The notes under the pieces are model-generated. The model saw only the letters and a list, made by a program, of their open reading frames with translations. It was not told where the DNA came from and made no database searches. A stretch of 64,000 bases of DNA, taken from Pedobacter sp. BS3 (GTDB taxonomy: Bacteria; Bacteroidota; Bacteroidia; Sphingobacteriales; Sphingobacteriaceae). The stretch covers positions 434,001 through 498,000 of the forward strand of contig NZ_VTRT01000001.1 of NCBI RefSeq assembly GCF_008274585.1, read 5' to 3'. Shown here piece after piece: positions 1-64,000 of the stretch. Position 1 is the first letter of the stretch, and each line of letters starts with the position of its first letter. Both the position numbers and the translations under genes were made by a program.

Positions 1-3000
1 TCCTTATTTAACAGCCCAAGCAGCTCACTTTTTGTAAAAGATTTTGCCATACCAGCATCAGATAGAATCAGGTTATTGAACAGGTCTTTTTTACTTTCCT
101 GCATATTCAGGATTTTCTCTTCAACGGTATCAGGACAAATCAGGCGCACCGCAACAATATTCTTTTTCTGCCCGATGCGGTAAATGCGGTCTATGGCCTG
201 GTTTTCTACTGCCGGATTCCACCACGGGTCAACCAGGTACACATAATCAGCCTGGGTTAAATTCAAACCCGTTCCACCAGCTTTCAGGCTTATCAGGAAA
301 ACACGCTTAGTAACATCGTCCTGAAATTCCTTTACCACTTCGCTCCTGTTTTTTGTGCTTCCGGTAAGGTAACAGAATGGGATTTCCTCTTCCGTCAACG
401 CTTTCTTTATCAGTTCAAGCATAGAAACAAATTGTGAAAATACCAGGATTTTATGCTGCGGCGATTTTGTTCTGATCTGCTCAAGAAGCGTAGCTATTTT
501 ACCGGATGCCTTTTCGTTTATTTCATCATCATGAAGCAGCAGAGGCGAATTGCAAATCTGCCTTAACCGTGTCAGCCCTTTTAAAACATGCATGGAGCTT
601 TTAGGAATCTCTTCTTCCGTTTTGCTGCAAATAAATTCCCGGAATTCTTTTTCAAAAGCATCGTAAATGCCGCGTTGTGCGGCATCCATCGCACAATGAA
701 TAACCATCTCGGTTTTTTCCGGAAGCTCTTTTAATACCTCAGCCTTGGTTCTTCGCAGGATAAACGGCTGTATTTTTTGCTGCAATTCCAGCGCCCGTTT
801 GCTGTCGCTGAAGGTATCAATCGGGTTAGAATAGATATCCTTAAAGTATTGTTTGCTGCCCAAAAGTCCGGGACAGGCAAACGAAAGCTGCGCATACAGG
901 TCGAAGGTGTTATTCTCTACCGGGGTTCCCGTAATGGCTATCTTATTTCTCGATTTTAATAAACAGGCGGCCTTATACCGTTGCGAATCGGGATTTTTAA
1001 TATTCTGCGATTCATCGAGAAAGACATAATTGAACGTGTAATTCTTCAAAAAACGAATGTCGGAGAGCAATGTTCCGTACGAAGTCAGTATCAGTTCATA
1101 TTGACCGAACTGCTTCGTATCCAAAGAACGGCCGGTTCCATACAACGTATGCAGCTTTAACGACGGCGCAAACTTTCTCACTTCCGCCTGCCAGTTAAAA
1201 ATAAGCGAAGTAGGCACAACCAGCAGGTTTGTATTATCCGCCCGCTTACCGCGTTGCGATAAAATAAAGGCAAGGATTTGAACAGATTTACCCAAACCCA
1301 TATCATCGGCCAGGCAGCCGCCTAAATTAAAATCATCCAGAAAATTCAGCCAGTTGAGTCCCTGCTTCTGATAATCTCGCAATTCAGCTTTTAAATCCGG
1401 TGGTACAGGCGTATCTTCAATAGCTTCGAAATGAAGCAGCTTTTTGTTGAAAAGGGCGAGCTCGGCTTTGACCTGCCGGTCAATCTGTTCATCGTCAAAC
1501 AGTGCTGTAATGACACTGAAATTGCTTTTCGCGATTTTCAGCGTATCATCCTCAATATCTCCAGAACTGAAATAAGCGGTAAACTTTTCCAGCCATTCCT
1601 GCGGCAATATCCCCAAAGTGCCATCATCCAGCGGGATATATTTGCTTTTATTACGTATCGCCCTGCTGATGGCGACCAGCCCGGCTTTTTTCTTCCCGTA
1701 ACGTACATCAATATCGGCGTTGAACCAATCCGTTCCGCTCAATAAGCGGATGGTTATCTTCACCGGGTTCGGATTGAGCTTATTTCCCTTTAACGTATTG
1801 AATCCAAGAATACGGATAGCCTGGCTTTGCCACTTTTCAAACACCCGGAGAAACCAGTCCTCGTTTAAAAAATGCTTTTTATGCAGGTAGAAAAACGGAA
1901 GCACGTCTTCCATCTGCTCTTCAAAATAAGGATGCTGGTGAGTAATTTGCCTGATAAAATCAAATTCAGCCGCTTTATCCCGCTGGATAATAAAACCCGT
2001 TTTAATGCCTTTGGGATAAACCTGCCTTTTGCTGAGTATGGATATTTCATGGTTTCCGTACTTCATTACCGGGTGAAGCTCCACGTAAGGGTCAGCATCT
2101 TTCAGATAAATAAAACGTTCCGGTGGCTGGTTAAGATTATTTTCCGCCAGTTGTTCCGGGGTGGCAGGCGGCAGATAAGCGTAATTGATTTCGGCATATT
2201 CTTCCAGCTTAACCAATATGTTTTCCCTGAATTCCGGGTATTTTGACTGATGGATGAGCAGCGTATTGCTGTGCGCCTTAAAGAACTCGACGGTGCTGAG
2301 CAGCTTCAAATTTCCGGCAAGGTGAAAAGCATTATCTATCTCTAAAAAGTACTGGAATTTAATGGTTACGTCGTCCAGCGGATGCCTGTGCTGGTTCAGG
2401 TAAATAGCAGCGCTTACCTCATAAAACGGCTCTTTCAGGTCAACAGACAATTCCAGGCTGTGAATAATAGCGCCCAGTTGGATCGGGCTTAAAGCTCCCG
2501 CGACAATATTTTCTGATGACCCGGATATATGCTGGTAAAATCTGAGCTGCATTGGGTTTTTGCAGACGGCTTTTAACGCGTCTAACTCCGGCGCAGACCG
2601 CTCAGCGGTAATTTTATGCTGAAACTGGCCAATGCCGAAATAAAATTTCGATTCTGTGGGGTTTTCAGAATGCCAGACCTTTTCCGACGCGTTGATAAAT
2701 TTCAGCGGATTCTTAGGCTTGCCGTTTTGTGTTAAAGCCGCTTCGTACAGCTCAATTTGCAAATGCCTGTAATACCTGTGCTGTTTAAATATTACCAGGG
2801 TTTCCTTATCGGGATTAGAAACCGTTTTGGGCAAATAACTGTCAAGAAGCAGGTTTTCCCGGAACTTTAAGGTATCGGCAGTAAGCGGTACCAGACTGGC
2901 CGAAGCCGGTTTAACAGATACGGAACCGTTGTGATACGCTAACAGAAAGTACTGTTCGATATTTTTTTCGTGCTGCAAACCGTACGGTTCCGCAAACTTC

Positions 3001-3368
3001 CTTAACGTATGGGCTCTCAATATCTCATCAAAAAAGATGCGTAATTCTGCACGCGTCAAAATATTATACAAGGCCTGCGATTGATGCGGACAAAGTTTAT
3101 CGCTTACCGAACAACAGGAACAAGAGAGCAGCAGGCTGTTATTTTCCTGGATTACCAAGGTCGAAACGTTGTTTTGCTTTTCGCTGATAAACAAGGCGGA
3201 GTTTATTTCAATGCTTTCAGGATGAAGATTTAAAAAACCGTTCTCATGCGGGCTAAAGCTATCTGCGCTGTGTATCTGGATAAATACTTCATTCAAACCG
3301 GTAATGGTTCTATTGGGGATAGCATAGGTATAGTTTTCCGAAAGCGATGAAGTATTGCCGGCGTTCAT
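1..3368 (-). CDS. SNF2-family DEAD/DEAH helicase with SWIM-type zinc finger (3' end cut off)
   Basis: The reading frame starts at ATG 3368-3366 and stays open to the left edge, about 1,122 codons, probably only a few residues short of its stop. Near residues 85-100 it has a SWIM-like metal motif (SCSCSVSDKLCPHQ), then a long middle region without motifs I recognise. The C-terminal half is a SNF2 motor: Walker A DDMGLGKS (about 1290-1310 on the plus strand), motif II LDESQ (about 1000-1025), TGTPVENN (about 910-940), and a motif V/VI block with GGTGLNLT and QAIDRIYRIGQ at about 150-300. Bacterial SNF2 proteins of this SWIM type are ATP-dependent double-strand DNA translocases. The cellular role here is unknown. 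The next gene is divergent, so it is probably transcribed alone. The DESQ box and Lys-Ser in place of Lys-Thr in Walker A are both tolerated in the family. Confidence 0.9.
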   Translation of the reverse strand, partial: MNAGNTSSLSENYTYAIPNRTITGLNEVFIQIHSADSFSPHENGFLNLHPESIEINSALFISEKQNNVSTLVIQENNSLLLSCSCCSVSDKLCPHQSQALYNILTRAELRIFFDEILRAHTLRKFAEPYGLQHEKNIEQYFLLAYHNGSVSVKPASASLVPLTADTLKFRENLLLDSYLPKTVSNPDKETLVIFKQHRYYRHLQIELYEAALTQNGKPKNPLKFINASEKVWHSENPTESKFYFGIGQFQHKITAERSAPELDALKAVCKNPMQLRFYQHISGSSENIVAGALSPIQLGAIIHSLELSVDLKEPFYEVSAAIYLNQHRHPLDDVTIKFQYFLEIDNAFHLAGNLKLLSTVEFFKAHSNTLLIHQSKYPEFRENILVKLEEYAEINYAYLPPATPEQLAENNLNQPPERFIYLKDADPYVELHPVMKYGNHEISILSKRQVYPKGIKTGFIIQRDKAAEFDFIRQITHQHPYFEEQMEDVLPFFYLHKKHFLNEDWFLRVFEKWQSQAIRILGFNTLKGNKLNPNPVKITIRLLSGTDWFNADIDVRYGKKKAGLVAISRAIRNKSKYIPLDDGTLGILPQEWLEKFTAYFSSGDIEDDTLKIAKSNFSVITALFDDEQIDRQVKAELALFNKKLLHFEAIEDTPVPPDLKAELRDYQKQGLNWLNFLDDFNLGGCLADDMGLGKSVQILAFILSQRGKRADNTNLLVVPTSLIFNWQAEVRKFAPSLKLHTLYGTGRSLDTKQFGQYELILTSYGTLLSDIRFLKNYTFNYVFLDESQNIKNPDSQRYKAACLLKSRNKIAITGTPVENNTFDLYAQLSFACPGLLGSKQYFKDIYSNPIDTFSDSKRALELQQKIQPFILRRTKAEVLKELPEKTEMVIHCAMDAAQRGIYDAFEKEFREFICSKTEEEIPKSSMHVLKGLTRLRQICNSPLLLHDDEINEKASGKIATLLEQIRTKSPQHKILVFSQFVSMLELIKKALTEEEIPFCYLTGSTKNRSEVVKEFQDDVTKRVFLISLKAGGTGLNLTQADYVYLVDPWWNPAVENQAIDRIYRIGQKKNIVAVRLICPDTVEEKILNMQESKKDLFNNLILSDAGMAKSFTKSELLGLLNK

Positions 3369-3494
3369 ATTTTCCAAATATCAATCAGCCGGACGACAAT
3401 AGGTAATAAAAGTGGAAAAAGGTTTGCATTGCTCTTCCATTTTTAAATAAACTACTCCCTCATTTCCATTATCTTTATCCCAAAACCTTCAATC

Positions 3495-4283
3495 ATGAAG
3501 CAGTATGTGCTGATCTTGCTTTGCCTGTACCATTTTAACGCTAATGCCCAGCATGCAGAATCTAAAGAAAATAATACGTTATATACAGCCGGACATGCCG
3601 GCGCTTTTATCGGTGGGTTGTACGATGCCTACTATCCATACAGCAAATTGAAATTACATGGCGATTTTGGGCTGGGTGCACCCGATAAGCTGGATGGTGA
3701 GCTGCTGCTGTTAAACGGACACATCTATCAGACACAAAGCAGCGGCAAAACGTTTGAAATACCCGATACCGGGTTTACACCTTTTGCGGTAGTTAACTTT
3801 TTCCATGCCGATAAGGTATTTAAAGCTACCTTGCCCTTAAGCAAAGATAAGCTCTGCGCTTACCTGGACAGCGTGCTGCCTAATCAGAATGGTATTTACG
3901 CCATTCATATCAAAGGAACGTTCGGGCAAATTAAAACGCGGGCTTTTCCGCCTGTTATGCAAAAACCGTATAAACCCCTGGCTGCCATGTTAAATCTCCA
4001 GCACTTCTTTTCATTTCATGATGTTCGTGGCGAGCTGGTGGGTTATCGTATACCAGACTATATGGAAGGCCCGAATATCAGCGGCTATCATTTTCATTTT
4101 TTATCAGCGGATAAGCAATCCGGAGGGCATATCGTCGATTTACAAACCGGCGCAGTTACCATCGAAGTAGATGTTCTGGACAGCTTTACGGTAGATATTC
4201 CGCAAACCAGCGATTTTGAGCATTTTGATTTTACCAAAGACCGCCGCGAAGAAGTGAAGCAGGTAGAAAACGGGAAGAAATAA
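3495..4283 (+). CDS. budA: Alpha-acetolactate decarboxylase, secreted form
   Basis: This 262-residue protein matches the alpha-acetolactate decarboxylase family, which converts acetolactate to acetoin. An N-terminal signal peptide (residues 1-19, hydrophobic core then NANAQ) predicts export to the periplasm or outside. The metal ligands are visible: His199, His201 and His212 in GYHFHFLSADKQSGGH, with the 2- and 11-residue spacing of the Brevibacillus brevis enzyme. Glu69 in DGEL and Arg149 in KTRAFP are the likely active-site partners. No acetolactate synthase or butanediol dehydrogenase lies nearby, so the usual cytoplasmic butanediol operon is missing. A zeta-toxin-like gene follows 90 bp downstream. 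Function is confident at family level; the reason for secretion is unknown. Confidence 0.9.
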   Translation: MKQYVLILLCLYHFNANAQHAESKENNTLYTAGHAGAFIGGLYDAYYPYSKLKLHGDFGLGAPDKLDGELLLLNGHIYQTQSSGKTFEIPDTGFTPFAVVNFFHADKVFKATLPLSKDKLCAYLDSVLPNQNGIYAIHIKGTFGQIKTRAFPPVMQKPYKPLAAMLNLQHFFSFHDVRGELVGYRIPDYMEGPNISGYHFHFLSADKQSGGHIVDLQTGAVTIEVDVLDSFTVDIPQTSDFEHFDFTKDRREEVKQVENGKK

Positions 4284-4360
4284 AAATAATTCTACCATGG
4301 GGCACAATCTACGGAAGTAGAATAATGTATCCTTGGCTACAGGCTGATATTAAAACAGCT

Positions 4361-4368
4361 TATATTTG
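4361..4368 (+). promoter_or_regulatory. -7 element (TATATTTG) of the zeta-toxin-like gene
   Basis: TATATTTG matches the Bacteroidota -7 consensus TAnnTTTG and lies 4 bp before ATG 4373, so the transcript would be leaderless. This supports ATG 4373 rather than the upstream ATG at 4325. No convincing -33 element at the usual spacing is seen. Confidence 0.45.
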
Positions 4369-4372
4369 TTAC

Positions 4373-4947
4373 ATGGCAGATAAAAACCTTTACATTATTG
4401 CAGGTTGCAACGGCGCAGGCAAAACTACTGCCTCGTTTACCATACTGCCCGAAATTATTTTATGTAAAGAATTTGTCAATGCTGATGAAATAGCCAAAGG
4501 CTTATCGCCCTTCCAGCCTGAAAAAGTAGCCTTTGAAGCAGGTAGGATAATGTTAAACCGTATTCACGAACTGCTGGCCAATAACGAAAGCTTTGCCTTT
4601 GAAACTACCTTAGCTACCAAAAGCTATAGCGGCAAAATCAAGGAAGCCAAACGCAACGGATATACCGTAACCCTTCTCTTCTTCTGGCTGCAAAGTATTG
4701 AGCTGGCAAAAGAAAGGGTAAAAACCCGGGTAGCCGAGGGCGTCCACAACATCGCCCCCAACGTGATTGAAAGAAGATACATAAAGGTATTAGAAATTTA
4801 TTCGATATTTACCTGCCCATTGTTGATGGAGTGTTGATTTTTGATAATTCAGAAGGAAAATACCAACTGATTGCAAAAAAGAACATTATAGAGAATATCG
4901 AAATTATTAACGAAATTAGTTTTAATAAATTGAAGAATTTGCGATGA
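4373..4947 (+). pseudogene. Zeta-toxin-like P-loop kinase, frameshifted near the C-terminus
   Basis: From ATG 4373 the protein has a P-loop (GCNGAGKTT, residues 11-19) and the zeta-toxin/AAA signatures NADEIAKGLSPF and FETTLATKSY; proteins of this family phosphorylate small sugar-nucleotide substrates or related ligands. Frame 1 carries on through ERRYIK and then goes off the family pattern to a stop at 4837. Reading the other frame from about 4785 restores the expected tail (KGIRNLFDIYLPIVDGV, then IFDNSEGKYQLIA) to a TGA at 4945-4947. One missing A in the run ATAAAGG at about 4783-4790 explains this. It could be a true inactivating deletion, a programmed shift or a sequencing error in a short A run. 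The intact chain would be about 192 residues, normal for the family. Confidence 0.75.
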
Positions 4948-5093
4948 CTAAAGCCGAAAAACAAAAAGAACTATATGATAAAATTCTTCTTGGTCTTGAA
5001 AAAGTATATGAAAAGCTGATTGAGTTTAAAAAGCAGAAAAAATCAGAGTTGGTGATACTCAAAGACGGTAAGATTGTTAAAATCAAGCCTTGA
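4944..5093 (+). CDS. Small 49-residue charged protein overlapping the zeta-like gene
   Basis: ATG 4944 overlaps the restored TGA of the zeta-toxin-like gene by four bases (ATGA), the usual mark of translational coupling. The 49 residues start MTKAEKQKELYDKI, are rich in Lys and Glu, and look like one long helix followed by a short strand (LVILKDGKIVKIKP). It has no recognised domain. By position it may be the antitoxin or a regulator of the kinase, but this is inference; in the Bacteroidota zeta-like ATPases often have a small neighbour. The overlap with the shifted frame is further evidence that the second frame of the kinase is the natural C-terminus. Confidence 0.6.
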   Translation: MTKAEKQKELYDKILLGLEKVYEKLIEFKKQKKSELVILKDGKIVKIKP

Positions 5094-5129
5094 GTGAACT
5101 TGAAAATAATAAAATTGCTCTAAACCAAT

Positions 5130-5774
5130 CTAATCATTATCGTTGTTACGACTTTTATCGCCCTGCATAATTTGCTGAATCAAAGCGCTCCATGCAAATG
5201 GGTTGAACAATGGATTGGCTCCACGCATATTAATATTTTTATTGGTTAAAGCAACGTGGTTATTCTGGAAATTGATAGTACCCAATTCTGCGGCATCCCG
5301 CGGAAGCACTTTAGCAGAAGCCAGCAGCTTATCTTTACCCAGATTTTTCTTGGCAATTTCCAGGTCGTCATCCGCAAATTTCATGGTCATAAATTCGCGG
5401 GTAAACTCATCGATACTGGCCCAGGGGTACACCCGAACTACAGGCAGGTTTATGGCTTCGGGTTTCATTTTAACCAGTACGGTATAACGGTTATTTGAAA
5501 CGCCCTGGGGTATAACAATAGCCTCTTTACGGTAACCAACCGAGCTGAAGACCAGCGTGTCCTGCTCATGTGCAACAAATGAAAAATATCCCTGGTAATT
5601 AGTTGAAAATACGGCGCTTCGGGATGTTTTATTAATGATGGTTACATACGGAACCACAGAATTGCTATCGGCATTGTACACCACACCCGAGAACTGTACA
5701 AGAGGCTTTTCCTGCGCCCTTGCTATGTTAAACAGTGCTGTGATGATGATCAGTATGGCCAATAGTTTTTTCAT
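5130..5774 (-). CDS. Secreted CarboxypepD_reg-like domain protein
   Basis: The 214-residue product has a clear signal peptide (residues 1-20, ending IARAQ). A beta-sandwich of the CarboxypepD_reg-like family follows at about residues 27-105: VQFSGVVYNADSNSVVPYVTIIN, then GYFSF and DTLVFSSVGYRK. The same domain sits at the N-terminus of TonB-dependent SusC-like receptors, but here there is no plug or barrel. The C-terminal half (about 105-214) is polar and unrecognised, with FNPFAWSALIQQIMQG near the end. It is probably periplasmic or attached to the outer membrane. It is convergent with the zeta-like gene and separated from nfu by a terminator, so it is likely a single-gene unit. Confidence 0.8.
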   Translation of the reverse strand: MKKLLAILIIITALFNIARAQEKPLVQFSGVVYNADSNSVVPYVTIINKTSRSAVFSTNYQGYFSFVAHEQDTLVFSSVGYRKEAIVIPQGVSNNRYTVLVKMKPEAINLPVVRVYPWASIDEFTREFMTMKFADDDLEIAKKNLGKDKLLASAKVLPRDAAELGTINFQNNHVALTNKNINMRGANPLFNPFAWSALIQQIMQGDKSRNNDND

Positions 5775-5823
5775 ATCCTGGTAAAGCTATCAAAAATCAT
5801 GCAATTGTATCGTTAAAAAACGT

Positions 5824-5862
5824 TAAATAAAAACGGCGATGCATACTTATCCACCGCCGTTT
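5824..5862 (-). terminator. Intrinsic terminator of the mrp-nfu unit
   Basis: On the minus strand AAACGGCG and CGCCGTTT form an 8-bp stem (5831-5838 with 5855-5862), followed by TTATTT. It lies 24 bp after the nfu stop. Confidence 0.7.
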
Positions 5863-5885
5863 CATAAAAATATTTTTTATGCTGT

Positions 5886-6164
5886 TTAGTTAAACTGCTC
5901 TGGCATTACTGCATTCGGATCGTCCATATCGGTTAAATTGATGGCTTCAACGCTTTCAACTTCGGGTACAGCCTTTTTAATGGCCTGTTCAATGCCGGCT
6001 TTCATGGTCATAATGCTCATTGGGCATGAACCGCAGGCGCCTAAAAGACGTAGCTTTACCACATGGTCAGGCGTTATCTCTTCTACCAATACATTACCGC
6101 CATCTGCTTCCAGGTAAGGACGGATACTATCTAATGCCGCTTCTACTTTTTGCAACAAATCCAT
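5886..6164 (-). CDS. NifU C-terminal-domain (Nfu) Fe-S scaffold/carrier
   Basis: This 92-residue protein is a stand-alone Nfu domain. The cluster-binding motif is LLGACGSCPMS with Cys44 and Cys47; Nfu proteins hold a [4Fe-4S] cluster between two monomers and hand it to apoproteins. The first possible start in frame is a GTG at 6170; ATG 6164 (MDLLQKVEAAL) fits the family better. It lies 36 bp downstream of mrp on the same strand, a pairing that suggests joint work in Fe-S cluster delivery. Length is normal for a single-domain member. Confidence 0.92.
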   Translation of the reverse strand: MDLLQKVEAALDSIRPYLEADGGNVLVEEITPDHVVKLRLLGACGSCPMSIMTMKAGIEQAIKKAVPEVESVEAINLTDMDDPNAVMPEQFN

Positions 6165-6200
6165 GAACACAAATTTTATTAGTATAAAGGTACAAAAAAA

Positions 6201-7280
6201 TTAATTATCAGCCGGCAAATTACTTTTGGCATTAGCAATTGAAACCTGCTGTGCTACTTTTTGCGCTATTTCCTTAAAGGCCGCTGCCGCCGGGTTACCT
6301 GTTTCCAGGATAACCGGTTTGCCCGAATCACCCGAATCGCTGATACCTTTTACCAGCGGTATCTCGCCTAAAAAAGGTACCTGGAACTGCTCTGCCAGGC
6401 GCTTGCCGCCATTTTCACCAAAAATATAATATTTATTTTGCGGCAGCTCTGCCGGTGTAAAATACGACATGTTCTCTACCACACCCAGCAGCGGTACATT
6501 AATACCATTCATCATGAACATGCCGATCCCTTTACGGGCATCGGCCAAAGCCACATTTTGCGGCGTGGTAACAATAACGGCCCCGGCAACCGGGAAACCC
6601 TGGGCCAATGTAATGTGTATATCACCTGTTCCCGGTGGAAGGTCTACCACCAGGTAATCCAGATCGCCCCAGTCGGCATCATTGAACAGTTGTTTCACCG
6701 CATTAGATACCATCGGCCCACGCCACGGAACAGGCTGGTCGGGATTGGTGAAAAAGCCGATAGACAGCAGCTTGATGCCGTATTGCTCTATCGGTAAAAT
6801 GCGGGTTTTGCCATCAGGCGTTTGTATGGCATGAGGCCGCTGCCCTTCAACATTGAACATAATCGGAATAGAAGGACCGTAAATATCAGCGTCAATCAAT
6901 CCAACCTTTGCGCCACTCTGTGCAAGGCCCAATGCCAGGTTGGCCGATACCGTAGATTTACCCACACCGCCTTTGCCCGAAGCCACAACAATAATATTTT
7001 TGATGTTATCGAGGTACGGATTTTTTTGTGCCGCCACCCGCGATGTCATTTTAATAGTTACTTCTGCATCGGCACTTACAAAATGTTTAATAGCATTACG
7101 GCAGGCGTTTTCTATCAGGCCTTTCAGCGGACAGGCGGGAGTAGTTAATATAACCGAAAAACTGATGTGATTATCCTGGATAACAATATCCTCAACCATG
7201 TTCAGGGTAACCAGGTCTTTTTTCAGATCTGGCTCTTCAACGTGGCTTAATGCGTTTAAAACTTGCTCTTTTGTAATCAT
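6201..7280 (-). CDS. mrp: Mrp/NBP35-family P-loop ATPase, Fe-S carrier
   Basis: The 359-residue protein has an N-terminal MIP18/DUF59 domain (about residues 1-80, with a Cys in TTPACPLKG) and a deviant-Walker ATPase domain: SGKGGVGKST at 101-110, DADIYGPSIP, and DLPPGTGDIHIT. Mrp/ApbC proteins bind and transfer Fe-S clusters. The usual CxxC pair in the C-terminal third is replaced by ENMSYFTPAELPQNKYYIFG, which has no cysteine; I believe this is common in Bacteroidota Mrp proteins and it changes where a cluster could bind. ATG 7280 is chosen because the upstream alternative (7298) falls inside a probable -7 element. It is probably co-transcribed with nfu. Confidence 0.93.
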   Translation of the reverse strand: MITKEQVLNALSHVEEPDLKKDLVTLNMVEDIVIQDNHISFSVILTTPACPLKGLIENACRNAIKHFVSADAEVTIKMTSRVAAQKNPYLDNIKNIIVVASGKGGVGKSTVSANLALGLAQSGAKVGLIDADIYGPSIPIMFNVEGQRPHAIQTPDGKTRILPIEQYGIKLLSIGFFTNPDQPVPWRGPMVSNAVKQLFNDADWGDLDYLVVDLPPGTGDIHITLAQGFPVAGAVIVTTPQNVALADARKGIGMFMMNGINVPLLGVVENMSYFTPAELPQNKYYIFGENGGKRLAEQFQVPFLGEIPLVKGISDSGDSGKPVILETGNPAAAAFKEIAQKVAQQVSIANAKSNLPADN

Positions 7281-7295
7281 GATGCGTGTATGCTG

Positions 7296-7303
7296 CAAAA
7301 TTA
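7296..7303 (-). promoter_or_regulatory. -7 element (TAATTTTG) of mrp
   Basis: TAATTTTG on the minus strand matches TAnnTTTG and lies 15 bp before ATG 7280. No clear -33 element is seen. Confidence 0.45.
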
Positions 7304-7406
7304 CAAAACCTGTACCGTTAAGCGCTTGTTTACATGGCCTTTTTGCAGATATTTACATTCTGGAAATAATTAGTGCTTTAAAACGTTTTTAAGCCGTAAC
7401 AGTTTA

Positions 7407-9581
7407 ATGAAAAGAAAGTTCCTGTCCGTTATGCACGTTCCCGGAAAATATGTCAGAGCCGGTATTATTACTATTGCTGTTTTATTGGTTATACTCATTA
7501 CGGGTATAATGATAGCGTATAATAAACGTGAATCCATTTTACAAGCTACCCTGCAAAAAGCCATCCGCAAGGCTAAGACTGAATATCACCTCAATCTTTC
7601 TGTAGATAAAGCCCGTTTTGACGGATTGCAAACCGTTGTGTTTGATAATATTACGGTTGTGCCCGAAAATCGCGACAGCCTGGCACACATCAGTAAGCTG
7701 CGTGTGGGCGTTAAGCTGTTCCCGCTGTTATTTGGTAATGTAAAGTTTGGCGAACTTGAACTGTCCGACGGGCGGATCTCGCTGATAAAACGCGACAGCC
7801 TGCGTAACTATGATTTCCTTTTCAGGAAGAAAAACCAGGATACCACTGCCCGAACGAAGCTGAACCTGGCAGAGCTGGCTAACAACCTGCTCAATAAATT
7901 GCTTAACAAGATACCGGATAACATGGATATCCGCAATTTTGATCTGAGTTACGTGGGCAATAAAGACAGCCTGCGTTTTTTTGTCAGCACGGCAACCATC
8001 AAAAACGGTGAACTGAGATCTACCATCCAGGTAAACAATAACGAATCGGTATGGCATGCCCAGGGCGAAGTGGAGCCCGGCGATAAGCAATTTGACATCA
8101 GCCTGTTTGCCGAAGGTAAGAAAGTAGAGCTGCCTTTGCTGAAACGTAAGTACGATCTGGTGCTGAATTTTGATACCATCCACGCACAGCTGCGTAAAGT
8201 AATTCATAATGGCGATGGTTTGCGTTTAAAGGGAACCTACGCCATCAGGAACCTGCTGATCAACCAGCCCAAAATTGCTGCGCACGATATTGTAGTACCT
8301 TCCGGCTCTGTTGATGCCGACCTGATGATCGGCGAAAATTATGTTTCGGTCGACAGCTCCTCCGTCATCCACCTGAAAAATATTACCGCGAAACCGTTTA
8401 TAAAATACACGCTTCGCCCCAACAAAATTTACGAAGTAAAACTGCATACCGACGAGCTGGATGCCCAGGAACTGTTCAATTCCTTTCCCGAAGGTCTGTT
8501 CGAATCGCTGAACGGCATAAAAGTAACAGGCACACTTCAATACGATCTGAATTTCCGGCTGGACACTTCCAACCCCGATGCCGTGCAGTTTGATTCGAGG
8601 CTTAACAAAAAGAATTTCAAGATTGTTAGCTGGGGCACAACGCCGCTGGATAAAATAAATAACACCTTTGTCTATACGCCATACGAATACGGCAAACCCA
8701 TGCGTGATATCATTGTCGGCCCGCCAAACCCCAACTTTACCCCTTTAGACAATATATCGGCCAATCTTAAAAATGCGGTTTTAACGGCCGAAGATCCCTC
8801 CTTTTATTCGCATCGCGGTTTTGTAGAAGAATCCATCCGCAAGTCTATTGCCACCGATTTTAAGGAAAAAGCATTTAAGCGTGGCGCCAGCACTATTTCC
8901 ATGCAGCTGGTGAAAAACGTGTACCTGAACCGGCAAAAAACGCTGGCCCGGAAAATAGAGGAAATTTTGCTGGTATGGCTCATAGAGAATAATCACATCT
9001 CCGGCAAATCACGCATGTTTGAGACCTATCTCAACCTGATAGAGTGGGGACGAAATGTGTATGGCATTGGCGAAGCATCACGGTATTATTTTGGTAAACT
9101 TCCCGCCGACCTCACCTTAGGCGAAAGTATTTTCCTGGCCAGCATTGTCCCACGGCCTAAAAAGGGCCTGTACTTTTTTGAACCCGACGGCAGCTTACGC
9201 GGCAGTCTACGCGGATATTTTAAGCTTATCGGCGGATTAATGGCCCGAAAGGGGCTGACTGCTCCCGATACCAATGCCTACGGCTTTTATTCTGTACGAC
9301 TCAAAGAAAGCCTGCGTCAGCAGATTGCCCCCGATACCATATCTATTGATACATTGATGAAAGATGTGGATGATGATGCCGACACCCGCTCATTCCTGGA
9401 TCGTATCTTCGGTAAAAAGAAGGAAAAAACCGATACGCTAAGCATGCCACCGGCTAAACAACATCATCCCGTGCAGCAGCAACCGGCAGATACTGTGAAA
9501 ACCCCGGCTGAGCTTCGGCGTGAACGCCGGGAACAACGGCGGCAGGAACGCAAACGGGAGCGTGAAGCAGGTTACAGATAA
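7407..9581 (+). CDS. Membrane-anchored GT51 peptidoglycan glycosyltransferase with large N-terminal extension
   Basis: The 724-residue protein has one membrane segment (about residues 17-39) and then about 400 residues of beta-rich periplasmic sequence resembling AsmA-like repeats. A GT51 glycosyltransferase domain follows at about 445-600: the catalytic Glu lies in TAEDPSFYSHRGF, followed by KRGASTISMQLVKNVYLNR and ETYLNLIEWGRNVYGI. GT51 enzymes polymerise lipid II glycan strands at the outer face of the inner membrane. There is no transpeptidase domain, so it is monofunctional but far longer than MtgA (about 240 residues). The last 70 residues are Pro/Gln-rich and end in an Arg/Glu-rich tail. 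The N-terminal extension may link synthesis to envelope transport, which is speculation. Confidence 0.87.
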   Translation: MKRKFLSVMHVPGKYVRAGIITIAVLLVILITGIMIAYNKRESILQATLQKAIRKAKTEYHLNLSVDKARFDGLQTVVFDNITVVPENRDSLAHISKLRVGVKLFPLLFGNVKFGELELSDGRISLIKRDSLRNYDFLFRKKNQDTTARTKLNLAELANNLLNKLLNKIPDNMDIRNFDLSYVGNKDSLRFFVSTATIKNGELRSTIQVNNNESVWHAQGEVEPGDKQFDISLFAEGKKVELPLLKRKYDLVLNFDTIHAQLRKVIHNGDGLRLKGTYAIRNLLINQPKIAAHDIVVPSGSVDADLMIGENYVSVDSSSVIHLKNITAKPFIKYTLRPNKIYEVKLHTDELDAQELFNSFPEGLFESLNGIKVTGTLQYDLNFRLDTSNPDAVQFDSRLNKKNFKIVSWGTTPLDKINNTFVYTPYEYGKPMRDIIVGPPNPNFTPLDNISANLKNAVLTAEDPSFYSHRGFVEESIRKSIATDFKEKAFKRGASTISMQLVKNVYLNRQKTLARKIEEILLVWLIENNHISGKSRMFETYLNLIEWGRNVYGIGEASRYYFGKLPADLTLGESIFLASIVPRPKKGLYFFEPDGSLRGSLRGYFKLIGGLMARKGLTAPDTNAYGFYSVRLKESLRQQIAPDTISIDTLMKDVDDDADTRSFLDRIFGKKKEKTDTLSMPPAKQHHPVQQQPADTVKTPAELRRERREQRRQERKREREAGYR

Positions 9582-9719
9582 GTTATAAGTTGTAAGTTTT
9601 AGGTGGTAAGTTATAAGTTTTGCCTGATTATTATTTGAAAAGCAATGCCAGCACATTATCGGTTCAGACAGTTCCGTAATGCCGGATGCATAACTGCTCA
9701 TAACAGATCTTTCATAAGC
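9582..9719. repeat. Degenerate 9-11 bp tandem repeat, TTATAAGTT type
   Basis: Bases 9582-9620 are made of imperfect copies of AAGTTATAAGTT, TTGTAAGTT and GGTAAGTT. The same motif, in reverse complement, fills 32535-32598 before gltX. No gene is supported here. Confidence 0.7.
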
Positions 9720-10910
9720 TTAATACAAAAATCCAAACAGCCATAACGGAATTTTTTGCTGATAGCCGATCTCTATATCATCGGCTACGACGTATGCTTT
9801 ATCCAGGTGCCTGATTTGTTTTGAAGATTTATCTTTACCACCTATTTCGAATACAGTATCAGCTATCCTGAAATCACTGTCCTGTATATAGCTTACCGGC
9901 TTTACCACAGCAACCTGGTTAATAAAAAAGCTTTCACGCATATTTCCAATATTGCTGTTTGTATCTGCCAGGGCGATGTATAAATTGGGATGATGCAGGT
10001 ATATTTTTTCAGGCTTTTGCAGTAAGCCGATGTCTTTAACAGCGTTATGCAAGCCACGAATAACCCGGAGGTCTTCCAGGTAATGCAGGTAATTTACCAG
10101 CGAGTTACGTGTAACTCCCGTACGTTCGCTTAGCTTAGATATATTTGGCTTGAACGGAACAGATTCGGCGATGATATGTAATAACAGGCGGATCTTTTCG
10201 ATGCTGGCATAGCTGATGTCATGCGAAGCCGGAAGATCTGCTGATAAGGCCAGCGAAATGGTTTCGGCCAGTTTTAACGGATAAGTAGCGTTGTTTTCTA
10301 TAAAATAGGGATAATAGCCGTATTGGAGATAATTTTTAAAATGCTCAAACGGGCGCAATATCTTAACAATATTACGGGCATGGTTGACGTGATCTTCAAG
10401 TAAATGTTCAAGAGTAATAGCATCAAGAGATCTTTTTGTAACCAGTTCAAGGTATTCCCGGAAGGAGAGGCCAAACAATTCATACATTACAGCTCTTCTG
10501 CTCAGGTCGCCTTTAGCCTTATCCAGGTGTATAATTGACGAGCCGGTAAATACAACATGCAGATCAGGATGGTCATCATAAATATTCTTTAGTTCCTGCG
10601 ACCAGTTGCTGTAGCGGTGAACTTCGTCCAGCAACAGAAAGCGGCCACCCTGCTTAACAAATGCATCGGCCAGATCAGCCAGCCTGTTCTCTGTAAAATA
10701 CAGATCGTCTAAGCTGGCATATAAGGTTTGATGATCCTGCGGGAGCTGTAAAGCGATATATTGAAGCAACAACGTTGTTTTACCTGCTCCTCTTGCGCCT
10801 TTAATACCGATCAGCCTGTCGTTCCAGTCTATTTTCTGATGTAAATATCGTTTAAAATCAACTGGCACACGGTCCCGCTTTTTATAGAATTTTGCTGCAA
10901 GAGTTTCCAT
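9720..10910 (-). CDS. AAA_14/DUF4143-type P-loop ATPase
   Basis: From ATG 10910 the protein has 396 residues. It carries Walker A GARGAGKTTLL, Walker B FLLLDEVHRYSNW and sensor VVFTGSSIIHLDK, the AAA_14 pattern, with a C-terminal DUF4143-like region and a helix-turn-helix-like segment KLSERTGVTRNSLVNYLHYLED near residue 260. Members are widespread in bacteria and archaea and often behave as mobile, paralogous single genes of unknown role. A TTG start at 10931 is also open but lies in an inverted-repeat promoter region. It is flanked by unrelated genes and is probably monocistronic. Confidence 0.88.
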   Translation of the reverse strand: METLAAKFYKKRDRVPVDFKRYLHQKIDWNDRLIGIKGARGAGKTTLLLQYIALQLPQDHQTLYASLDDLYFTENRLADLADAFVKQGGRFLLLDEVHRYSNWSQELKNIYDDHPDLHVVFTGSSIIHLDKAKGDLSRRAVMYELFGLSFREYLELVTKRSLDAITLEHLLEDHVNHARNIVKILRPFEHFKNYLQYGYYPYFIENNATYPLKLAETISLALSADLPASHDISYASIEKIRLLLHIIAESVPFKPNISKLSERTGVTRNSLVNYLHYLEDLRVIRGLHNAVKDIGLLQKPEKIYLHHPNLYIALADTNSNIGNMRESFFINQVAVVKPVSYIQDSDFRIADTVFEIGGKDKSSKQIRHLDKAYVVADDIEIGYQQKIPLWLFGFLY

Positions 10911-10917
10911 TTTGTTC

Positions 10918-10964
10918 TTTGTAAAGAGCAAATATGGTTATAAATTGTTTTTTACAAAGAGCAA
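10918..10964. promoter_or_regulatory. Inverted and direct repeats upstream of the AAA_14 gene
   Basis: CTTTGTAAA (10918-10926) and TTTACAAAG (10951-10959) form an exact 9-bp inverted repeat. AAAGAGCAA occurs twice at a 33-bp interval (10923-10931, 10956-10964). They lie just upstream of the start and may be an operator. Confidence 0.4.
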
Positions 10965-11099
10965 TGTGTGGTTTAATAGTATTATTCGCTATTGGTTTTC
11001 AGCTTTTAATTTACTCCTGGATACTATACCGTATTTCGGCATCAATGTTTAACTTGCAATCCGGCAAATGAATAGATACGTTCAGTATGAATAGCGCTC

Positions 11100-11801
11100 A
11101 TGAAAACAGATAAAACCGGTTGCAATCTTCAAAGTTGCTTTATGTGCAGGCTGGCCGCTAAGGAGTGGAAGTTCGCAATTGATGCGCACAAAAAGAATTT
11201 CCTGGTAAAGAAGGGCGAGCAGTTCATTACCGAAGGCGACCCTGTAACCGGTGTATATTTTGTGTACAGCGGTAAGGTAAAAGTTCATAAAAAATGGGGC
11301 GACCGGGAGCTGATCGTTCGTTTTGCTCATAACGGAGCTATTGTGGGTCACCGGGGCATTAGTACCCGTAACATGGTTTATCCGATATCAGCAACGGCCC
11401 TTGAAAACAGCTCAGTTTGCTTTGTGGATATTGATTTTTTCATGGCGAGCCTCAAGGTGAATCCTGAGCTGATGCTTAACCTGATGCTGTTTTACGCTGA
11501 TGAACTACAGGAATCTGAAAAACGGATGCGTAACCTGGCCCTTATGTCCGTAAAGGGCCGTCTGGCGCTGGCCTTGCTTCATTTAAGAGAGCTTTTCGGG
11601 ATGGATACCGCTGGCTTTATTGATATTGAGCTAAGCCGGCAGGATCTGGCTGCTTTTACGGGAGCTGCCTACGAAACTGTTTTCAGAACATTAAATGAAT
11701 TTACGTTCGATAAGCTTATTGCGATAGCCGGAAAAAGAATACGTATTACAGATAACGGCAAACTTGTTAACCTGACACTGGATAATGAATCGGCAGGGTA
11801 A
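11100..11801 (+). CDS. FNR-like Crp-family regulator with a four-cysteine signature
   Basis: The 233-residue protein has a cyclic-nucleotide-binding-type beta-roll (about 30-130), a dimer helix and a winged helix (about 180-225). Near the N-terminus are Cys8, Cys13 and Cys16 (CNLQSCFMC), and Cys107 in SSVCFVD aligns with FNR Cys122 in MVCEIPF. Together these are candidate ligands for an oxygen-sensing [4Fe-4S] cluster, with spacing unlike E. coli FNR (Cys20, 23, 29, 122). The recognition helix reads AAYETVFRTLNEF: Glu and Arg of the FNR E-x-x-S-R triad are kept, but Ser is replaced by Phe. It converges on the nirBD operon and is its likely regulator, which is inference from context and from an FNR-like palindrome upstream of nirB. 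Confidence 0.87.
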   Translation: MKTDKTGCNLQSCFMCRLAAKEWKFAIDAHKKNFLVKKGEQFITEGDPVTGVYFVYSGKVKVHKKWGDRELIVRFAHNGAIVGHRGISTRNMVYPISATALENSSVCFVDIDFFMASLKVNPELMLNLMLFYADELQESEKRMRNLALMSVKGRLALALLHLRELFGMDTAGFIDIELSRQDLAAFTGAAYETVFRTLNEFTFDKLIAIAGKRIRITDNGKLVNLTLDNESAG

Positions 11802-11804
11802 CAA

Positions 11805-11838
11805 ATAAAAATCCCGCTGCCTGAACCAGAACAGCGGG
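11805..11838 (-). terminator. Terminator of the nir operon
   Basis: CCCGCTG (11813-11819) and CAGCGGG (11832-11838) form a 7-bp stem. Read on the minus strand it is followed by ATTTTTATTTG. It lies between two convergent genes, with the T run only in the nir direction. Confidence 0.65.
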
Positions 11839-11857
11839 TCTCCTTCATCAAACTTTA

Positions 11858-12268
11858 TTAAAACTTATAGCCAATTCCGGCGCCGGCAATCCACTTGCCG
11901 TCTTTTGCCGCGGTTTTGCTCAAGTAATAAAAAGGCAATTGTATGGCCAGGTGTTTGTACACAGCCGTAAGCCCGAAGCCCAGCGTTGGGGTTATCGTAG
12001 CGTTCTTTGTTCCTGCGGTTACCTTATCCTCTTTAATCTTTAACGAGGGAAGTAAGCCCACCAACAGACTAAAAGGTTTTTTATTGAATTTCACGCCCGG
12101 GCCTGTACAATTTACAAAGGCGCCATCGTCAGCGTAACCGGCTACCAGAACGCCATCAAATAATACAGGTTTTACTCTGCCGGCATCTGGTGTTTGCGCT
12201 TTTGCCGAAAAATTAAGCATGCAGAGTACAAGGCCGCCGTACAGGGCAGCATAGTGTTTACGTGTCAT
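11858..12268 (-). CDS. Small secreted beta-rich protein in the nitrite operon
   Basis: The 136-residue protein has a signal peptide (about 1-24, ending AKAQT) and a beta-rich body that ends GAGIGYKF, with an aromatic C-terminal residue as in outer-membrane barrels. ATITPTLGFGLTAVYKHLAIQLPFYY looks like barrel hairpins, but the chain is short for a barrel (about 110 mature residues). It is the last gene of the nirB-nirD-channel unit, 34 bp after the channel gene, so a role in nitrate or nitrite handling at the outer membrane is possible but unproven. I do not recognise a named family. Confidence 0.7.
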   Translation of the reverse strand: MTRKHYAALYGGLVLCMLNFSAKAQTPDAGRVKPVLFDGVLVAGYADDGAFVNCTGPGVKFNKKPFSLLVGLLPSLKIKEDKVTAGTKNATITPTLGFGLTAVYKHLAIQLPFYYLSKTAAKDGKWIAGAGIGYKF

Positions 12269-12302
12269 AAGGTTTGTTTTTATTTAATTGTTATCAGAAA
12301 AA

Positions 12303-13118
12303 TCATTGTGCGGCAGAGGCAGTTACATCTTCACTTTTTCCATAGGTGTAATAAATAGCCATCCCGGTAAATAACAGGCCGCCAATGATGTTGCCCAGTG
12401 TTACAATCAGCTGATTATCCAGCCACCAGTCGGCTATGGTAACGTGGGCGCCAAACATCATCCCGGCAGGAATGACAAACATATTGACCACGGCGTGCTC
12501 ATAGCCTAATGCGAAGAAAATGAAAATCGGGATACCGGCAGCCAATATTTTGCCCAGGGTAGATTTGGATGTCATGGCCATTACTACGCCCATACAGACC
12601 ATCCAGTTACACAGAATAGCTTTAACAAAAGCTGTAAGCAGGCCCGCCCCTCCATGACTGGCATAGGCGATGGTCTTTTTTTCGGCTACGGCTACAATGG
12701 TTTTTTCAATAGCTCCCAATGTTCCGGACGAGCCAAATTCTGAGGCAGCCGCCCAGTACAGGAAAGCAAATAACAAACTTCCGATCAGGTTCCCGGTAAA
12801 TACCCAGAACAGGTTTTTCAGCATGGTTCCGGCAGAAATTTTCTTCTCCAGGAAGGCCAGCGGAACCAGCGAAAAGCTTCCGGTTACCAGCTCCAGGCCT
12901 AAAATAACGATAATGACGAAGCCAACAGGGAATACAACGGCTCCCGCCATGCTGATGTTGGTTTGTGCTACAGCCAGAAACGCCAGCGTTACGGAAATAG
13001 CCAGCAGTGCCCCCGACATACTGCCCCGAATTAATAAATCTTTTACAGATAAAGAAGCCTTGTTAAGAGCTGCGCCCATCATGGCGCTGGCTACTTCTTT
13101 TGGTGATACATAATCCAT
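12303..13118 (-). CDS. nirC: Formate/nitrite transporter (FNT) family channel
   Basis: The 271-residue protein has six predicted membrane helices and the FNT signatures GLELVTGSF (first discontinuous helix) and GYEHAVVNMF, whose His is the conserved central pore residue of FocA/NirC. FNT pentamers move formate, nitrite or hydrosulfide across the inner membrane. Its place directly after nirD makes nitrite the likely substrate, so NirC is preferred to FocA. The gene is 36 bp after nirD and is followed by a small secreted protein. Confidence 0.9.
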   Translation of the reverse strand: MDYVSPKEVASAMMGAALNKASLSVKDLLIRGSMSGALLAISVTLAFLAVAQTNISMAGAVVFPVGFVIIVILGLELVTGSFSLVPLAFLEKKISAGTMLKNLFWVFTGNLIGSLLFAFLYWAAASEFGSSGTLGAIEKTIVAVAEKKTIAYASHGGAGLLTAFVKAILCNWMVCMGVVMAMTSKSTLGKILAAGIPIFIFFALGYEHAVVNMFVIPAGMMFGAHVTIADWWLDNQLIVTLGNIIGGLLFTGMAIYYTYGKSEDVTASAAQ

Positions 13119-13154
13119 AATGATATTGTTTAATAAGTGTTTACAATGTGAATA

Positions 13155-13538
13155 TTAAGCGCCGGTTGCCAGCACAGGCTGCGACTGACCGTTTATCTGG
13201 CCGGTAGTTAAGCCGATGTATACTAAATTATCCTCTACCTTTACGGGATAGGTTTGTATGGCGCATTCATCGCCGCTAAGGCACTGGCCGGTAGCCAGCG
13301 AAAATGTTTTTTTATGAAACGGACAGGCAATCTTCGGCTCTCCGGCCACGGAGCCAATCATACCACGGCTTAACGCCATCTGTTTACGGTGCGGACATTC
13401 GTTTTGTGTAGCATACCACTCGTTACGACGGGTGAAATAGAACAAGGCGATTTGCTGGTCGCCATGCTTTACGCAAACGCCGCCGTTTTCAACCACATCG
13501 TTTACGTGGCAGGCGGCAATCCAGTGTGTTGTTTCCAT
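13155..13538 (-). CDS. nirD: Nitrite reductase small subunit, Rieske-type
   Basis: The 127-residue protein is a Rieske fold. Cys48/His50 in ECPHRKQ and Cys72/His75 in ACPFHKK form the full C-x-H and C-x2-H ligand set for a [2Fe-2S] cluster. This is notable because enterobacterial NirD is Rieske-like but lacks these ligands; the arrangement here is closer to Bacillus NasE-type subunits. It begins 36 bp after nirB and forms the NADH-dependent nitrite reductase with it in the cytoplasm. Confidence 0.92.
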   Translation of the reverse strand: METTHWIAACHVNDVVENGGVCVKHGDQQIALFYFTRRNEWYATQNECPHRKQMALSRGMIGSVAGEPKIACPFHKKTFSLATGQCLSGDECAIQTYPVKVEDNLVYIGLTTGQINGQSQPVLATGA

Positions 13539-13573
13539 ATCTGTGTTATTTAAGGGTTGATTATTCTGTTAAG

Positions 13574-16090
13574 CTATTTCCAGTCGGCAGCTACTTTCTG
13601 GTTACGCATTTCATTAAATGCTACACTCGGATCTTTTTCGCCCGGTGCGTTTACAAAATGGGTAAAGCGTTTCCGGATTTCGGGAGTTTCTACCGCTACC
13701 TTCCATTCACATTGATACGCATTTACCAGTTCCTGCATTTCTTCTTCCCATTGCCCGGCCATACCCAGGCTATCGTTTATTACCACGTTACGCAGGTAAT
13801 CCATACCGCCATCCATTTTATTGAGCCAGGTTGCGGTACGTGTAAGCGGGTCGGCGGTGCGGATGTAGAACATCAGGAAACGGTCGATGTACCGGATGCA
13901 GGTTTCGCTGTCGATATCAGCGGCAAGTAATAAGGCATGCTGTGGCTTGCTGCCGCCATTGCCGCATACGTACAGGTTCCAGCCTTTTTCTGTGGCTATG
14001 ATGCCGAAATCCTTGCTTTGGGCCTCGGCACATTCACGGATGCAGCCGCTTACGGCGGATTTAATTTTGTGCGGCGCCCGCAATCCGCGATAGCGTTCTT
14101 CTATTTGTATGGCAAAGCTCACGCTATCGTGCAAACCAAACCGGCACCAGGTGCTGCCTACACAGCTCTTAACCGTACGCAAGGCCTTTCCATACGCGTG
14201 TCCGCTTTCAAATCCGGCAGCAATTAGCTCTTCCCAAATCAGCGGTAAATCACTCAAGTGAGCGCCAAACATATCAATGCGCTGGCCGCCGGTTATCTTA
14301 GTGTACAGGTTGTATTTCTCGGCTACGCGGCCAATCACCATGAGTTTTTGCGGGGTAATCTCGCCGCCCGGTATCCGCGGAACAACAGAATACGTGCCAC
14401 CTTTCTGGATGTTAGCCAGAAAACGGTCATTGCTGTCCTGGGCGGTGTCGTTGCCCTTTTTCAGGATCATGTCGTTCCACAAGCTGGCCAGCAGCGATGA
14501 TACCAACGGTTTGCATACTTCACAGCCGTCGCCTTTGCCCAGGTGGTCGAGCGCCTCATCGTATGAGCGGATATGGTGTATCTTAATAAGATCGTACAGT
14601 TCCTGCCGGCTGAAATTAAAATGCTCGCACACTACGTTACGGATATATTTCCCGTTTTGCTTCATGGTGTGCACCATCAAATCCTTGATCATTGGCATAC
14701 AGCCTCCGCAGCCTGTACCGGCTTTCGTGCATTTCTTTATGGCATCCACAGACTCACAATGATGCTCTGTTACAGCGCTGCAAATGGTTCCTTTATTCAC
14801 ACTTTCGCAGCTACAGATCAACGCATCGTCGGGCAGGGCGGCAACGCCGGAACCTTCTGCCTGTGCCGATCTGTTACGGGCGCCTATTACCAACTCTTCG
14901 GGATCAGGCGGCAGCACTATTTTATTATTAACGGTTTGCAGCAGCATGTTATAGGCCGAGGCATCGCCAACTAAAATACCTCCAAGCAGGTATTTGCCAT
15001 CATTACTGATGTTGATACGTTTGTAAGTCCCTTTGTGCGTATCTTCAAAGCTAATGGTCCGGCATTCGGGTTCAGTTATAAACGCGTCGCCATAGCTGGC
15101 TACGTCTACACCAATCAGTTTCAGCTTGGTGCTCATGTCAAATCCGGCGAAAGCCTTTGCCTGGCCACACAGGTTAGCAGCAACAATTTCTGCCATTTCG
15201 TATCCGGGTGCAATCAGGCCATAGATCATGTTGTTGTGCAGCGCACACTCGCCAATGGCAAAAACCGATGGATCGCTGGTCTGCATGGTATCATTGACCA
15301 CGATGCCGCCACGGGGGCCAACCTCAAGTCCTGCTTGTCTGGCCAGCTCGTCACGCGGGCGGATGCCTGCCGAAATAACCAGCATATCTACGGGCAATTG
15401 AGTGTCGTCGTTGAATGTTAATGCTTCGATGCGTTCATCGCCTGCTATGGCTGTTGTGCTTTTGTTGAGATGTGTTGTTAAGCCGAGCTCTTTTAGCTTG
15501 GATTGCAGAATGTTGCTTCCGGCGCTGTCTATCTGGCGGGGCATTAAGCGTGGTGCATATTCTATGACATGGGTTTCGGTGATGCCTAAATCTATGAGGG
15601 CTTTAGCTGCTTCAAGGCCGAGTAAACCTCCGCCCATTACCGCACCCGATTGTGCTTTTGTAGCATAAGCGGCTATCAAATCCAGATCGTCGATGGTGCG
15701 ATAGACGAAAACGCCTTCTTTGTTTATTCCGGGAATATCGGGCACAAACGGCGAGGAGCCGGTAGCCAGCACCAGGTAATCGTAATCTACAATAAGTCCC
15801 TTGCTGGATTGTACGGTTTTATAGATGCGATCTATTTCTGTAACCGGATCGTTAAGGTGCAGCGTAATGTTATTATCGGCATACCAGTTTGCGGAACAGA
15901 GTGATAAATCATCAGCGTTCTTTCCATTAAAATACTCACTCAGATGAACGCGGTCATAGGCTCGTCTTTTTTCCTCGCCAAAAACTACAATATCAAAAGA
16001 AGATGATTTTGCTATTAATTTTTCGCAAAATTTGTGACTAACCATTCCATTTCCTATAACAACTACGGATGTTTTGCTTTCTTCTGTCAT
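13574..16090 (-). CDS. nirB: Nitrite reductase [NAD(P)H] large subunit
   Basis: The 838-residue flavoprotein reduces nitrite to ammonium with NAD(P)H. Domains in order: FAD/NAD(P)H-disulphide-reductase module (about 1-400, with GNGMVSHKF and TGSSPFVPDIPG), a BFD-type [2Fe-2S] region (about 423-475, CSCESV and then CTKAGTGCGGC), a second Cys-rich segment (about 520-545), the ferredoxin-like half domain, and the sirohaem/[4Fe-4S] domain. The sirohaem ligands are C-x5-C in SCVGSTWC (about 640-646) and C-x3-C in SGCIREC (about 682). Length is normal. No sirohaem-synthesis or nitrate-reductase gene is in this window. A long AT-rich leader precedes it. Confidence 0.97.
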   Translation of the reverse strand: MTEESKTSVVVIGNGMVSHKFCEKLIAKSSSFDIVVFGEEKRRAYDRVHLSEYFNGKNADDLSLCSANWYADNNITLHLNDPVTEIDRIYKTVQSSKGLIVDYDYLVLATGSSPFVPDIPGINKEGVFVYRTIDDLDLIAAYATKAQSGAVMGGGLLGLEAAKALIDLGITETHVIEYAPRLMPRQIDSAGSNILQSKLKELGLTTHLNKSTTAIAGDERIEALTFNDDTQLPVDMLVISAGIRPRDELARQAGLEVGPRGGIVVNDTMQTSDPSVFAIGECALHNNMIYGLIAPGYEMAEIVAANLCGQAKAFAGFDMSTKLKLIGVDVASYGDAFITEPECRTISFEDTHKGTYKRINISNDGKYLLGGILVGDASAYNMLLQTVNNKIVLPPDPEELVIGARNRSAQAEGSGVAALPDDALICSCESVNKGTICSAVTEHHCESVDAIKKCTKAGTGCGGCMPMIKDLMVHTMKQNGKYIRNVVCEHFNFSRQELYDLIKIHHIRSYDEALDHLGKGDGCEVCKPLVSSLLASLWNDMILKKGNDTAQDSNDRFLANIQKGGTYSVVPRIPGGEITPQKLMVIGRVAEKYNLYTKITGGQRIDMFGAHLSDLPLIWEELIAAGFESGHAYGKALRTVKSCVGSTWCRFGLHDSVSFAIQIEERYRGLRAPHKIKSAVSGCIRECAEAQSKDFGIIATEKGWNLYVCGNGGSKPQHALLLAADIDSETCIRYIDRFLMFYIRTADPLTRTATWLNKMDGGMDYLRNVVINDSLGMAGQWEEEMQELVNAYQCEWKVAVETPEIRKRFTHFVNAPGEKDPSVAFNEMRNQKVAADWK

Positions 16091-16134
16091 TTCTTCTAAA
16101 ATTTTGCCAGTTATAATTTAATTTTTAATGGTTT

Positions 16135-16171
16135 TAATATTTTATATTAAATAATCAGATATAAAATATTA
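16135..16171 (-). promoter_or_regulatory. 13-bp inverted repeat in the nirB leader
   Basis: TAATATTTTATAT (16135-16147) and ATATAAAATATTA (16159-16171) are exact reverse complements separated by 11 bp. It could be a protein-binding site or, if transcribed, an AU-rich hairpin in the 5' leader. Confidence 0.5.
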
Positions 16172-16277
16172 TTTTTTTATAGATTTTATAATAAATACAA
16201 CAAATAAATATATAATCGCCATTTTTATTGTATTAACAATTCAAATAACATAAAATTATCATAATAAATCAATTATT

Positions 16278-16295
16278 TTATGATTTAAATCATAA
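16278..16295. promoter_or_regulatory. 18-bp perfect palindrome, FNR-box-like
   Basis: TTATGATTTAAATCATAA equals its own reverse complement. Its core, TGAT-N4-ATCA, is the inner part of the FNR consensus TTGAT-N4-ATCAA. It lies about 190 bp upstream of nirB and would suit the FNR-like protein encoded at 11100-11801; that link is inference. Confidence 0.55.
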
Positions 16296-16632
16296 TTTTT
16301 ATGAAATTTTGATAAAAAATATACCTGAAAAATGTATTTATCAATTTTTAATAGCAAAAAATGCTTTCAATTGTCAAATTTTTAACGATAAATATTTTAT
16401 TTATGGATTTTTTTGATAGAAATATGGAATAATTTCACTTTTTATTGAAAAAACGTCTATTGTTTCATTGAAAAATTCAAGCTTTTTATGAAAGTGTTAG
16501 AAAATTGAAAGGTTTCACAAAGAAGAATGAGCGGTTATTGCAAAAAGCCAAAAACAAAACTGGATTTTAGTGCGATTTGCAATAAAAAGCTAATAAACTT
16601 TAAATTTTAGCGGGATAAAGGCAAAAAGTAAT

Positions 16633-16971
16633 TTATGAGAATAATATTCTTACCAATCGCAGTAAGTTCTCTTTGTCAATGCTACTTTCTTCAGACTTAT
16701 CATAAAGAATAAGCATATTAACTATTGTACCTGTTTTATGCTCATCTATAAGGTAGGTGATAATACGGTATCCTCCACTTTTTCCTTTTCCCTTGCTTTC
16801 AACAGCTAATCTAATTTTATATAAATTATTTCCGAGACTAATTCCCAAGGTAGGATTTTCAAGGAGTTCTTTTTCTAAGGCTTCTAAATCGGCAACTAAG
16901 GAGCGGTGTTTTCTCTTATATATTTTTAATCGTTTATAAAATATGGTAGTGTAAGATATGCTGTTTTTCAT
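16633..16971 (-). CDS. RelE/ParE-superfamily toxin
   Basis: The 112-residue basic protein matches the RelE/ParE fold: a helical N-terminus (FYKRLKIYKRKHRSLVADLEAL), the central strand NNLYKIRLAVESKGKGKSGGYRIITYLID with the typical Lys/Gly-rich turn and GGYR, and IVNMLILYDKSE. Such toxins cleave mRNA on ribosomes or poison gyrase; which applies here cannot be told. It overlaps the upstream antitoxin by four bases (ATGA). The pair sits right behind the nir leader, where small toxin-antitoxin cassettes often land. Confidence 0.85.
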   Translation of the reverse strand: MKNSISYTTIFYKRLKIYKRKHRSLVADLEALEKELLENPTLGISLGNNLYKIRLAVESKGKGKSGGYRIITYLIDEHKTGTIVNMLILYDKSEESSIDKENLLRLVRILFS

Positions 16972-17159
16972 TTCATATCTTTCAAGGTTAAACCCTTTCG
17001 TTTTCCCTGCCGTATTAATTTAACTTCTTTTAAGGCTTCAGCTAACTCAGCATTGATATCTGGTGTATCATTACCCAATACTTTTGCATTGAATCTTTTT
17101 AAAATTTGCAATAGTAAGTCTTTGTCCTTGTCGGCAATTTGAACAGTTAAGGTAGCCAT
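16968..17159 (-). CDS. Antitoxin of the RelE/ParE pair
   Basis: This 63-residue protein starts with a short strand (MATLTVQIADKDKDLLLQIL) and continues as a charged helix ending KRKGLTLKDMK, as in small type II antitoxins that cover their toxin with a C-terminal helix. Its stop overlaps the toxin start. Upstream there is a -7 element TATATTTG overlapped by a short palindrome, which fits autorepression by the complex. Confidence 0.8.
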   Translation of the reverse strand: MATLTVQIADKDKDLLLQILKRFNAKVLGNDTPDINAELAEALKEVKLIRQGKRKGLTLKDMK

Positions 17160-17166
17160 AGCTATA

Positions 17167-17183
17167 ATATTTACACAAATATA
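17167..17183 (-). promoter_or_regulatory. Promoter -7 element and small palindrome of the toxin-antitoxin pair
   Basis: TATATTTG on the minus strand (17176-17183) matches TAnnTTTG and lies 16 bp before the antitoxin ATG. It overlaps the palindrome ATATTT-ACAC-AAATAT (17167-17182), a probable operator. Confidence 0.5.
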
Positions 17184-17217
17184 AACAATAAATTTTGAGG
17201 GTGAATAAGGCTGTGAT

Positions 17218-18120
17218 TCAGTGCTTTTTATATCCCTTATTTATCCAGTAAACACCGCTTAACGTAACTATTAATGCCAGCCAGGTAACCCAGGTCATAC
17301 GCTCGTTCAAAAACAGGGCTCCGAGCAATAATGCAATAAAGGGGTTGATATAGGCATAAATGGAAACCAGTGTTACCGGTAGTCGCTCAAGCGCATATAA
17401 AAAACAAGTATAGGTAAATAACGAACCGATTATAATTAAATAGATAAGCGCATACCAGCTGCTTGCGCTTACGTGATGTATCTCGTTAAGATCATCAAAA
17501 AGCAAGCCCATAATGACCAGGAAAAAACCTCCGGAGCACAACTGAATAGCTGCGTTGACCAATGCGGGGGTAGTGGTAGGTTTAAATTTGGTATATATGT
17601 TACCAAACGCCCAGGCCAGGCAAGCCAGAAAAGCGACCACAATTCCTGTAAAATAATCCTGGTTATTCAAATCTTTCAGGTTATCACGAAATATAAGTAC
17701 AATGCCAATACATCCTAAAAGCAATCCCAGCAATACGTGCTTATTCGGTAAGGTTCTGTTTTTGTTGGCCGCGAAATTGATGAGCGTTACATAAACCGGC
17801 ATTACGGAGGTAATAAGCGCCGCTAACCCGCTTGGAATATAACGCTCGCTCCATCCCATTACACCATTACCCAATGCAATCATGAGTACGCCGGGAACAG
17901 CCTGCCGTACCAGGTTTATTTTGGTAAGAGTGCTGAGCTTTCCACTTATATACAAGTAGACAATAAGCAGTACGCCTGCCGTGGAGTGACGGATTCCCGA
18001 GAACAGCAGCGGAGGAAAAGTGGTTACCCCAATCCACATGGCGAAATAAGTTGTTCCCCATACGATGCAGACCACTGCAAGCGCCAGGTAGGCTTTGGTA
18101 TTTTCGCGGGTTGAAACCAT
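17218..18120 (-). CDS. EamA/DMT-superfamily permease
   Basis: The 300-residue protein has ten predicted membrane helices in two EamA repeats (about 8-140 and 150-295). Signature stretches include VCIVWGTTYFAMWIGV and YAYINPFIALLLGALFLNE near the end of repeat two. These drug/metabolite transporters export amino acids, metabolites or toxins; the substrate cannot be read from sequence. A TTG at 18129 is in frame, but ATG 18120 is the better start. It stands alone between the toxin-antitoxin pair and a REP-like element. Confidence 0.9.
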   Translation of the reverse strand: MVSTRENTKAYLALAVVCIVWGTTYFAMWIGVTTFPPLLFSGIRHSTAGVLLIVYLYISGKLSTLTKINLVRQAVPGVLMIALGNGVMGWSERYIPSGLAALITSVMPVYVTLINFAANKNRTLPNKHVLLGLLLGCIGIVLIFRDNLKDLNNQDYFTGIVVAFLACLAWAFGNIYTKFKPTTTPALVNAAIQLCSGGFFLVIMGLLFDDLNEIHHVSASSWYALIYLIIIGSLFTYTCFLYALERLPVTLVSIYAYINPFIALLLGALFLNERMTWVTWLALIVTLSGVYWINKGYKKH

Positions 18121-18209
18121 AGTAAGCAATTTAGCTACTGTATCATTAGCAGTGGCCGAAAGAATAAATATAACGACTGACGATAAAAGTTAAAGAAGGC
18201 GTTTCAAAC

Positions 18210-18313
18210 TTACAGTCACGCTGACCCCGAAGTCTCGGAGGGAGCGTCTGTAGCCATGATAAAAATCAATCCTTCGACAAGCTCAGAATGACCATAGTTG
18301 GTTTTTGAGATAC
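18210..18313. repeat. REP-like element family 1, copy 1
   Basis: This stretch is similar along its whole length to 29330-29429: TTACAGTCACGCT, then a hairpin region (18218-18247, imperfect here), TGTAGCCA, CCTTCGACAAGCTCAGAATG and a tail with TTTTTGAGATA. It is an intergenic dispersed repeat. Confidence 0.75.
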
Positions 18314-18350
18314 CTTCAATTATCTCATCGTAAAAATGCTAAATGCTATT

Positions 18351-20135
18351 TTACAAAGCCGTTTTTATCTTCAGCTCATCCAGTTGTTCGTTAGAGATGG
18401 TTGATGGCGAATCGATCATCACATCACGGCCTGAATTGTTTTTCGGGAAAGCGATCACATCGCGAATGCTGTCTAAACCGGCAAACAGCGAACACAGGCG
18501 GTCGAAGCCGAAGGCAATACCTCCGTGCGGTGGAGCGCCGTATTCAAAGGCATCCAGTAAAAACCCGAACTGATTTTGGGCTTCTTCGGGAGTAAAGCCA
18601 AGATGTTTAAACATGAGCGATTGCAGTTCGCGATTGTGTATCCGGATAGAGCCTCCGCCAATTTCGGTGCCGTTCAGCACCATGTCGTACGCGTTGGCCC
18701 GTACGTTGCCGGGATTAGTATCCAGCAGGGCGATATCTTCCGGCTTGGGCGATGTAAACGGATGGTGCATGGCGTGATAGCGGCCGGTTTCTTCATCCCA
18801 TTCCAGCAGCGGAAAATCAACAACCCAAAGCGGTGCGAAGGTATCTTTATCTCGTAAGCCTAAGCGGTTACCCATTTCCAGGCGCAGCTCATTCAGTTGT
18901 TTACGCACCTTATCACCGGTGCCAGCCATTACCAGGATCAGATCGCCGGGAGCGGATTGGAATGCCTCGCTCCATTTTTGCAGATCATCCGGGGTAAAGA
19001 ATTTGTCTACCGATGATTTCAGCGAGCCGTCTTCGTTGTGACGCATATAGATTAACCCAGTGGCGCCAATCTGCGGCCGCTTTACAAAATCGGTCAGCTC
19101 GTCTAACTGTTTACGGGTATAATGTGCGCATCCTTTGGCGTTAATACCCACAACTACATCAGCATTTTCAAACACCGGGAACGAAAGTTCGCCGGAGCCT
19201 TTCCAGGTTGCTGGCGCTTTATCATTAGATAGCGAAGCGTTTTTCAGCTCTACAAACTGCATTCCGAAACGGATATCGGGTTTGTCTGAACCATACAGCC
19301 GCATGGCATCGGCATAGCTCATGCGTGGAACTTCGCCTAAATCGATATTTTTAACGGCTTTGAACAGGTGCTTAATTAATCCCTCAAACAGGTTCAGGAT
19401 ATCTTCCTGCTCAATAAATGCCATTTCGCAGTCTATCTGTGTAAATTCCGGCTGACGGTCGGCACGCAGGTCTTCATCGCGGAAGCATTTTACTATCTGG
19501 AAATAGCGGTCAAAGCCGGACACCATCAGCAGTTGTTTGAACGTTTGCGGCGATTGCGGCAAGGCATAAAATTCGCCGGGGTTCATGCGGCTGGGCACTA
19601 CAAAGTCGCGGGCGCCTTCGGGTGTAGATTTAATCAGAACCGGGGTTTCTACTTCCAGGAAATTCTGTCCGTCAAGATATTTACGTACTTCCTGCGCCAT
19701 TTTATGGCGAAGCACCAGGTTGTTCCGCACCGGGTTACGGCGCAGGTCAAGATAACGGTATTTCATGCGCAGGTCGTCGCCGCCATCGGTTTCATCTTCT
19801 ATTAAAAAGGGAGGGAGCTTGGCCGCATTCAGCACCTGTAACGCTGAAACCTTGATCTCAATTTCGCCGGTAGGCAGCTTAGGATTTTTGTTGGAACGCT
19901 CAATGACCTTTCCGGTAACCTGAATGACAAATTCACGGCCTAATTCACGTGCTTTACTGCGGAGGCTTTCGTCATCGTCGGTATTGAAGGTAAGCTGGGT
20001 AATGCCGTAACGGTCGCGGACATCAATAAATGTCATGCCGCCAAGGTCACGCGATTTTTGTACCCAACCTGTTAAAGTAACTTCTTTACCAATGTCATTC
20101 CGGTTTAACTCGCCGCAAGTATGTGTTCTTAACAT
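18351..20135 (-). CDS. aspS: Aspartyl-tRNA synthetase
   Basis: The 594-residue class II synthetase charges tRNA-Asp. It has the N-terminal OB anticodon-binding fold ([26 protein letters not shown]), motif 2 around [21 protein letters not shown], the bacterial GAD insertion, and motif 3 [15 protein letters not shown] near the C-terminus. Length is typical of the bacterial type. A TACTTTTG -7 element lies 22 bp upstream of the start. It is probably a single-gene unit. Confidence 0.98.
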
Positions 20136-20157
20136 AATCCTTTTTTCTGCTGAAGTG

Positions 20158-20165
20158 CAAAAGTA
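20158..20165 (-). promoter_or_regulatory. -7 element (TACTTTTG) of aspS
   Basis: TACTTTTG on the minus strand matches TAnnTTTG, 22 bp upstream of the aspS start codon. Confidence 0.45.
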
Positions 20166-20224
20166 TAATTTTTTGAGAGATGTTAACCGGTTTAAATCTA
20201 AAGGAAAGCCAGCTTTGTTATTTA

Positions 20225-21010
20225 TTACAGCTCTACTTCACCCCTAAACACAAACTTAGCCGGTCCTTCCAGAAATACGTCTGAAAAACGCTGCCCGTCA
20301 AAGTGAAAACGGATATTAAGGTTGCCGCCTAACACCCGTATAGGTGTACTGATATTGCCCGTCAATCCTTTTTCTATGGCCATAGCCATAGCAACGGCTG
20401 TAACGCCGGTTCCACAGGCGTATGTTTCATCTTCTACGCCGCGTTCAAAGGTGCGTACGAAGTAGTGATCGCCAAAATCTTCTACAAAATTTACGTTGAT
20501 GCCTTCTTGCTTATACGTTTTGTTATTGCGGATGGCATATCCATCGTGATAAACATCTTTTTGCTGAAGATCTTTGGTTAACAGTACATAATGCGGCGAA
20601 CCGGTATTGAGCACATACGCTTCGCCGTCGCGATTTACCTGCGCTACTTCTATCATTTTCAGACTGATACGCTCGCCATCTTCTGAAATTTTGGCATAAT
20701 GCGGCCCGTCAACTGCCAAAAAGTTCGTTTCGTTAGGAATCAGCTTCAAATCGTGTGCGAAGGCTACAATACAACGCCCGCCATTACCGCACATGCTGCC
20801 CGGGCGACCATCGGCATTATAATAGATCATTTCGAAATCATAGCCGGCCTTAGCTTGCAACAGCATTAAACCATCCGCTCCGACACCAAAATGCCGGTTA
20901 CAGATACGGGCAACAGTATCGGGGCTAAAGATATCGTAGTGTGCGTTTCTGTTATCAACTAAAACAAAATCGTTGCCTGCACCCTGGTATTTGTAAAAAT
21001 CTAATTTCAT
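20225..21010 (-). CDS. dapF: Diaminopimelate epimerase
   Basis: The 261-residue enzyme interconverts LL- and meso-diaminopimelate for lysine and peptidoglycan. The catalytic Cys pair is visible in MCGNGGRC and in [10 protein letters not shown], the thiolate couple of the family, and the start [20 protein letters not shown] is the conserved N-terminus. A TTG at 21043 is open in frame, but ATG 21010 fits the family. The gene is divergent from degQ, and the 299-bp gap carries the degQ promoter. Confidence 0.97.
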
Positions 21011-21142
21011 TCGTATGGGGATATTTACCTGCAAATTTGACAATAAGTATTGAATTGCCTGTCATAATGGATTAATAAAAGCTGGTTGTTGCTTTAAAGT
21101 ATAATGGTTTAACAATTTTTAACATAAAATACCGGGTTCAAA

Positions 21143-21175
21143 GTTGCAGAAAGGCCTGAAGTGGTATTAAATTTG
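21143..21175 (+). promoter_or_regulatory. Promoter of degQ (GTTG-N21-TAAATTTG)
   Basis: The -33-like GTTG at 21143-21146 and the -7 element TAAATTTG at 21168-21175 are 21 bp apart, close to the Bacteroidota spacing. The 5' leader would be about 130 nt. Confidence 0.5.
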
Positions 21176-21309
21176 AATACGTAATCCGGACAAGGGCTTA
21201 AATTGATAGTAAATCAATGCGGGTTAGCAGGAAAACGGAGATGAAGATGGTTATTCCTCTCAAATCGAAGTTTCCGGGCTTCGCACATTAAAAAAAATAA
21301 TTTATTAAT

Positions 21310-22824
21310 ATGAAAAAGATAGCAATAACTCTTTTAACCGCATTTGTTGGCGGTGCAGTTGCTGTGGGGGCGTATAAGCTTGTGGAGAATAAATACGCCG
21401 ACACTGCCAGTTTAGAAGAAAAACAAAAGGTTTATTTTACCAACAATCCCCAGAGCATTACATCGTCAACGGGGCAGCTGGATTTTACCCAGGCGGCCGC
21501 GGCCGTAACGCCGGCTGTGGTGCACATTAAAACAACATACAAAGGACAGCAGGGCAACGGTGCGGGCGACCCGTTTGATGACATGTTTAACGACTTTTTC
21601 GGTGGCCGCCGCCGTCAGGCAACACCTGTTATGGCTTCTGGTTCGGGGGTAATTATTTCTGACGATGGTTATATTGTAACTAACAACCACGTTGTGGAAG
21701 ATGCTACGGATATCAGCGTAGTTCTTACCGATAAGCGTACATTTAAAGCTAAGGTTATCGGCCGCGACCCGAATACCGACCTTGCCTTAATAAAGGTTTC
21801 GGCTACTAAGCTGCCGGTTGTAAAATTCGGTAACTCAGACAATGTTCGTGTAGGCGAATGGGTATTGGCAGTTGGTTATCCGTTTACCTTAAATACTACG
21901 GTAACCGCCGGTATCATCAGTGCCAAAGGTCGCCAGATCGGTATTTTAGGCCAGTCTGAATCAAATCCGTACCAACGCCGAAGCGGCCCGCAGGTCAATA
22001 CCGCTATTGAATCGTTTATTCAAACCGATGCCGCTATAAACCGTGGTAACAGTGGTGGCGCTTTGGTCAATACCAATGGCGAGCTGATCGGTATTAATGC
22101 GGCTATTGCTTCGCAAAGCGGTAATTACGAAGGTTATGGCTTTGCCATCCCCATTAACCTGGCCAAAAAAGTGCTGGATGATTTCATGAAATATGGTACT
22201 GTAAAACGTGGTTATATCGGTGTTAGCTTCAGCGAGCTGGATGCCGACCGGGCTAAACAATTGGGTGTAACCGAAATCAACGGTTTATATGTCAACCAGA
22301 TAGTACCGGGTAGCGGTGCCGAAGCTGCCGGACTGAAAAAAGGTGATATCATTACCAAAGTAGATGGTAACAAGATCTATGCTTCGTCTGATCTCCAGGA
22401 ACGTGTAGCACGTTTGCGTCCCGGTGATAAAATTAACATTACTTATCTGCACGATGGTAAAGAGCGTACGGTAAATATTACATTGAAAAGCGAAAGTGAA
22501 TCGCAATTAGCCGGAACCTCGGGCCGCAGCTCAGAAGAAGTATACAACAAGCTCGGTGCAAGCTTTGCTCCGTTAAGCTCAGCTCAAAAACAACGGTACC
22601 ATATTAATGCAGGTGTGGTTGTTTCGGAAGTACGTCCCGGCGGATTTTTTGACCAGATTGAAATTCCACGTGGAACTATCATTACTTCCATCAATGGTAA
22701 ACCCGTTAATAAAGTTGACGATATAGACGCTGCTATATCTGATATGCGGGGTGATATGATGCGTGTTAACGGCATAGCGCCGGATGGCTCTAAGGTTGCC
22801 TATAATTTCCAGATAGATAACTGA
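21310..22824 (+). CDS. degQ: DegP/DegQ (HtrA) periplasmic serine protease
   Basis: The 504-residue protein has an N-terminal membrane anchor or signal (about 5-25), a trypsin-like domain with the catalytic triad His in VTNNHVVEDA, Asp in DPNTDLALIKV and Ser in NRGNSGGALVN, and two PDZ domains (about 285-375 and 400-500). HtrA proteases degrade or refold damaged envelope proteins. A Gly/Phe/Arg-rich LA-loop-like stretch (DDMFNDFFGGRRR) lies near residue 90. It has its own promoter and a strong terminator. Confidence 0.96.
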   Translation: MKKIAITLLTAFVGGAVAVGAYKLVENKYADTASLEEKQKVYFTNNPQSITSSTGQLDFTQAAAAVTPAVVHIKTTYKGQQGNGAGDPFDDMFNDFFGGRRRQATPVMASGSGVIISDDGYIVTNNHVVEDATDISVVLTDKRTFKAKVIGRDPNTDLALIKVSATKLPVVKFGNSDNVRVGEWVLAVGYPFTLNTTVTAGIISAKGRQIGILGQSESNPYQRRSGPQVNTAIESFIQTDAAINRGNSGGALVNTNGELIGINAAIASQSGNYEGYGFAIPINLAKKVLDDFMKYGTVKRGYIGVSFSELDADRAKQLGVTEINGLYVNQIVPGSGAEAAGLKKGDIITKVDGNKIYASSDLQERVARLRPGDKINITYLHDGKERTVNITLKSESESQLAGTSGRSSEEVYNKLGASFAPLSSAQKQRYHINAGVVVSEVRPGGFFDQIEIPRGTIITSINGKPVNKVDDIDAAISDMRGDMMRVNGIAPDGSKVAYNFQIDN

Positions 22825-22848
22825 TAATTGAATATATCCCATAGTGAT

Positions 22849-22888
22849 AAGGGGGCTGCACTTAAAAAGTTGGCCCCCTTAATTTTTT
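22849..22888 (+). terminator. Terminator of degQ
   Basis: AAGGGGGC (22849-22856) and GCCCCCTT (22873-22880) form an 8-bp stem followed by AATTTTTT. Confidence 0.85.
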
Positions 22889-22915
22889 AATGGCTAAAGA
22901 CTATATTCGTTAAAC

Positions 22916-23554
22916 ATGATCTTCCTGCTCGATAAAGACAGTGATCTTCCCGATCCGGCTCTGGCCGAAGATGATGGTCTGCTGGCCGTAGGCGGCGATT
23001 TATCGACCGAACGGCTACTTTCTGCCTATCGCAAGGGCATTTTTCCGTGGTATGCTGACAATACACCTATACTCTGGTACGCTCCGCACCAGCGTTTTGT
23101 GCTGTTTCCAGATAAGGTAAAGGTCAGTAAAAGCATGAAGAAAGTAATGCGATCTAATATTTTCCGGATAACATTTAACCAGGCTTTTGCCGATGTGATC
23201 AGGCAATGTGCCGCTGTATCCAGGCAGGGACAAGACGGAACCTGGATAACTGCCGACATGCAGCAGGCCTACATAACTTTACATGAAAAAGGTTATGCTC
23301 ACTCCGTTGAGGTATGGCAAAACACAGATTTGGTCGGCGGTTTATACGGCGTTGAGATCAACACCGTATTTTGCGGCGAAAGCATGTTCAGTAAACAAAG
23401 CAATGCTTCAAAAGCAGCGTTGGTATGGCTTTGCAAAAACAGGCACTACACTTTAATAGACTGCCAGGTTTACACCGGGCATTTAGAGCGTATGGGTGCG
23501 CAATATATACCAGCATCAGCTTATATGGGTTTTTTAAACGAAGGTGATAATTGA
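22916..23554 (+). CDS. aat: Leucyl/phenylalanyl-tRNA-protein transferase
   Basis: The 212-residue enzyme adds Leu or Phe to N-terminal Arg or Lys of substrate proteins, marking them for ClpS/ClpAP degradation by the N-end rule. Family patterns are LLAVGGDLSTERLLSAYRKGIFPW, WYAPHQRFVLFP and GGLYGVEINTVFCGESMFS. Length is normal. It starts 28 bp after the degQ terminator and is read in the same direction, but is probably transcribed separately. Confidence 0.95.
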   Translation: MIFLLDKDSDLPDPALAEDDGLLAVGGDLSTERLLSAYRKGIFPWYADNTPILWYAPHQRFVLFPDKVKVSKSMKKVMRSNIFRITFNQAFADVIRQCAAVSRQGQDGTWITADMQQAYITLHEKGYAHSVEVWQNTDLVGGLYGVEINTVFCGESMFSKQSNASKAALVWLCKNRHYTLIDCQVYTGHLERMGAQYIPASAYMGFLNEGDN

Positions 23555-23619
23555 ACATTGGCATCCGGTTGCAGAGGTCTTGAAAATTGAACTGAGGAAT
23601 AATTTTTACTGCAGTAGCA

Positions 23620-23853
23620 TCACATCTTTTTTTTAGCCTGAATTTCATGAGCGGCCTCAAGCAATTCGAGCAGATATACATAGAATGTTAACAGTTCGTA
23701 TCGTTTGCTTTCCGGCTGTTTTGCAAAACTATCACTCGCCATAATAGTTACACATTCCCACAATATTGCTTTACTTTTTTCCGGGCTAAAGCGAAGAAAG
23801 AAATCTTTTAAGGTGTTAATAGCTGTTTGTCTTTTGGTTTCGCTATCCATCAT
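23620..23853 (-). CDS. Unknown 77-residue helical protein divergent from an XRE regulator
   Basis: The product is all-helical by appearance (NTLKDFFLRFSPEKSKAILWE, then LLTFYVYLLELLEAAHEI) and has no known motif. A -7 element TACCTTTG (23876-23883) sits upstream, immediately next to a 22-bp palindrome, which supports it as a real, regulated gene. The first two codons are both ATG (23853 and 23850). The divergent neighbour is an XRE-type repressor, so the two may form a regulatory or toxin-antitoxin-like pair; this is inference. Confidence 0.65.
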   Translation of the reverse strand: MMDSETKRQTAINTLKDFFLRFSPEKSKAILWECVTIMASDSFAKQPESKRYELLTFYVYLLELLEAAHEIQAKKKM

Positions 23854-23875
23854 TATACTCTTTAGGGCGGTTGTA

Positions 23876-23907
23876 CAAAGGTATAATTCTTAGTTATGAC
23901 TAAGAAT
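23876..23907. promoter_or_regulatory. -7 element and 22-bp palindrome between divergent genes
   Basis: On the minus strand TACCTTTG (23876-23883) matches TAnnTTTG. Next to it ATTCTTAGT-TATG-ACTAAGAAT (23886-23907) has exact 9-bp arms. It is the probable operator of the XRE protein encoded at 23943. Confidence 0.6.
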
Positions 23908-23942
23908 ATAAAAGTAAAAAATTTTCCTACTTGCAACTGTAC

Positions 23943-24200
23943 ATGGCAAAGAAATCGGCATTTGAATTAGCAATTGTTGACAGGGTAAGGGAAATGAGAA
24001 AAAAATATAAAAAATCTCAAACCTATATTGCCATGATTCTCGATGTTACAGATGGTTACATTGGGCAAATTGAGAGTACAAAATCGGCAAGTATGTATAC
24101 TTATGACCAATTAAATAAAATTGCCATAGAGTTTAATTGCAGCCCAAAAGACTTCATGCCCGAAGAAGCCAGTCCAATTAGCACAAACATTAAAGATTAA
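23943..24200 (+). CDS. XRE-family HTH regulator (1)
   Basis: From ATG 23943 the 85-residue protein is a single helix-turn-helix domain: VREMRKKYKKSQTYIAMILDVTDGYIGQIES is the Cro/C1-type DNA-binding core, with a variant helix 2 (QTYIAMIL). The C-terminus is short and polar. It probably represses itself and the divergent 77-residue gene through the palindrome at 23886-23907. Upstream codons from 23931 are open but unlikely to be used. Confidence 0.85.
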   Translation: MAKKSAFELAIVDRVREMRKKYKKSQTYIAMILDVTDGYIGQIESTKSASMYTYDQLNKIAIEFNCSPKDFMPEEASPISTNIKD

Positions 24201-24245
24201 TTTAACCCCCGGCTTATTAAAGTCAATAATGACAATAATACCCTT

Positions 24246-24280
24246 GTATTGGAAATGAGGATATTATTGTTCCACTTTTG
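24246..24280 (+). promoter_or_regulatory. Promoter of XRE gene 2 with shared 13-bp motif
   Basis: ATTGGAAATGAGG (24248-24260) overlaps the -33 position. A -7-like CACTTTTG (24273-24280) lies four bases before ATG 24284. The same 13-bp motif stands at the matching place before the DUF4153 gene. Confidence 0.5.
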
Positions 24281-24283
24281 TTT

Positions 24284-24535
24284 ATGAAATATTACAGAGA
24301 CGATATTTTTATTAAACAGTTAGGCAAGCGTATTATCGCACTGCGGAAAGGGAGAAATGTTACGCAGGAAGAATTAGCTGCAAGAACAGGTTTTGAATTA
24401 AAACAGATAGGGAGAATTGAAAGAGGAGAAATAAATACAAGTATCAGCCACATACATGCAATTGCAAAAGCGCTGGAGATTGAATTGAAAGAAATGTTTG
24501 ATTTTGACGCTGGTAATCAGGCAAGACGGTACTAA
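24284..24535 (+). CDS. XRE-family HTH regulator (2)
   Basis: The 83-residue protein starts at ATG 24284 (a TTG at 24278 lies inside the probable -7 element). It is one Cro/C1 HTH domain: LGKRIIALRKGRNVTQEELAARTGFELKQIGRIERGE, then a dimerisation-type tail AKALEIELKEMF. It precedes the DUF4153 membrane protein by 56 bp in the same direction, and both have the motif ATTGGAAATGAGG in their promoters, so it may control itself and the membrane protein. Confidence 0.87.
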   Translation: MKYYRDDIFIKQLGKRIIALRKGRNVTQEELAARTGFELKQIGRIERGEINTSISHIHAIAKALEIELKEMFDFDAGNQARRY

Positions 24536-24545
24536 TATATAATGC

Positions 24546-24576
24546 ATTGGAAATGAGGTATATTTCATTAAATTTA
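24546..24576 (+). promoter_or_regulatory. Promoter of the DUF4153 gene with shared 13-bp motif
   Basis: ATTGGAAATGAGG (24546-24558) is an exact copy of 24248-24260. TAAATTTA (24569-24576), one base off TAnnTTTG, follows at promoter spacing. Confidence 0.5.
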
Positions 24577-24591
24577 AAAGAAATTTAGGGT

Positions 24592-26412
24592 ATGAAATTT
24601 CCATCTGTCCATGAGCTTGCAAAATCGGCAAGACAGGTTATAAGCCGTTTTCCTTTCGAGCTTTTTTTCGCTTTAGCGGGTACTATAGCAGCAACAGCAC
24701 TTGTAGAGTTGGATAATTATATATCTGCTGCCAATTGGTGCATTCGGATAATTATGACGGCCAATTTGGGGCTGGCGCTTACATTTGCAGCAGGATTATA
24801 CGCAGAGAGCAAGGGTTATTCCATACGGCAAAAAAACCTGTTAAAGTTTACGGTCGCTTTTGCTGCTTTAGGATTTATATTAATTCTGAATCCGCAAAAA
24901 CGGGAAACGGATTACCTGCAATTTATACTCCTTTGTCTATCGGCACATTTACTGGTATCCTTTTCAGGTTATTTAAAAAAAGATACCATTACTGGTTTCT
25001 GGCAATTTAATAAAACCATTTTTCTGCGGTTTCTTGCCGGAGTATTATATAGTACTGTATTGTTCGCCGGTCTTTCGGCAGCCATTGGTTCTATGAATTT
25101 TCTATTTGGCTTTGATTTCCGGAGCGATACTTTCAGTATACTGTGGTGCTGGATAGTCGGTATTTTTCAAACTACTTTCTTTCTTGCCGGAGTGCCCCGT
25201 GATATTACCGCCCTGCAACAGGATACATCCTATCCGAAAAGCCTGAAAATATTTACGCAATATGTGCTTGTTCCTTTAGCCAGTGTGTACGTACTTATTT
25301 TACTGGCTTATGAAACTAAAATTTTATTGGAATGGAAGTTACCGGCAGGTTTAGTATCTAACCTGATATTAGGTTACGCGGTGTTTGGTATATTATCGTT
25401 ATTGCTGGTTTATCCTATACGTAACCGCGAAGAAAATAAGTGGATAAAAACATATAGCCGGAGCTTTTACTTTTTGCTTGTACCGCTGCTCATCTTATTA
25501 TTCCTGGCGGTGGGCGTACGTGTTAAAAACTACGGCATTACCGAAGAACGTTATTTTCTATTGGCGCTTGCCGTCTGGCTGGGAATTATTACCGTTTATT
25601 TCCTGGTTTCTTCCCGGCAGAATATCAAAATCATACCTATATCGCTTTGTATAGTATCTGTTTTATCGGCCTTCGGGCCGCAAGGCGCCTTTTATGTTTC
25701 CAAACAATCGCAATTAAACAGGTTAACCAGATTTGTAGAAAATAAAAAGGCGAAAAACCGGAGGAAAGAAATTAAGAATATTGCTTATTACCTCAACGCC
25801 CATCATGGATTAAAGTCACTTCAGCCCCTGGTAAAGGTTGATATTGATAGCATTGAGAGACATTTTAATGCAAAAGTTAATAAGGAAAAAACAAAATGGG
25901 GATATACGTATACCACTTATGACGCTAAGAATGATAGCCGGGATAGCGTGCTGGCATTACTTGAACCTACCCTGCTAAAAGAAGAAAAGTCAGTAGGTGA
26001 ATTAGTATATTTCAGTAACGATAATACCGGAAAAATAACGTTAAATCAGCCCGGCCTGATGATGACGTTCAATTCGAATATATATGCCGAAAACGGCGGA
26101 AAAACAGAATCCCGCTTTAAGGGTAAAGGCGTTTCGCTGGCGGTTGATACCAGCAAAAAATCCTATAATCTGGTAGTGAGTATTAACGATGCAAAGTTAG
26201 TTTATGAGCCATCTCAAAAATTGAAAAAATTATTTGCTGATAAGCAGCTTATTAAAAACAGTAAGAATAATCAGGTTAGTGTACCGTTAAACCAGATGCA
26301 GGATACACTTAAGCTTAGCAATCAGCAAATCATTATACGGTTTGAACAATTGAATGGATACGATACTGAACAACCGGTTAACTTTTACTCAGGGTACGTT
26401 ATTGTGAATTGA
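24592..26412 (+). CDS. DUF4153-family integral membrane protein
   Basis: The 606-residue protein has about ten to eleven predicted membrane segments in residues 20-380 (for example FELFFALAGTIAATALVEL and FYFLLVPLLILLFLAVGV) and a C-terminal soluble region of about 220 residues, beta-rich in its second half. It matches the DUF4153 pattern, with a YPIRNREENKWIKTYSRSFY connector. The biochemical role of DUF4153 is unknown. It follows XRE gene 2 with a duplicated promoter motif and is convergent with XRE gene 3. Confidence 0.88.
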   Translation: MKFPSVHELAKSARQVISRFPFELFFALAGTIAATALVELDNYISAANWCIRIIMTANLGLALTFAAGLYAESKGYSIRQKNLLKFTVAFAALGFILILNPQKRETDYLQFILLCLSAHLLVSFSGYLKKDTITGFWQFNKTIFLRFLAGVLYSTVLFAGLSAAIGSMNFLFGFDFRSDTFSILWCWIVGIFQTTFFLAGVPRDITALQQDTSYPKSLKIFTQYVLVPLASVYVLILLAYETKILLEWKLPAGLVSNLILGYAVFGILSLLLVYPIRNREENKWIKTYSRSFYFLLVPLLILLFLAVGVRVKNYGITEERYFLLALAVWLGIITVYFLVSSRQNIKIIPISLCIVSVLSAFGPQGAFYVSKQSQLNRLTRFVENKKAKNRRKEIKNIAYYLNAHHGLKSLQPLVKVDIDSIERHFNAKVNKEKTKWGYTYTTYDAKNDSRDSVLALLEPTLLKEEKSVGELVYFSNDNTGKITLNQPGLMMTFNSNIYAENGGKTESRFKGKGVSLAVDTSKKSYNLVVSINDAKLVYEPSQKLKKLFADKQLIKNSKNNQVSVPLNQMQDTLKLSNQQIIIRFEQLNGYDTEQPVNFYSGYVIVN

Positions 26413-26419
26413 GCGTTAT

Positions 26420-26659
26420 TTAATCTAACCGGCTAAAATCCAGTATGTCGTCTGTAGTTGCACCTAATGCTTCCGCCAGTTGCGTGAGTGTGTAAGCTGT
26501 GGGATTTGCTCCATTAACTTCATAATTACTTATAACCTGTTTGTCTTTATAACCTATTTTTAAGGCTAATTCCTTTTGGGTCAGTTTAGCTTCTTTTCTT
26601 AACTGCCTCAGGTGTTTACCAAGTTTAATTTTAAAGTCCTCCAGTGTTATTGTTTCCAT
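26420..26659 (-). CDS. XRE-family HTH regulator (3)
   Basis: The 79-residue protein is one HTH domain: LGKHLRQLRKEAKLTQKELALKIGYKDKQVISNYEVNG, with a tail LAEALGATTDDILDF. It ends 8 bp from the DUF4153 stop on the other strand. It is the third small XRE protein within 2.7 kb. It is also only 24 bp downstream of the HD-hydrolase stop, so the two could share a transcript read leftwards. Confidence 0.87.
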   Translation of the reverse strand: METITLEDFKIKLGKHLRQLRKEAKLTQKELALKIGYKDKQVISNYEVNGANPTAYTLTQLAEALGATTDDILDFSRLD

Positions 26660-26682
26660 TTTAATAAGTTGATATTAGTACT

Positions 26683-27327
26683 TTACTTTTCACCTTTCCA
26701 CTCGGCATAAAACTGTTCCAGGTAACATTCCATAAAACGATGACGTTCTTCGGCCAGCAGTTTGGCCGTTGCGGTATTCATGCGGTCTTTAAGCAATAAT
26801 AATTTCTCATAAAAATGATTAATGGTCGGCGCCGTGCTGCTTTTATAGGCTTCTTTACTCATTTTCAAATCAGGCTTAATGCCGGGATTATAAAGTTCCC
26901 TGTTTTTATATCCGCCATAGGTAAAAGCCCGAGCAATGCCAATAGCGCCCATAGCATCCAGCCGGTCGGCATCCTGAACCACCTCAAGCTCTTTAGAATG
27001 AAAGGTAACCGTTCCTAAGCTGGCTTTGAACGACATATTACGTATAATCTGTTGTACATGCTGGATAATGGTGCTATCAACATCCATACTTTGCAGAAAT
27101 TCTCCTGCCTTTTGCGGACCAATATCTTCGTTGCCATCATGAAATTTACCGTCGGCAATATCGTGCAACAGCGCAGCAAGCTCTACAACCAGTAGATCAA
27201 CCTTTTCATAAAAAGCAATATGCCTGGCATTGTTCCATACCCGTTGAATATGCCACCAATCATGTCCGGATTCCGCATGTTGAAGCTCCTGTTTTACAAA
27301 AACTACCGTTTTGTCGATAATATCCAT
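26683..27327 (-). CDS. HD-domain phosphohydrolase
   Basis: From ATG 27327 the 214-residue protein shows the HD signature: HDWWHIQRVWNNARHIA, the metal-binding HD in LAALLHDIADGKFH, and a later D in VVQDADRLDAMGAIGIARAF. This subgroup (YedJ/YpgQ-like) hydrolyses nucleotides or related phosphoesters; the substrate is unknown. Upstream codons to 27393 are open but lack family similarity. It is divergent from the Crp-family regulator 76 bp away. Confidence 0.92.
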   Translation of the reverse strand: MDIIDKTVVFVKQELQHAESGHDWWHIQRVWNNARHIAFYEKVDLLVVELAALLHDIADGKFHDGNEDIGPQKAGEFLQSMDVDSTIIQHVQQIIRNMSFKASLGTVTFHSKELEVVQDADRLDAMGAIGIARAFTYGGYKNRELYNPGIKPDLKMSKEAYKSSTAPTINHFYEKLLLLKDRMNTATAKLLAEERHRFMECYLEQFYAEWKGEK

Positions 27328-27402
27328 GTTGCTACAAAGATGAGTTTTAATTACCCTGCAAGAGAATAAACAATTATATTCGTTAATGTACAATTATTGC
27401 TG

Positions 27403-27996
27403 ATGTTAGAAAAATTCAAAGATTATCTGCGGGTAAAAGCCGGCCTTACCGATGAGCAATTTACAGCCATATCGGGTAAACTTAAAACCAGAAAAATTGC
27501 TAAAGGAACTATCCTGCTGAGACAAGGCGAAGTTTGCCATCATTCATTCTTTGTTTCAAGCGGATTATTACGTTCATATACCATAGATACTGCCGGAAAA
27601 GAGCATATTATACAATTTGCTCCCGAAAACTGGATGATAACAGACCGAAGCAGCAATTATTTTAATGAGCCTTCAGAGCTGTTTATTGATGCCATAGAAG
27701 ATACAGAATTTATCCTGGTCACTAATGAGTTTATTGATGCGGCAGCCTGTAGCAGCCAGAGTTTTCAACGGTATGATAACAGGGCTTTACATAATCATAT
27801 CCGTCATTTACAGAGCCGGGTAAGCCTGTTGCTTGGCGCTACGGCAGAACAGCGATACCTGGATTTTATTAAACTATATACCGAACTAACCTTACGCATA
27901 CCACAATGGATGATTGCTTCATACCTCGGGATAACACCGGAATCATTAAGCCGTGTGCGCAAAGAGCTTGCACATAAAAATTTTAAGCCTTACTGA
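27403..27996 (+). CDS. Crp/Fnr-family regulator
   Basis: The 197-residue protein has a cyclic-nucleotide-binding-type domain (about 20-110, KGTILLRQGEVCHHSFFVSSGLLRSYTID) and a winged helix whose recognition segment is ITPESLSRVRKEL. This keeps the exact E-x-x-S-R contacts of FNR, which predict a TTGAT-like half-site. The N-terminal cysteine cluster of FNR is absent. A TTG at 27397 is open, but ATG 27403 is better. The pirin gene downstream has a matching box at about -40, so this protein may activate it (inference). Confidence 0.88.
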   Translation: MLEKFKDYLRVKAGLTDEQFTAISGKLKTRKIAKGTILLRQGEVCHHSFFVSSGLLRSYTIDTAGKEHIIQFAPENWMITDRSSNYFNEPSELFIDAIEDTEFILVTNEFIDAAACSSQSFQRYDNRALHNHIRHLQSRVSLLLGATAEQRYLDFIKLYTELTLRIPQWMIASYLGITPESLSRVRKELAHKNFKPY

Positions 27997-27999
27997 GGA

Positions 28000-28080
28000 G
28001 GGAAACAAGAATATAGAATCAAGAGACAAGACAGAGAGCAATAATGTCATCTCAATACGCAATACTCATTACTCAATACC
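28000..28080. repeat. Intergenic repeat, copy A (AACAAGAATATAGA type)
   Basis: 28004-28047 is closely similar to the reverse complement of 32445-32497 (GAAACAAGAATATAGA then CAAGAGACA). It is followed by a degenerate repeat of CTCAATAC and CAATACTC units (28049-28082). Confidence 0.7.
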
Positions 28081-28088
28081 AAACATCA

Positions 28089-28299
28089 TTTCTTAACATA
28101 CATCAATGTTTTCGCAGTCAAGGCAGCGTATTTTTGTATAGATTAAAAACGTATGACAATGAAAACAAGAAATATTGAACTGATTTTAACACCTCCGGCT
28201 CCGCACATGGTTGGCGATGGATTCAGGGTACATAATTTTATTCCAGGTTACGGGTTGAATATGCAACGCATGAGTCAGGATTGCGCTCGTTTACAATAA
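28089..28299 (+). pseudogene. Duplicated promoter and 5' end of the pirin gene
   Basis: Bases 28089-28277 repeat 28347-28535 with few changes: the Crp/FNR-like box (28093-28106), the -7 element TATTTTTG (28129-28136), the double start ATGACAATG (28153) and about 42 pirin codons. After GCATGAG the frame leaves pirin and stops at 28299, giving a 48-residue fragment. The promoter copy looks intact, so the fragment may be transcribed. Confidence 0.85.
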
Positions 28300-28350
28300 C
28301 GAGTGCATCATTATCCGGCGTTTATAACGCCGTAAGTTTGCAGAAATTTC

Positions 28351-28394
28351 TTAACATATATCAATGTAGCCGTAGATAAGGCAAAGTATCTTTG
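28351..28394 (+). promoter_or_regulatory. Pirin promoter with Crp/FNR-like box at about -40
   Basis: TTAACATATATCAA (28351-28364) has one perfect ATCAA half-site. TATCTTTG (28387-28394) is a perfect TAnnTTTG. With a start near 28398 the box centre lies at about -40, the class II activator position. The same layout is kept in the duplicate upstream. Confidence 0.6.
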
Positions 28395-28409
28395 TATAGA
28401 TTAAAACGT

Positions 28410-29291
28410 ATGACAATGAAAACAAGAAATATTGAACTGATTTTAACACCTCCGGCTCCGCACATGGTTGGCGATGGATTCAGGGTACATAATTTTATTC
28501 CCGGCTACCGGTTGAATATGCAACGCATGAGCCCGTTCATCATGCTGGATTATAATTCTAAATTCTACTTTCCGCCAACCGATAAACCCAGGGGCGTAAG
28601 CGTGCATCCTCACCGCGGATTTGAAACCGTAACCATTGCTTATCATGGTAAAGTAGCGCATCATGATAGTGCAGGTAACAGCGGCGTTATTGCCGAAGGC
28701 GATGTACAATGGATGACAGCAGCCTCGGGCGTATTACATAAAGAATATCATGAAAAAGAATACAGCAAACAGGGCGGCGATTTCCAGATGGTGCAGCTTT
28801 GGGTAAACCTGCCAGCCAAAGATAAAATGTCAAAACCCCAATATCAGGAAATCACTAATGCAAGTATCAATAAATATACCCTGCCGGGTAACAATGGCGT
28901 TATTGAAGTAATAGCCGGACAGTACGAGGATGCTAAAGGAACGGCCAGCACGTTTACGCCTGTTCATTTGCAAAACGCCAAGTTAAATAAGGGAGCCGTT
29001 GTACCGTTTACATTTCCTGCCGGCTACAATACCGCATTGCTGGTTATAGAAGGAAGCATCCGTGTAAACGGCGAAGAAAAAGCTCCGGCAGATAATTTTG
29101 TAGTATTTAAAAACGATGGTGAAACATTTACCATTGAAGCTTTGGAAAATGCTGTGGTGTTGGTTTTAAGCGGTGAACCAATTAACGAGCCAATTGCCGC
29201 TCACGGGCCTTTTGTGATGAATACCCGCGAGGAAATTGTGCAGGCTTTTAACGATGTGAATATGGGTAAGTTTGGTTACCTGGAAGAATAA
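28410..29291 (+). CDS. Pirin-family bicupin protein
   Basis: The 293-residue protein has the pirin N-terminal cupin with the metal ligands in VSVHPHRGFETVT (two His) and the Glu/His region LHKEYHEKE, and a C-terminal cupin (about 190-275). Bacterial pirins include quercetin dioxygenases and regulators of metabolic enzymes; many have no proven activity. The start is ATG 28410 or 28416 (MTMKTRN), a few bases after the predicted transcription start. Its 5' end and promoter are partly duplicated just upstream. Confidence 0.92.
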   Translation: MTMKTRNIELILTPPAPHMVGDGFRVHNFIPGYRLNMQRMSPFIMLDYNSKFYFPPTDKPRGVSVHPHRGFETVTIAYHGKVAHHDSAGNSGVIAEGDVQWMTAASGVLHKEYHEKEYSKQGGDFQMVQLWVNLPAKDKMSKPQYQEITNASINKYTLPGNNGVIEVIAGQYEDAKGTASTFTPVHLQNAKLNKGAVVPFTFPAGYNTALLVIEGSIRVNGEEKAPADNFVVFKNDGETFTIEALENAVVLVLSGEPINEPIAAHGPFVMNTREEIVQAFNDVNMGKFGYLEE

Positions 29292-29329
29292 AAAAAGGGT
29301 TTTTAAAAAGTCAATAAAGCCAACCAATT

Positions 29330-29429
29330 TACAGTCACGCTTCCCCCGAATTCTCGGGGGAAGCGTTGTAGCCACAATGAACTAATCCTTCGACAGGCCC
29401 AGGATGACCATAGCAGACTTTTTAGATAC
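29330..29429. repeat. REP-like element family 1, copy 2, with perfect hairpin
   Basis: This copy has a perfect 13-bp stem with a 4-nt loop at 29337-29366 (ACGCTTCCCCCGA, ATTC, TCGGGGGAAGCGT) and the flanks TGTAGCCACA and CCTTCGACAGGCCCAGGATG shared with 18210-18313. Confidence 0.8.
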
Positions 29430-29461
29430 TTGTGCCTAATCGTAGTAAGTAGACACGTGTA

Positions 29462-30394
29462 TTACCCTGCATACTTTTCCAGGAAATCGTTATATGCCAG
29501 CTTAATACCTTCAGGCAGTTCTATCGTGTGTTTCCAGCCGTAGCTGTGCAGCTTAGAAACGTCCATCAGCTTACGCGGCGTGCCATCGGGTTTCGAGATA
29601 TCGAAGGTTAATTCACCTTCAAAGCCAGTAATATCCTTAATCAGCAAAGCGAGGTCTTTAATGGTAATATCTTCGCCGGTGCCGATGTTTACCAAACCCG
29701 GTTCATTGTAATGCTGCATTAAAAAATAGCAGGCTTCGGCCAGGTCGTCAGCAAACAAAAACTCACGCCGTGGCGACCCGCTTCCCCAAATGGTTACCGT
29801 AGGTTGCTTGTTAACCTTGGCCTCGTGAAATTTGCGGATTAATGCCGGTAAAACGTGCGAATTTTGCGGGTGATAATTATCGTTATAGCCATACAGGTTA
29901 GTTGGCATTACCGATATGAAATTACAACCGTATTGGTCGCGGTAAGCATCACAAAGCTTAATACCCGCGATTTTTGCAATGGCGTAAGGCTCATTAGTAT
30001 GTTCTAACGGTCCGGTAAGCAGGTAATCCTCTTTTAGTGGTTGTGGCGCCAGTTTCGGATAAATGCAGCTTGACCCCAAAAACATCAGCTTTTTAACGCC
30101 GTTAAGGTAAGCGTTGTGGATAATATTATTCTGAATGCACAAATTATCGTATAAAAACTCGGCCCTGTACGTGTTGTTAGCTACAATGCCGCCTACTTTG
30201 GCTGCGGCCAGAAATACATAATCGGGTTTTTCGGCAGCAAAAAACTCGGCTACAGCCTGCTGATTTCTTAAATCAAGCTCTTTGGATGTACGGGTAATGA
30301 TATTGGAATATCCCTCTTTTTCAAGCTTTCTGAAAATGGCAGAACCCACCATTCCACGGTGCCCGGCAATGTAAATTTTGGCGCTTTTTTCCAC
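29462..30394 (-). CDS. fcl: GDP-L-fucose synthase
   Basis: The 310-residue short-chain dehydrogenase carries the NADPH-binding GHRGMVGSA at residues 11-19, the Ser in GSSCIYPK, and the catalytic YAIAK motif. It converts GDP-4-keto-6-deoxymannose to GDP-L-fucose for surface glycans. The partner gmd (GDP-mannose dehydratase) is not in this window. The start codon is GTG (30394); no better upstream ATG is seen. It is divergent from trmB across a 54-bp gap. Confidence 0.95.
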
Positions 30395-30422
30395 GTTATT
30401 TTAATTGGGAGGTAAAGATAGA

Positions 30423-30430
30423 TATTTTTG
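30423..30430 (+). promoter_or_regulatory. -7 element (TATTTTTG) of trmB
   Basis: TATTTTTG matches TAnnTTTG and lies 18 bp before ATG 30449. Confidence 0.45.
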
Positions 30431-30448
30431 TGCCTTTAACATTCACAG

Positions 30449-31099
30449 ATGGGTAAAGATAAGTTACGCCGGTTTGCCGAGATCAACACATTTTCAAACG
30501 TTTTGCAGTTGGATGAAGGTAAGGTAATGAAGGGCAGATGGGCTTCAGAACATTTTAAAAATAATCACCCCGTAGTGCTTGAGCTGGCTTGCGGTAAAGG
30601 CGAATATACCGTAAACCTGGCAAGGCTTTTTCCGGAAAAGAATTTCATTGGAATTGACTACAAGGGGAACCGGATATGGCGGGGAGCTAAAACCGCGTTA
30701 GAGGAAAATATACCTAATGTTGCCTTTCTGCGCATCCAGATAGAAAATATACTGGATTATTTTGCCGAAGGTGAAGTATCGGAAATATGGATTACATTTC
30801 CTGACCCCCAGCCGCAAATCAGCCGGGAGAAAAAGCGGCTTACCTATCCGGGATTTTTGGATAAGTACAAAGCTATTTTAGAGCACGCCGGAACTTTGCA
30901 TCTTAAAACGGATAACGATGGCTTACATGCCTATACTGCGGGAAAAATTGAAGAACTTGGCTTAAATTTGCATCTTAAAACAGAAGATCTATACCAATCT
31001 GACCTGGTGGACGATGTGCTGGCGATTAAAACCTATTACGAGAAAAAATACCTGAACAGCAATAAAAACATTAATTATCTGAAATTTAGCTTTCACTGA
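30449..31099 (+). CDS. trmB: tRNA (guanine-N7-)-methyltransferase
   Basis: The 216-residue enzyme methylates G46 of tRNAs using S-adenosylmethionine. The SAM site is ELACGKGEYTVNLARLFPEKNFIGIDYKG, and the TrmB signature ITFPDPQPQ with KKRLTYPGFLDKY is present. Its TGA overlaps the ATG of the next gene by one base (31099), so the alkyltransferase-like gene is translationally coupled. Confidence 0.95.
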   Translation: MGKDKLRRFAEINTFSNVLQLDEGKVMKGRWASEHFKNNHPVVLELACGKGEYTVNLARLFPEKNFIGIDYKGNRIWRGAKTALEENIPNVAFLRIQIENILDYFAEGEVSEIWITFPDPQPQISREKKRLTYPGFLDKYKAILEHAGTLHLKTDNDGLHAYTAGKIEELGLNLHLKTEDLYQSDLVDDVLAIKTYYEKKYLNSNKNINYLKFSFH

Positions 31100-31431
31100 T
31101 GGAAGAAATGAGCTTCTTTGAGCAGGTTTATGAGGTTGTACGCCTTGTTCCGGCAGGGCGAGTAACTTCGTATGGCGCTATTGCCAGATATTTAGGCACA
31201 AAAGGTTCGCGTATGGTAGGTTACGCCATGAACGGTTGCCCGGGGAAAATTCCGCCGGTTCCGGCGCACCGGGTAGTTAACAGCAAAGGTATTTTAACCG
31301 GCAAGCGCTTTTTCAGCACGCCAACCCTGATGGAGCAGTTGTTAGCTAATGAAGGCATTGCTGTAGTAAACGACCGGGTACAAAATTTTGAAACCATTTT
31401 CTGGGATCCGGCTATTGAGCTGACTTTATGA
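31099..31431 (+). CDS. Alkyltransferase-like protein (MGMT family, Cys replaced by Ala)
   Basis: The 110-residue protein is the C-terminal DNA-binding domain of O6-alkylguanine transferases: YEVVRLVPAGRVTSYGAIARYLG, then PVPAHRVVNSKG. The reactive Cys of the PCHR motif is Ala56 here (PAHR), the mark of alkyltransferase-like proteins that bind alkylated guanine and recruit nucleotide excision repair rather than repair it themselves. It is coupled to trmB. Confidence 0.92.
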   Translation: MEEMSFFEQVYEVVRLVPAGRVTSYGAIARYLGTKGSRMVGYAMNGCPGKIPPVPAHRVVNSKGILTGKRFFSTPTLMEQLLANEGIAVVNDRVQNFETIFWDPAIELTL

Positions 31432-31443
31432 TAAGCCGTTAAA

Positions 31444-31480
31444 CTTTGAATCGCCGCATGGCTCCTGCGGCGATTCAAAG
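31444..31480. repeat. Long perfect hairpin, REP-like
   Basis: CTTTGAATCGCCGCA (31444-31458) and TGCGGCGATTCAAAG (31466-31480) form a perfect 15-bp stem with a 7-nt loop. There is no T run, so it is not a classic terminator for the alkyltransferase-like gene, though it may act at the transcript end. Confidence 0.65.
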
Positions 31481-31563
31481 GAACGATGTGATCCTTCAGG
31501 CTGTGCTCAATGAGGAAGGCTTTGGATAATCCCCTTTTATAAATAATTTATAAATAAAAAGAA

Positions 31564-31658
31564 AAGAGGCTGTCCGAAAGTCAAAAATGCGGTCATACTG
31601 CTTCACCAATCAACGTACCTGTTTCAAAATGACCACTTTTTGAGAAGGACATCCTCTT
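31564..31658. mobile_element. Short inverted-repeat element or IS remnant
   Basis: The left end AAGAGGCTGTCCGAAAG and the right end (reverse complement AAGAGGATGTCCTTCTC), each followed by TCAAAAA and a GGTCAT core, form imperfect terminal inverted repeats of about 30 bp around a 95-bp element with no coding capacity. The ends resemble GAGGCTGTC-type ends of some Bacteroidota insertion sequences, from memory. Confidence 0.5.
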
Positions 31659-31707
31659 CCTGGACCTGCACGGTAGAAAACCGGCACAGATCACGCTGAT
31701 CTAAACC

Positions 31708-32304
31708 TTATTTCTTTGCCAGCAGGTTTACAGCCAGCTCAAATTCGTCGTCAATAGCTTTATCGCCAATGCTTGCAAAAAAGCTTTTTGAACCGTAGCG
31801 TATGTCGTATTTGGTACGGTCTACTTTTATGGTTGGTGCAGTTGCCGTAATTACATTGCCCTGCCGTTTTACAGTTGCCAAAAAGCTGATCGGGTTAGTA
31901 ATGCCTTTAATGGTTAAGTTTCCAGTAATGTTTACCTGATTTGCACCGGCCGGAGTAACTTTGGTAATTACAAAGGTTGAAACCGGGTTTTTTGCCACAC
32001 TGAAAAAATCATCCGATTTAAGATGTCCCAGCAATTTTTGAGCATACTCACCTTCCAGGTCGGCATTGGTTATAGAGTTCATATCCAATGTAAAATTGCC
32101 GGTTTTCAGGTTATTGCCCGATGCGGTCAAGCTTCCTGAAGCCAGTTTAATAGTGCCATGATGCTGCCCGGTAACCTTTCGGCCGATCCAGCTTACAGAT
32201 GATTTATCCGTGTCAACCGTGAATTTTTCGTCGGCCGATTTATTCGTGAATGCAGCTAAGCCGGCAATGGCTACAAAACCTATCAGTACCCTTAATCTTT
32301 TCAT
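31708..32304 (-). CDS. YceI-family periplasmic lipid-binding protein
   Basis: The 198-residue protein has a signal peptide (about 1-21) and a YceI lipocalin-like barrel: FTVDTDKSSVSWIGRKVTGQHHGTIKLASG, LDMNSITNADLEGEYAQKLLGHLKSDDFF and NLTIKGITNPISF. The family binds isoprenoids or other amphiphiles and is often induced by stress. TACCTTTG at 32334-32341 is a good -7 element about 30 bp upstream. Confidence 0.93.
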   Translation of the reverse strand: MKRLRVLIGFVAIAGLAAFTNKSADEKFTVDTDKSSVSWIGRKVTGQHHGTIKLASGSLTASGNNLKTGNFTLDMNSITNADLEGEYAQKLLGHLKSDDFFSVAKNPVSTFVITKVTPAGANQVNITGNLTIKGITNPISFLATVKRQGNVITATAPTIKVDRTKYDIRYGSKSFFASIGDKAIDDEFELAVNLLAKK

Positions 32305-32631
32305 AATTTTCTTTTTTTAGTATTAAACAAATGCAAAGGTAAATCAGAAAAATAGATGTTTAAACATTAAATAGATTATTTACACTTATGTGTCAATCTG
32401 CAAAAGGCAGAGTGACGAAGAACCGGGCTTTTTAGACACCCGCAGTTGTTTCTGCTCCTTGTCGTGTCTCTTGCATCTATATTCTTGTTTCTAAAAATAC
32501 TATCTTCCATGAATGATGAACCATTAGCCTATCTTCCACTTATAACGTAAAACTTATAACGTACAACATAAAACCTACAACTTATACCTTACAACCTTTA
32601 TCTTTGCAAGCCATAATCAGCAGATTTTATC
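32305..32631. repeat. Intergenic region with two repeat types before gltX
   Basis: There is no gene. 32334-32341 is the yceI -7 element. 32445-32497 is the inverted copy of the repeat at 28004-28047. 32535-32598 holds degenerate ACTTATAAC-type tandem units like 9582-9620. 32599-32606 (TATCTTTG) is the gltX -7 element. Confidence 0.7.
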
Positions 32632-34155
32632 ATGTCAGATCAGAAGAGAGTGCGTGTTCGTTTTGCGCCCAGTCCAACCGGCGGATTGCACTTAGGCGGT
32701 GTACGCACCGTGCTATTTAATTACCTTTTTGCCCGTCATCACCAGGGCGATTTTATTTTACGTATTGAAGATACCGACCAAACCCGCTATGTAGAAGGGG
32801 CCGAACAATATATCCTGGATTGTTTAAGCTGGTGCGGACTTATTCCCGATGAAAGGCCGCAATCAGGGGGCGAATATGGCCCATACCGCCAGAGCGAACG
32901 CAAGCACCTGTATGCACAATATGCCAAACAATTAATAGATAACGGCCATGCGTACTACGCATTTGATACACCTGCCGAACTGGAACAAATGCGTAACAGT
33001 GTTGCTAATTTCCGTTATGATCATAGCAGCCGCACACAGTTAAGAAATTCATTAACGCTTTCCGCAGATGAGGTTAGCCGCTTATTGGAGGGCGATACAC
33101 CTTATGTGGTGCGTATCAAAATGCCCGAAGACCAGGTTGTTTCTTTTACTGATGCCATACGTGGCGAAATAACTTTCGAAACCTCGCAGGTTGATGACAA
33201 AGTACTGCTCAAGGCCGATGGCATGCCCACTTACCATCTTGCCGTAGTGGTTGACGATTACCTGATGAAGATAACACACGCCTTTCGTGGCGAAGAGTGG
33301 CTGCCATCTGCACCGGTACACCTGTTATTGTGGGAATACCTGGGCTGGAAAGATGCCATGCCGCAATGGGCGCATTTACCGCTGATATTAAAACCCGACG
33401 GCCACGGCAAGCTCAGCAAACGTGACGGCGACCGCCTCGGATTCCCGGTTTATGCCATGAACTGGCTCGATCCGCGAACCGGGGAGCTCACCAAAGGTTT
33501 CCGCGAACTGGGTTTTTTGCCGCAGGCATTTGTGAATATGCTGGCCATGCTGGGCTGGAACGATGGCACCGACCAGGAGATTTTCACCCTGGAAGAGCTC
33601 ATTGAAAAATTTTCGCTGGATCGCGTAAGCAAGGCAGGCGCCAAGTTTGATTTCGAGAAGGCCAAATGGTTCAATGCCGAGTGGATAAAACGCCTGCCGG
33701 TTGATGAATTATTACCCGCGGTAAAAAACGTTTTGGCCCAACATAATGTTACACACACAAACGATGCTTACATAGAGCAGGTGCTCCGCTTAGTGCACGA
33801 CAGGCTTACATTCATCAACGATTTCTGGCAACAGGCGTCTTTCTTTTTTGTTGCACCACAACAATATGACCTGGATGCCGTTAAGCCCAGGTGGAGCGAA
33901 CAAAAAACAGCATACTTTAATAAGCTGGCAACTTGCTTTGAAGCGTTGCAAAGCTGGGATGCTGCCGGACTGGAAACCGTATTCAAAGAGCTTGCCGCCG
34001 AAGATAACCTGAAAACCGGAGAGGTGATGCTGCCTTTCCGCATTATGCTGGTTGGCGGAAAGTTCGGGCCGCAGGTTTTTGATATTGCAGCGCTGTTGGG
34101 TAAAAACAAAACATTAGACCGGATTGCTAAAGCCTTAACCCTGATCAGGGAATAA
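32632..34155 (+). CDS. gltX: Glutamyl-tRNA synthetase
   Basis: The 507-residue class I synthetase charges tRNA-Glu. The HIGH-type motif is APSPTGGLHLGG and the KMSKS-type motif is KLSKRDGD (about residue 262). The anticodon-binding helical domain follows. Length is typical. A perfect -7 element TATCTTTG at 32599-32606 precedes the start by 25 bp, with the degenerate tandem repeat just upstream of it. Confidence 0.98.
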   Translation: MSDQKRVRVRFAPSPTGGLHLGGVRTVLFNYLFARHHQGDFILRIEDTDQTRYVEGAEQYILDCLSWCGLIPDERPQSGGEYGPYRQSERKHLYAQYAKQLIDNGHAYYAFDTPAELEQMRNSVANFRYDHSSRTQLRNSLTLSADEVSRLLEGDTPYVVRIKMPEDQVVSFTDAIRGEITFETSQVDDKVLLKADGMPTYHLAVVVDDYLMKITHAFRGEEWLPSAPVHLLLWEYLGWKDAMPQWAHLPLILKPDGHGKLSKRDGDRLGFPVYAMNWLDPRTGELTKGFRELGFLPQAFVNMLAMLGWNDGTDQEIFTLEELIEKFSLDRVSKAGAKFDFEKAKWFNAEWIKRLPVDELLPAVKNVLAQHNVTHTNDAYIEQVLRLVHDRLTFINDFWQQASFFFVAPQQYDLDAVKPRWSEQKTAYFNKLATCFEALQSWDAAGLETVFKELAAEDNLKTGEVMLPFRIMLVGGKFGPQVFDIAALLGKNKTLDRIAKALTLIRE

Positions 34156-34211
34156 GGTTGTTTATGGTGAGCTTGCACAGATAACTGGATTTTTAATATA
34201 TTCACGTATAT

Positions 34212-35432
34212 ATGAAGCGTTTAATTATCGTAACCCTACTGGGTTGCCTGCAGCTTACCCGTTTACAGGCCGAAACTATAAAAACCGGCGTACTGGTTAT
34301 TAATGGCAACGCCAGCGGCGTAGCAGCGGCTATACAGTCGGCCAGATCAGGTGCCAAAACCATACTGGTAGAATCTACCGGTAAGTTAGGAACCGGTATC
34401 TCCAAAGCCGAGAATATATATCCGGCAGGACTTTATCCCGAGTTTATCAAACAGGCCAAAGCAGTAACCAAAGACAGCCTGCTTACTCACCTGGATGAAG
34501 CAGCCGTTGCCCGCGTAATAAAAAGCATCACCGATACCGTCAAAAATCTTACGGTAAAATTGAATACCAGCATTGCATCGGTTAAAAAGAACGGTAAAGG
34601 CTGGATGATCAGGCTGGCCAGCGGAACTTATATTAAAACCGATGTTGTGGTAGATGCTACCGCCGATCATCGCATTATCAAATCAGCCGGAGCTAATGTT
34701 GATAGTACGCTTATCCGCACACAAACGGTTGTTCCGCCTTTCAGTAATGAGCTTTACAGAACCAGCGTAGCCATTGGAGCTGCCAGTAACCAACCGTATG
34801 TTGTACCGCTGGGAGCGCTGATAATTACAAATGCCAGCAACCTGTTAACCACAGGAAACGTGAACGTTTCAACACCCGATGCTATGTTTGCCGGGCAGGC
34901 AGCCGGCGCTTCGGCAGCATTTTGCGCTTTCTTTAAAAAAACAACCAAAGAGCTGGATGTTCGCCTGATACAGGGCGAGTTGCTGAACTACAGATCCATG
35001 CTGGTTCCTTATGCCGATATTTTACCGTCGGACACCAACTATATAGCCATACAGCATATCGGCCTTACGGGATTAATTCCTTTACAGTACCAAAATAACA
35101 AGCTGCTTTTTTCGCCCGACAGCCCTGTAACCATTGCCGATATTAAGCCCACCATGAAAGCCTATTATTCACGCAGCCAGATCTGGTTCCTGGATAAAAA
35201 AGACGAACAGCAGCTCACCCTGGCCGATGTGTTAAGCCTGATCAAATACTCGGCCAGCCGGGGCGAAGAGCTAAACCGCGAAGTTGAACAAGGCTGGAAA
35301 GATTCATTTGCATTTACCGGCAAGTTCGATCTCAAAAAGAATATCACACGCCGCGAATTTGCCGTATTGGCCGATACTTATCTGAAACCCTTTAGCCGGG
35401 CTGTAAACCACAAAGGAATATTGATCAATTAA
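34212..35432 (+). CDS. Secreted FAD-dependent oxidoreductase
   Basis: The 406-residue protein has a signal peptide (about 1-20, ending LQAE) and a Rossmann-type FAD site, VLVINGNASGVAAAIQSARSGAKTILVE, in which the usual GxGxxG is GNASG. DVVVDATADHRIIKSAG is the typical ATG-like second FAD motif. This fits the FAD_oxidored (PF12831-like) group common in periplasmic or cell-surface proteins of this phylum; the substrate is unknown. It starts 56 bp after gltX but is probably unrelated in function. Confidence 0.85.
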   Translation: MKRLIIVTLLGCLQLTRLQAETIKTGVLVINGNASGVAAAIQSARSGAKTILVESTGKLGTGISKAENIYPAGLYPEFIKQAKAVTKDSLLTHLDEAAVARVIKSITDTVKNLTVKLNTSIASVKKNGKGWMIRLASGTYIKTDVVVDATADHRIIKSAGANVDSTLIRTQTVVPPFSNELYRTSVAIGAASNQPYVVPLGALIITNASNLLTTGNVNVSTPDAMFAGQAAGASAAFCAFFKKTTKELDVRLIQGELLNYRSMLVPYADILPSDTNYIAIQHIGLTGLIPLQYQNNKLLFSPDSPVTIADIKPTMKAYYSRSQIWFLDKKDEQQLTLADVLSLIKYSASRGEELNREVEQGWKDSFAFTGKFDLKKNITRREFAVLADTYLKPFSRAVNHKGILIN

Positions 35433-35560
35433 ATAAATTTAATGATTCTATAGTTTTAATCTATATACCTATCAATAAAAAGAATAGGGATTTTCTGTTA
35501 TTGGTTAGCTAAAAACTAAGAATAGCCGTACCTTTACATCAGAAAAAAATAAAGACGATT

Positions 35561-36106
35561 ATGATAACTATAGGAGAAAAATTTCCGGCATTTTCTAAGA
35601 CTGCCGTTGTAAGCCTCGAAAAAGGAAAAGAGTTTGAGACCATCACCTCAGATTACCTGGTAAATGACGATAACGTATGGACCGTATTCTTTTGGTGGCC
35701 GAAAGACTTTACATTTGTTTGCCCTACCGAAATTGCTGAGTTCAATAAAGCTTATGGCGAATTTCGCGACCGTGATGCCCGTGTAATCGGAGCTTCTACC
35801 GACTCTGAATTTGTTCACCTGGCATGGCGCAACAACCACGATGATCTTCGTGAATTAAAATTCCCGATGCTGGCCGATACTTCAAAGTCACTGGCTGAAG
35901 ATCTGGGGATCTTAGAACCAACTGAAAAGATTGCTTACCGTGCAACATTCATCATTGATCCTCAGGGAATTGTACGCTGGGTATGTGTTAACGACTTAAA
36001 TGTTGGCCGTAATGTAAAAGAGGTTTTACGTGTGTTAGACGGCTTACAAACTGACGAATTATGCCCTTGTAACTGGGAAAAAGGTCAGGCAACACTGAGC
36101 GTTTAA
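35561..36106 (+). CDS. ahpC: AhpC-type peroxiredoxin
   Basis: The 181-residue protein reduces hydrogen peroxide and organic peroxides. The peroxidatic cysteine is Cys54 in FVCPTE; Cys168 and Cys170 in CPCNWEKG are candidate resolving cysteines. No AhpF flavoprotein follows; instead a small hairpin and then an AhpD-type protein, the arrangement used by mycobacteria, where AhpD recycles AhpC. A -7-like TACCTTTA sits at about 35529-35536. Confidence 0.93.
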   Translation: MITIGEKFPAFSKTAVVSLEKGKEFETITSDYLVNDDNVWTVFFWWPKDFTFVCPTEIAEFNKAYGEFRDRDARVIGASTDSEFVHLAWRNNHDDLRELKFPMLADTSKSLAEDLGILEPTEKIAYRATFIIDPQGIVRWVCVNDLNVGRNVKEVLRVLDGLQTDELCPCNWEKGQATLSV

Positions 36107-36130
36107 TTAAATAGAATAAATCACTGATGT

Positions 36131-36160
36131 CAAATCCTCGCCCTGGCGGGGATTTGCTTT
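36131..36160 (+). terminator. Hairpin between ahpC and ahpD
   Basis: CAAATCCTCGC and GCGGGGATTTG (36131-36156) pair with one G-U and a 4-nt loop, followed by CTTT. It is a weak terminator or processing site that could lower ahpD expression. Confidence 0.5.
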
Positions 36161-36174
36161 AAAAGGACCATATT

Positions 36175-36759
36175 ATGAGCGAAACTACAGAAGTAATTAA
36201 TGAGCTGCTGACAGGCTTTGGCTTAAATGATAGCTACCGTACATCAAGCCTGGAACTGCTCGAAGCCGGAGAATCGCGTTACCTGCGTGATCTGAAAGTA
36301 AACTTTAACAGCATATTAACTTCAGAGCATTTATCGGCCAAAGAGATTGCGCTTATCGCGATAAGCGTTTCGGTGAATAACCACAACAAGCCACTCATTG
36401 CATATTTTACGCAAATGGCGCAGCAAAATGAGGCTACCGCCGAAGAAATTGCCGAAGCCACAGCCTGCGCATCACTGTTATCATCCAACAATATTTTTTA
36501 CCGTTTCAGGCATTTTACACAAAAAGAAAAATATAGCCAGATACCGGCACGCATCCGCATGCAGATCATGGTGAAGCCGGTAACCGGTAAAGAATTTTTT
36601 GAGCTGATGAGCCTGGCCGTTTCGGCAGTGAACGGCTGCGAAATGTGTGTCAATGCACACGAAGATTCGCTGATCAAGCTGGGTACTACCGAAGAACGTA
36701 TTTTTGATACTGTACGCATCGCCTCACTGATCACAGCTACCGGAAAGATCATTTTTTAA
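36175..36759 (+). CDS. AhpD-like alkylhydroperoxidase (carboxymuconolactone decarboxylase fold)
   Basis: The 194-residue protein has the redox motif NGCEMCVNAHEDSL with Cys155, Cys158 and His162, spaced as in mycobacterial AhpD (C-x2-C-x3-H), and upstream acidic residues for the proton relay. It is predicted to reduce AhpC using lipoamide or lipoyl proteins. It lies 68 bp after ahpC, separated only by a weak hairpin, and ends in a strong terminator, so both are likely one operon. Confidence 0.88.
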   Translation: MSETTEVINELLTGFGLNDSYRTSSLELLEAGESRYLRDLKVNFNSILTSEHLSAKEIALIAISVSVNNHNKPLIAYFTQMAQQNEATAEEIAEATACASLLSSNNIFYRFRHFTQKEKYSQIPARIRMQIMVKPVTGKEFFELMSLAVSAVNGCEMCVNAHEDSLIKLGTTEERIFDTVRIASLITATGKIIF

Positions 36760-36771
36760 ATTAACAAGTAT

Positions 36772-36816
36772 AAAAGCATCCGAAGTTTAATTTACAGGAA
36801 CTTCGGATGCTTTTTT
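36772..36816 (+). terminator. Terminator of the ahpC-ahpD operon
   Basis: AAAAGCATCCGAAGTT and AACTTCGGATGCTTTT form a perfect 16-bp stem ending in a T6 run (36811-36816). Confidence 0.9.
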
Positions 36817-36847
36817 GTTACAGTTATTTATATACCGACCGGCTTTA

Positions 36848-38467
36848 CTAAACCTGCGATTTTAAGGTATCCTTTAATCCAGTACTAGCCTTCTCACCTT
36901 TTCCGTTCGACTTTTTCGTACTTTTTACTGCCGGTTTACCAGCATCCGGAGCTTTCAATATAAGTTTATAATCTCCTGCTTCTAACACTTCAAAACCTAT
37001 CTGTCCATTTTTGTTCACGGTTAGGTTTGTAAAGTTTCCTCCGGGATTTTTACCGCCTTTCACTACAATACCGCCAATAGGCTGCCCCGGTCTGGCCATT
37101 GAAGCATCCTGGCTCCGTTTAACCCCTTTTTCGTTAATACTCTTTCCCTGCGGCTCATTTTTGCGCCCACCGGTGTACGTTCTTTTTTCTCCATCTACGG
37201 CATCCTGCCTTTTAACTCCTTTTTCATTAATGCTTTTTTCTACAGGCTGCTCCGGTATGCTGAGCTGGAAAAGATAGTTTCCGGCTTCCAGATTATTCAA
37301 TAGTATCTCTCCTTTGCTGTCAGATATAACCATAATGTTATTTCCCCCGGGATTTTTACCGCCTTTTACTACAATACCGCCGATAGGGCTTCCGGGCATG
37401 GCCCGTTTGGCAGGGTCATACAGTGGGTTGTCGCCTTTTGTCCCATTTCCTTTGTACAACGGGTTGTCACCCTCGTTTGCCGCTATTCCCTGAGCGACTT
37501 TCTCTCCAAAAGTCTTTCCCTGTGTTCGCTTTGGTGTAGTAACATTCATGGAAATGCGGCTTGCCGCATTAGTGGAATCAGGCGAATTTGTATTGTCAAC
37601 TCCCTGTGGCTTTATTAATTTTCCCGGTGCGGCATAAGAAGCCGATGCAGCACCTGCAGGTTTTGCCGGGCGTTTTTTCCCAATGGCCATTGTTATTCCG
37701 AAATTAAGCTTCATGATACGATACCTTTCGGTGCTGGTACTGCTTTCCCAGGTTCCCCGGGCAAGCTGACGGGGTTCGTACGTGTTTTTATCATTAAAGC
37801 CGCCCTCCGGAACCAGGAAATACGTTGTATGCTTTGTTTCAGGCCCTATGTCTATGGATGGGCTCAAAAAAAAGGAAAAGTTTGGGGCAAAGTCATACCC
37901 AATTTTTACCTGCGGCTTAACTACAAATCCATTGGTATTTTGCGGCTGTGTTTTTACCAGGTCTCTTTGCTGCGTTTGGCCGTTCATGGTTACGCTGCCA
38001 TTTTGCACATATCCTTTTTGCTTTACCTGCAGATACCCGGAGTTTATGGAAGGTGAAAAGTTAAGCTTTCCCAAAGCAATTCTTGCCTGAATACCAATCA
38101 GACCGGAAAAGCTTCCTGACATTGTTCCACCTGATTGGGAAGTAACTTCAACATTTCCTCCGTATACCTGATACCGGCTTGCTGCACCGGCATTATCTGG
38201 CGGGAGATTTCTGATACCGGTATAATTGCCGGAAATATTTACACCGAGTGTAAAACCGCTACCTTTTACACTGCCATCCCATCCTTTTCTATATAAAGAT
38301 ACAAATGCGTCGGCTTGTAAATTATAGCCATTACCCATTAAATGGGTTTTTGCAGCCTCAGATGTTTTGGATGATCCGGCTCCAAGGGATAGCCATAATT
38401 TGCTTTCCTGGGCAAAGCTGCTATGGGCCGGGATCAATATAATGCAGAGTATAAATCTTGTTTTCAT
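36848..38467 (-). CDS. Outer-membrane-type protein with duplicated C-terminal module
   Basis: The 539-residue protein has a signal peptide (about 1-20, ending SFAQE). Residues about 25-265 are Gly/Ser/aromatic-rich strands like an outer-membrane barrel. The C-terminal 270 residues hold internal repeats: GDNPLY twice, KSINEKGVKR twice, and PIGGIVVKGGKNPGGN twice, each of the last followed by a short strand block ending LEAGNYLFQL or LEAGDYKLIL (the latter like CarboxypepD_reg or CNA_B folds). The tail is Lys/Ser-rich. I recognise no named family. It may display these modules at the surface or bind a partner, which is inference. Confidence 0.8.
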   Translation of the reverse strand: MKTRFILCIILIPAHSSFAQESKLWLSLGAGSSKTSEAAKTHLMGNGYNLQADAFVSLYRKGWDGSVKGSGFTLGVNISGNYTGIRNLPPDNAGAASRYQVYGGNVEVTSQSGGTMSGSFSGLIGIQARIALGKLNFSPSINSGYLQVKQKGYVQNGSVTMNGQTQQRDLVKTQPQNTNGFVVKPQVKIGYDFAPNFSFFLSPSIDIGPETKHTTYFLVPEGGFNDKNTYEPRQLARGTWESSTSTERYRIMKLNFGITMAIGKKRPAKPAGAASASYAAPGKLIKPQGVDNTNSPDSTNAASRISMNVTTPKRTQGKTFGEKVAQGIAANEGDNPLYKGNGTKGDNPLYDPAKRAMPGSPIGGIVVKGGKNPGGNNIMVISDSKGEILLNNLEAGNYLFQLSIPEQPVEKSINEKGVKRQDAVDGEKRTYTGGRKNEPQGKSINEKGVKRSQDASMARPGQPIGGIVVKGGKNPGGNFTNLTVNKNGQIGFEVLEAGDYKLILKAPDAGKPAVKSTKKSNGKGEKASTGLKDTLKSQV

Positions 38468-38654
38468 GTGCTTCTATTTTGAGTTACAACTATATATCAG
38501 AACTTATATCGATTTGTTACCTGATAAGAAGCATTTTTCGTTGTTGGCCTCTTCTTGTTCGATTGACCGCCAACGTAAAAACCCAGATTCACATGATGCT
38601 TTTATGCTGAAATAAAAAAGAGGAAGTTCCGCAGCTTCAGCGAAAACCCTCCTA

Positions 38655-39092
38655 TTAAAGGCTTACCTTATGCAGCCAAAGCTGCTTGTCATCTGTAGTA
38701 TTACCTAAATAAAACAGCGTTGTTTTATCGGATGACAAATAAACCGGAAACTTATCATTAATTACATACTGCTTGTTGCCGGGATATACTATGGAGCCTG
38801 CCTTACCGTTCGTTATGGGCATATACTTCGGGTATTTATTTCCTTTTTTAGTGTACTCATACGTTGCCCATAAAACCGAGCCATCATTTAATACACTTAA
38901 TAGTTGCGGAGCCGAAGCCTTCTCGGAAGCCGGTTCTGTTTGCGGAAAAACATAATGTGCCTTTATATTTCCCTGAGCGTCTATAACGAAGCCATAATTA
39001 TCGCTCCGGCGGGGTTTCGTGTCTTCACGAAGCTTCCTTGATAGCTGGTATATGAATCTGTTGGGCCTTATAATCACCCGTTTGATGGGCAC
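38655..39092 (-). pseudogene. C-terminal fragment of a propeller-like protein fused to a REP-like element
   Basis: The open frame of 145 residues has two unlike parts. From about residue 31 (DNYGFVIDAQGNIKAHYVF) to the end it reads as normal protein with propeller-like repeats (LNDGSVLWATYEY, VYLSSDKTTLFYLGN). The first 30 residues come from a REP-like sequence with the hairpin TTCGTG-TCTT-CACGAA (39016-39031), which also occurs near 62540-62720. The upstream 39093-39220 shows no continuation. The likeliest reading is a gene whose 5' part was lost and replaced by repeat DNA. Confidence 0.6.
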
Positions 39093-39220
39093 TTCAGGGG
39101 AAAGGAATTACCGGCCGGAATAATAGATTTACGTGCGGGTTGCAAACCCTTAGGCGGAAGCATTAATCTTTTACGTTAGCTGATCTCAAAACCGGGAACA
39201 GGTTATGCGGTAACGGTTAT
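39093..39220. repeat. Repeat-like DNA upstream of the propeller fragment
   Basis: It contains GCGGGTTGCAAACCC (about 39134-39148), resembling the GCGTTTGCAAACGC palindrome at 62469-62486. There is no gene. Confidence 0.4.
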
Positions 39221-40186
39221 TTAACATGATACCCAGTACCAGCTCATGTGTACCTCGCTAATATTTCTAAGCGCCGAGGTTGTAATATCGTACGAATAGC
39301 TAAGATTAAGAAAATACCCGATATTTAAACCGGCCAGTACCGAATATGAATCGTTATTTCTGAAACTGCCGCCTACCCATACCTTATCCCGAAAGGCAAA
39401 CTTAAAATTAGCATCAATAGCCAGCGGAGCATTAAGCCAATAAGTAAGCAGCACCGAAGGGATAAGGGCTATTTCATCCGCCAGGAAAAACTTATATCCG
39501 GTTGTACCATAAAATACCGGTTTTTGATAGGGCAATATACTTTGCTGTCCGTTATCAGTAACAGCCCTGCTACCTAATAGCTGCTTTGCCGAAATTCCTA
39601 AAAAATACTGTGCGCTGTACAACCAAAGGCCTGCACCGATATCGGGCCTGATCCTGTTATTATAATCGGCAGATAATAAAGGATCTGATGTATCATCCAC
39701 TTTTACATGCTCCACATCCACACTTATAGACGATACGCCGCCGGAAATCCCAAATGCCAGGTTTACATCATTGCTTAAACCAATGTGGTAAGCGTAAGTG
39801 GCATTAATGGTTGTTTGATTGATTTGCCCGGCCTTATCATTTAAAATATAAAAGCCCACGCCGTGGTGCGGCTCTGCCCAAGAATAATTATTTACATACG
39901 ACCGGCTCATGGGATTGTCTCCCTCGCCGGGAAAAGAATTTATAGACGATCTGACAAAATCATTTCCTACCGGGGCGTGAATGGACACATATTGCGTAAC
40001 CGGAGCTCCCTCAATGCCTTTCCATTGATCGCGATAGCCCATTTTTATATCAATATAATTGTCAATGCCTGAAACCGCCGGATTTAATAAATAACTGTTA
40101 AATACGTAGTGTGTGGTTCGCAATCGCTCCTGGGCCCGCGTGTAAACACAGCTTATAATAAATACAAAACAGTAAAATGCTTTCAT
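39221..40186 (-). CDS. PorP/SprF-family outer-membrane protein
   Basis: From ATG 40186 the 321-residue protein has a signal peptide (MKAFYCFVFIISCVYTRAQE) and the family pattern HYVFNSYLLNPAVSGIDNYIDIKMGYRDQWKGIEGAPVTQY, then barrel strands with YSYDITTSALRNIS near the end. Relatives tether type IX-secreted adhesins such as SprB at the surface of gliding Bacteroidota. No SprB-like partner or other type IX gene is in this window, so it is an orphan copy here. Upstream codons to 40243 are open but precede the signal peptide. Confidence 0.92.
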   Translation of the reverse strand: MKAFYCFVFIISCVYTRAQERLRTTHYVFNSYLLNPAVSGIDNYIDIKMGYRDQWKGIEGAPVTQYVSIHAPVGNDFVRSSINSFPGEGDNPMSRSYVNNYSWAEPHHGVGFYILNDKAGQINQTTINATYAYHIGLSNDVNLAFGISGGVSSISVDVEHVKVDDTSDPLLSADYNNRIRPDIGAGLWLYSAQYFLGISAKQLLGSRAVTDNGQQSILPYQKPVFYGTTGYKFFLADEIALIPSVLLTYWLNAPLAIDANFKFAFRDKVWVGGSFRNNDSYSVLAGLNIGYFLNLSYSYDITTSALRNISEVHMSWYWVSC

Positions 40187-40364
40187 AGATGGATAAGCAT
40201 GCTCCAATTGTTTATCAATAATAGCATTATTTCTTAGAAACATGCTAATATTTTATTCACTCTGTTAAAATTTCGAATGATCTCACTAAAGGTCTATTGG
40301 CGTACAACAACTAAAAAAGTAATGAAAACGTTGCAAATTATTTTTTTAATACTTATCTTTAACC

Positions 40365-40506
40365 ATAAGGTTGACCGCCTTGGAACAACATAAAAATCTT
40401 TTATAAAACATTTAAAAACAAGTGTTTAGTTGGTTCAGGGTTACAGGTTTTTAATTGTTAATTTTTGAATAACCGTTGTATGGAGCTACAACGGTTATTC
40501 TTTTTT
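40365..40506 (+). ncRNA. Candidate small RNA of about 140 nt
   Basis: GTTG (40330-40333), a 20-bp spacer and TATCTTTA (40354-40361, one base off consensus) form a plausible promoter. About 100 nt later a perfect 14-bp stem with a 6-nt loop (40467-40500) is followed by T6. No plus-strand gene ends here, so the terminator needs another transcript. Sequence family unknown. Confidence 0.35.
40467..40506 (+). terminator. Strong hairpin plus T6
   Basis: GAATAACCGTTGTA and TACAACGGTTATTC pair perfectly around TGGAGC and are followed by TTTTTT on the plus strand. Read on the minus strand (after emrB) it is followed by CAAAAATTAAC, so it is a poor terminator for that operon. Confidence 0.75.
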
Positions 40507-40520
40507 AGTGCTGCTGGCTA

Positions 40521-42065
40521 TTAGTGTGCATCTACAGGCATACTAACATTCTTCTTAAACTTTTGCAGGTATAACAGCGGAATAGAGCATAACATAATTG
40601 CTCCGGCTACCCAATATGCATCGGTATAAGTAAGCAAAAGTGTTTGTTTAATTACAGTGCCCTCCATTGCTTTTGTTGCTATTTGCTGCGCATCCAGCAA
40701 TGAGTGACCTTTAGCCATAAAACTCTTAACCATCATGTTAAAACGCTCGGTAAAAGCCGGGTTGTAAGGGTTAATGTGCTCTAATAAGGTGCTGCGGTGA
40801 AATCCCTGCCTGATGTGTATCAGCGTAGTAAGTGCGGCAATACCGAATGAACCGCCCAGCTGGCGCATCATGTTATTCAAACCTGTTCCCTGGCCAATTT
40901 CTGCGCCACGTAAATCCTGGATGGCAAGCGTAGTAAGCGGCACAAAAAGCAGGGCCATACCGATACCCCGGATCACCAGTGGCCAGAAGAAATCGCTGGT
41001 ACCGGAAGATAGGGTGGACTTACTGAGCATGTGCGAGAATACAAAGAACAGGATCATTCCGGCCGTTGCCATAAACTGCGCCGGTATTCCCCGCTGAAGC
41101 ATCTTACCAATAAACGGCATCATCATAATGGTGACCAAACCGCCCGGGAACAGGATCTCGCCGGTTTGCTGTGCCGAGAATCCCAACAGGTTCTGGCAGA
41201 ATATCGGGAAAACGAAAACAGATCCATACAACCCGAAGCCCAGCACGAACGAGGTAAACATCCCCACACTAAAGCTACGGTGTCGCATAATTTTAAAGTT
41301 CACTATGGGATGATCTGTACTGAGCTCACGCCAGATAAATAAAATAACACCCAAAACAGCGCTTATGGTCAATACTGTAATGTACGGCGTAGCAAACCAG
41401 TCTTCAGATTCACCTTTTTCAAGCACGGTTTGCAAGCTGCCTACTGCGATGGCCAGCAACAAAATCCCCCACCAGTCAATAGACCCTTTGGTTGATTTTG
41501 GCGTTTCTTTTACAAACATGTAGGTAAAATAGGCGGCAATAGCACCTACCGGGATGTTCACATAAAATATCCAGGGCCATGAAAAGTGGTCGGTAATGTA
41601 ACCGCCAATAGTTGGCCCTACGGTTGGTCCTACTACGGCTCCCAAACCAAACAGGGCGGTGGCGGTTCCTACTTCTTCTGCAGGCCAGGTTTCTAATAAA
41701 ATAGCCTGTGCTGTGGATATTAAACCACCACCGGCAAGTCCCTGGAGGATACGGAACAATATCAGTTCTTCCAGGCTGGTGGCATTACCGCACAAAAAAG
41801 AGGCAATGGTAAATACAATAATGGATGTAAGAAAGTAGTTCTTACGTCCAAACCTGCTGCCCAGCCAGCCCGACATGGGCAATATAATTACGTTGGCTAC
41901 GGCGTAACCAGTGGTTATCCAGGCAATATCCTCAAGGGTAGCGCCCAGGTTCCCTTGAATTTGCGGCAGTGATACGTTAACAATGGTGGTATCAATAAGC
42001 TCTAACAGCGATGCTGTTATTACTGTAATGGTTATCACCCATTTCTTTAAACCTTTTTCGGCCAT
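40521..42065 (-). CDS. emrB: DHA2-family MFS multidrug efflux transporter
   Basis: The 514-residue protein has 14 predicted membrane helices with the DHA2 signatures ELIDTTIVNVSLPQIQGNLG (helix 1) and GWLGSRFGRKNYF (motif A), and LGAVVGPTVGPTIGGYI (motif C of antiporters). With EmrA and TolC it exports drugs by proton antiport across both membranes. It is the last gene of the tetR-tolC-emrA-emrB operon and starts 7 bp after emrA. Confidence 0.95.
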   Translation of the reverse strand: MAEKGLKKWVITITVITASLLELIDTTIVNVSLPQIQGNLGATLEDIAWITTGYAVANVIILPMSGWLGSRFGRKNYFLTSIIVFTIASFLCGNATSLEELILFRILQGLAGGGLISTAQAILLETWPAEEVGTATALFGLGAVVGPTVGPTIGGYITDHFSWPWIFYVNIPVGAIAAYFTYMFVKETPKSTKGSIDWWGILLLAIAVGSLQTVLEKGESEDWFATPYITVLTISAVLGVILFIWRELSTDHPIVNFKIMRHRSFSVGMFTSFVLGFGLYGSVFVFPIFCQNLLGFSAQQTGEILFPGGLVTIMMMPFIGKMLQRGIPAQFMATAGMILFFVFSHMLSKSTLSSGTSDFFWPLVIRGIGMALLFVPLTTLAIQDLRGAEIGQGTGLNNMMRQLGGSFGIAALTTLIHIRQGFHRSTLLEHINPYNPAFTERFNMMVKSFMAKGHSLLDAQQIATKAMEGTVIKQTLLLTYTDAYWVAGAIMLCSIPLLYLQKFKKNVSMPVDAH

Positions 42066-42072
42066 GATATAA

Positions 42073-43113
42073 TTACTCTTTAGTCAATACTGATACTTTT
42101 ACGCTCATTCCGGGACGTAATTTCTGCATCAGCTCTTTGCCGGCATGTATTTTGATCTTCACCGGCACACGTTGCACTACCTTAACATAGTTTCCGGTTG
42201 CGTTATCCGGAGGCAGCAAAGAAAATTTAGCGCCTGTTGCAGGCGAAAAATTGTACACTTCGCCTTCTACCTTCTCACTGGGGAAGGCATCTACTTTAAT
42301 ATCAACTTTTTGTCCGCTTTTAAGGTCTTCCAGCTGGGTTTCTTTAAAGTTGGCGGTAATGTACAGGCTGCTATCGTTTACAATAGAGAACAGCGTTTGC
42401 CCGGCCTGAACCAACTGACCAACCTGCACATTTTTCTTGGATACAATGCCTGATGTTGGCGCTTTAATAGTTGTATATGAAAGTTGCAGTTTGGCCAGAT
42501 CTACTTCGGCCTGGCGCTGATCGACACCGGTAGTAGTTACGGCCAGCTGCGACCGGCTTGTTCCTACTTGTTCTACGGTAGCTTTATACTGATCCTGTGC
42601 GGCCTGGTAGTTTGCCTGGGCAGCGTCTTTAGCGGCTTTTGCCTGCTCAAATTGCTGCTGGGTTACCGAACCGTCTTTTACCAGGTTGGCGTAACGGTTG
42701 TAATCCTGAGTAGCTTTCCAGAGTTGTACACGGGCAGCTTCAATGTTTGCCTTCGCGGTAGCGGTGTTGGCAGCCGTAGCCGAAATCTGTGCCTGGGTAA
42801 CACCTATTGAGGCGTGTGCCCCGCGTTGTGCGGCAAGTGCTTGTTCTAATTTTACGGTATAATCCTTATCATCCAGTTTTACCAGAACCTGGCCGGCATT
42901 TACATGGGTGTTTTCTTCAAAGTAAATGGAGTCTACGTAACCGCCTACACGGGCTACAACAGGGCTGATATCGCCGTCTACCTGTGCATCGTCGGTATCT
43001 TCGTGCTTGCTAAAATAAATGTATTCACGTACGCCGAAAATAGCGCCAACAAGTAATACGATACCTAATATAATAGGAATTACTTTATTCGGTTTTTTAG
43101 TGTTGCTTTCCAT
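42073..43113 (-). CDS. emrA: HlyD/EmrA-family membrane-fusion protein
   Basis: The 346-residue adaptor has one N-terminal membrane helix (about 11-29), a barrel-sandwich (ARVGGYVDSIYFEENTHVNAGQVLVKLDD), a long Ala/Gln-rich coiled coil (about 85-200), the second half of the sandwich (APTSGIVSKKNVQVGQLVQAGQ) and a beta-barrel domain ending RPGMSVKVSVLTKE. It bridges EmrB and the TolC-type channel in the periplasm. The stop is 2 bp from the start of its neighbours in a tightly packed operon. Confidence 0.95.
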   Translation of the reverse strand: MESNTKKPNKVIPIILGIVLLVGAIFGVREYIYFSKHEDTDDAQVDGDISPVVARVGGYVDSIYFEENTHVNAGQVLVKLDDKDYTVKLEQALAAQRGAHASIGVTQAQISATAANTATAKANIEAARVQLWKATQDYNRYANLVKDGSVTQQQFEQAKAAKDAAQANYQAAQDQYKATVEQVGTSRSQLAVTTTGVDQRQAEVDLAKLQLSYTTIKAPTSGIVSKKNVQVGQLVQAGQTLFSIVNDSSLYITANFKETQLEDLKSGQKVDIKVDAFPSEKVEGEVYNFSPATGAKFSLLPPDNATGNYVKVVQRVPVKIKIHAGKELMQKLRPGMSVKVSVLTKE

Positions 43114-43115
43114 TG

Positions 43116-44492
43116 TTAAAAGTTAATTTTTGATATTGTTCCAGTTGATTTAAGTAATGAGTAATATGCTAAACCGGCATCGGCTTTGGCTATTTCAAGG
43201 TTAATAAGTGTTTGATATAACTGTGTTTCGGCATCGATACGGTCTGTAACCGATGCAATGTTATTGTTGTATTTTGATTCCAGTATTTTATCGTTTTCGC
43301 GGGCTTGTTCAATGGCAGTTTCAAGCACCTTTATTTTATCAAGCGAGGTCTGATAATCGCGGTAGCTTTTGTTAACATCTGTTTTAATGTTATCTGTAGC
43401 CAGGCCTTTACTCAGATCAGCTTCGGTTTTTTGGATCTTGGCTTCGGCAATTTTGTTTTTATTCAGCCATAAGCGGTCAAAGTTCCATGACAGGGATGCC
43501 ACACCTGTGATCGGGGTGACAAATGTATTTGCCGGGGGAATAAACTTTCCGCTTGCATTTACATAATAAGCGCTGATACCTACGCCTAAGGTTGGCATCA
43601 GATCGGCCTTGATACTTTTTATATTTTTTTCTGCCAACTGCGATTGTAAATCAGAGCCTTTTATTTCGGTGCGGTTTGCCAGTGCAGCATCAATAAACCC
43701 GTTTAATGACAGATCTGATGGCTGCTGATAGGTGAATGAGCTGACATTAACCTCGGTATCTTCCGGTAAACCCAGCAAAATATTGAGGTTGTAATTAACA
43801 ATCTTACGATTAGCTTCCAGGTCAATACCGGTTAGCTCAACATTGCTGCGTTGTAACTGGAACCGCAATACATCGTTTTTAGTTACCAATCCCTGGCTGA
43901 AAAAGCGTTGTGCCTGTTTTAACTGTTTATCTACAGCTTGTATATTCTGGTCAACAACTTTTTTACTTTGCTGAATTTTGTACAGGTTGTAATAAGCGTT
44001 TATGATGGCATAAACCAATTCATCCTGATTCTTTTCTACGTCCAGGGCAGCTACTTTGGTCAGCAGGTCTGTCGACTCTTTAGCATATTTGAGCTTGTTG
44101 CCCGCAAAAATCAGCTCTTCTAAAGTAAACGTGCCTAAGTAGGCATCGGCACGGGCCGGAAGATGGATATCTTCATTACCGAATTTAAGTGTATTGGTGG
44201 GAATTTCGGCATGGTTGTACATGTAGCTCACTTTACCGGTAGGCAACGCATTATCTTTGGTCTGGTTGTAACGACTAACGGCTTCTTCTACCCTTAATTT
44301 GGATAGCTTCAAGGTCTTGCTGTTTTCAATGCCCAGTTTGATAGCCTCGTTTATGCTTAAATCCCGTTTTTGCTGTGCACTTGCGGGAACATATAAGGCA
44401 AGGAATACCAGCATGATGCCGTATTTTTGTATGATATAAACGGCTTCGGCAGATAGCTTGCGGTTTATGTACTGTTTAATTTTCTGTATCAT
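43116..44492 (-). CDS. TolC-family outer-membrane efflux protein
   Basis: The 458-residue protein has a signal-like segment (about 20-40, ending ASAQQKRD), then two TolC repeats with long helices: LSINEAIKLGIENSKTLKLSKLRVEEA and the second half starting near DLSLNGFIDAALANRTEIKG. It forms the outer-membrane exit duct of the efflux system. Its start overlaps the end of tetR by 17 bp. The N-terminus before the signal is longer than usual; a later start is possible. Confidence 0.93.
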   Translation of the reverse strand: MIQKIKQYINRKLSAEAVYIIQKYGIMLVFLALYVPASAQQKRDLSINEAIKLGIENSKTLKLSKLRVEEAVSRYNQTKDNALPTGKVSYMYNHAEIPTNTLKFGNEDIHLPARADAYLGTFTLEELIFAGNKLKYAKESTDLLTKVAALDVEKNQDELVYAIINAYYNLYKIQQSKKVVDQNIQAVDKQLKQAQRFFSQGLVTKNDVLRFQLQRSNVELTGIDLEANRKIVNYNLNILLGLPEDTEVNVSSFTYQQPSDLSLNGFIDAALANRTEIKGSDLQSQLAEKNIKSIKADLMPTLGVGISAYYVNASGKFIPPANTFVTPITGVASLSWNFDRLWLNKNKIAEAKIQKTEADLSKGLATDNIKTDVNKSYRDYQTSLDKIKVLETAIEQARENDKILESKYNNNIASVTDRIDAETQLYQTLINLEIAKADAGLAYYSLLKSTGTISKINF

Positions 44493-45117
44493 GTTTTATC
44501 AAATAAACGTTTAGGAGATTGTGTATGTAAGTTTTTACGCGGGGATTAATTTCCTTTGCCATTATTTCCGGATCCTGCAGGTTCATATTAAATAATTGAG
44601 ATGCAATAGGCGATGAGTTTACCAGGTAATATTTAATGCCGAATATGGTTGCTACCAGCATTTCTACATCCACATCTTTATTGAAGCTGCCGTTGTTAAT
44701 ACCCTCATTAATAATGAGCTTGATCTGGCTAATGTTTTTGTAAACATTCTCGGCGATGAACTCAGCCATATCCGAACGTTGTTCTAACGATAGCTGCCTG
44801 CTGATAATTTTATGAAAGCAATTATTGCTTAAAACCCGGTCTGCGTAGGTATCTACGGCTAACTTGAGTTTTTCCCACGAAGACATTTTTTTACTGGCAA
44901 TAGAAGCAAGCGTTTGCCTGAAGCCCGATAAACGTCGCTCAAGAACCGCTTTATAGAGGCCGTCTTTAGAACCGAAATAATAGTTAAGCATTGCCATATT
45001 AACACCGGCTTCCGCAGCTATTGACCGCGTAGATGAGCCTTCGTAACCCCATTTGGCAAACAGCGTTTCGGCCGCATCCAAAATGGAATCCTTTTTTTTA
45101 TCATTCTTTTCTGTCAT
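44476..45117 (-). CDS. TetR-family repressor of the efflux operon
   Basis: From ATG 45117 the 213-residue protein has the TetR helix-turn-helix: ILDAAETLFAKWGYEGSSTRSIAAEAGVNMAMLNYYFGSKDGLYKAV (about 10-58), then a helical ligand domain. It is the first gene of the efflux operon. A 20-bp perfect palindrome overlaps its promoter, so it likely represses itself and the whole operon until a drug or metabolite binds. A TTG at 45138 is open but lies in the operator. Confidence 0.93.
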   Translation of the reverse strand: MTEKNDKKKDSILDAAETLFAKWGYEGSSTRSIAAEAGVNMAMLNYYFGSKDGLYKAVLERRLSGFRQTLASIASKKMSSWEKLKLAVDTYADRVLSNNCFHKIISRQLSLEQRSDMAEFIAENVYKNISQIKLIINEGINNGSFNKDVDVEMLVATIFGIKYYLVNSSPIASQLFNMNLQDPEIMAKEINPRVKTYIHNLLNVYLIKHDTEN

Positions 45118-45125
45118 AGCGGGCG

Positions 45126-45150
45126 CAAAATTAATCAATCGATTGATTAA
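45126..45150 (-). promoter_or_regulatory. tetR promoter with 20-bp perfect palindromic operator
   Basis: TTAATCAATCGATTGATTAA (45131-45150) equals its reverse complement. The minus-strand -7 element TAATTTTG (45126-45133) overlaps it, and the ATG is 8 bp further on. This is the expected place for TetR autorepression. Confidence 0.8.
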
Positions 45151-45615
45151 CTAAAATAAATCTGAAAAATAACCTCTTAAATGACTTTTTTCTGATAAAT
45201 CAGCTTACACCAACGATAGCCGTTTATTGAAATCTTGATTTAGATACTGCTTAGCGCTATTTGTTTCACAGAATTTTTGACGGATGATCAATGCCTGTCT
45301 CATCATGGCGAAGAACATCGGGCCAATTCACGCAAAGGGCGTTCTAAATCTCATGAAATCATGTTTTTATTGGGGCTGGTGAGGACATCAGCAGCGGCTG
45401 AGGCCATAGACGGTGTCTTCACCGTCCATTCACAATGGCCACATATATGAAATTTAAACATGTTCTAAATGGCAAACAGTTCTTAGCGAAATCATGAATC
45501 GTTAGTGCTTCGCTTTCTTATTGACAGCTAATTAGTTATATCCGGTATAAGGATACTGGCGTAGGGTTTGTTTCCTGCCTTGTAAATAAATGTTTAAATC
45601 TAAAATCGAACTCTT
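45151..45615. other. Non-coding region with REP-like element between tetR and a lipoprotein gene
   Basis: There is no supported gene. 45370-45430 is a copy of REP-like family 2 (reverse complement of 56785-56846). The rest shows no feature I can name. Confidence 0.6.
45370..45430. repeat. REP-like element family 2, copy A
   Basis: It contains the hairpin GACGGTG-TCTT-CACCGTC and a degenerate CTGGTG-CATCAG hairpin, in the opposite orientation to 56785-56846 and similar along its full length. Confidence 0.8.
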
Positions 45616-46005
45616 ATGAAAAAAGTAACTCGTTGGATGGCCTTATCTTTAGCTGTAGCATTGATCGTTTCAGTTTCTTCGTGTAAAAAAGACAAGGATT
45701 CTCCAAATGGAACACACAAGATTGTTTACAAAGCCGAAATATCGGGCGGCGGTCAGATCTCAACGGCCATATTTACCAATGCACAAGGCGATCAAACAAC
45801 CCAGACAGACGTAAATACCACAACCTGGACCAGCGCCGAACTTACCATACCAGAATCTGTACAGGTAATCGGTTTTGGGTGCAGTGGCTCAGGAGCCACC
45901 GCCTCATCAACGCTTAAAATACAGATCTATGTTGATGGTAATTTAGTAAAAGAGAATACCGGTACAGGCACCATACTTACCGCCTCTACAACGTATTCTT
46001 TTTAA
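45616..46005 (+). CDS. Small secreted lipoprotein of unknown function
   Basis: The 129-residue protein has a lipoprotein signal with lipobox VSSC (Cys23) followed by KKDKD, which suggests export to the outer membrane. The mature part is a short beta-rich domain with many Thr and Ser (TTTWTSAELTIPESVQVIGFGCSG, then STLKIQIYVDGNLVKE), a fold seen in small immunoglobulin-like or MmpS-like proteins, though I cannot assign a family. A good hairpin follows. It stands alone. Confidence 0.8.
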   Translation: MKKVTRWMALSLAVALIVSVSSCKKDKDSPNGTHKIVYKAEISGGGQISTAIFTNAQGDQTTQTDVNTTTWTSAELTIPESVQVIGFGCSGSGATASSTLKIQIYVDGNLVKENTGTGTILTASTTYSF

Positions 46006-46026
46006 AACGCTGTTTTAACTGTTTTA

Positions 46027-46066
46027 AAGTAAGGAGCCGTATCAGATATGGCTCCTTACTTATTTG
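46027..46066 (+). terminator. Terminator of the lipoprotein gene
   Basis: AAGTAAGGAGCC (46027-46038) and GGCTCCTTACTT (46050-46061) form a perfect 12-bp stem followed by ATTT. Confidence 0.7.
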
Positions 46067-46076
46067 GTAGTAACAG

Positions 46077-46317
46077 TTTGTTTATTTCCCACGGCCTGTC
46101 ACCCGGCAGGCTGGAAATATTGTTGGTCTGTCAGGAGGCACCCAAAAATAAGGAACCGCTTATGGTATGTTGTTAATATAATGTGAAAACATGCATGCTA
46201 TTAAGCCGCAATAAATTTATTATAGTAAATTTAAGCCGTTTATAAAATGCAGCAACTATTGATCCTGTTGTGAGAGCTCTTACAGCTTCATGCTCACAGC
46301 AGAAACAGAAATATATT
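46077..46317. repeat. REP-like element family 3, copy A, and flanking non-coding DNA
   Basis: 46077-46143 resembles 57338-57405: GTTTGTT, CCTGTC, then TGTTGGTCTGTC with GG-rich right arm. 46144-46317 shows no gene or named site before rbfA. Confidence 0.6.
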
Positions 46318-46692
46318 ATGGAAAGCAAACGTCAGCAGAAATTCGCAGGTGTTATACAGAAAGACCTGGCAGAGATATTCCAACGGGAGGGAATGAACTA
46401 TTTACCAAACACTCTGGTTACCATTACCAGGGTACGTGTTACACCCGATTTAGCTATTGCCCGTATATTTTTAAGCTTTTTTAATTCGGCAAACACCACA
46501 CTGGCTTTGCAAACCATTAAAGCTCATGCCGGCGAAATTCGTTATAAGCTGGGCAGCCGTATAAAAGATCAGGTAAGGATAATACCGCAGCTGGAGTTTT
46601 TTGTTGACGACACCAATGAATACGTGGAGCGAATGGATAAACTCTTCGACAAGATCAGCAAAGAGCCCCGGCAGCCCGATACGGATGATTGA
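46318..46692 (+). CDS. rbfA: Ribosome-binding factor A
   Basis: The 124-residue protein has the RbfA KH-like fold: VIQKDLAEIFQRE, LVTITRVRVTPDLAIARIFLSFF and KDQVRIIPQLEFFVDDTNEYVERMDKLFDKI. It helps mature the 16S rRNA 5' end in the 30S subunit. ATG 46318 starts the conserved MESKRQQKFAG; codons upstream to 46270 are open but not conserved. It is not next to rimP-nusA-infB, unlike in many bacteria, although that operon is 11 kb away in this window. Confidence 0.95.
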   Translation: MESKRQQKFAGVIQKDLAEIFQREGMNYLPNTLVTITRVRVTPDLAIARIFLSFFNSANTTLALQTIKAHAGEIRYKLGSRIKDQVRIIPQLEFFVDDTNEYVERMDKLFDKISKEPRQPDTDD

Positions 46693-46732
46693 TTCCGTTA
46701 GAATAATATAAACAGTTTTACGTTAGTAAGTT

Positions 46733-47401
46733 ATGCTGTTTTTATACTGGATATGGATAGGCCTAACAACACTGCTCTGGATCAATCCGGAACCTAAGCC
46801 AGTATTTAAAAATGGCGAGGCCGCATTAAAGGAATTTATACGCCAATCTATTGTATATCCCGATTTTTCAAAACGAAACTGCATCCAGGGAACAATTACC
46901 GTAAGCTTTAAGCTGGATCATAAAGGGAATATTTTTGCATCAAAAGTGCAGAAAGGCTTCGGCATTGATCTTGACGATGAAGCCTTGCGGGTAACCAAGC
47001 TTACTTCGGGCAAATGGATAGTGCCAGCTGGTTACGATACCACCACCGCTGTAATACTGCCCATAAACTTTACATTGCAAAATTATAATTGCGAGAGCCG
47101 TTCACGCGAAGAGATCAACCAATCTATAAACGCCTACCGTTCTGAGCAGAACTTAAACGATGCCATTGTTAACTTTTACCAGAATAAAGAAAAAGGCAAT
47201 TACAAACCTGAAGAAGAGCAAACCATTAATCAACTGAAAGCCGAACTGGGTTACGATGACGAATTTATAGCACAAAAACTAAAGCAGGCTCAAACCAAGC
47301 TGAAACAGGGCGATAAGGAAAGCGCCTGTAAAGATTTAACCTTTATTCATAACTTAGGCAGCGATAAAGCCGATAAGCTTATTGAACAAAACTGCCATTG
47401 A
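46733..47401 (+). CDS. TonB C-terminal-domain protein with helical tail
   Basis: The 222-residue protein begins with a hydrophobic segment (about 1-17) and a TonB-like C-terminal fold at about 25-115: EFIRQSIVYPDFSKRNCIQGTITVSFKLDHKGNIFASKVQKGFG, then DDEALRVTKLTSGKW. The family normally contacts outer-membrane receptors, but here the domain is followed by about 100 helical residues (EEEQTINQLKAEL, KLKQAQTKLKQGDKESACKDL) resembling a tetratricopeptide-like helical pair. No ExbB or ExbD genes lie nearby. A small membrane protein follows at once, so the two may be co-expressed. Confidence 0.8.
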   Translation: MLFLYWIWIGLTTLLWINPEPKPVFKNGEAALKEFIRQSIVYPDFSKRNCIQGTITVSFKLDHKGNIFASKVQKGFGIDLDDEALRVTKLTSGKWIVPAGYDTTTAVILPINFTLQNYNCESRSREEINQSINAYRSEQNLNDAIVNFYQNKEKGNYKPEEEQTINQLKAELGYDDEFIAQKLKQAQTKLKQGDKESACKDLTFIHNLGSDKADKLIEQNCH

Positions 47402-47404
47402 TCC

Positions 47405-47803
47405 ATGCGCTTTAATATTCTTCGTTTTTTTGCCTTGCTTGATGTTCTCAGCATTGCCCTGCTTAGTCAACAGGTTTTTAATATTATTATACATAGCAAC
47501 ACCCTGGTACTGCAAACACCATCACTAATTAAAGTGATACTTTTGCCGCTCATCTATCTATCGCTTTTCTTCACAGCATTTCTGCTGTTTCAGCAGAAAA
47601 GATCCGGCTTGATCATTTATTATATCCAGTTCCCGGTAAGGTTATTGGTATGGGTATTTTCGTTTGGCTTTATCACCATGCTTGCCTCGCTAAGCAGTAA
47701 TCCGCAATTGTTTGGCTGGCTGTTCCGGCTGGTTGTTATACTGGAATTTTTCAGGCTTTACATCAGCATACGCCAGCACGGCAAACTCAACCGCAGGTTT
47801 TAG
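47405..47803 (+). CDS. Small four-helix membrane protein, unknown
   Basis: The 132-residue protein has about four hydrophobic segments (for example FFALLDVLSIALLSQQVFNIII and LIKVILLPLIYLSLFFTAFLLF) and no soluble domain. It starts 3 bp after the TonB-domain gene ends, so translational coupling is likely. It matches no family I know; it may be a partner of the TonB-like protein in the inner membrane. Confidence 0.8.
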   Translation: MRFNILRFFALLDVLSIALLSQQVFNIIIHSNTLVLQTPSLIKVILLPLIYLSLFFTAFLLFQQKRSGLIIYYIQFPVRLLVWVFSFGFITMLASLSSNPQLFGWLFRLVVILEFFRLYISIRQHGKLNRRF

Positions 47804-47894
47804 TGTAAAAATTCTATAGCAAGAGAACACTTCCGCTTAAATACATGTTATAACAACTGTTTATTTATTACCTTTAATTTATATAAAAAATTCT

Positions 47895-49931
47895 ATGAAG
47901 ATAAATTATTTGTTGCTGGCCTTGCCTGTTGTGCTGACCGGAGCCTGCAAAAATAAAACAGCGCCAGATACTACTAAACGTGTCGTTTTTTTCGATAAAT
48001 CCGGCATGGACACCACCGTAAGTCCCGGCGAAAACTTTTTTAAATACGCCAATGGCGCCTGGATTAAAAAAACAACAATACCACCCTCACAAAGCAGCTG
48101 GGGATCTTTTTATATCCTGAATGATGAGAACCAGGAAGATATGAAAACCATTCTGGATGAAGTTTCGTCTAAAAGCCAGACCAAAAACAGCAAAGAGCAA
48201 AAAGTTGCCGATCTGTATGCCAGCGGCATGGATACCGCAACTATTGATAAACGAGGCTTTGACCCGGTAAAACCCTTGCTATCAGCCATCAGCTCGGTAA
48301 AAACTTACCAGGATGTTATCCACCTTTCGGCCGATGGATTTAAAGACGGTAACGGTTTTTTACTTCGCATAGATGTTGGCCCCGATGATAAAATAAGCAC
48401 CAAAAATGCCATTAACTTTTTGCAGGCAGGCTTAGGTCTTCCTAACCGGGATTATTATTTTAACAACGATTCTGCTACGGTTGCCATCCGCAAAGCCTAC
48501 GTTAGCTATATTGCTAAGTTGTTTACATTAACCGGTGTTAGTCAGGCTGATGCCGGTAAAAATGCTGCCGGTATCCTGAAGCTCGAAACCGGGATCGCCC
48601 AATCTCATTCCACACCGGTCGAGCTTCGTGACCCGGTTAAAAACTACCATAAGTTTTCTGTAGCACAGCTTCAGCAGCAAATACCGGATCTGGATATTGC
48701 CGATATTCTCAACCGGTTGGGAGCGCATACCGACACCATCCTGGTAGGACAACCCAATTATTACAAAGCACTGGATAAGCTGCTGAAAACCCAACCCGTA
48801 GAACTGTGGAAAAATAAACTGACCTTCGATGCCCTGAACAGGGCTGCAGGCGCCTTAAGCAAACCATTCAGGGATGCCCGCTTTGATTTTTACGGCAGGA
48901 AACTTAATGGGCAGAAACAACCCAAAGAACGTTGGAAGCAGATGGTAGAAACGGTTGACGATAACCTGGGCGAATTGTTAGGACAGCTCTATGTGGAACG
49001 CTATTTCCCGCCCGAAGCAAAAGAACGAATGCTTAAGCTGGTCAATAACCTGCAATCGGTTTACCGCACCCGCATACAAAATGTGGACTGGATGAGCGCC
49101 GAAACCAAAAAGCGGGCTATCGAAAAGCTGGATGCCTTCACCAAGAAGATCGGTTATCCCGATAAGTGGAAAACGTATGATGATGTGACCATTGAACCGG
49201 GTAAATTCTATGAGAACCTGAAATCGGTAGCACGTCATGATTATAAAGAAATGATCAATAAGCTGGGCAAACCGGTTGACCGGACTGAATGGCTGATGAC
49301 GCCGCCTACGGTGAACGCTTATTACAATCCGCCTTATAACGAGATTGTTTTCCCGGCAGGCATCCTGCGGTTCCCGTTCTTTGACTTTAATGCCGATGAT
49401 GCCATTAACTACGGTGCTATAGGCGCTGTTATCGGTCATGAAATGACACATGGTTTTGACGACCAGGGACGGCAATATGATAAAGACGGTAACCTGAAAG
49501 ACTGGTGGACGAAAGAGGACGCCGGGAAGTTCAAAAAGAAAGCCCAGGCAGTGGTTGATCAGTATAATAACTATACGGTATTAAATAACCTGCATGTTAA
49601 TGGTAAGCTTACCTTAGGCGAAAATATTGCCGATATCGGCGGACTTGCCATTGCCTACCAGGCGTTTAAAAATACCAAACAGGGCCAGGGCAATGAAAAG
49701 ATAGACGGTTTAACACCAGACCAACGGTTCTTCCTGTCGTTTGCGCAGGTATGGCGTGTTAAACGCAGCGATGAACGTGTTCGAATGCTCATTAACGTTG
49801 ACCCGCATTCGCCGGAAATGTACCGTGTAAACGGGCCGTTATCTAACATGCCCGAATTTTACAAGGCCTTTAATATAAAGCCGGGTGATAAATTGTACCG
49901 TGATGAGAATCAGCGGGTGAAGATCTGGTGA
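47895..49931 (+). CDS. M13-family metallopeptidase (PepO/neprilysin-like), lipoprotein
   Basis: The 678-residue protein has a lipoprotein signal (lipobox TGAC, Cys18) and the two M13 domains. The zinc site is complete: HEMTH in IGHEMTHGFDDQGRQYD (about residue 516) and the downstream Glu in ENIADIGGLAIAYQ. M13 peptidases cleave oligopeptides on the amino side of hydrophobic residues; here it would act in the periplasm or on the cell surface. Length is normal. A -7-like TACCTTTA stands at about 47869-47876. Confidence 0.95.
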   Translation: MKINYLLLALPVVLTGACKNKTAPDTTKRVVFFDKSGMDTTVSPGENFFKYANGAWIKKTTIPPSQSSWGSFYILNDENQEDMKTILDEVSSKSQTKNSKEQKVADLYASGMDTATIDKRGFDPVKPLLSAISSVKTYQDVIHLSADGFKDGNGFLLRIDVGPDDKISTKNAINFLQAGLGLPNRDYYFNNDSATVAIRKAYVSYIAKLFTLTGVSQADAGKNAAGILKLETGIAQSHSTPVELRDPVKNYHKFSVAQLQQQIPDLDIADILNRLGAHTDTILVGQPNYYKALDKLLKTQPVELWKNKLTFDALNRAAGALSKPFRDARFDFYGRKLNGQKQPKERWKQMVETVDDNLGELLGQLYVERYFPPEAKERMLKLVNNLQSVYRTRIQNVDWMSAETKKRAIEKLDAFTKKIGYPDKWKTYDDVTIEPGKFYENLKSVARHDYKEMINKLGKPVDRTEWLMTPPTVNAYYNPPYNEIVFPAGILRFPFFDFNADDAINYGAIGAVIGHEMTHGFDDQGRQYDKDGNLKDWWTKEDAGKFKKKAQAVVDQYNNYTVLNNLHVNGKLTLGENIADIGGLAIAYQAFKNTKQGQGNEKIDGLTPDQRFFLSFAQVWRVKRSDERVRMLINVDPHSPEMYRVNGPLSNMPEFYKAFNIKPGDKLYRDENQRVKIW

Positions 49932-49954
49932 TGTACGTTTAGTCAGCCCCGTAT

Positions 49955-50533
49955 TTAGGCCTGTTGCTGCCGGTTAATGTAATCCGCTATCTGATCGTCT
50001 GCCAGAATTTCATCAGGTGTAAGATTATTGAGCGCATATTGCGGCATGTAAGATACCTCGGCTGTGCGGGGATCCTGGATAACCGTTTTACCCTGGTAAC
50101 GCTGCACTTCCTGCAAACCCGATGTTCCGTCTGAATTAGCCCCTGATAACAGGATGGCAATGGTATTCTCGCCGTAAATTTCGGCTGCTGCCTGAAATGT
50201 GATATCGATACTGGGTCGGCTGTAGTTTACCTTTTCTGAGAAATCAACAGAAAACGTATGGTCACGTTCAATCAAAAGATGATAATCTGAGGGTGCGACA
50301 TAGATACACTGACCGCAGATCAGATCTTTTTCTTCGGCTTCTTTTACCGGCAGTGTTGTTTTATACGACAGTAATTCCACCAATGGCGAATCGTCGCTGC
50401 TTTTGCGGTGTAAAACAATGATGATGGCTGTATGCTTATTCAGGCGAATATCGGGCAGTACTTTAAGGATCACATCCAGGCTACCGGCAGAACCGCCAAT
50501 AACAATAACCTGTGTTGCCGCTACTGCTGTCAT
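49955..50533 (-). CDS. CheB-type methylesterase domain protein (no receiver domain)
   Basis: The 192-residue protein is only the methylesterase half of CheB: the catalytic Ser in IGGSAGSLDV, His in VLHRKS and Asp in SGANSDGTSG are all present. Without the receiver domain it is not regulated by phosphorylation on its own chain. Its start overlaps the end of cheR by four bases. No methyl-accepting chemoreceptor gene is in the cluster, so the target is probably the sensor kinase or another protein rather than a flagellar chemoreceptor. Confidence 0.92.
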   Translation of the reverse strand: MTAVAATQVIVIGGSAGSLDVILKVLPDIRLNKHTAIIIVLHRKSSDDSPLVELLSYKTTLPVKEAEEKDLICGQCIYVAPSDYHLLIERDHTFSVDFSEKVNYSRPSIDITFQAAAEIYGENTIAILLSGANSDGTSGLQEVQRYQGKTVIQDPRTAEVSYMPQYALNNLTPDEILADDQIADYINRQQQA

Positions 50534-51351
50534 CCTATTTTCCTCCAGATCTTTTCACGACCCAGCTGTTTATACTTTGGCGCAATAGACGAAAAACGCA
50601 GGGTTTCTTTGGCCCCTAAAGCCAGGTAGCCCAAATGCTCCAGGCTGTCATCGAACAAGCGGAATACTTTGGCTTGAAGTTCCCTGTCAAAGTAGATAAG
50701 CACATTGCGGCATACAATAAGCTGAAACTCATTGAATGAGCGGTCTGAAACCAGGTTATGGGTAGAAAATATGATTTTGGCTTTTAGCTCATCGTTAAAT
50801 TTTGCCAGGCTGTAATTGGCTGAGTAATAAGATGAAAAGTCATTTTTTCCGCCAGAGCGGATATAATTCTCCGAATATTGTTTCATCTGGCTTAGTGGAA
50901 AAAGCGCCTTACGTGCAAACTCAAGCACCCGCGGATTGATATCTGTAGCATACAGCAACGATTTGTGCAACAGGTTGGCCTCCTTTAACAGGATGGCCAT
51001 AGAATACACTTCTTCGCCCGTAGAGCAGCCCGCGTGCCAGATACGTATAAACGGGTATGTGCCTAAGGCCGGTAATATTTTATTCCGCAGCTCCTGGTAA
51101 AAGTGTGGATCGCGGAACATTTCTGTAACGTTAACCGTGATTTCTTCTACAAAACGTTTCAGGTACTCCTTATCTGTTTTTATTCTGTAGCGTAATTCGG
51201 CAAAGCTTGGAAATTTATCAATGGTGAACAGCCGGTTTATACGCCGTTTTAGCGAGGCCCGGGAATATTCAATAAAGTCATAGCCGTAAGTTTCCACTAT
51301 ATCATTTAACAGAAGGTCTATCTCATCATCACGTATTATACCCACATCCAC
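50530..51351 (-). CDS. CheR-type methyltransferase
   Basis: The 273-residue protein has the CheR N-terminal helical domain (about 1-70) and the SAM-dependent methyltransferase fold: IRIWHAGCSTGEEVYSMAILL (SAM site), DINPRVLEFARKALF and LIVCRNVLIYFD. It would methylate glutamates of a signalling protein. The start is GTG 51351, as no ATG fits. It lies between the receiver gene and cheB in one tight unit. Confidence 0.93.
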   Translation of the reverse strand: MDVGIIRDDEIDLLLNDIVETYGYDFIEYSRASLKRRINRLFTIDKFPSFAELRYRIKTDKEYLKRFVEEITVNVTEMFRDPHFYQELRNKILPALGTYPFIRIWHAGCSTGEEVYSMAILLKEANLLHKSLLYATDINPRVLEFARKALFPLSQMKQYSENYIRSGGKNDFSSYYSANYSLAKFNDELKAKIIFSTHNLVSDRSFNEFQLIVCRNVLIYFDRELQAKVFRLFDDSLEHLGYLALGAKETLRFSSIAPKYKQLGREKIWRKIG

Positions 51352-51362
51352 AGTTCAGTATT

Positions 51363-51728
51363 TTATAAATATCGCTTTAATATCTCCAATAAAACATCAA
51401 CATCTATAGGTTTAGCAATATAATCGGTTGCGCCGGCACGAAGGCATTTTTCGCGGTCGCCAACCATGGCCTGTGCCGTTACGGCAATAACGGGAATATG
51501 GGTGGTTTCAGGGTTTTTATGCAGCACTGCCATGGCCTGGTATCCATCCATATCCGGCATCATCATATCCATCAAAATAATGCCAATATTTTTATCCTGG
51601 GCAAGAATATCTATTCCGGCCTGGGCGCTTTGGGCCGACAAACATTCGTAACCTTTGGAGCGCAGGGTGAGCCTTAACGCAAAAATATTACGATTGTCAT
51701 CGTCAATAATCAATATTTTCTTTTTCAT
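51363..51728 (-). CDS. Stand-alone response-regulator receiver
   Basis: The 121-residue protein is one REC domain: acidic pocket DDDNRN, phospho-Asp in GIILMDMMMPDMDGYQAM (about residue 54), Thr and Lys switch residues in AVTAQAM and YIAKPIDV. It has no output domain, so it passes phosphate or binds a partner. It sits 10 bp downstream of the hybrid kinase and is probably fed by it. Confidence 0.93.
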   Translation of the reverse strand: MKKKILIIDDDNRNIFALRLTLRSKGYECLSAQSAQAGIDILAQDKNIGIILMDMMMPDMDGYQAMAVLHKNPETTHIPVIAVTAQAMVGDREKCLRAGATDYIAKPIDVDVLLEILKRYL

Positions 51729-51738
51729 AAGCAGAGCA

Positions 51739-54700
51739 TCAGGAGGTTTTATCGTAAAGCCAAACCCTTAGCAACGAGATCAGCTGATCGATATCAACAG
51801 GCTTGGAAATATAATCGGATGCACCGGCACTGATACATTTTTCACGGTCGCCGATCATGGCTTTTGCAGTTACAGCCAATATGGGTAGATTTTTATAGCG
51901 GGAATCGGTACGTATGCGGGCCGTAGTTTCGTAACCATCCATTTCCGGCATCATCATATCCATCAGCACCACATCCACATCCGGATTTTCTTGCAGCTGC
52001 TTGAGCGCCTCCATCCCGTCGGTAGCAGAAACTACCCGCATTTTATGTTTTTCAAGGGCTTTTGTAAGCGAGAAAATATTGCGGATATCATCGTCGGCTA
52101 TTAATACGGTCTTGTTTTTAAGCACTTCATCCAGCGTACCTAACAGGTTACCTGTTGGTTTATCTTTCTTATTTTCTTCTATCAGGTGCAAAAACAGACC
52201 CACCTCGTCTAAAATACGCTGATACGAGTGTGCAGTTTTTACTACAATAGAGTCGGCATATTGCTTGATGCGGTTTTCTTCTGATTTAGAGAGGTTTTTG
52301 CCGGTAAAGATGATAATAGGCAGATTTTCAAGGCCCGGGTTGTTTTTCACGGTTTCCAATGCCTCATAGGCATTTTTATCGGGAATACCCATATCCAATA
52401 TCACACAATTCACCTTTTTATCACGCAATGCCGATACACCTGCCGAAACGCTGTTTTTGATCTCGGCGCTTACGCCAAAGGTTTCCAGAAAATAGGCGAG
52501 GGCCTGGGCGTGCTTAGGGTTTTCTTCTACAATGAGTACCTTACGGGGATTTTTATTGAGCGCTGTTTCCAGTGTCTGGAATATCTGCTGCATTTGCTCC
52601 AGGGCCACCGGTTTGTTGATAAAGTCTACCGCTCCCTTTAACAGGCTTTCGCGTTTTACTTCAAGCGACGACATGATGTGCACCGGAATATGTTTGGTTT
52701 CCGGATTTGATTTCAGCTCTTCCATTACCTGCCAGCCGTCTTTAACCGGAAGCTGAATGTCCAGCAAAATAGCAATGGGCTTGTATTTTATGGCCATATC
52801 TATGGCATGATCGCCACGTACGGCTACAATGCCTTTGTAGCTGCGCTTGTGGGTAAAGTTGAGCAGCGCTTTGGCAAAGTTGGTATCGTCTTCAACAATC
52901 AGTATCACTTTCTCATTTTGATCGATACTGTTACGGTCGTCGGGTATTTCATCCGGTATAACCGGAACAATGTTATGGTGTGGCTCTTCCTGCTCTGGTT
53001 GTACAATTGGTTCCGGTTCAGCATCTTGTTTTTCGGCTTCAGGTAACGGGGTCTGCTCGGCCGGCTTTACCGGTACAATAACTGTAAACTTGCTTCCAAC
53101 TCCGGGGTCGCTGTTAAGGTTGATGGAGCCGCCTAATAGCTTAGCCAGTTCGCGGCTTATGGAAAGGCCAAGACCTGTGCCGCCAAATTTTCGCCGTGTA
53201 GAGCCGTCGGCCTGCTGAAAGGCTTCGAAAATATGATCTTGCTTTTCTTTGGGTATGCCTATGCCCGTATCGGTTACGCTAAAGCTGATAAAACCGGCTG
53301 TTGCTGATGGTTCAACCGCCAATGTTACAGCGCCGCGGGATGTGAATTTGAGGGCGTTGGACAACAGGTTTTTCAGTATTTGTTCTAACCGCATTTTATC
53401 GGTTTCTATAGCGGTGGGCACCGCAGGCGAGGTAACTATTTTGAAGTCGAGATTTTTTTCGCGGGCTATAGGCATAAACAGCATCCGCATATCGCTGATA
53501 ATATCATCGATATCGGTAACAGCGTATTCAAGCTCCATTTTTCCGGCCTCGATCTTAGACAGATCCAGAATTTCGTCAATAAGGCTTAATAAGCCTTTAC
53601 CTGAGCTTTGAATAACTTCTGCCGATTCTACCTGGTCAGGGCTAAGGTTTTTATCGGCATTTTCAGACAGTAATCGCGATAGCAGCAAAATAGAATTTAA
53701 TGGTGTACGCAGCTCGTGGCTCATGTTGGCCAGGAACTCTGATTTGTACCGTGTGCTGATCTCAAGCTCTTCGGCTTTTTTCTGTATATCGAGGTTGCGC
53801 TCTACAATTACCTGGTTCTTTTCTTCCAGTAGCCTGCTGCGTTCTTCCAGCTCCTGGTTGGCCTGCAAAAGTTCTTCCTGCTGTACTTTCAGCTCTTCTT
53901 CAGAGGCTTGTAGCTTTTGGGCCTGCGCTTCAAGCTCGGTATTGAGGTTCTCAAGCTCGCTGTGCTGTGATTGTAATTCTTCTGCCTGCGATTGTGTTTC
54001 TTCAAGCAGCTCCTGTAAACGCTTACGGTTTTGAGCCGTGTATATGGCTATACCGATATTATACGATATGGTTGTTAAAAACTCAATATGCTTTTCGGTG
54101 TACGGATTAACAGAAGCCAGCTCTAATACTCCTTTTATCTGCTGTTCATGATAGATGGGTATAGCAATAATATTTCTGGGTTTGATCTTTGCCGTGGCAA
54201 ACGAAATGGCAATGTCATCCGGTTTAATATCTTTTACCAGGATAGGCTTACCCGAAGCTGCGGCTTGCCCGACAAGTCCTTCGCCAGGTTTTATGATCTC
54301 TTCCCTGGCGTTAAATGCGTAACCGCTTTGCAGGTGCAGCTGCTCATTATCAAGCAGGAACAATGCACCGGTCTGGCTCTCCGTATAAATGGCAACAAAT
54401 TCCAGAACGGCGTTTGCCAGCGTTTTAATATCTTTTTCGCCGATTATCTTATCATTTAATCCGGCCACGCCAGTTTGCATCCACTCTTTTGCACTTAACA
54501 GGTCAAAAGAATGTTGCAGCGAATTGGCCATCTGGTTTAATGAAAGCGCCAGGCTGCCGAGGCCGTCCTTTTCCTCATCGTTGATACGGATAGTATAATC
54601 CCCCGATGATATCTGTCCGGCGATCTTCTGAATCACATCAATTCTTTCGGCAATTTCGCGATCTTTTTTCTGCAGTTGTTTTTGAAGCTGCTCCCGTTCT

Positions 54701-55317
54701 TTGAAATCTCTGTTTATACGCAGGTAAAACATAATGGTGATAATCAGGGCGAGAATAGCTGCGATAACAATTACAACGGGCGTATAACCTGCAAAACGGT
54801 TCATGCGTTCGGTGCGCCTTGCAAGCAGCTCATGCTCTATATGCTGCATGCGCTGTATGATATTCCGCGTTTCATCCATATAGCTTCTGCCTTGTTGCAG
54901 CTGTGCTGTGCTAATGGCTTTACCTGCTTTGCGTAGGTCGATAAGATTTTGCAGAATATTTAACCGGTTGATAATGGCTTTTTGTAACGCATCGCAATTT
55001 TGTTGCTGTACGGGATTATCGACAGTAAGGGTTTTAACGTTATTTACAATAACTAAGGAACGCTCATAGGCGCCTGTATATGGCGTAAGAAACTGTTCTT
55101 CGCCGGTAAGCAGATATCCCCGCTGCCCGGTCTCAGCATCTTTCATTACCGACAGAACATTTGCCAGCTCATCGAGAACCTGATTGGTGTGATTAACCAT
55201 CTCTGCGCTTCTCAGCAGATTCTGAATGCTGACAAAAGATGCTACCGAGCTTATGATAAGCAGAAGCAATGAAATACTGAAACCTATTTGTAAATTGCGT
55301 GTAAATGAACTTTTCAT
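51739..55317 (-). CDS. Giant hybrid histidine kinase: CHASE3-HAMP-GAF-HisKA-HATPase-REC x3
   Basis: The 1,192-residue sensor has a first membrane helix (about 10-33), a CHASE3-type periplasmic domain (about 40-180, with MKDAETGQRGYLLTGEEQFL), a second helix (about 183-203), HAMP (about 205-260), GAF (about 290-425), a long Gln/Glu coiled coil (about 430-520), HisKA with the phospho-His in FLANMSHELRTPL (about 531), a HATPase_c domain with GTGLGLSISRELAKLLGG, and three receivers. The first has LLDIQLPVKDG, the second is atypical (IVEEN pocket, LDMGIPDKN), and the third has VLMDMMMPEMDGY. It leads the five-gene signalling cassette with cheR and cheB. Confidence 0.95.
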   Translation of the reverse strand: MKSSFTRNLQIGFSISLLLLIISSVASFVSIQNLLRSAEMVNHTNQVLDELANVLSVMKDAETGQRGYLLTGEEQFLTPYTGAYERSLVIVNNVKTLTVDNPVQQQNCDALQKAIINRLNILQNLIDLRKAGKAISTAQLQQGRSYMDETRNIIQRMQHIEHELLARRTERMNRFAGYTPVVIVIAAILALIITIMFYLRINRDFKEREQLQKQLQKKDREIAERIDVIQKIAGQISSGDYTIRINDEEKDGLGSLALSLNQMANSLQHSFDLLSAKEWMQTGVAGLNDKIIGEKDIKTLANAVLEFVAIYTESQTGALFLLDNEQLHLQSGYAFNAREEIIKPGEGLVGQAAASGKPILVKDIKPDDIAISFATAKIKPRNIIAIPIYHEQQIKGVLELASVNPYTEKHIEFLTTISYNIGIAIYTAQNRKRLQELLEETQSQAEELQSQHSELENLNTELEAQAQKLQASEEELKVQQEELLQANQELEERSRLLEEKNQVIVERNLDIQKKAEELEISTRYKSEFLANMSHELRTPLNSILLLSRLLSENADKNLSPDQVESAEVIQSSGKGLLSLIDEILDLSKIEAGKMELEYAVTDIDDIISDMRMLFMPIAREKNLDFKIVTSPAVPTAIETDKMRLEQILKNLLSNALKFTSRGAVTLAVEPSATAGFISFSVTDTGIGIPKEKQDHIFEAFQQADGSTRRKFGGTGLGLSISRELAKLLGGSINLNSDPGVGSKFTVIVPVKPAEQTPLPEAEKQDAEPEPIVQPEQEEPHHNIVPVIPDEIPDDRNSIDQNEKVILIVEDDTNFAKALLNFTHKRSYKGIVAVRGDHAIDMAIKYKPIAILLDIQLPVKDGWQVMEELKSNPETKHIPVHIMSSLEVKRESLLKGAVDFINKPVALEQMQQIFQTLETALNKNPRKVLIVEENPKHAQALAYFLETFGVSAEIKNSVSAGVSALRDKKVNCVILDMGIPDKNAYEALETVKNNPGLENLPIIIFTGKNLSKSEENRIKQYADSIVVKTAHSYQRILDEVGLFLHLIEENKKDKPTGNLLGTLDEVLKNKTVLIADDDIRNIFSLTKALEKHKMRVVSATDGMEALKQLQENPDVDVVLMDMMMPEMDGYETTARIRTDSRYKNLPILAVTAKAMIGDREKCISAGASDYISKPVDIDQLISLLRVWLYDKTS

Positions 55318-55365
55318 CCGGTAAATTTTAGCGATGATTATTTAATACCACTGCCGGTAAAATTA

Positions 55366-56475
55366 CTACTTTTTTATAATGGGAATTGAAAAATAGAAGG
55401 TTGAGCCAACGCCGGGCTCGCTTTCAACGCCGTATGTGGCATTATGCCGTTGCAATATCTCTGCACAGATGTATAAGCCGATACCCAGGCCCTGAAACCG
55501 GTATGAGGTTGCTTCTACGCGGTAAAATTTTTCAAAAATACTGGCCTGCTTATCTTTAGGAATGCCCACACCATAATCGGTAACCCGAACGGTAAGCATA
55601 TCGTTATCTACCTGTGTTTCAACCAGTACATCTTTACGCTCCGGCGAATATTTGAGCGCATTGGTCAGAAAGTTGATAAGTACCTGTTCAATGCGCACAT
55701 CGTCGCCATAAATTTCTACATCGGCTGTTCCGTTAATAATTATTTTGGCCTCCGGATGCGTCTGGGCGATGATATCAACAGCACTGTTCAACAACGGCTG
55801 AAAAGCAAATTCCCGCTTATTGAACTTCAGCTTACCGCTTTCTATTTTCGAAATATCAAGCAGATCGGCAATTAAATTATTAAGCTTTTCAAGCTGCAGG
55901 TTCGTTTTATGGAGATAGCTTTTTGTAGCCTCGGGATTTTTATCAATAGAGCGCTCGGATAGCTGCAGGTAAGCTTTAATGCTGGTAAGCGGTGTTTTCA
56001 GCTCGTGACTGGCAATGCTGATAAATTCGTCTTTCTTTTTTTCGGCTTCCTTGCGGTACTCGATCTCTTCGAGCAATGCTTTTTGTATACGGCTTAGTTC
56101 CTGTGTTTGTGCATGTAAACGCTTAAACGTTTTTACCTTCATCAGTAAAATGTCTACATCAACAGGTTTGGTGATATAGTCAATAGCGCCCGAAGCATAG
56201 CCTTTGGCTATGAAGCGTTTTTCTGTGTTAACAGCCGAAAGAAAAATAATGGGCGTATCTTTTGCCTTGCTATACCCGGATATGGCTTCTGCAACTTCAA
56301 AGCCATCCATATCAGGCATTTGTACGTCCAGAATTACCAGCGCATAGGTATTTTTCAATATCTTTTTTAACGCCTCTTCGCCAGAAAGAGCCGTATCTAC
56401 TGCAAAATTATTTAACTCTAAAAGTTGTTTAAGCGAGAAAACATTTTCCGGCTTATCGTCTACTATTAATATCAT
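55366..56475 (-). CDS. Receiver-histidine kinase (REC-HisKA-HATPase)
   Basis: The 369-residue protein has an N-terminal receiver (DDKPEN pocket; phospho-Asp in YALVILDVQMPDMDG, about residue 53) and a soluble histidine kinase: the phospho-His in ISIASHELKTPLTSI (about 160), and HATPase_c with DYGVGIPKDKQ and GLGIGLYICAEILQRH. It has no membrane segment. It is the first gene of the cassette, 48 bp before the hybrid kinase, so it may form a phosphorelay with it. Confidence 0.94.
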   Translation of the reverse strand: MILIVDDKPENVFSLKQLLELNNFAVDTALSGEEALKKILKNTYALVILDVQMPDMDGFEVAEAISGYSKAKDTPIIFLSAVNTEKRFIAKGYASGAIDYITKPVDVDILLMKVKTFKRLHAQTQELSRIQKALLEEIEYRKEAEKKKDEFISIASHELKTPLTSIKAYLQLSERSIDKNPEATKSYLHKTNLQLEKLNNLIADLLDISKIESGKLKFNKREFAFQPLLNSAVDIIAQTHPEAKIIINGTADVEIYGDDVRIEQVLINFLTNALKYSPERKDVLVETQVDNDMLTVRVTDYGVGIPKDKQASIFEKFYRVEATSYRFQGLGIGLYICAEILQRHNATYGVESEPGVGSTFYFSIPIIKK

Positions 56476-56882
56476 CTAAGTGAGCGGCAATTAAATGCAT
56501 CATTGTAATTTTTATAAACAACTAATTCTAAGGTATGTTTTTTTAATTATCCGGAAAAATAAAGATTATCCAGGTACTAAATTCATAATTAAGTATTGAT
56601 ATCATCCCGAAAAAAATCAGCAATGACATATAAATATAACTTTTAACGTTAATTATATAAGTTACCATAGAAAAAGAATATACAGATTTGCTTTTGTATG
56701 AAGCAGTTACCGGCATGAAAAAGCAACATGCCAGCTACGGTTTAAAATGAGTAACGTTTAAATTTCATGGATATGATAATTGTAAATGGACGGTGAAGAC
56801 ACCGTCTCCGGCCTCTGCCGCTGCTGGTGTCCCCCACCAGCAGCAATAAAAAAACGAGTAAATAATTAATTTAATATTGATA
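56476..56882. other. Non-coding region between the signalling cassette and the HMA gene
   Basis: There is no supported gene. 56785-56846 is a REP-like family 2 element; the AT-rich first half shows no clean promoter. Confidence 0.6.
56785..56846. repeat. REP-like element family 2, copy B, two perfect hairpins
   Basis: Hairpin 1 is GACGGTG-AAGA-CACCGTC (56789-56806). Hairpin 2 is a perfect 10-bp stem, GCTGCTGGTG with CACCAGCAGC (56820-56844). It is the inverted copy of 45370-45430. Confidence 0.85.
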
Positions 56883-57221
56883 ATGAGAACATTAAAAGCT
56901 ATTGCACTGATAATATTTGTCGCTGCATCGTTGTCTGCAGCGGCACAAACCAAAACCGAGGTTATTAAAGTGAACGGCGAATGCAACTTATGCAAAAAGA
57001 AAATTGAAAATGCCGTAAAAGCGTCGGTTATTACCGCTAAATGGGATCCCAAAACCAAGCTGATGAAAGTGAGCTATAATCCTGAAAAAACCAGCCCGAT
57101 GGAGATTCAGCAAAAGATAGCCGCCGCAGGTTATGATACTGAAAAGGTTAAAGCAAGCGATGCAGCCTACCATGCTTTAGACGAGTGCTGCCAGTACGAC
57201 CGGAACCGTTTGGCTGAGTAA
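56883..57221 (+). CDS. Secreted heavy-metal-associated (HMA) domain protein
   Basis: From ATG 56883 the 112-residue protein has a signal peptide (about 1-21, ending SAAAQ) and an HMA fold with the metal motif GECNLCKKKIENAV (Cys34, Cys37). KWDPKTKLMKVSYNPEKTSPMEIQQKIAAAGYDTEK is the typical second half. Two more cysteines (ECC) lie near the C-terminus. Cytoplasmic HMA chaperones hand copper to P-type ATPases; this one would act in the periplasm. No copper ATPase lies next to it. Confidence 0.88.
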   Translation: MRTLKAIALIIFVAASLSAAAQTKTEVIKVNGECNLCKKKIENAVKASVITAKWDPKTKLMKVSYNPEKTSPMEIQQKIAAAGYDTEKVKASDAAYHALDECCQYDRNRLAE

Positions 57222-57229
57222 TTTACGCC

Positions 57230-57425
57230 GTCATTTCGACCGCAGGGAGAAATCTGGAAGTTTTGAGAAATTGTTATAATGTGGCACTACATACTTTTGG
57301 GCAGCGCCGCTATGAAACAGATTTTACTTTGTAGCGGGTTTGTTATTACCTTCCTGTCCCCCAAGAGGCCGGAACGAATAATGTTGGTCTGTCGGGGGAC
57401 AGACCAAGGGGTAGGGTAGACTTTT
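57230..57425. repeat. Two REP-like sequences after the HMA gene (family 3, copy B)
   Basis: 57232-57258 holds GTCATTTCGACCGCAGGGAG, a repeat type I know as common between Bacteroidota genes. 57338-57405 is similar to 46077-46143, with arms CTGTCCCCC and GGGGGACAG (57354-57362, 57394-57402) forming a perfect 9-bp stem around 31 nt. Confidence 0.65.
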
Positions 57426-57463
57426 CAGACACTCTCTTCAAAATATCTGAAAGTCTTTGTTTC

Positions 57464-60337
57464 TTACAGCTTCCGTTTCACTTCAACCTGTTCGTAAGCT
57501 TCTACAATGTCGCCTACTTTAATATCGTTGAAGTTCTGGATATTCAAGCCGCATTCGTAGCCGGCAGATACTTCCTTAACGTCATCTTTATAACGTTTTA
57601 ACGAAGCCAGCTCACCGGTATAAACAACCACACCATCGCGTACAATGCGTATCTTACTGTTCCGGTTAATTTTACCGTCAAGTACCATACAACCGGCAAC
57701 AGTTCCTACTTTGGTAATTTTGAATGTTTCGCGTATTTCTACGTTAGCCACAATTTTCTCTTCAAACTCAGGTGCCAGCATGCCTTCCATAGCGGCCCTG
57801 ATCTCGTTAATGGCATCGTAAATGATAGAGTATAAGCGGATATCAATTTGTTCCTGCTCGGCCAGCTTACGGGCGCCGGATGACGGACGTACCTGGAACC
57901 CTACGATAATAGCATCGGACGCGGAGGCCAGCAATACGTCTGATTCTGATATCTGGCCTACGCCCTTGCTGATAATATTCACCTGGATTTCTTCGGTAGA
58001 TAATTTCAGCAAAGAATCGGATAAGGCTTCAATAGAACCGTCCACGTCACCTTTTACAATGATGTTCAGCTCTTTAAAGTTTCCTATGGCCAAACGGCGA
58101 CCGATCTCATCCAGCGTAATGTGCTTTTGTGTACGCAAACCTTGCTCACGCATCAGCTGTAAACGTTTGTTGGCGATGTCGCGTGCTTCCGATTCGCTTT
58201 CAAGCACGTTGAATTTATCGCCTGCTGTTGGAGCGCCCTGCATACCCAGCACCTGTACAGGTACTGACGGGCCAGCCTGGTCTACTTTCTGACCGCGTTC
58301 GTTAAACAAGGCTTTTACACGACCGCTGTAGCTTCCTGCCAGTATCGGGTCGCCAACACGTAATGTTCCGGCCTGAACTAAAACGGTGGTTACAATACCA
58401 CGTCCTTTATCCAGCGCAGCTTCAATTACCGTACCTACCGCCCGTTTGTTCGGGTTAGCGGTAAGCTCTAATAATTCGGCTTCCAGCAATACTTTATCCA
58501 ATAAAACATCTACATTCAGGCCGCTTTTGGCAGATATTTCCTGCGACTGGTATTTTCCGCCCCAGTCTTCAACCAGGATATTCATGGTCGAAAGTTGTTC
58601 ACGGATCTTATCGGCATTAGCGCCGGGCTTATCAATTTTAGTAAAGGCAAATACCAGCGGAACACCGGCTGCCTGTGCGTGGTTGATAGCCTCTTTGGTT
58701 TGAGGCATCACGGCATCGTCGGCAGCAATTACGATAATGGCAATATCAGCGGCTTTGGCGCCACGGGCACGCATGGCGGTAAACGCTTCGTGCCCCGGTG
58801 TATCTAAAAAGGTTACTTTTTTACCTGATGAAGTGGTTACCTGGTAAGCACCAATGTGCTGTGTGATACCGCCGGCTTCGCCCGCTACCACATTTGCCTT
58901 ACGGATGTAGTCCAGCAACGAAGTTTTACCGTGGTCTACGTGACCCATAATGGTTACTACCGGAGCCCTTGGCTGCAGATCTGCCGGCCTGTCTTCTTCT
59001 TCCAGTATGCTGTTTTCCTCGTCTTCGGGCTTAACAAATTCTACTTCGTATCCAAACTCGTCGGCAACAATGGTTAAGGCTTCTGCATCTAAACGCTGGT
59101 TGATGGAAACAAACATCCCCAGGCTCATGCAGGTACCTATAATTTGCGTAACCGGAACGTCGATCATGTTAGCCAGCTCATTAGCCGTTACAAATTCGGT
59201 AACACGCAGCACTTTTGATTGCAGCTCACGTTCCATTGCAGCTTCTTCGGCAGAAAGCGCAACATCGTCGCGTTTCTGGCGGCGTAGCTTGGCCCGCTGT
59301 GCAAACTTACCTGACTTACCGGCGCCGCTCAGGCGTGCCAGTGTAGCTTTGATCTGGTCTTGTATCTCTTTTTCAGAAGGCTCTTCCTTCGGCACATCGC
59401 GGTGGTGTCCGCGGTTTCTGAAATCCGGCTTACCGCCGTGAGGCCTGTTGCCAAAGCCAGGTCTTCCTCCGCCGGGATGAGTGCCATGCTGCGGTCTGTT
59501 GCCCTGTTGCTCGCCCGGTGCATTGGTTTGTCCGGGTGCATCTTTACGTTTACGCTTGCGCTTATGATCGCTTCCGGCAACGTTTGATGATGAGGCTACA
59601 GGCTGATCTTTACGGCGCTGTGGCTGCGTTGGCAAGTTGATCTTTCCAACCACATTCGGGCCGCTTAAACGTTGTGCTTTGGCACGTATTACTTCGTTTT
59701 CCTCGGCTGCTTCTGCCTGTTGCTGCGGAGCTTCCTGTTTTTCTTCTTTTACCGGAGGTTTTTCCGGTGTTACAGGGGGTTCAGCCTTTACAGGTTGTTC
59801 TTCGGCTACAGGTTTGGCTTCGGGCTTCGGCTCCGGAGCAGGTGCTGGTTCCGGCTTTTTCTCCTGTTTGGATTTAGGGTTCAGGTTATTCAGGTCTATT
59901 TTACCGATAACCTTTACGCCCCGAAGACTGTTATCCTCGTTATTGTCAGATGTATTATCAGAAGGTTGTTTAACCGGTTCAGGAGCTGACCTGGGTTTCT
60001 CGGCAGGCGGCGCTGCAAAGGTACCGGCGTTCTTGATCAGAATTTCTTCGTGCTCAAAATCTGTGGTACGGGCAGGAATATCATGGCGCTCGGGAGCTGT
60101 GGGTGCAGGTTCTTCGCGACGGATCTTGCCAATGCTGATCTGCTTGGCTTCTTCCTTCACTATTTTATCACCCTGGAACTCCTTTAAGAGCACATCATAC
60201 ATGTCCTCGCTGAGTTTTGTGTTGGGTTTGGCATCAATTTTATAACCTTTTTTACCCAAAAACTCAGCCGCGGTTGACAAGCCGATGTTCAACTCTTTGG
60301 CAGCTCTTAACAGATTAATACTTTTTCCTTCTGACAT
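57464..60337 (-). CDS. infB: Translation initiation factor IF-2
   Basis: The 957-residue GTPase brings initiator tRNA to the 30S subunit. It has an N-terminal IF2_N helix set (about 1-55), a long Pro/Glu/Lys-rich linker (about 75-320, partly Gly/His/Arg-rich), and the G domain with [32 protein letters not shown] and [12 protein letters not shown], then domains II-IV. The linker is low-complexity and varies among relatives. It is the last gene of rimP-nusA-infB; a further TATTTTTG -7 element lies in the 110-bp gap before it. Confidence 0.98.
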
Positions 60338-60369
60338 TTAATACTATTAGTTCTCGCTTAAATTTTAAA

Positions 60370-60377
60370 CAAAAATA
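60370..60377 (-). promoter_or_regulatory. Possible internal -7 element (TATTTTTG) before infB
   Basis: TATTTTTG on the minus strand matches TAnnTTTG and lies 33 bp before the infB ATG. No -33 element is clear, so this is a weak secondary promoter. Confidence 0.35.
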
Positions 60378-60447
60378 CGTTTTTTATATGGTTTAAATGA
60401 TATGTTCCCGTTATCTATTTTTGATATTACGGTTACCGGCATTTAAA

Positions 60448-61683
60448 CTATTCAAATTCGGCACGTAAAACGTCAAGTACCTCTTTTACGGTACTTTCTT
60501 CCAGATCGGTACGTCTTACCAGCTCATCTGTAGATAAATTGAGAATAGATTTGGCGGTATCTAAACCGATGCGTTTAAACTCATCGATGATCCAGCCGTC
60601 AATTTCATCTGCAAATTCTTCGATATCCACATCCTCCTCATCTTCATCCGCTTCGCGGTACACATCGATCTCATACCCGGTTAATTTACCGGCAAGCTTA
60701 ATGTTGTGCCCGCCTCGGCCAATAGCCAGCGAAACCTGGTCGGGTTTAAGATAAACGGCAGCACGTTTTTCAACATCATCCAGTTTAATGCTGCTGATCT
60801 TTGCCGGACTTAATGCACGTTGAATATACAGCGAAAGATTGTTGGTGAAGTTGATCACGTCGATGTTCTCGTTTTTCAATTCACGAACAATACCGTGTAT
60901 CCGAGAACCTTTCATACCCACGCAGGCGCCTACCGGGTCAATGCGGTCATCGTACGATTCAACGGCCACCTTTGCACGCTCGCCCGGTTCACGCACAATT
61001 TTCTTAATGGTGATCAAACCATCAAATATTTCGGGAACTTCCAGCTCAAACAGGCGCTGTAAAAACTCGGGCGCTGTACGCGATATAATGATTTTTGGGT
61101 TGCTGTTCAGCATATCCACTTTCAGGATAACCGCCCGTACAGAATCGCCTTTTTTGAAATAATCGGCGGGAATCTGCTCCGTTTTAGGCAGGATAAGCTC
61201 GTTGCCTTCATCGTCAAGCACCAGTGTTTCTTTTTTCCAAACCTGGTAAACCTCGCCCGTAACAATCTCGCCCACGCGGTCTTTGTACTTGCGGAAGATC
61301 TCGTCTTTCTCCAGCTCCAGGATCTTTGAAACCAGCGTTTGGCGTGCCGCCAGTATTGCCCGGCGACCAAAGCTCTCCAGCGTGATCTGCTCGATGTAAT
61401 CGTCGCCCACTTCCAGGTCCGGATCTATCTTTTTAGCCTCTGCCAGCTCAATTTCCAGGTCGTCATCTTCCGAAAAACCATCTTCCATTACGGTACGCGT
61501 ACGCCAGATCTCAAGGTCACCGTTGTCCGGGTTCACAATAACGTCGCAATTTTCGTCGGTGCCGTATTTCTTCCTGATCATGCTTCTAAACACCTCTTCA
61601 AGTACGCTGATCACCGTTGGCCGGTCAATGTTTTTGAAGTCCTTAAACTCCTGAAATGACTCAATTAAATTAATGTTGCTCAT
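60448..61683 (-). CDS. nusA: Transcription termination/antitermination factor NusA
   Basis: The 411-residue protein has the N-terminal RNA polymerase-binding domain, an S1 domain (KDRVGEIVTGEVYQVWKKET, about 130-200) and two KH domains (VGACVGMKGSRIHGIVREL and LAIGRGGHNIKLAGKLTGYEID). The C-terminal acidic repeats of E. coli NusA are reduced to an acidic stretch (EADEDEEDVDIEEFADEIDG) and one helix-hairpin-helix-like unit. It alters pausing and termination. It is the middle gene of the operon, 1 bp after rimP, and could act on the hairpin in the leader. Confidence 0.97.
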   Translation of the reverse strand: MSNINLIESFQEFKDFKNIDRPTVISVLEEVFRSMIRKKYGTDENCDVIVNPDNGDLEIWRTRTVMEDGFSEDDDLEIELAEAKKIDPDLEVGDDYIEQITLESFGRRAILAARQTLVSKILELEKDEIFRKYKDRVGEIVTGEVYQVWKKETLVLDDEGNELILPKTEQIPADYFKKGDSVRAVILKVDMLNSNPKIIISRTAPEFLQRLFELEVPEIFDGLITIKKIVREPGERAKVAVESYDDRIDPVGACVGMKGSRIHGIVRELKNENIDVINFTNNLSLYIQRALSPAKISSIKLDDVEKRAAVYLKPDQVSLAIGRGGHNIKLAGKLTGYEIDVYREADEDEEDVDIEEFADEIDGWIIDEFKRIGLDTAKSILNLSTDELVRRTDLEESTVKEVLDVLRAEFE

Positions 61684-61684
61684 T

Positions 61685-62149
61685 TTACTTAAATGAAATT
61701 AAAACCTTTGTTTCCGATATATCTTTTAGCGGGATGCTGACTTCCGTCGTCTCCGCTTTTTTCCCTTTCAATTTAACCGTTTCTGCTATGCGCACACCAT
61801 CATCATCAATTGCCAGCAGCTTACCTTCCCTTTTGCTGCCGTCGGCCAGCTTTATACGTACGTTCCGGCCGATATTCTTCCGGTACTGGCGCTCAAGCTT
61901 TAGCGGCGTATCAATTCCCGGCGACGAAACTTCGAGGTTGTAAGCGTGATCAATGGCATTTTCTTCCTCCAGGTGAAACCCCACATGGCGGCTTATCGCT
62001 GCACAATCCTCAATCGCAACGCCGTTATCGCCGTCAACCAGGATGATCAGCTTACCCGGCGGATGCATTTTAACATCCACCAGAAACAGGTCACTCCTGT
62101 CGGCAATTTTTTCCTCAACAAGTTCCGAAACACGTTTTTCGATATCCAT
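61685..62149 (-). CDS. rimP: Ribosome maturation factor RimP
   Basis: The 154-residue protein has the RimP N-terminal domain (EKIADRSDLFLVDVKMHPPGKLIILVDGDNGVAIEDCAAISRHVG) and C-terminal SH3-like barrel (NIGRNVRIKLADGSKREGKLLAIDDDGVRI). It helps assemble the 30S subunit. It is the first gene of rimP-nusA-infB and its start is only 16 bp after a strong intrinsic terminator in the leader. Confidence 0.95.
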   Translation of the reverse strand: MDIEKRVSELVEEKIADRSDLFLVDVKMHPPGKLIILVDGDNGVAIEDCAAISRHVGFHLEEENAIDHAYNLEVSSPGIDTPLKLERQYRKNIGRNVRIKLADGSKREGKLLAIDDDGVRIAETVKLKGKKAETTEVSIPLKDISETKVLISFK

Positions 62150-62165
62150 TGCAGAATATTAGTGT

Positions 62166-62195
62166 AAAAAAAAGAGGGGACAAACGCGTCCCCTC
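62166..62195 (-). terminator. Intrinsic terminator inside the rimP leader
   Basis: Read on the minus strand, GAGGGGAC and GTCCCCTC (62188-62195 and 62174-62181) form a perfect 8-bp stem with a 6-nt loop, followed at once by eight U (62173-62166). It lies between the rimP promoter and the rimP start, so it would stop most transcripts before the operon unless read-through occurs. Confidence 0.85.
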
Positions 62196-62209
62196 CTCTC
62201 AGATTGGTG

Positions 62210-62241
62210 CAAATATAGGTAAAATAAATTTGATGTGCAAA
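62210..62241 (-). promoter_or_regulatory. Promoter of rimP-nusA-infB (TTTG-N20-TATATTTG)
   Basis: On the minus strand TTTG (62241-62238) and TATATTTG (62217-62210) are separated by exactly 20 bp, a full match to the Bacteroidota consensus. Start near 62206 gives a 57-nt leader that contains the terminator. Confidence 0.75.
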
Positions 62242-62822
62242 GCCCTGATTTTAAATTGAATAAATTACAGGCATGCATCTGTATTTTTGATTTGAAAAGC
62301 AGAGACGGTATCGTTTCCGAAGCGGCAATCCCGTTTTCCGCTCATACGCCTGCAACCTGCCCCGAAACCTCGTGGGGGCCTTAGCCACAGGCCGGTATCC
62401 GCTGCAACCGGGTTTAGTTAACTGCAGCCAGTGCTGCTATTATTGCAAGAATCAGAGTACAAGCTCGTCCGCGTTTGCAAACGCGGATGCCTGAAAACAG
62501 CGATTGTATCGCTTTAACAAGGCTCAACTATGGCACTAACGCCCTGGCTCGTGTCTTCATAAATGAAGCTTCGTGAAGACACGGAGCTTGGCTTGGGCTT
62601 ACTTTAGCTCGACGGGATTTATGATCTCGTCGGCAATTACCCCGGATTTATAATTCTACTAACGCCCTGGCTCGTGTCTTCACGAGCCAGCATAAATGAA
62701 GCTTCGTAAAGACACGAAGCTTGGCTTGGGTAATCCGAACGAAGCTTCAGCTTCGCCCGATTGGTAATATCATCTGCATCTCCTGTCAAGAGAATTTGCA
62801 AAAGTGAAATCTTATTCCGAAT
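62242..62822. repeat. Repeat-rich non-coding region before the last gene
   Basis: It holds the 18-bp perfect palindrome CCGCGTTTGCAAACGCGG (62469-62486) and two diverged copies of a repeat with ACTAACGCCCTGGCTCGTG, a GTGTCTTCAC core and CTTGGCTTGGG (62535-62597 and 62658-62730), 123 bp apart. The core also occurs at about 39021-39028. I see no gene. Confidence 0.7.
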
Positions 62823-62852
62823 ATTGGTAAACCAATTATTGGTAAACCAAAT
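62823..62852 (+). promoter_or_regulatory. Tandem 15-bp operator-like repeat before the last gene
   Basis: TTGGT-AA-ACCAA (62824-62835) is repeated exactly at 62839-62850; each is an inverted repeat with 5-bp arms. The pair ends 16 bp before ATG 62868, where a repressor would block initiation. Confidence 0.5.
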
Positions 62853-62867
62853 CAATTATAATTCTAA

Positions 62868-64000
62868 ATGAGAAGTTCCCTTTTACTACTATGCACTTTG
62901 CTGTTAAGCAGTTTATCGTTTACCTATTCGCAAACCGCTATTCAAACATCATTTGAAAGCTCAGATGGCTATAATCCAGGAAATATAAATGGACAAAACG
63001 GCTGGAGCGTTACCAGCGGAGATGTCGCCGTTTCTAATGCCGCAGCTAAAACCGGAACACAATCCGTTAAGTTTAGTGCGGGCAATACGGCTTTGTTAGC
63101 AAAATACACCGCTTACAGCGGCACGGTTACCGGCTTGCGGAACGAAGTTTATGCGGATTTGTGGATAAAACCGGTAGCATTCACCACAAAGGGGTTAACT
63201 ATAAACGGCGACGACCTTTTCGGAGGAAGCACCAAACGAATCTTCATGATTGAGTTTACCACTGATAATAAAATCAAAGTGTATAACGGCTCTTCGGGTA
63301 GCAATGCCGGTACATGGACAGCCAACCAATGGATACGCATTTCTGTTAAAGCCGATTTCTCTACAGAGAAATATAACGTTGCATTTGATGGCGTAGTTGC
63401 CGGAACTGACTTCGCCTTCAGGGAAACCTATGCTCCTACCACCAGCGGAAGCCGGGAAGCCGGAGTTAAGGAATTTCACTCGTTGCGGTTTAACCATAGC
63501 AGCGATTCGCAAACAGCGACCTCAGAAGCGTACATAGACGATATTTACGTAGGAACAAATCCCATAGCCGACGTATCTTTCGGAGCTTCATCTACCGCCC
63601 GTACCATAACCGTTACCCAACCCGATTATGGAACTATCAGCTTATCGCCCGCTAAATCCACATACAACCTTGGCGATGAAGTTACCGCGACACTAACATT
63701 ACCATCCGGTTACACCAACCTTGGCTGGACAGGCAGCTTATCCGGAACGGAACTCAGCAAAAATTTCACCGTAACCGGCAATATGACCATTGGCGCTAAT
63801 ACCGGTATTGACAGCAGCAATCCGCCACCAAAATATACTATCACCATAAATCCGCCGGAGAATGCGCAAATCACGCTATCGCCAACATCGGCAGATAATA
63901 CCTACTACAAAGAAACTAAGGTAACCGCTACCATTACGTATGAACCCTGTTACCAGTTCAATGGCTGGACGGGAAACCTCTCGGGAACTGAAATCAGCAA
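62868..64000 (+). CDS. Large secreted protein with jelly-roll and InlB-type repeats (3' end cut off)
   Basis: The frame is open from ATG 62868 to the window end, at least 377 residues. It has a signal peptide (about 1-23, ending FTYSQ). Residues about 28-230 look like a concanavalin-A-type jelly roll (ALLAKYTAYSGTVTGL, NEVYADLWIKPV, EAYIDDIYVG). After that come at least two divergent InlB B-repeats (ITVTQPDYGTISLSPAKS ending YTNLGWTGSLSGTELS, then ITINPPENAQITLSP ending FNGWTGNLSGTEIS). This layout is usual in secreted carbohydrate-active enzymes and adhesins; the catalytic part, if any, lies beyond the edge. It is preceded by a tandem operator-like repeat. Confidence 0.85.
   Translation, partial: MRSSLLLLCTLLLSSLSFTYSQTAIQTSFESSDGYNPGNINGQNGWSVTSGDVAVSNAAAKTGTQSVKFSAGNTALLAKYTAYSGTVTGLRNEVYADLWIKPVAFTTKGLTINGDDLFGGSTKRIFMIEFTTDNKIKVYNGSSGSNAGTWTANQWIRISVKADFSTEKYNVAFDGVVAGTDFAFRETYAPTTSGSREAGVKEFHSLRFNHSSDSQTATSEAYIDDIYVGTNPIADVSFGASSTARTITVTQPDYGTISLSPAKSTYNLGDEVTATLTLPSGYTNLGWTGSLSGTELSKNFTVTGNMTIGANTGIDSSNPPPKYTITINPPENAQITLSPTSADNTYYKETKVTATITYEPCYQFNGWTGNLSGTEIS

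Follow-up and report, generated by a model that had tools for sequence, protein, structure and literature searches.

A candidate FNR-like iron-sulfur regulator with a rearranged cysteine layout and a distinct predicted operator near nirBD in Pedobacter

Introduction

Can a Crp/Fnr-family protein whose cysteines are spaced differently from those of FNR hold an FNR-like iron-sulfur cluster, and does it control the nitrite reductase genes beside which it is encoded? The question is raised by a locus of Pedobacter sp. BS3, located in a 64-kb stretch of DNA that was analysed as a whole and is referred to here as the window. The regulator gene and its key codons are the following.

11100..11801, + strand: Crp/Fnr-family regulator, FNR-like, with a C-x4-C-x2-C ... 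C layout, 233 amino acids (open reading frame; Pfam; AF2 model)
11121..11147, + strand: codons of Cys8 (11121-11123), Cys13 (11136-11138) and Cys16 (11145-11147), candidate N-terminal cluster ligands (sequence; invariance)
11418..11420, + strand: codon of Cys107, aligned with FNR Cys122 (sequence; alignments)
11673..11687, + strand: recognition helix Glu192-Thr-Val-Phe195-Arg196, corresponding to FNR Glu209, Ser212 and Arg213 (sequence; FNR alignment)

Results

The regulator resembles FNR in fold and distal cysteine

The regulator carries a cNMP_binding beta-roll (PF00027) and an HTH_Crp_2 domain (PF13545), both above the Pfam cut-offs, and PF00325 was matched as well. This is the architecture required of FNR, a cNMP-like beta-roll plus a Crp helix-turn-helix, and the superposition on holo-FNR (Z ∼23) agrees with it. 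Cys8, Cys13, Cys16 and Cys107 are the sole cysteines of the protein. The coordinates and cysteine positions given in a first-pass annotation of this DNA were correct. Its further statements, that Cys107 is the equivalent of FNR Cys122 and that the DNA-contact triad retains Glu and Arg with Phe for Ser, were borne out by an alignment with E. coli FNR (from NC_000913.3), in which Cys122 pairs with Cys107 and Glu209, Ser212 and Arg213 pair with Glu192, Phe195 and Arg196. None of the NCBIfam profiles reached its cut-off for this protein; the top score was that of CRP (72 bits against a cut-off of 266), followed by Fnr (PRK11161; 63.4 against 228), and the NtcA model TIGR03697 scored 43.4 against 245.

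The cluster ligands of FNR are residues 20, 23, 29 and 122 (PMC6659574, available in part). While the position of the distal ligand is retained as Cys107, the N-terminal spacing C-x2-C-x5-C of FNR is replaced by C-x4-C-x2-C or, in some members of the family, by C-x3-C-x2-C. The N-terminal cysteines span 8 residues in the regulator versus 9 in FNR, and the last of them precedes the distal cysteine by 91 residues (C16-C107) versus 93 in FNR (C29-C122). By sequence alignment, Cys8 pairs with FNR residue 16, Cys13 with residue 23 and Cys16 with residue 26. The AF2 model of the regulator, which had a mean pLDDT of 92.3 with residues 1-10 averaging only 63, superposed on the A. fischeri holo-FNR entries with Z scores of 22.8-23.8, and the first residues to be superposed were 6-8 of the model, on residues 17-20 of A. 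fischeri FNR. The one-to-one matching of the N-terminal cysteines to FNR ligands thus differs between alignment and superposition; it is plausible that the four cysteines converge. The closest solved fold was that of the Porphyromonas gingivalis Crp/Fnr protein 2GAU (Z 27.3, 30% identity), which, unlike the regulator, has no cysteine at the aligned Cys107 position. The next seven chains were of the CRP type (GlxR, M. tuberculosis CRP; Z 24.7-26.3), with holo-FNR scoring lower.

Set against known systems, the regulator shares with FNR of E. coli and A. fischeri (PDB 5e44, 9qlx and 8qto) the Crp fold, a cysteine trio plus the Cys122 equivalent, the Glu and Arg of the recognition helix and a 5-N4-5 palindrome. 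It differs in its cysteine spacing, in Phe instead of Ser212 and in a box of the ATGAT rather than the TTGAT type, and its identity to 5e44 in the superposition is 23%. The nirB promoter of E. coli is said to be induced anaerobically. In CRP, Glu72, Arg82 and Ser83 form the cAMP pocket, and the aligned positions of the regulator are occupied by His84, Tyr94 and Pro95. NtcA binds 2-oxoglutarate and recognises the box GTA-N8-TAC, unlike the ATGAT-N4-ATCAT box predicted here. A naturally altered ligand set like that of the regulator occurs in Acidithiobacillus ferrooxidans FNR, which, in the available part of the source, has Cys at 20, 23 and 122 and none at 29; one N-terminal ligand is dropped there, whereas in the regulator it is shifted (PMC6659574). 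The Pseudomonas putida FNR paralogues ANR, PP_3233 and PP_3287 carry [4Fe-4S] clusters, keep the four FNR cysteines and are expected to use the FNR box, in which the regulator differs from them; PP_3287 has Cys in place of Ser212, where the regulator has Phe (PMC4505428, available in part). HcpR, DNR and NnrR are likewise Crp/Fnr regulators of nitrogen-oxide genes, with HcpR2 present in Bacteroides. HcpR and DNR lack the FNR-type cysteine motif according to the accessible portion of PMC1274295, in contrast to the four conserved cysteines of the regulator.

The four cysteines are conserved in the family

Family members were collected in a contig scan with two peptide patterns, neither of which includes any of the four cysteines, and the best 80 of 341 were taken as loci. 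These 80 named loci belong to Pedobacter, Mucilaginibacter, Sphingobacterium, Chitinophaga, Niastella and their kin and encode 86 family proteins. All 87 aligned sequences, these 86 proteins and the window protein, had Cys8, Cys13, Cys16 and Cys107 without exception. Of the 159 members of a wider set (identity of 45% or more), 150 retained all four cysteines, spaced as C-x4-C-x2-C in 145 and as C-x3-C-x2-C in 5. This set is non-random, since it consists of the 80 named loci, the best similarity matches and 60 hand-picked lower-identity stretches; the latter were rows lacking a locus, mostly of 46-57% identity, and higher-identity rows without a locus were left out. For the count, identical sequences were taken once (184 kept), and loci L003 and L142-L175 were left out. 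Because the quartet was invariant in all 87 sequences although the retrieval patterns were free of cysteines, and was intact in 150 of the 159 members, its conservation is far beyond chance and, as judged from the sequences, it is a family trait. The conservation that the earlier annotation had named as a check of its FNR-like four-cysteine set was therefore found. Position 195 (FNR 212) was Phe in 151 and Tyr in 8 of the 159 members; one of the two scan patterns held ETVF, which biases the Phe count in the 80 scanned loci and not among the members drawn by similarity.

Among the nine exceptions, L185 is truncated or out of frame at its N-terminus. Five members (L188, L190, L195, L196 and L236) have lost Cys8 and Cys16 and retain Cys13, Cys19 and Cys107. 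Of the others, Cys16 is changed in L177, Cys8 and Cys107 are absent from L206, and Cys8, Cys16 and Cys107 from L214. All-or-none loss of the cysteines was accordingly rejected in favour of stepwise loss in a few lineages, with five members keeping Cys13 and Cys107. The genes of L206 and L236, with their decayed cysteine sets, still adjoin nirB and provide a natural test of the need for a cluster. The genome of Pedobacter sp. BS3 also encodes a paralogue that is 53% identical to the regulator and has the same cysteine layout. At L217:7507-10378, the paralogue gene adjoins a CLC channel gene with a CBS domain, and an exact TATTG-N6-CAATA palindrome is located upstream.

Relatives elsewhere in Bacteroidota carry other complete quartets

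The regulator was matched at E 1e-25 or better in 47 of 247 Bacteroidota genomes, its own included. Among more distant relatives, the 25 best-scoring in the phylum were read, 8 of the C-x2-C-x4-C type and 17 of a CxxC type. In all eight C-x2-C-x4-C proteins (seven from genus g29, which we take to be probably Flavobacterium, and one from g30), the cysteine at +102 from the first is the same distal cysteine; their recognition helix reads EQ(A/V)(I/T)R, and nirB lies on the same contig, ∼8-19 kb away, for seven of the eight, the remaining one being on another contig. All 17 CxxC-type relatives (L043, L046-L061) have cysteines at 0, +3, +49 and +102, apparently an FNR-type site with its third ligand in a beta-roll strand, whereas the FNR offsets from the first cysteine are +3, +9 and +102. 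In the jelly roll, the strand bearing +49 runs alongside the strand bearing the distal cysteine, and the +49 cysteine could therefore substitute for the missing third ligand.

In a tree of 35 intact members chosen at random plus the named ones, the eight C-x2-C-x4-C proteins formed one clade (support 99/99), and the window family with its reduced forms shared one open fork (84/80); E. coli CRP, FNR and the second Crp/Fnr protein of the window were not placeable in this tree owing to long branches. The suggestion that the regulator represents a distinct branch is supported. The accompanying claim, that most Bacteroidota Crp/Fnr proteins lack such a cysteine set, was too strong, as 25 of the 25 distant relatives carry other complete quartets; the example chosen for it, the Crp/Fnr open reading frame at 27397, stands, with no N-terminal cysteine pair in its sequence.

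The regulator gene is linked to nitrite and nitrate assimilation genes

Convergent with the regulator, on the opposite strand, lie four genes.

13574..16090, - strand: nirB, large subunit of NADH-dependent nitrite reductase, predicted target (NCBIfam TIGR02374 and NF011565 above cut-off)
13155..13538, - strand: nirD, small subunit, probably in the same operon as nirB (TIGR02378 above cut-off)
12303..13118, - strand: formate/nitrite transporter, probably in the same operon as nirB (PF01226)
11858..12268, - strand: 136-amino-acid protein with a start resembling a signal peptide by eye, probably the last gene of the operon (no Pfam or NCBIfam match)

The gaps between these genes are 34-36 bases, and nirB, nirD, the transporter gene and the 136-amino-acid open reading frame therefore probably constitute a single operon. 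A homologue of the last was present in 38 of the 80 relatives' loci. A 112-amino-acid RelE-like open reading frame (16633-16971, - strand; 25.2 bits against a 27-bit cut-off) is located upstream of the nirB promoter.

Within the 80 named loci, the regulator had NirD as a neighbour in 62, NirB in 60, a major facilitator superfamily (MFS) transporter in 60 and, in 59, a 1172-amino-acid molybdopterin reductase with Pyr_redox_2 and BFD domains (NasA-type nitrate reductase). Further neighbours were a rubredoxin-bearing protein (39), a MobA-like protein (33), a tetrapyrrole methylase (27), an alginate-export-type porin (26), Nitr_red_assoc (22) and NrtABC-like transporter parts (12 each). These counts are lower bounds, several contigs ending within the 10-kb flank, and identities were assigned by searching one representative of each against Pfam or were taken from the window. 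The window holds only the nitrite part of this nitrate/nitrite cluster, which in the relatives looks, from its gene content, like one for nitrate assimilation rather than respiration. The earlier placement of the regulator beside nirBD is right in that they are close, on opposite strands, with the transporter and 136-amino-acid genes in between. Its proposed control of nitrite reduction is supported by the linkage to NirB and NirD (60-62 of 80) and by the box upstream of nirB, with the correction that the targets in relatives look assimilatory.

A palindrome recurs upstream of the linked genes

A feature that goes beyond the earlier annotation is a palindrome, ATGAT-N4-ATCAT, read from the sequences upstream of the cluster genes including nirB.

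16279..16294, no strand: predicted operator TATGATTTAAATCATA, its dyad preceding the start codon of nirB by ∼196 bp (sole zero-mismatch match in 64 kb; de novo motif in relatives)

With up to three mismatches, the window contained 44 matches versus 38 expected by chance, which is no significant excess. The motif emerged de novo when palindromes of every kind were counted in the 242 upstream regions of cluster genes and in mononucleotide shuffles of them. ATGAT-N4-ATCAT topped the palindromes, with 41 of the 242 regions versus 0.8 in the shuffles, and TATGAT-N4-ATCATA was present in 23 versus 0; plain A/T-rich palindromes likewise exceeded the mononucleotide shuffles, by a smaller margin. Allowing one mismatch, the box preceded NirB in 27 of 38 cases, the methylase in 17 of 24, the porin in 12 of 22 and the regulator in 17 of 70, versus 0 of 19 for the MFS transporter, 1 of 10 for NasA, 1 of 15 for NirD and 0 of 14 for the 136-amino-acid open reading frame. 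In the same loci, 26 of the 144 regions preceding main cluster genes or regulators carried the exact box, versus 1 of the 253 preceding other genes; none of the 63 convergent regions and none of the 42 belonging to minor cluster genes had it. When one mismatch was tolerated, the four counts were 43, 11, 0 and 0. Twelve further nirB genes near family members had the box exactly (5), with one mismatch (4) or with two (3). Among four genomes with a close homologue, that of Pedobacter sp. BS3 and G014 carry the exact box before nirB. The idea that the box before nirB is universal in genomes with a family member was rejected, as G332 and G389, of another family, have at best two mismatches. Autoregulation was rejected for the regulator in the window, where no box with up to three mismatches was found in 10581-12282, and in 53 of 70 upstream regions of family regulators the box was absent even when one mismatch was allowed.

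The FNR box is TTGATNNNNATCAA, and Ser212 is among the FNR residues that contact it (PMC4505428, available in part). The predicted box of the window family, ATGAT-N4-ATCAT instead of TTGAT-N4-ATCAA, differs in having A as the first base of the half-site. This base was A in 91% of half-sites, a figure biased by the prior choice of sites that deviate from ATGAT at no more than one base.

In the genome of Pedobacter sp. BS3, the exact pattern occurred at 15 places versus 1 for the reversed pattern. By ORF calling, two of these places are intergenic, two more coincide with the beginning of an ORF and the others are inside ORFs; the nirB copy alone is both intergenic and flanked by T...A. A wide regulon in this genome was rejected, with only 2 of the 15 exact boxes intergenic. 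Genome-wide counts of YATGAT-N4-ATCATR averaged 3.7 in 25 genomes with the regulator (reversed-pattern control 1.1) and 2.8 in 25 genomes without it (control 0.5). Since these counts do not clearly differ, the box pattern outside promoters is background.

The upstream palindrome follows the recognition helix

The regions upstream of 130 regulators were sorted by recognition helix. TATTG-N6-CAATA with up to one mismatch was present for 9 of 18 ETLFK, 6 of 7 ESLFR and 3 of 89 ETVFR proteins, whereas the exact ATGAT box was present for 7 of 89 ETVFR, 3 of 4 ETIYR, 1 of 18 ETLFK and 0 of 7 ESLFR proteins. This showed, at the level of sequence, that among paralogues the type of upstream palindrome varies with the recognition helix of the regulator. 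A gene for a channel-type membrane protein, homologous to the CLC channel gene beside the paralogue, was found near the regulator in 30 of 60 additional loci.

For comparison, 35 nirB upstream regions were taken from genus g29 (31) and from g30, g39, g51 and g52 (4 together). The exact box was absent from all 35, with a one-mismatch copy in 10, and the box as a generic nirB-promoter motif was rejected; regulators were read for a minority of these genomes. AAGTA-N4-TACTT was found in 26 of the 35. The g29 nirB promoters (L164-L175, L237-L259) carry a distinct palindrome, TAAGTATnnATACTTA, adjoining TATTTG, as well as TACGTA repeats.

Position of the box relative to putative promoter elements

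16242..16245, - strand: TTTG at a distance of 41 bases from the dyad, which could be part of a Bacteroidota -7 element; the TA of TAnnTTTG is absent here

The Bacteroidota -7 element is TANNTTTG, with T at -12 (PMC6847099, available in part). Of 28 nirB promoters, 6 (that of the window and five others) had TTTG at 41 bases from the dyad, with a mean of 0.28 per offset, and four others had it at 30-31 bases; a clear promoter element was absent from most of the 28. With TTTG at 41 or 30-31 bases, the dyad would fall at about -49.5 or -39.5, which is upstream of the promoter and on one helix face. This would therefore suit activation, although the geometry is suggestive only.

Discussion

We consider it likely that the regulator is a homodimeric, FNR-like [4Fe-4S] transcriptional activator of nirBD in which one ligand has moved and the DNA code is altered. 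Cys8, Cys13, Cys16 and Cys107 would hold the cluster where FNR has its own, and the order of the N-terminal ligands would be rearranged from C-x2-C-x5-C to C-x4-C-x2-C. With the cluster intact, at low O2, low NO and sufficient iron-sulfur assembly, the dimer would bind ATGAT-N4-ATCAT before nirB and switch on nirB, nirD and the transporter gene; damage to the cluster would switch them off. We infer that the regulator works like FNR, yet it is not filed as FNR because ligand spacing, recognition residue and box, the defining features tested, all depart from those of FNR. A wider scheme strikes us as evenly balanced. In this scheme, the third ligand of the Bacteroidota FNR-like [4Fe-4S] four-cysteine site would have moved along the fold while the distal ligand stayed fixed. 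The third ligand would follow the CxxC in g29 and g30 (C-x2-C-x4-C), precede it in the Pedobacter/Chitinophaga family (C-x4-C-x2-C or C-x3-C-x2-C) and sit in a beta-roll strand (+49) in other families. In the window family, Phe at the position of FNR 212 would pair with the changed ATGAT box and a nitrate-assimilation regulon. Among the matches listed in the open-licence PMC literature, no paper on this regulator family was found.

Conceivably, the cluster is bound as proposed and senses NO, nitrosative stress or iron-sulfur supply rather than O2, a variant that we rate as a serious possibility, somewhat short of even. The cluster demand of NirBD, nitrate reductase and siroheme enzymes is high, nitrite chemistry yields NO, and a more O2-stable cluster would suit aerobic nitrate assimilation, in line with the assimilatory targets in relatives (NasA-type reductase in 59, methylase in 27, MobA-like in 33 and NrtABC-like in 12 of 80 loci). 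The residues between the ligands also differ from those of FNR, and ligand neighbours set O2 reactivity (PMC6659574, available in part). Sequence does not separate the two signals, however, and FNR-type proteins such as ANR and FNR can respond to both (the part of PMC4505428 that was available). A site without iron-sulfur, in which the cysteines form a thiol/disulfide or zinc centre of a redox or metal regulator, appears improbable. Cysteine quartets also bind zinc, and the five members with partial loss hold Cys13, Cys19 and Cys107; yet the fold, the position of the distal ligand and the total N-terminal span all match FNR, and a cluster explains more easily why three related groups keep four cysteines with the third one shifted.

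It is very doubtful that the protein is an NtcA-like nitrogen-status regulator, or a regulator of the cAMP type, with structural cysteines. NtcA belongs to the same superfamily and controls nitrate assimilation in cyanobacteria, and by Z score the AF2 model is somewhat closer to the best seven CRP-type chains (24.7-26.3) than to FNR (22.8-23.8), but the CRP pocket residues are replaced and both NCBIfam models, NtcA (43 of 245 bits) and CRP (72 of 266), score far under their cut-offs. Another Crp/Fnr protein encoded in the same genomes could be the one that binds the palindrome, with the linked gene regulating something else. Two further homologues in the Pedobacter sp. BS3 genome (E up to 10), the second Crp/Fnr-like open reading frame of the window and the genome-wide site counts that do not track the regulator gene are compatible with this. 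We nevertheless regard it as unlikely, given that the upstream palindrome tracks the recognition helix of each family member and that the exact copy is missing from all 35 nirB upstream regions of g29 and the four other genera, few of whose genomes had their regulators read.

If the regulator is indeed a cluster-binding activator of nirBD, an iron-sulfur sensor would gate nitrate and nitrite assimilation in Pedobacter- and Chitinophaga-like Bacteroidota, with a defined operator at hand. The series of ligand layouts, together with matched changes in recognition helix and box, would then show the evolutionary rewiring of a cluster-binding sensor and would aid the annotation of FNR-type sensors that are missed by canonical cysteine-motif rules. 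The findings hint that an FNR-type sensor can be rewired in its ligand spacing and DNA code without changing its job.
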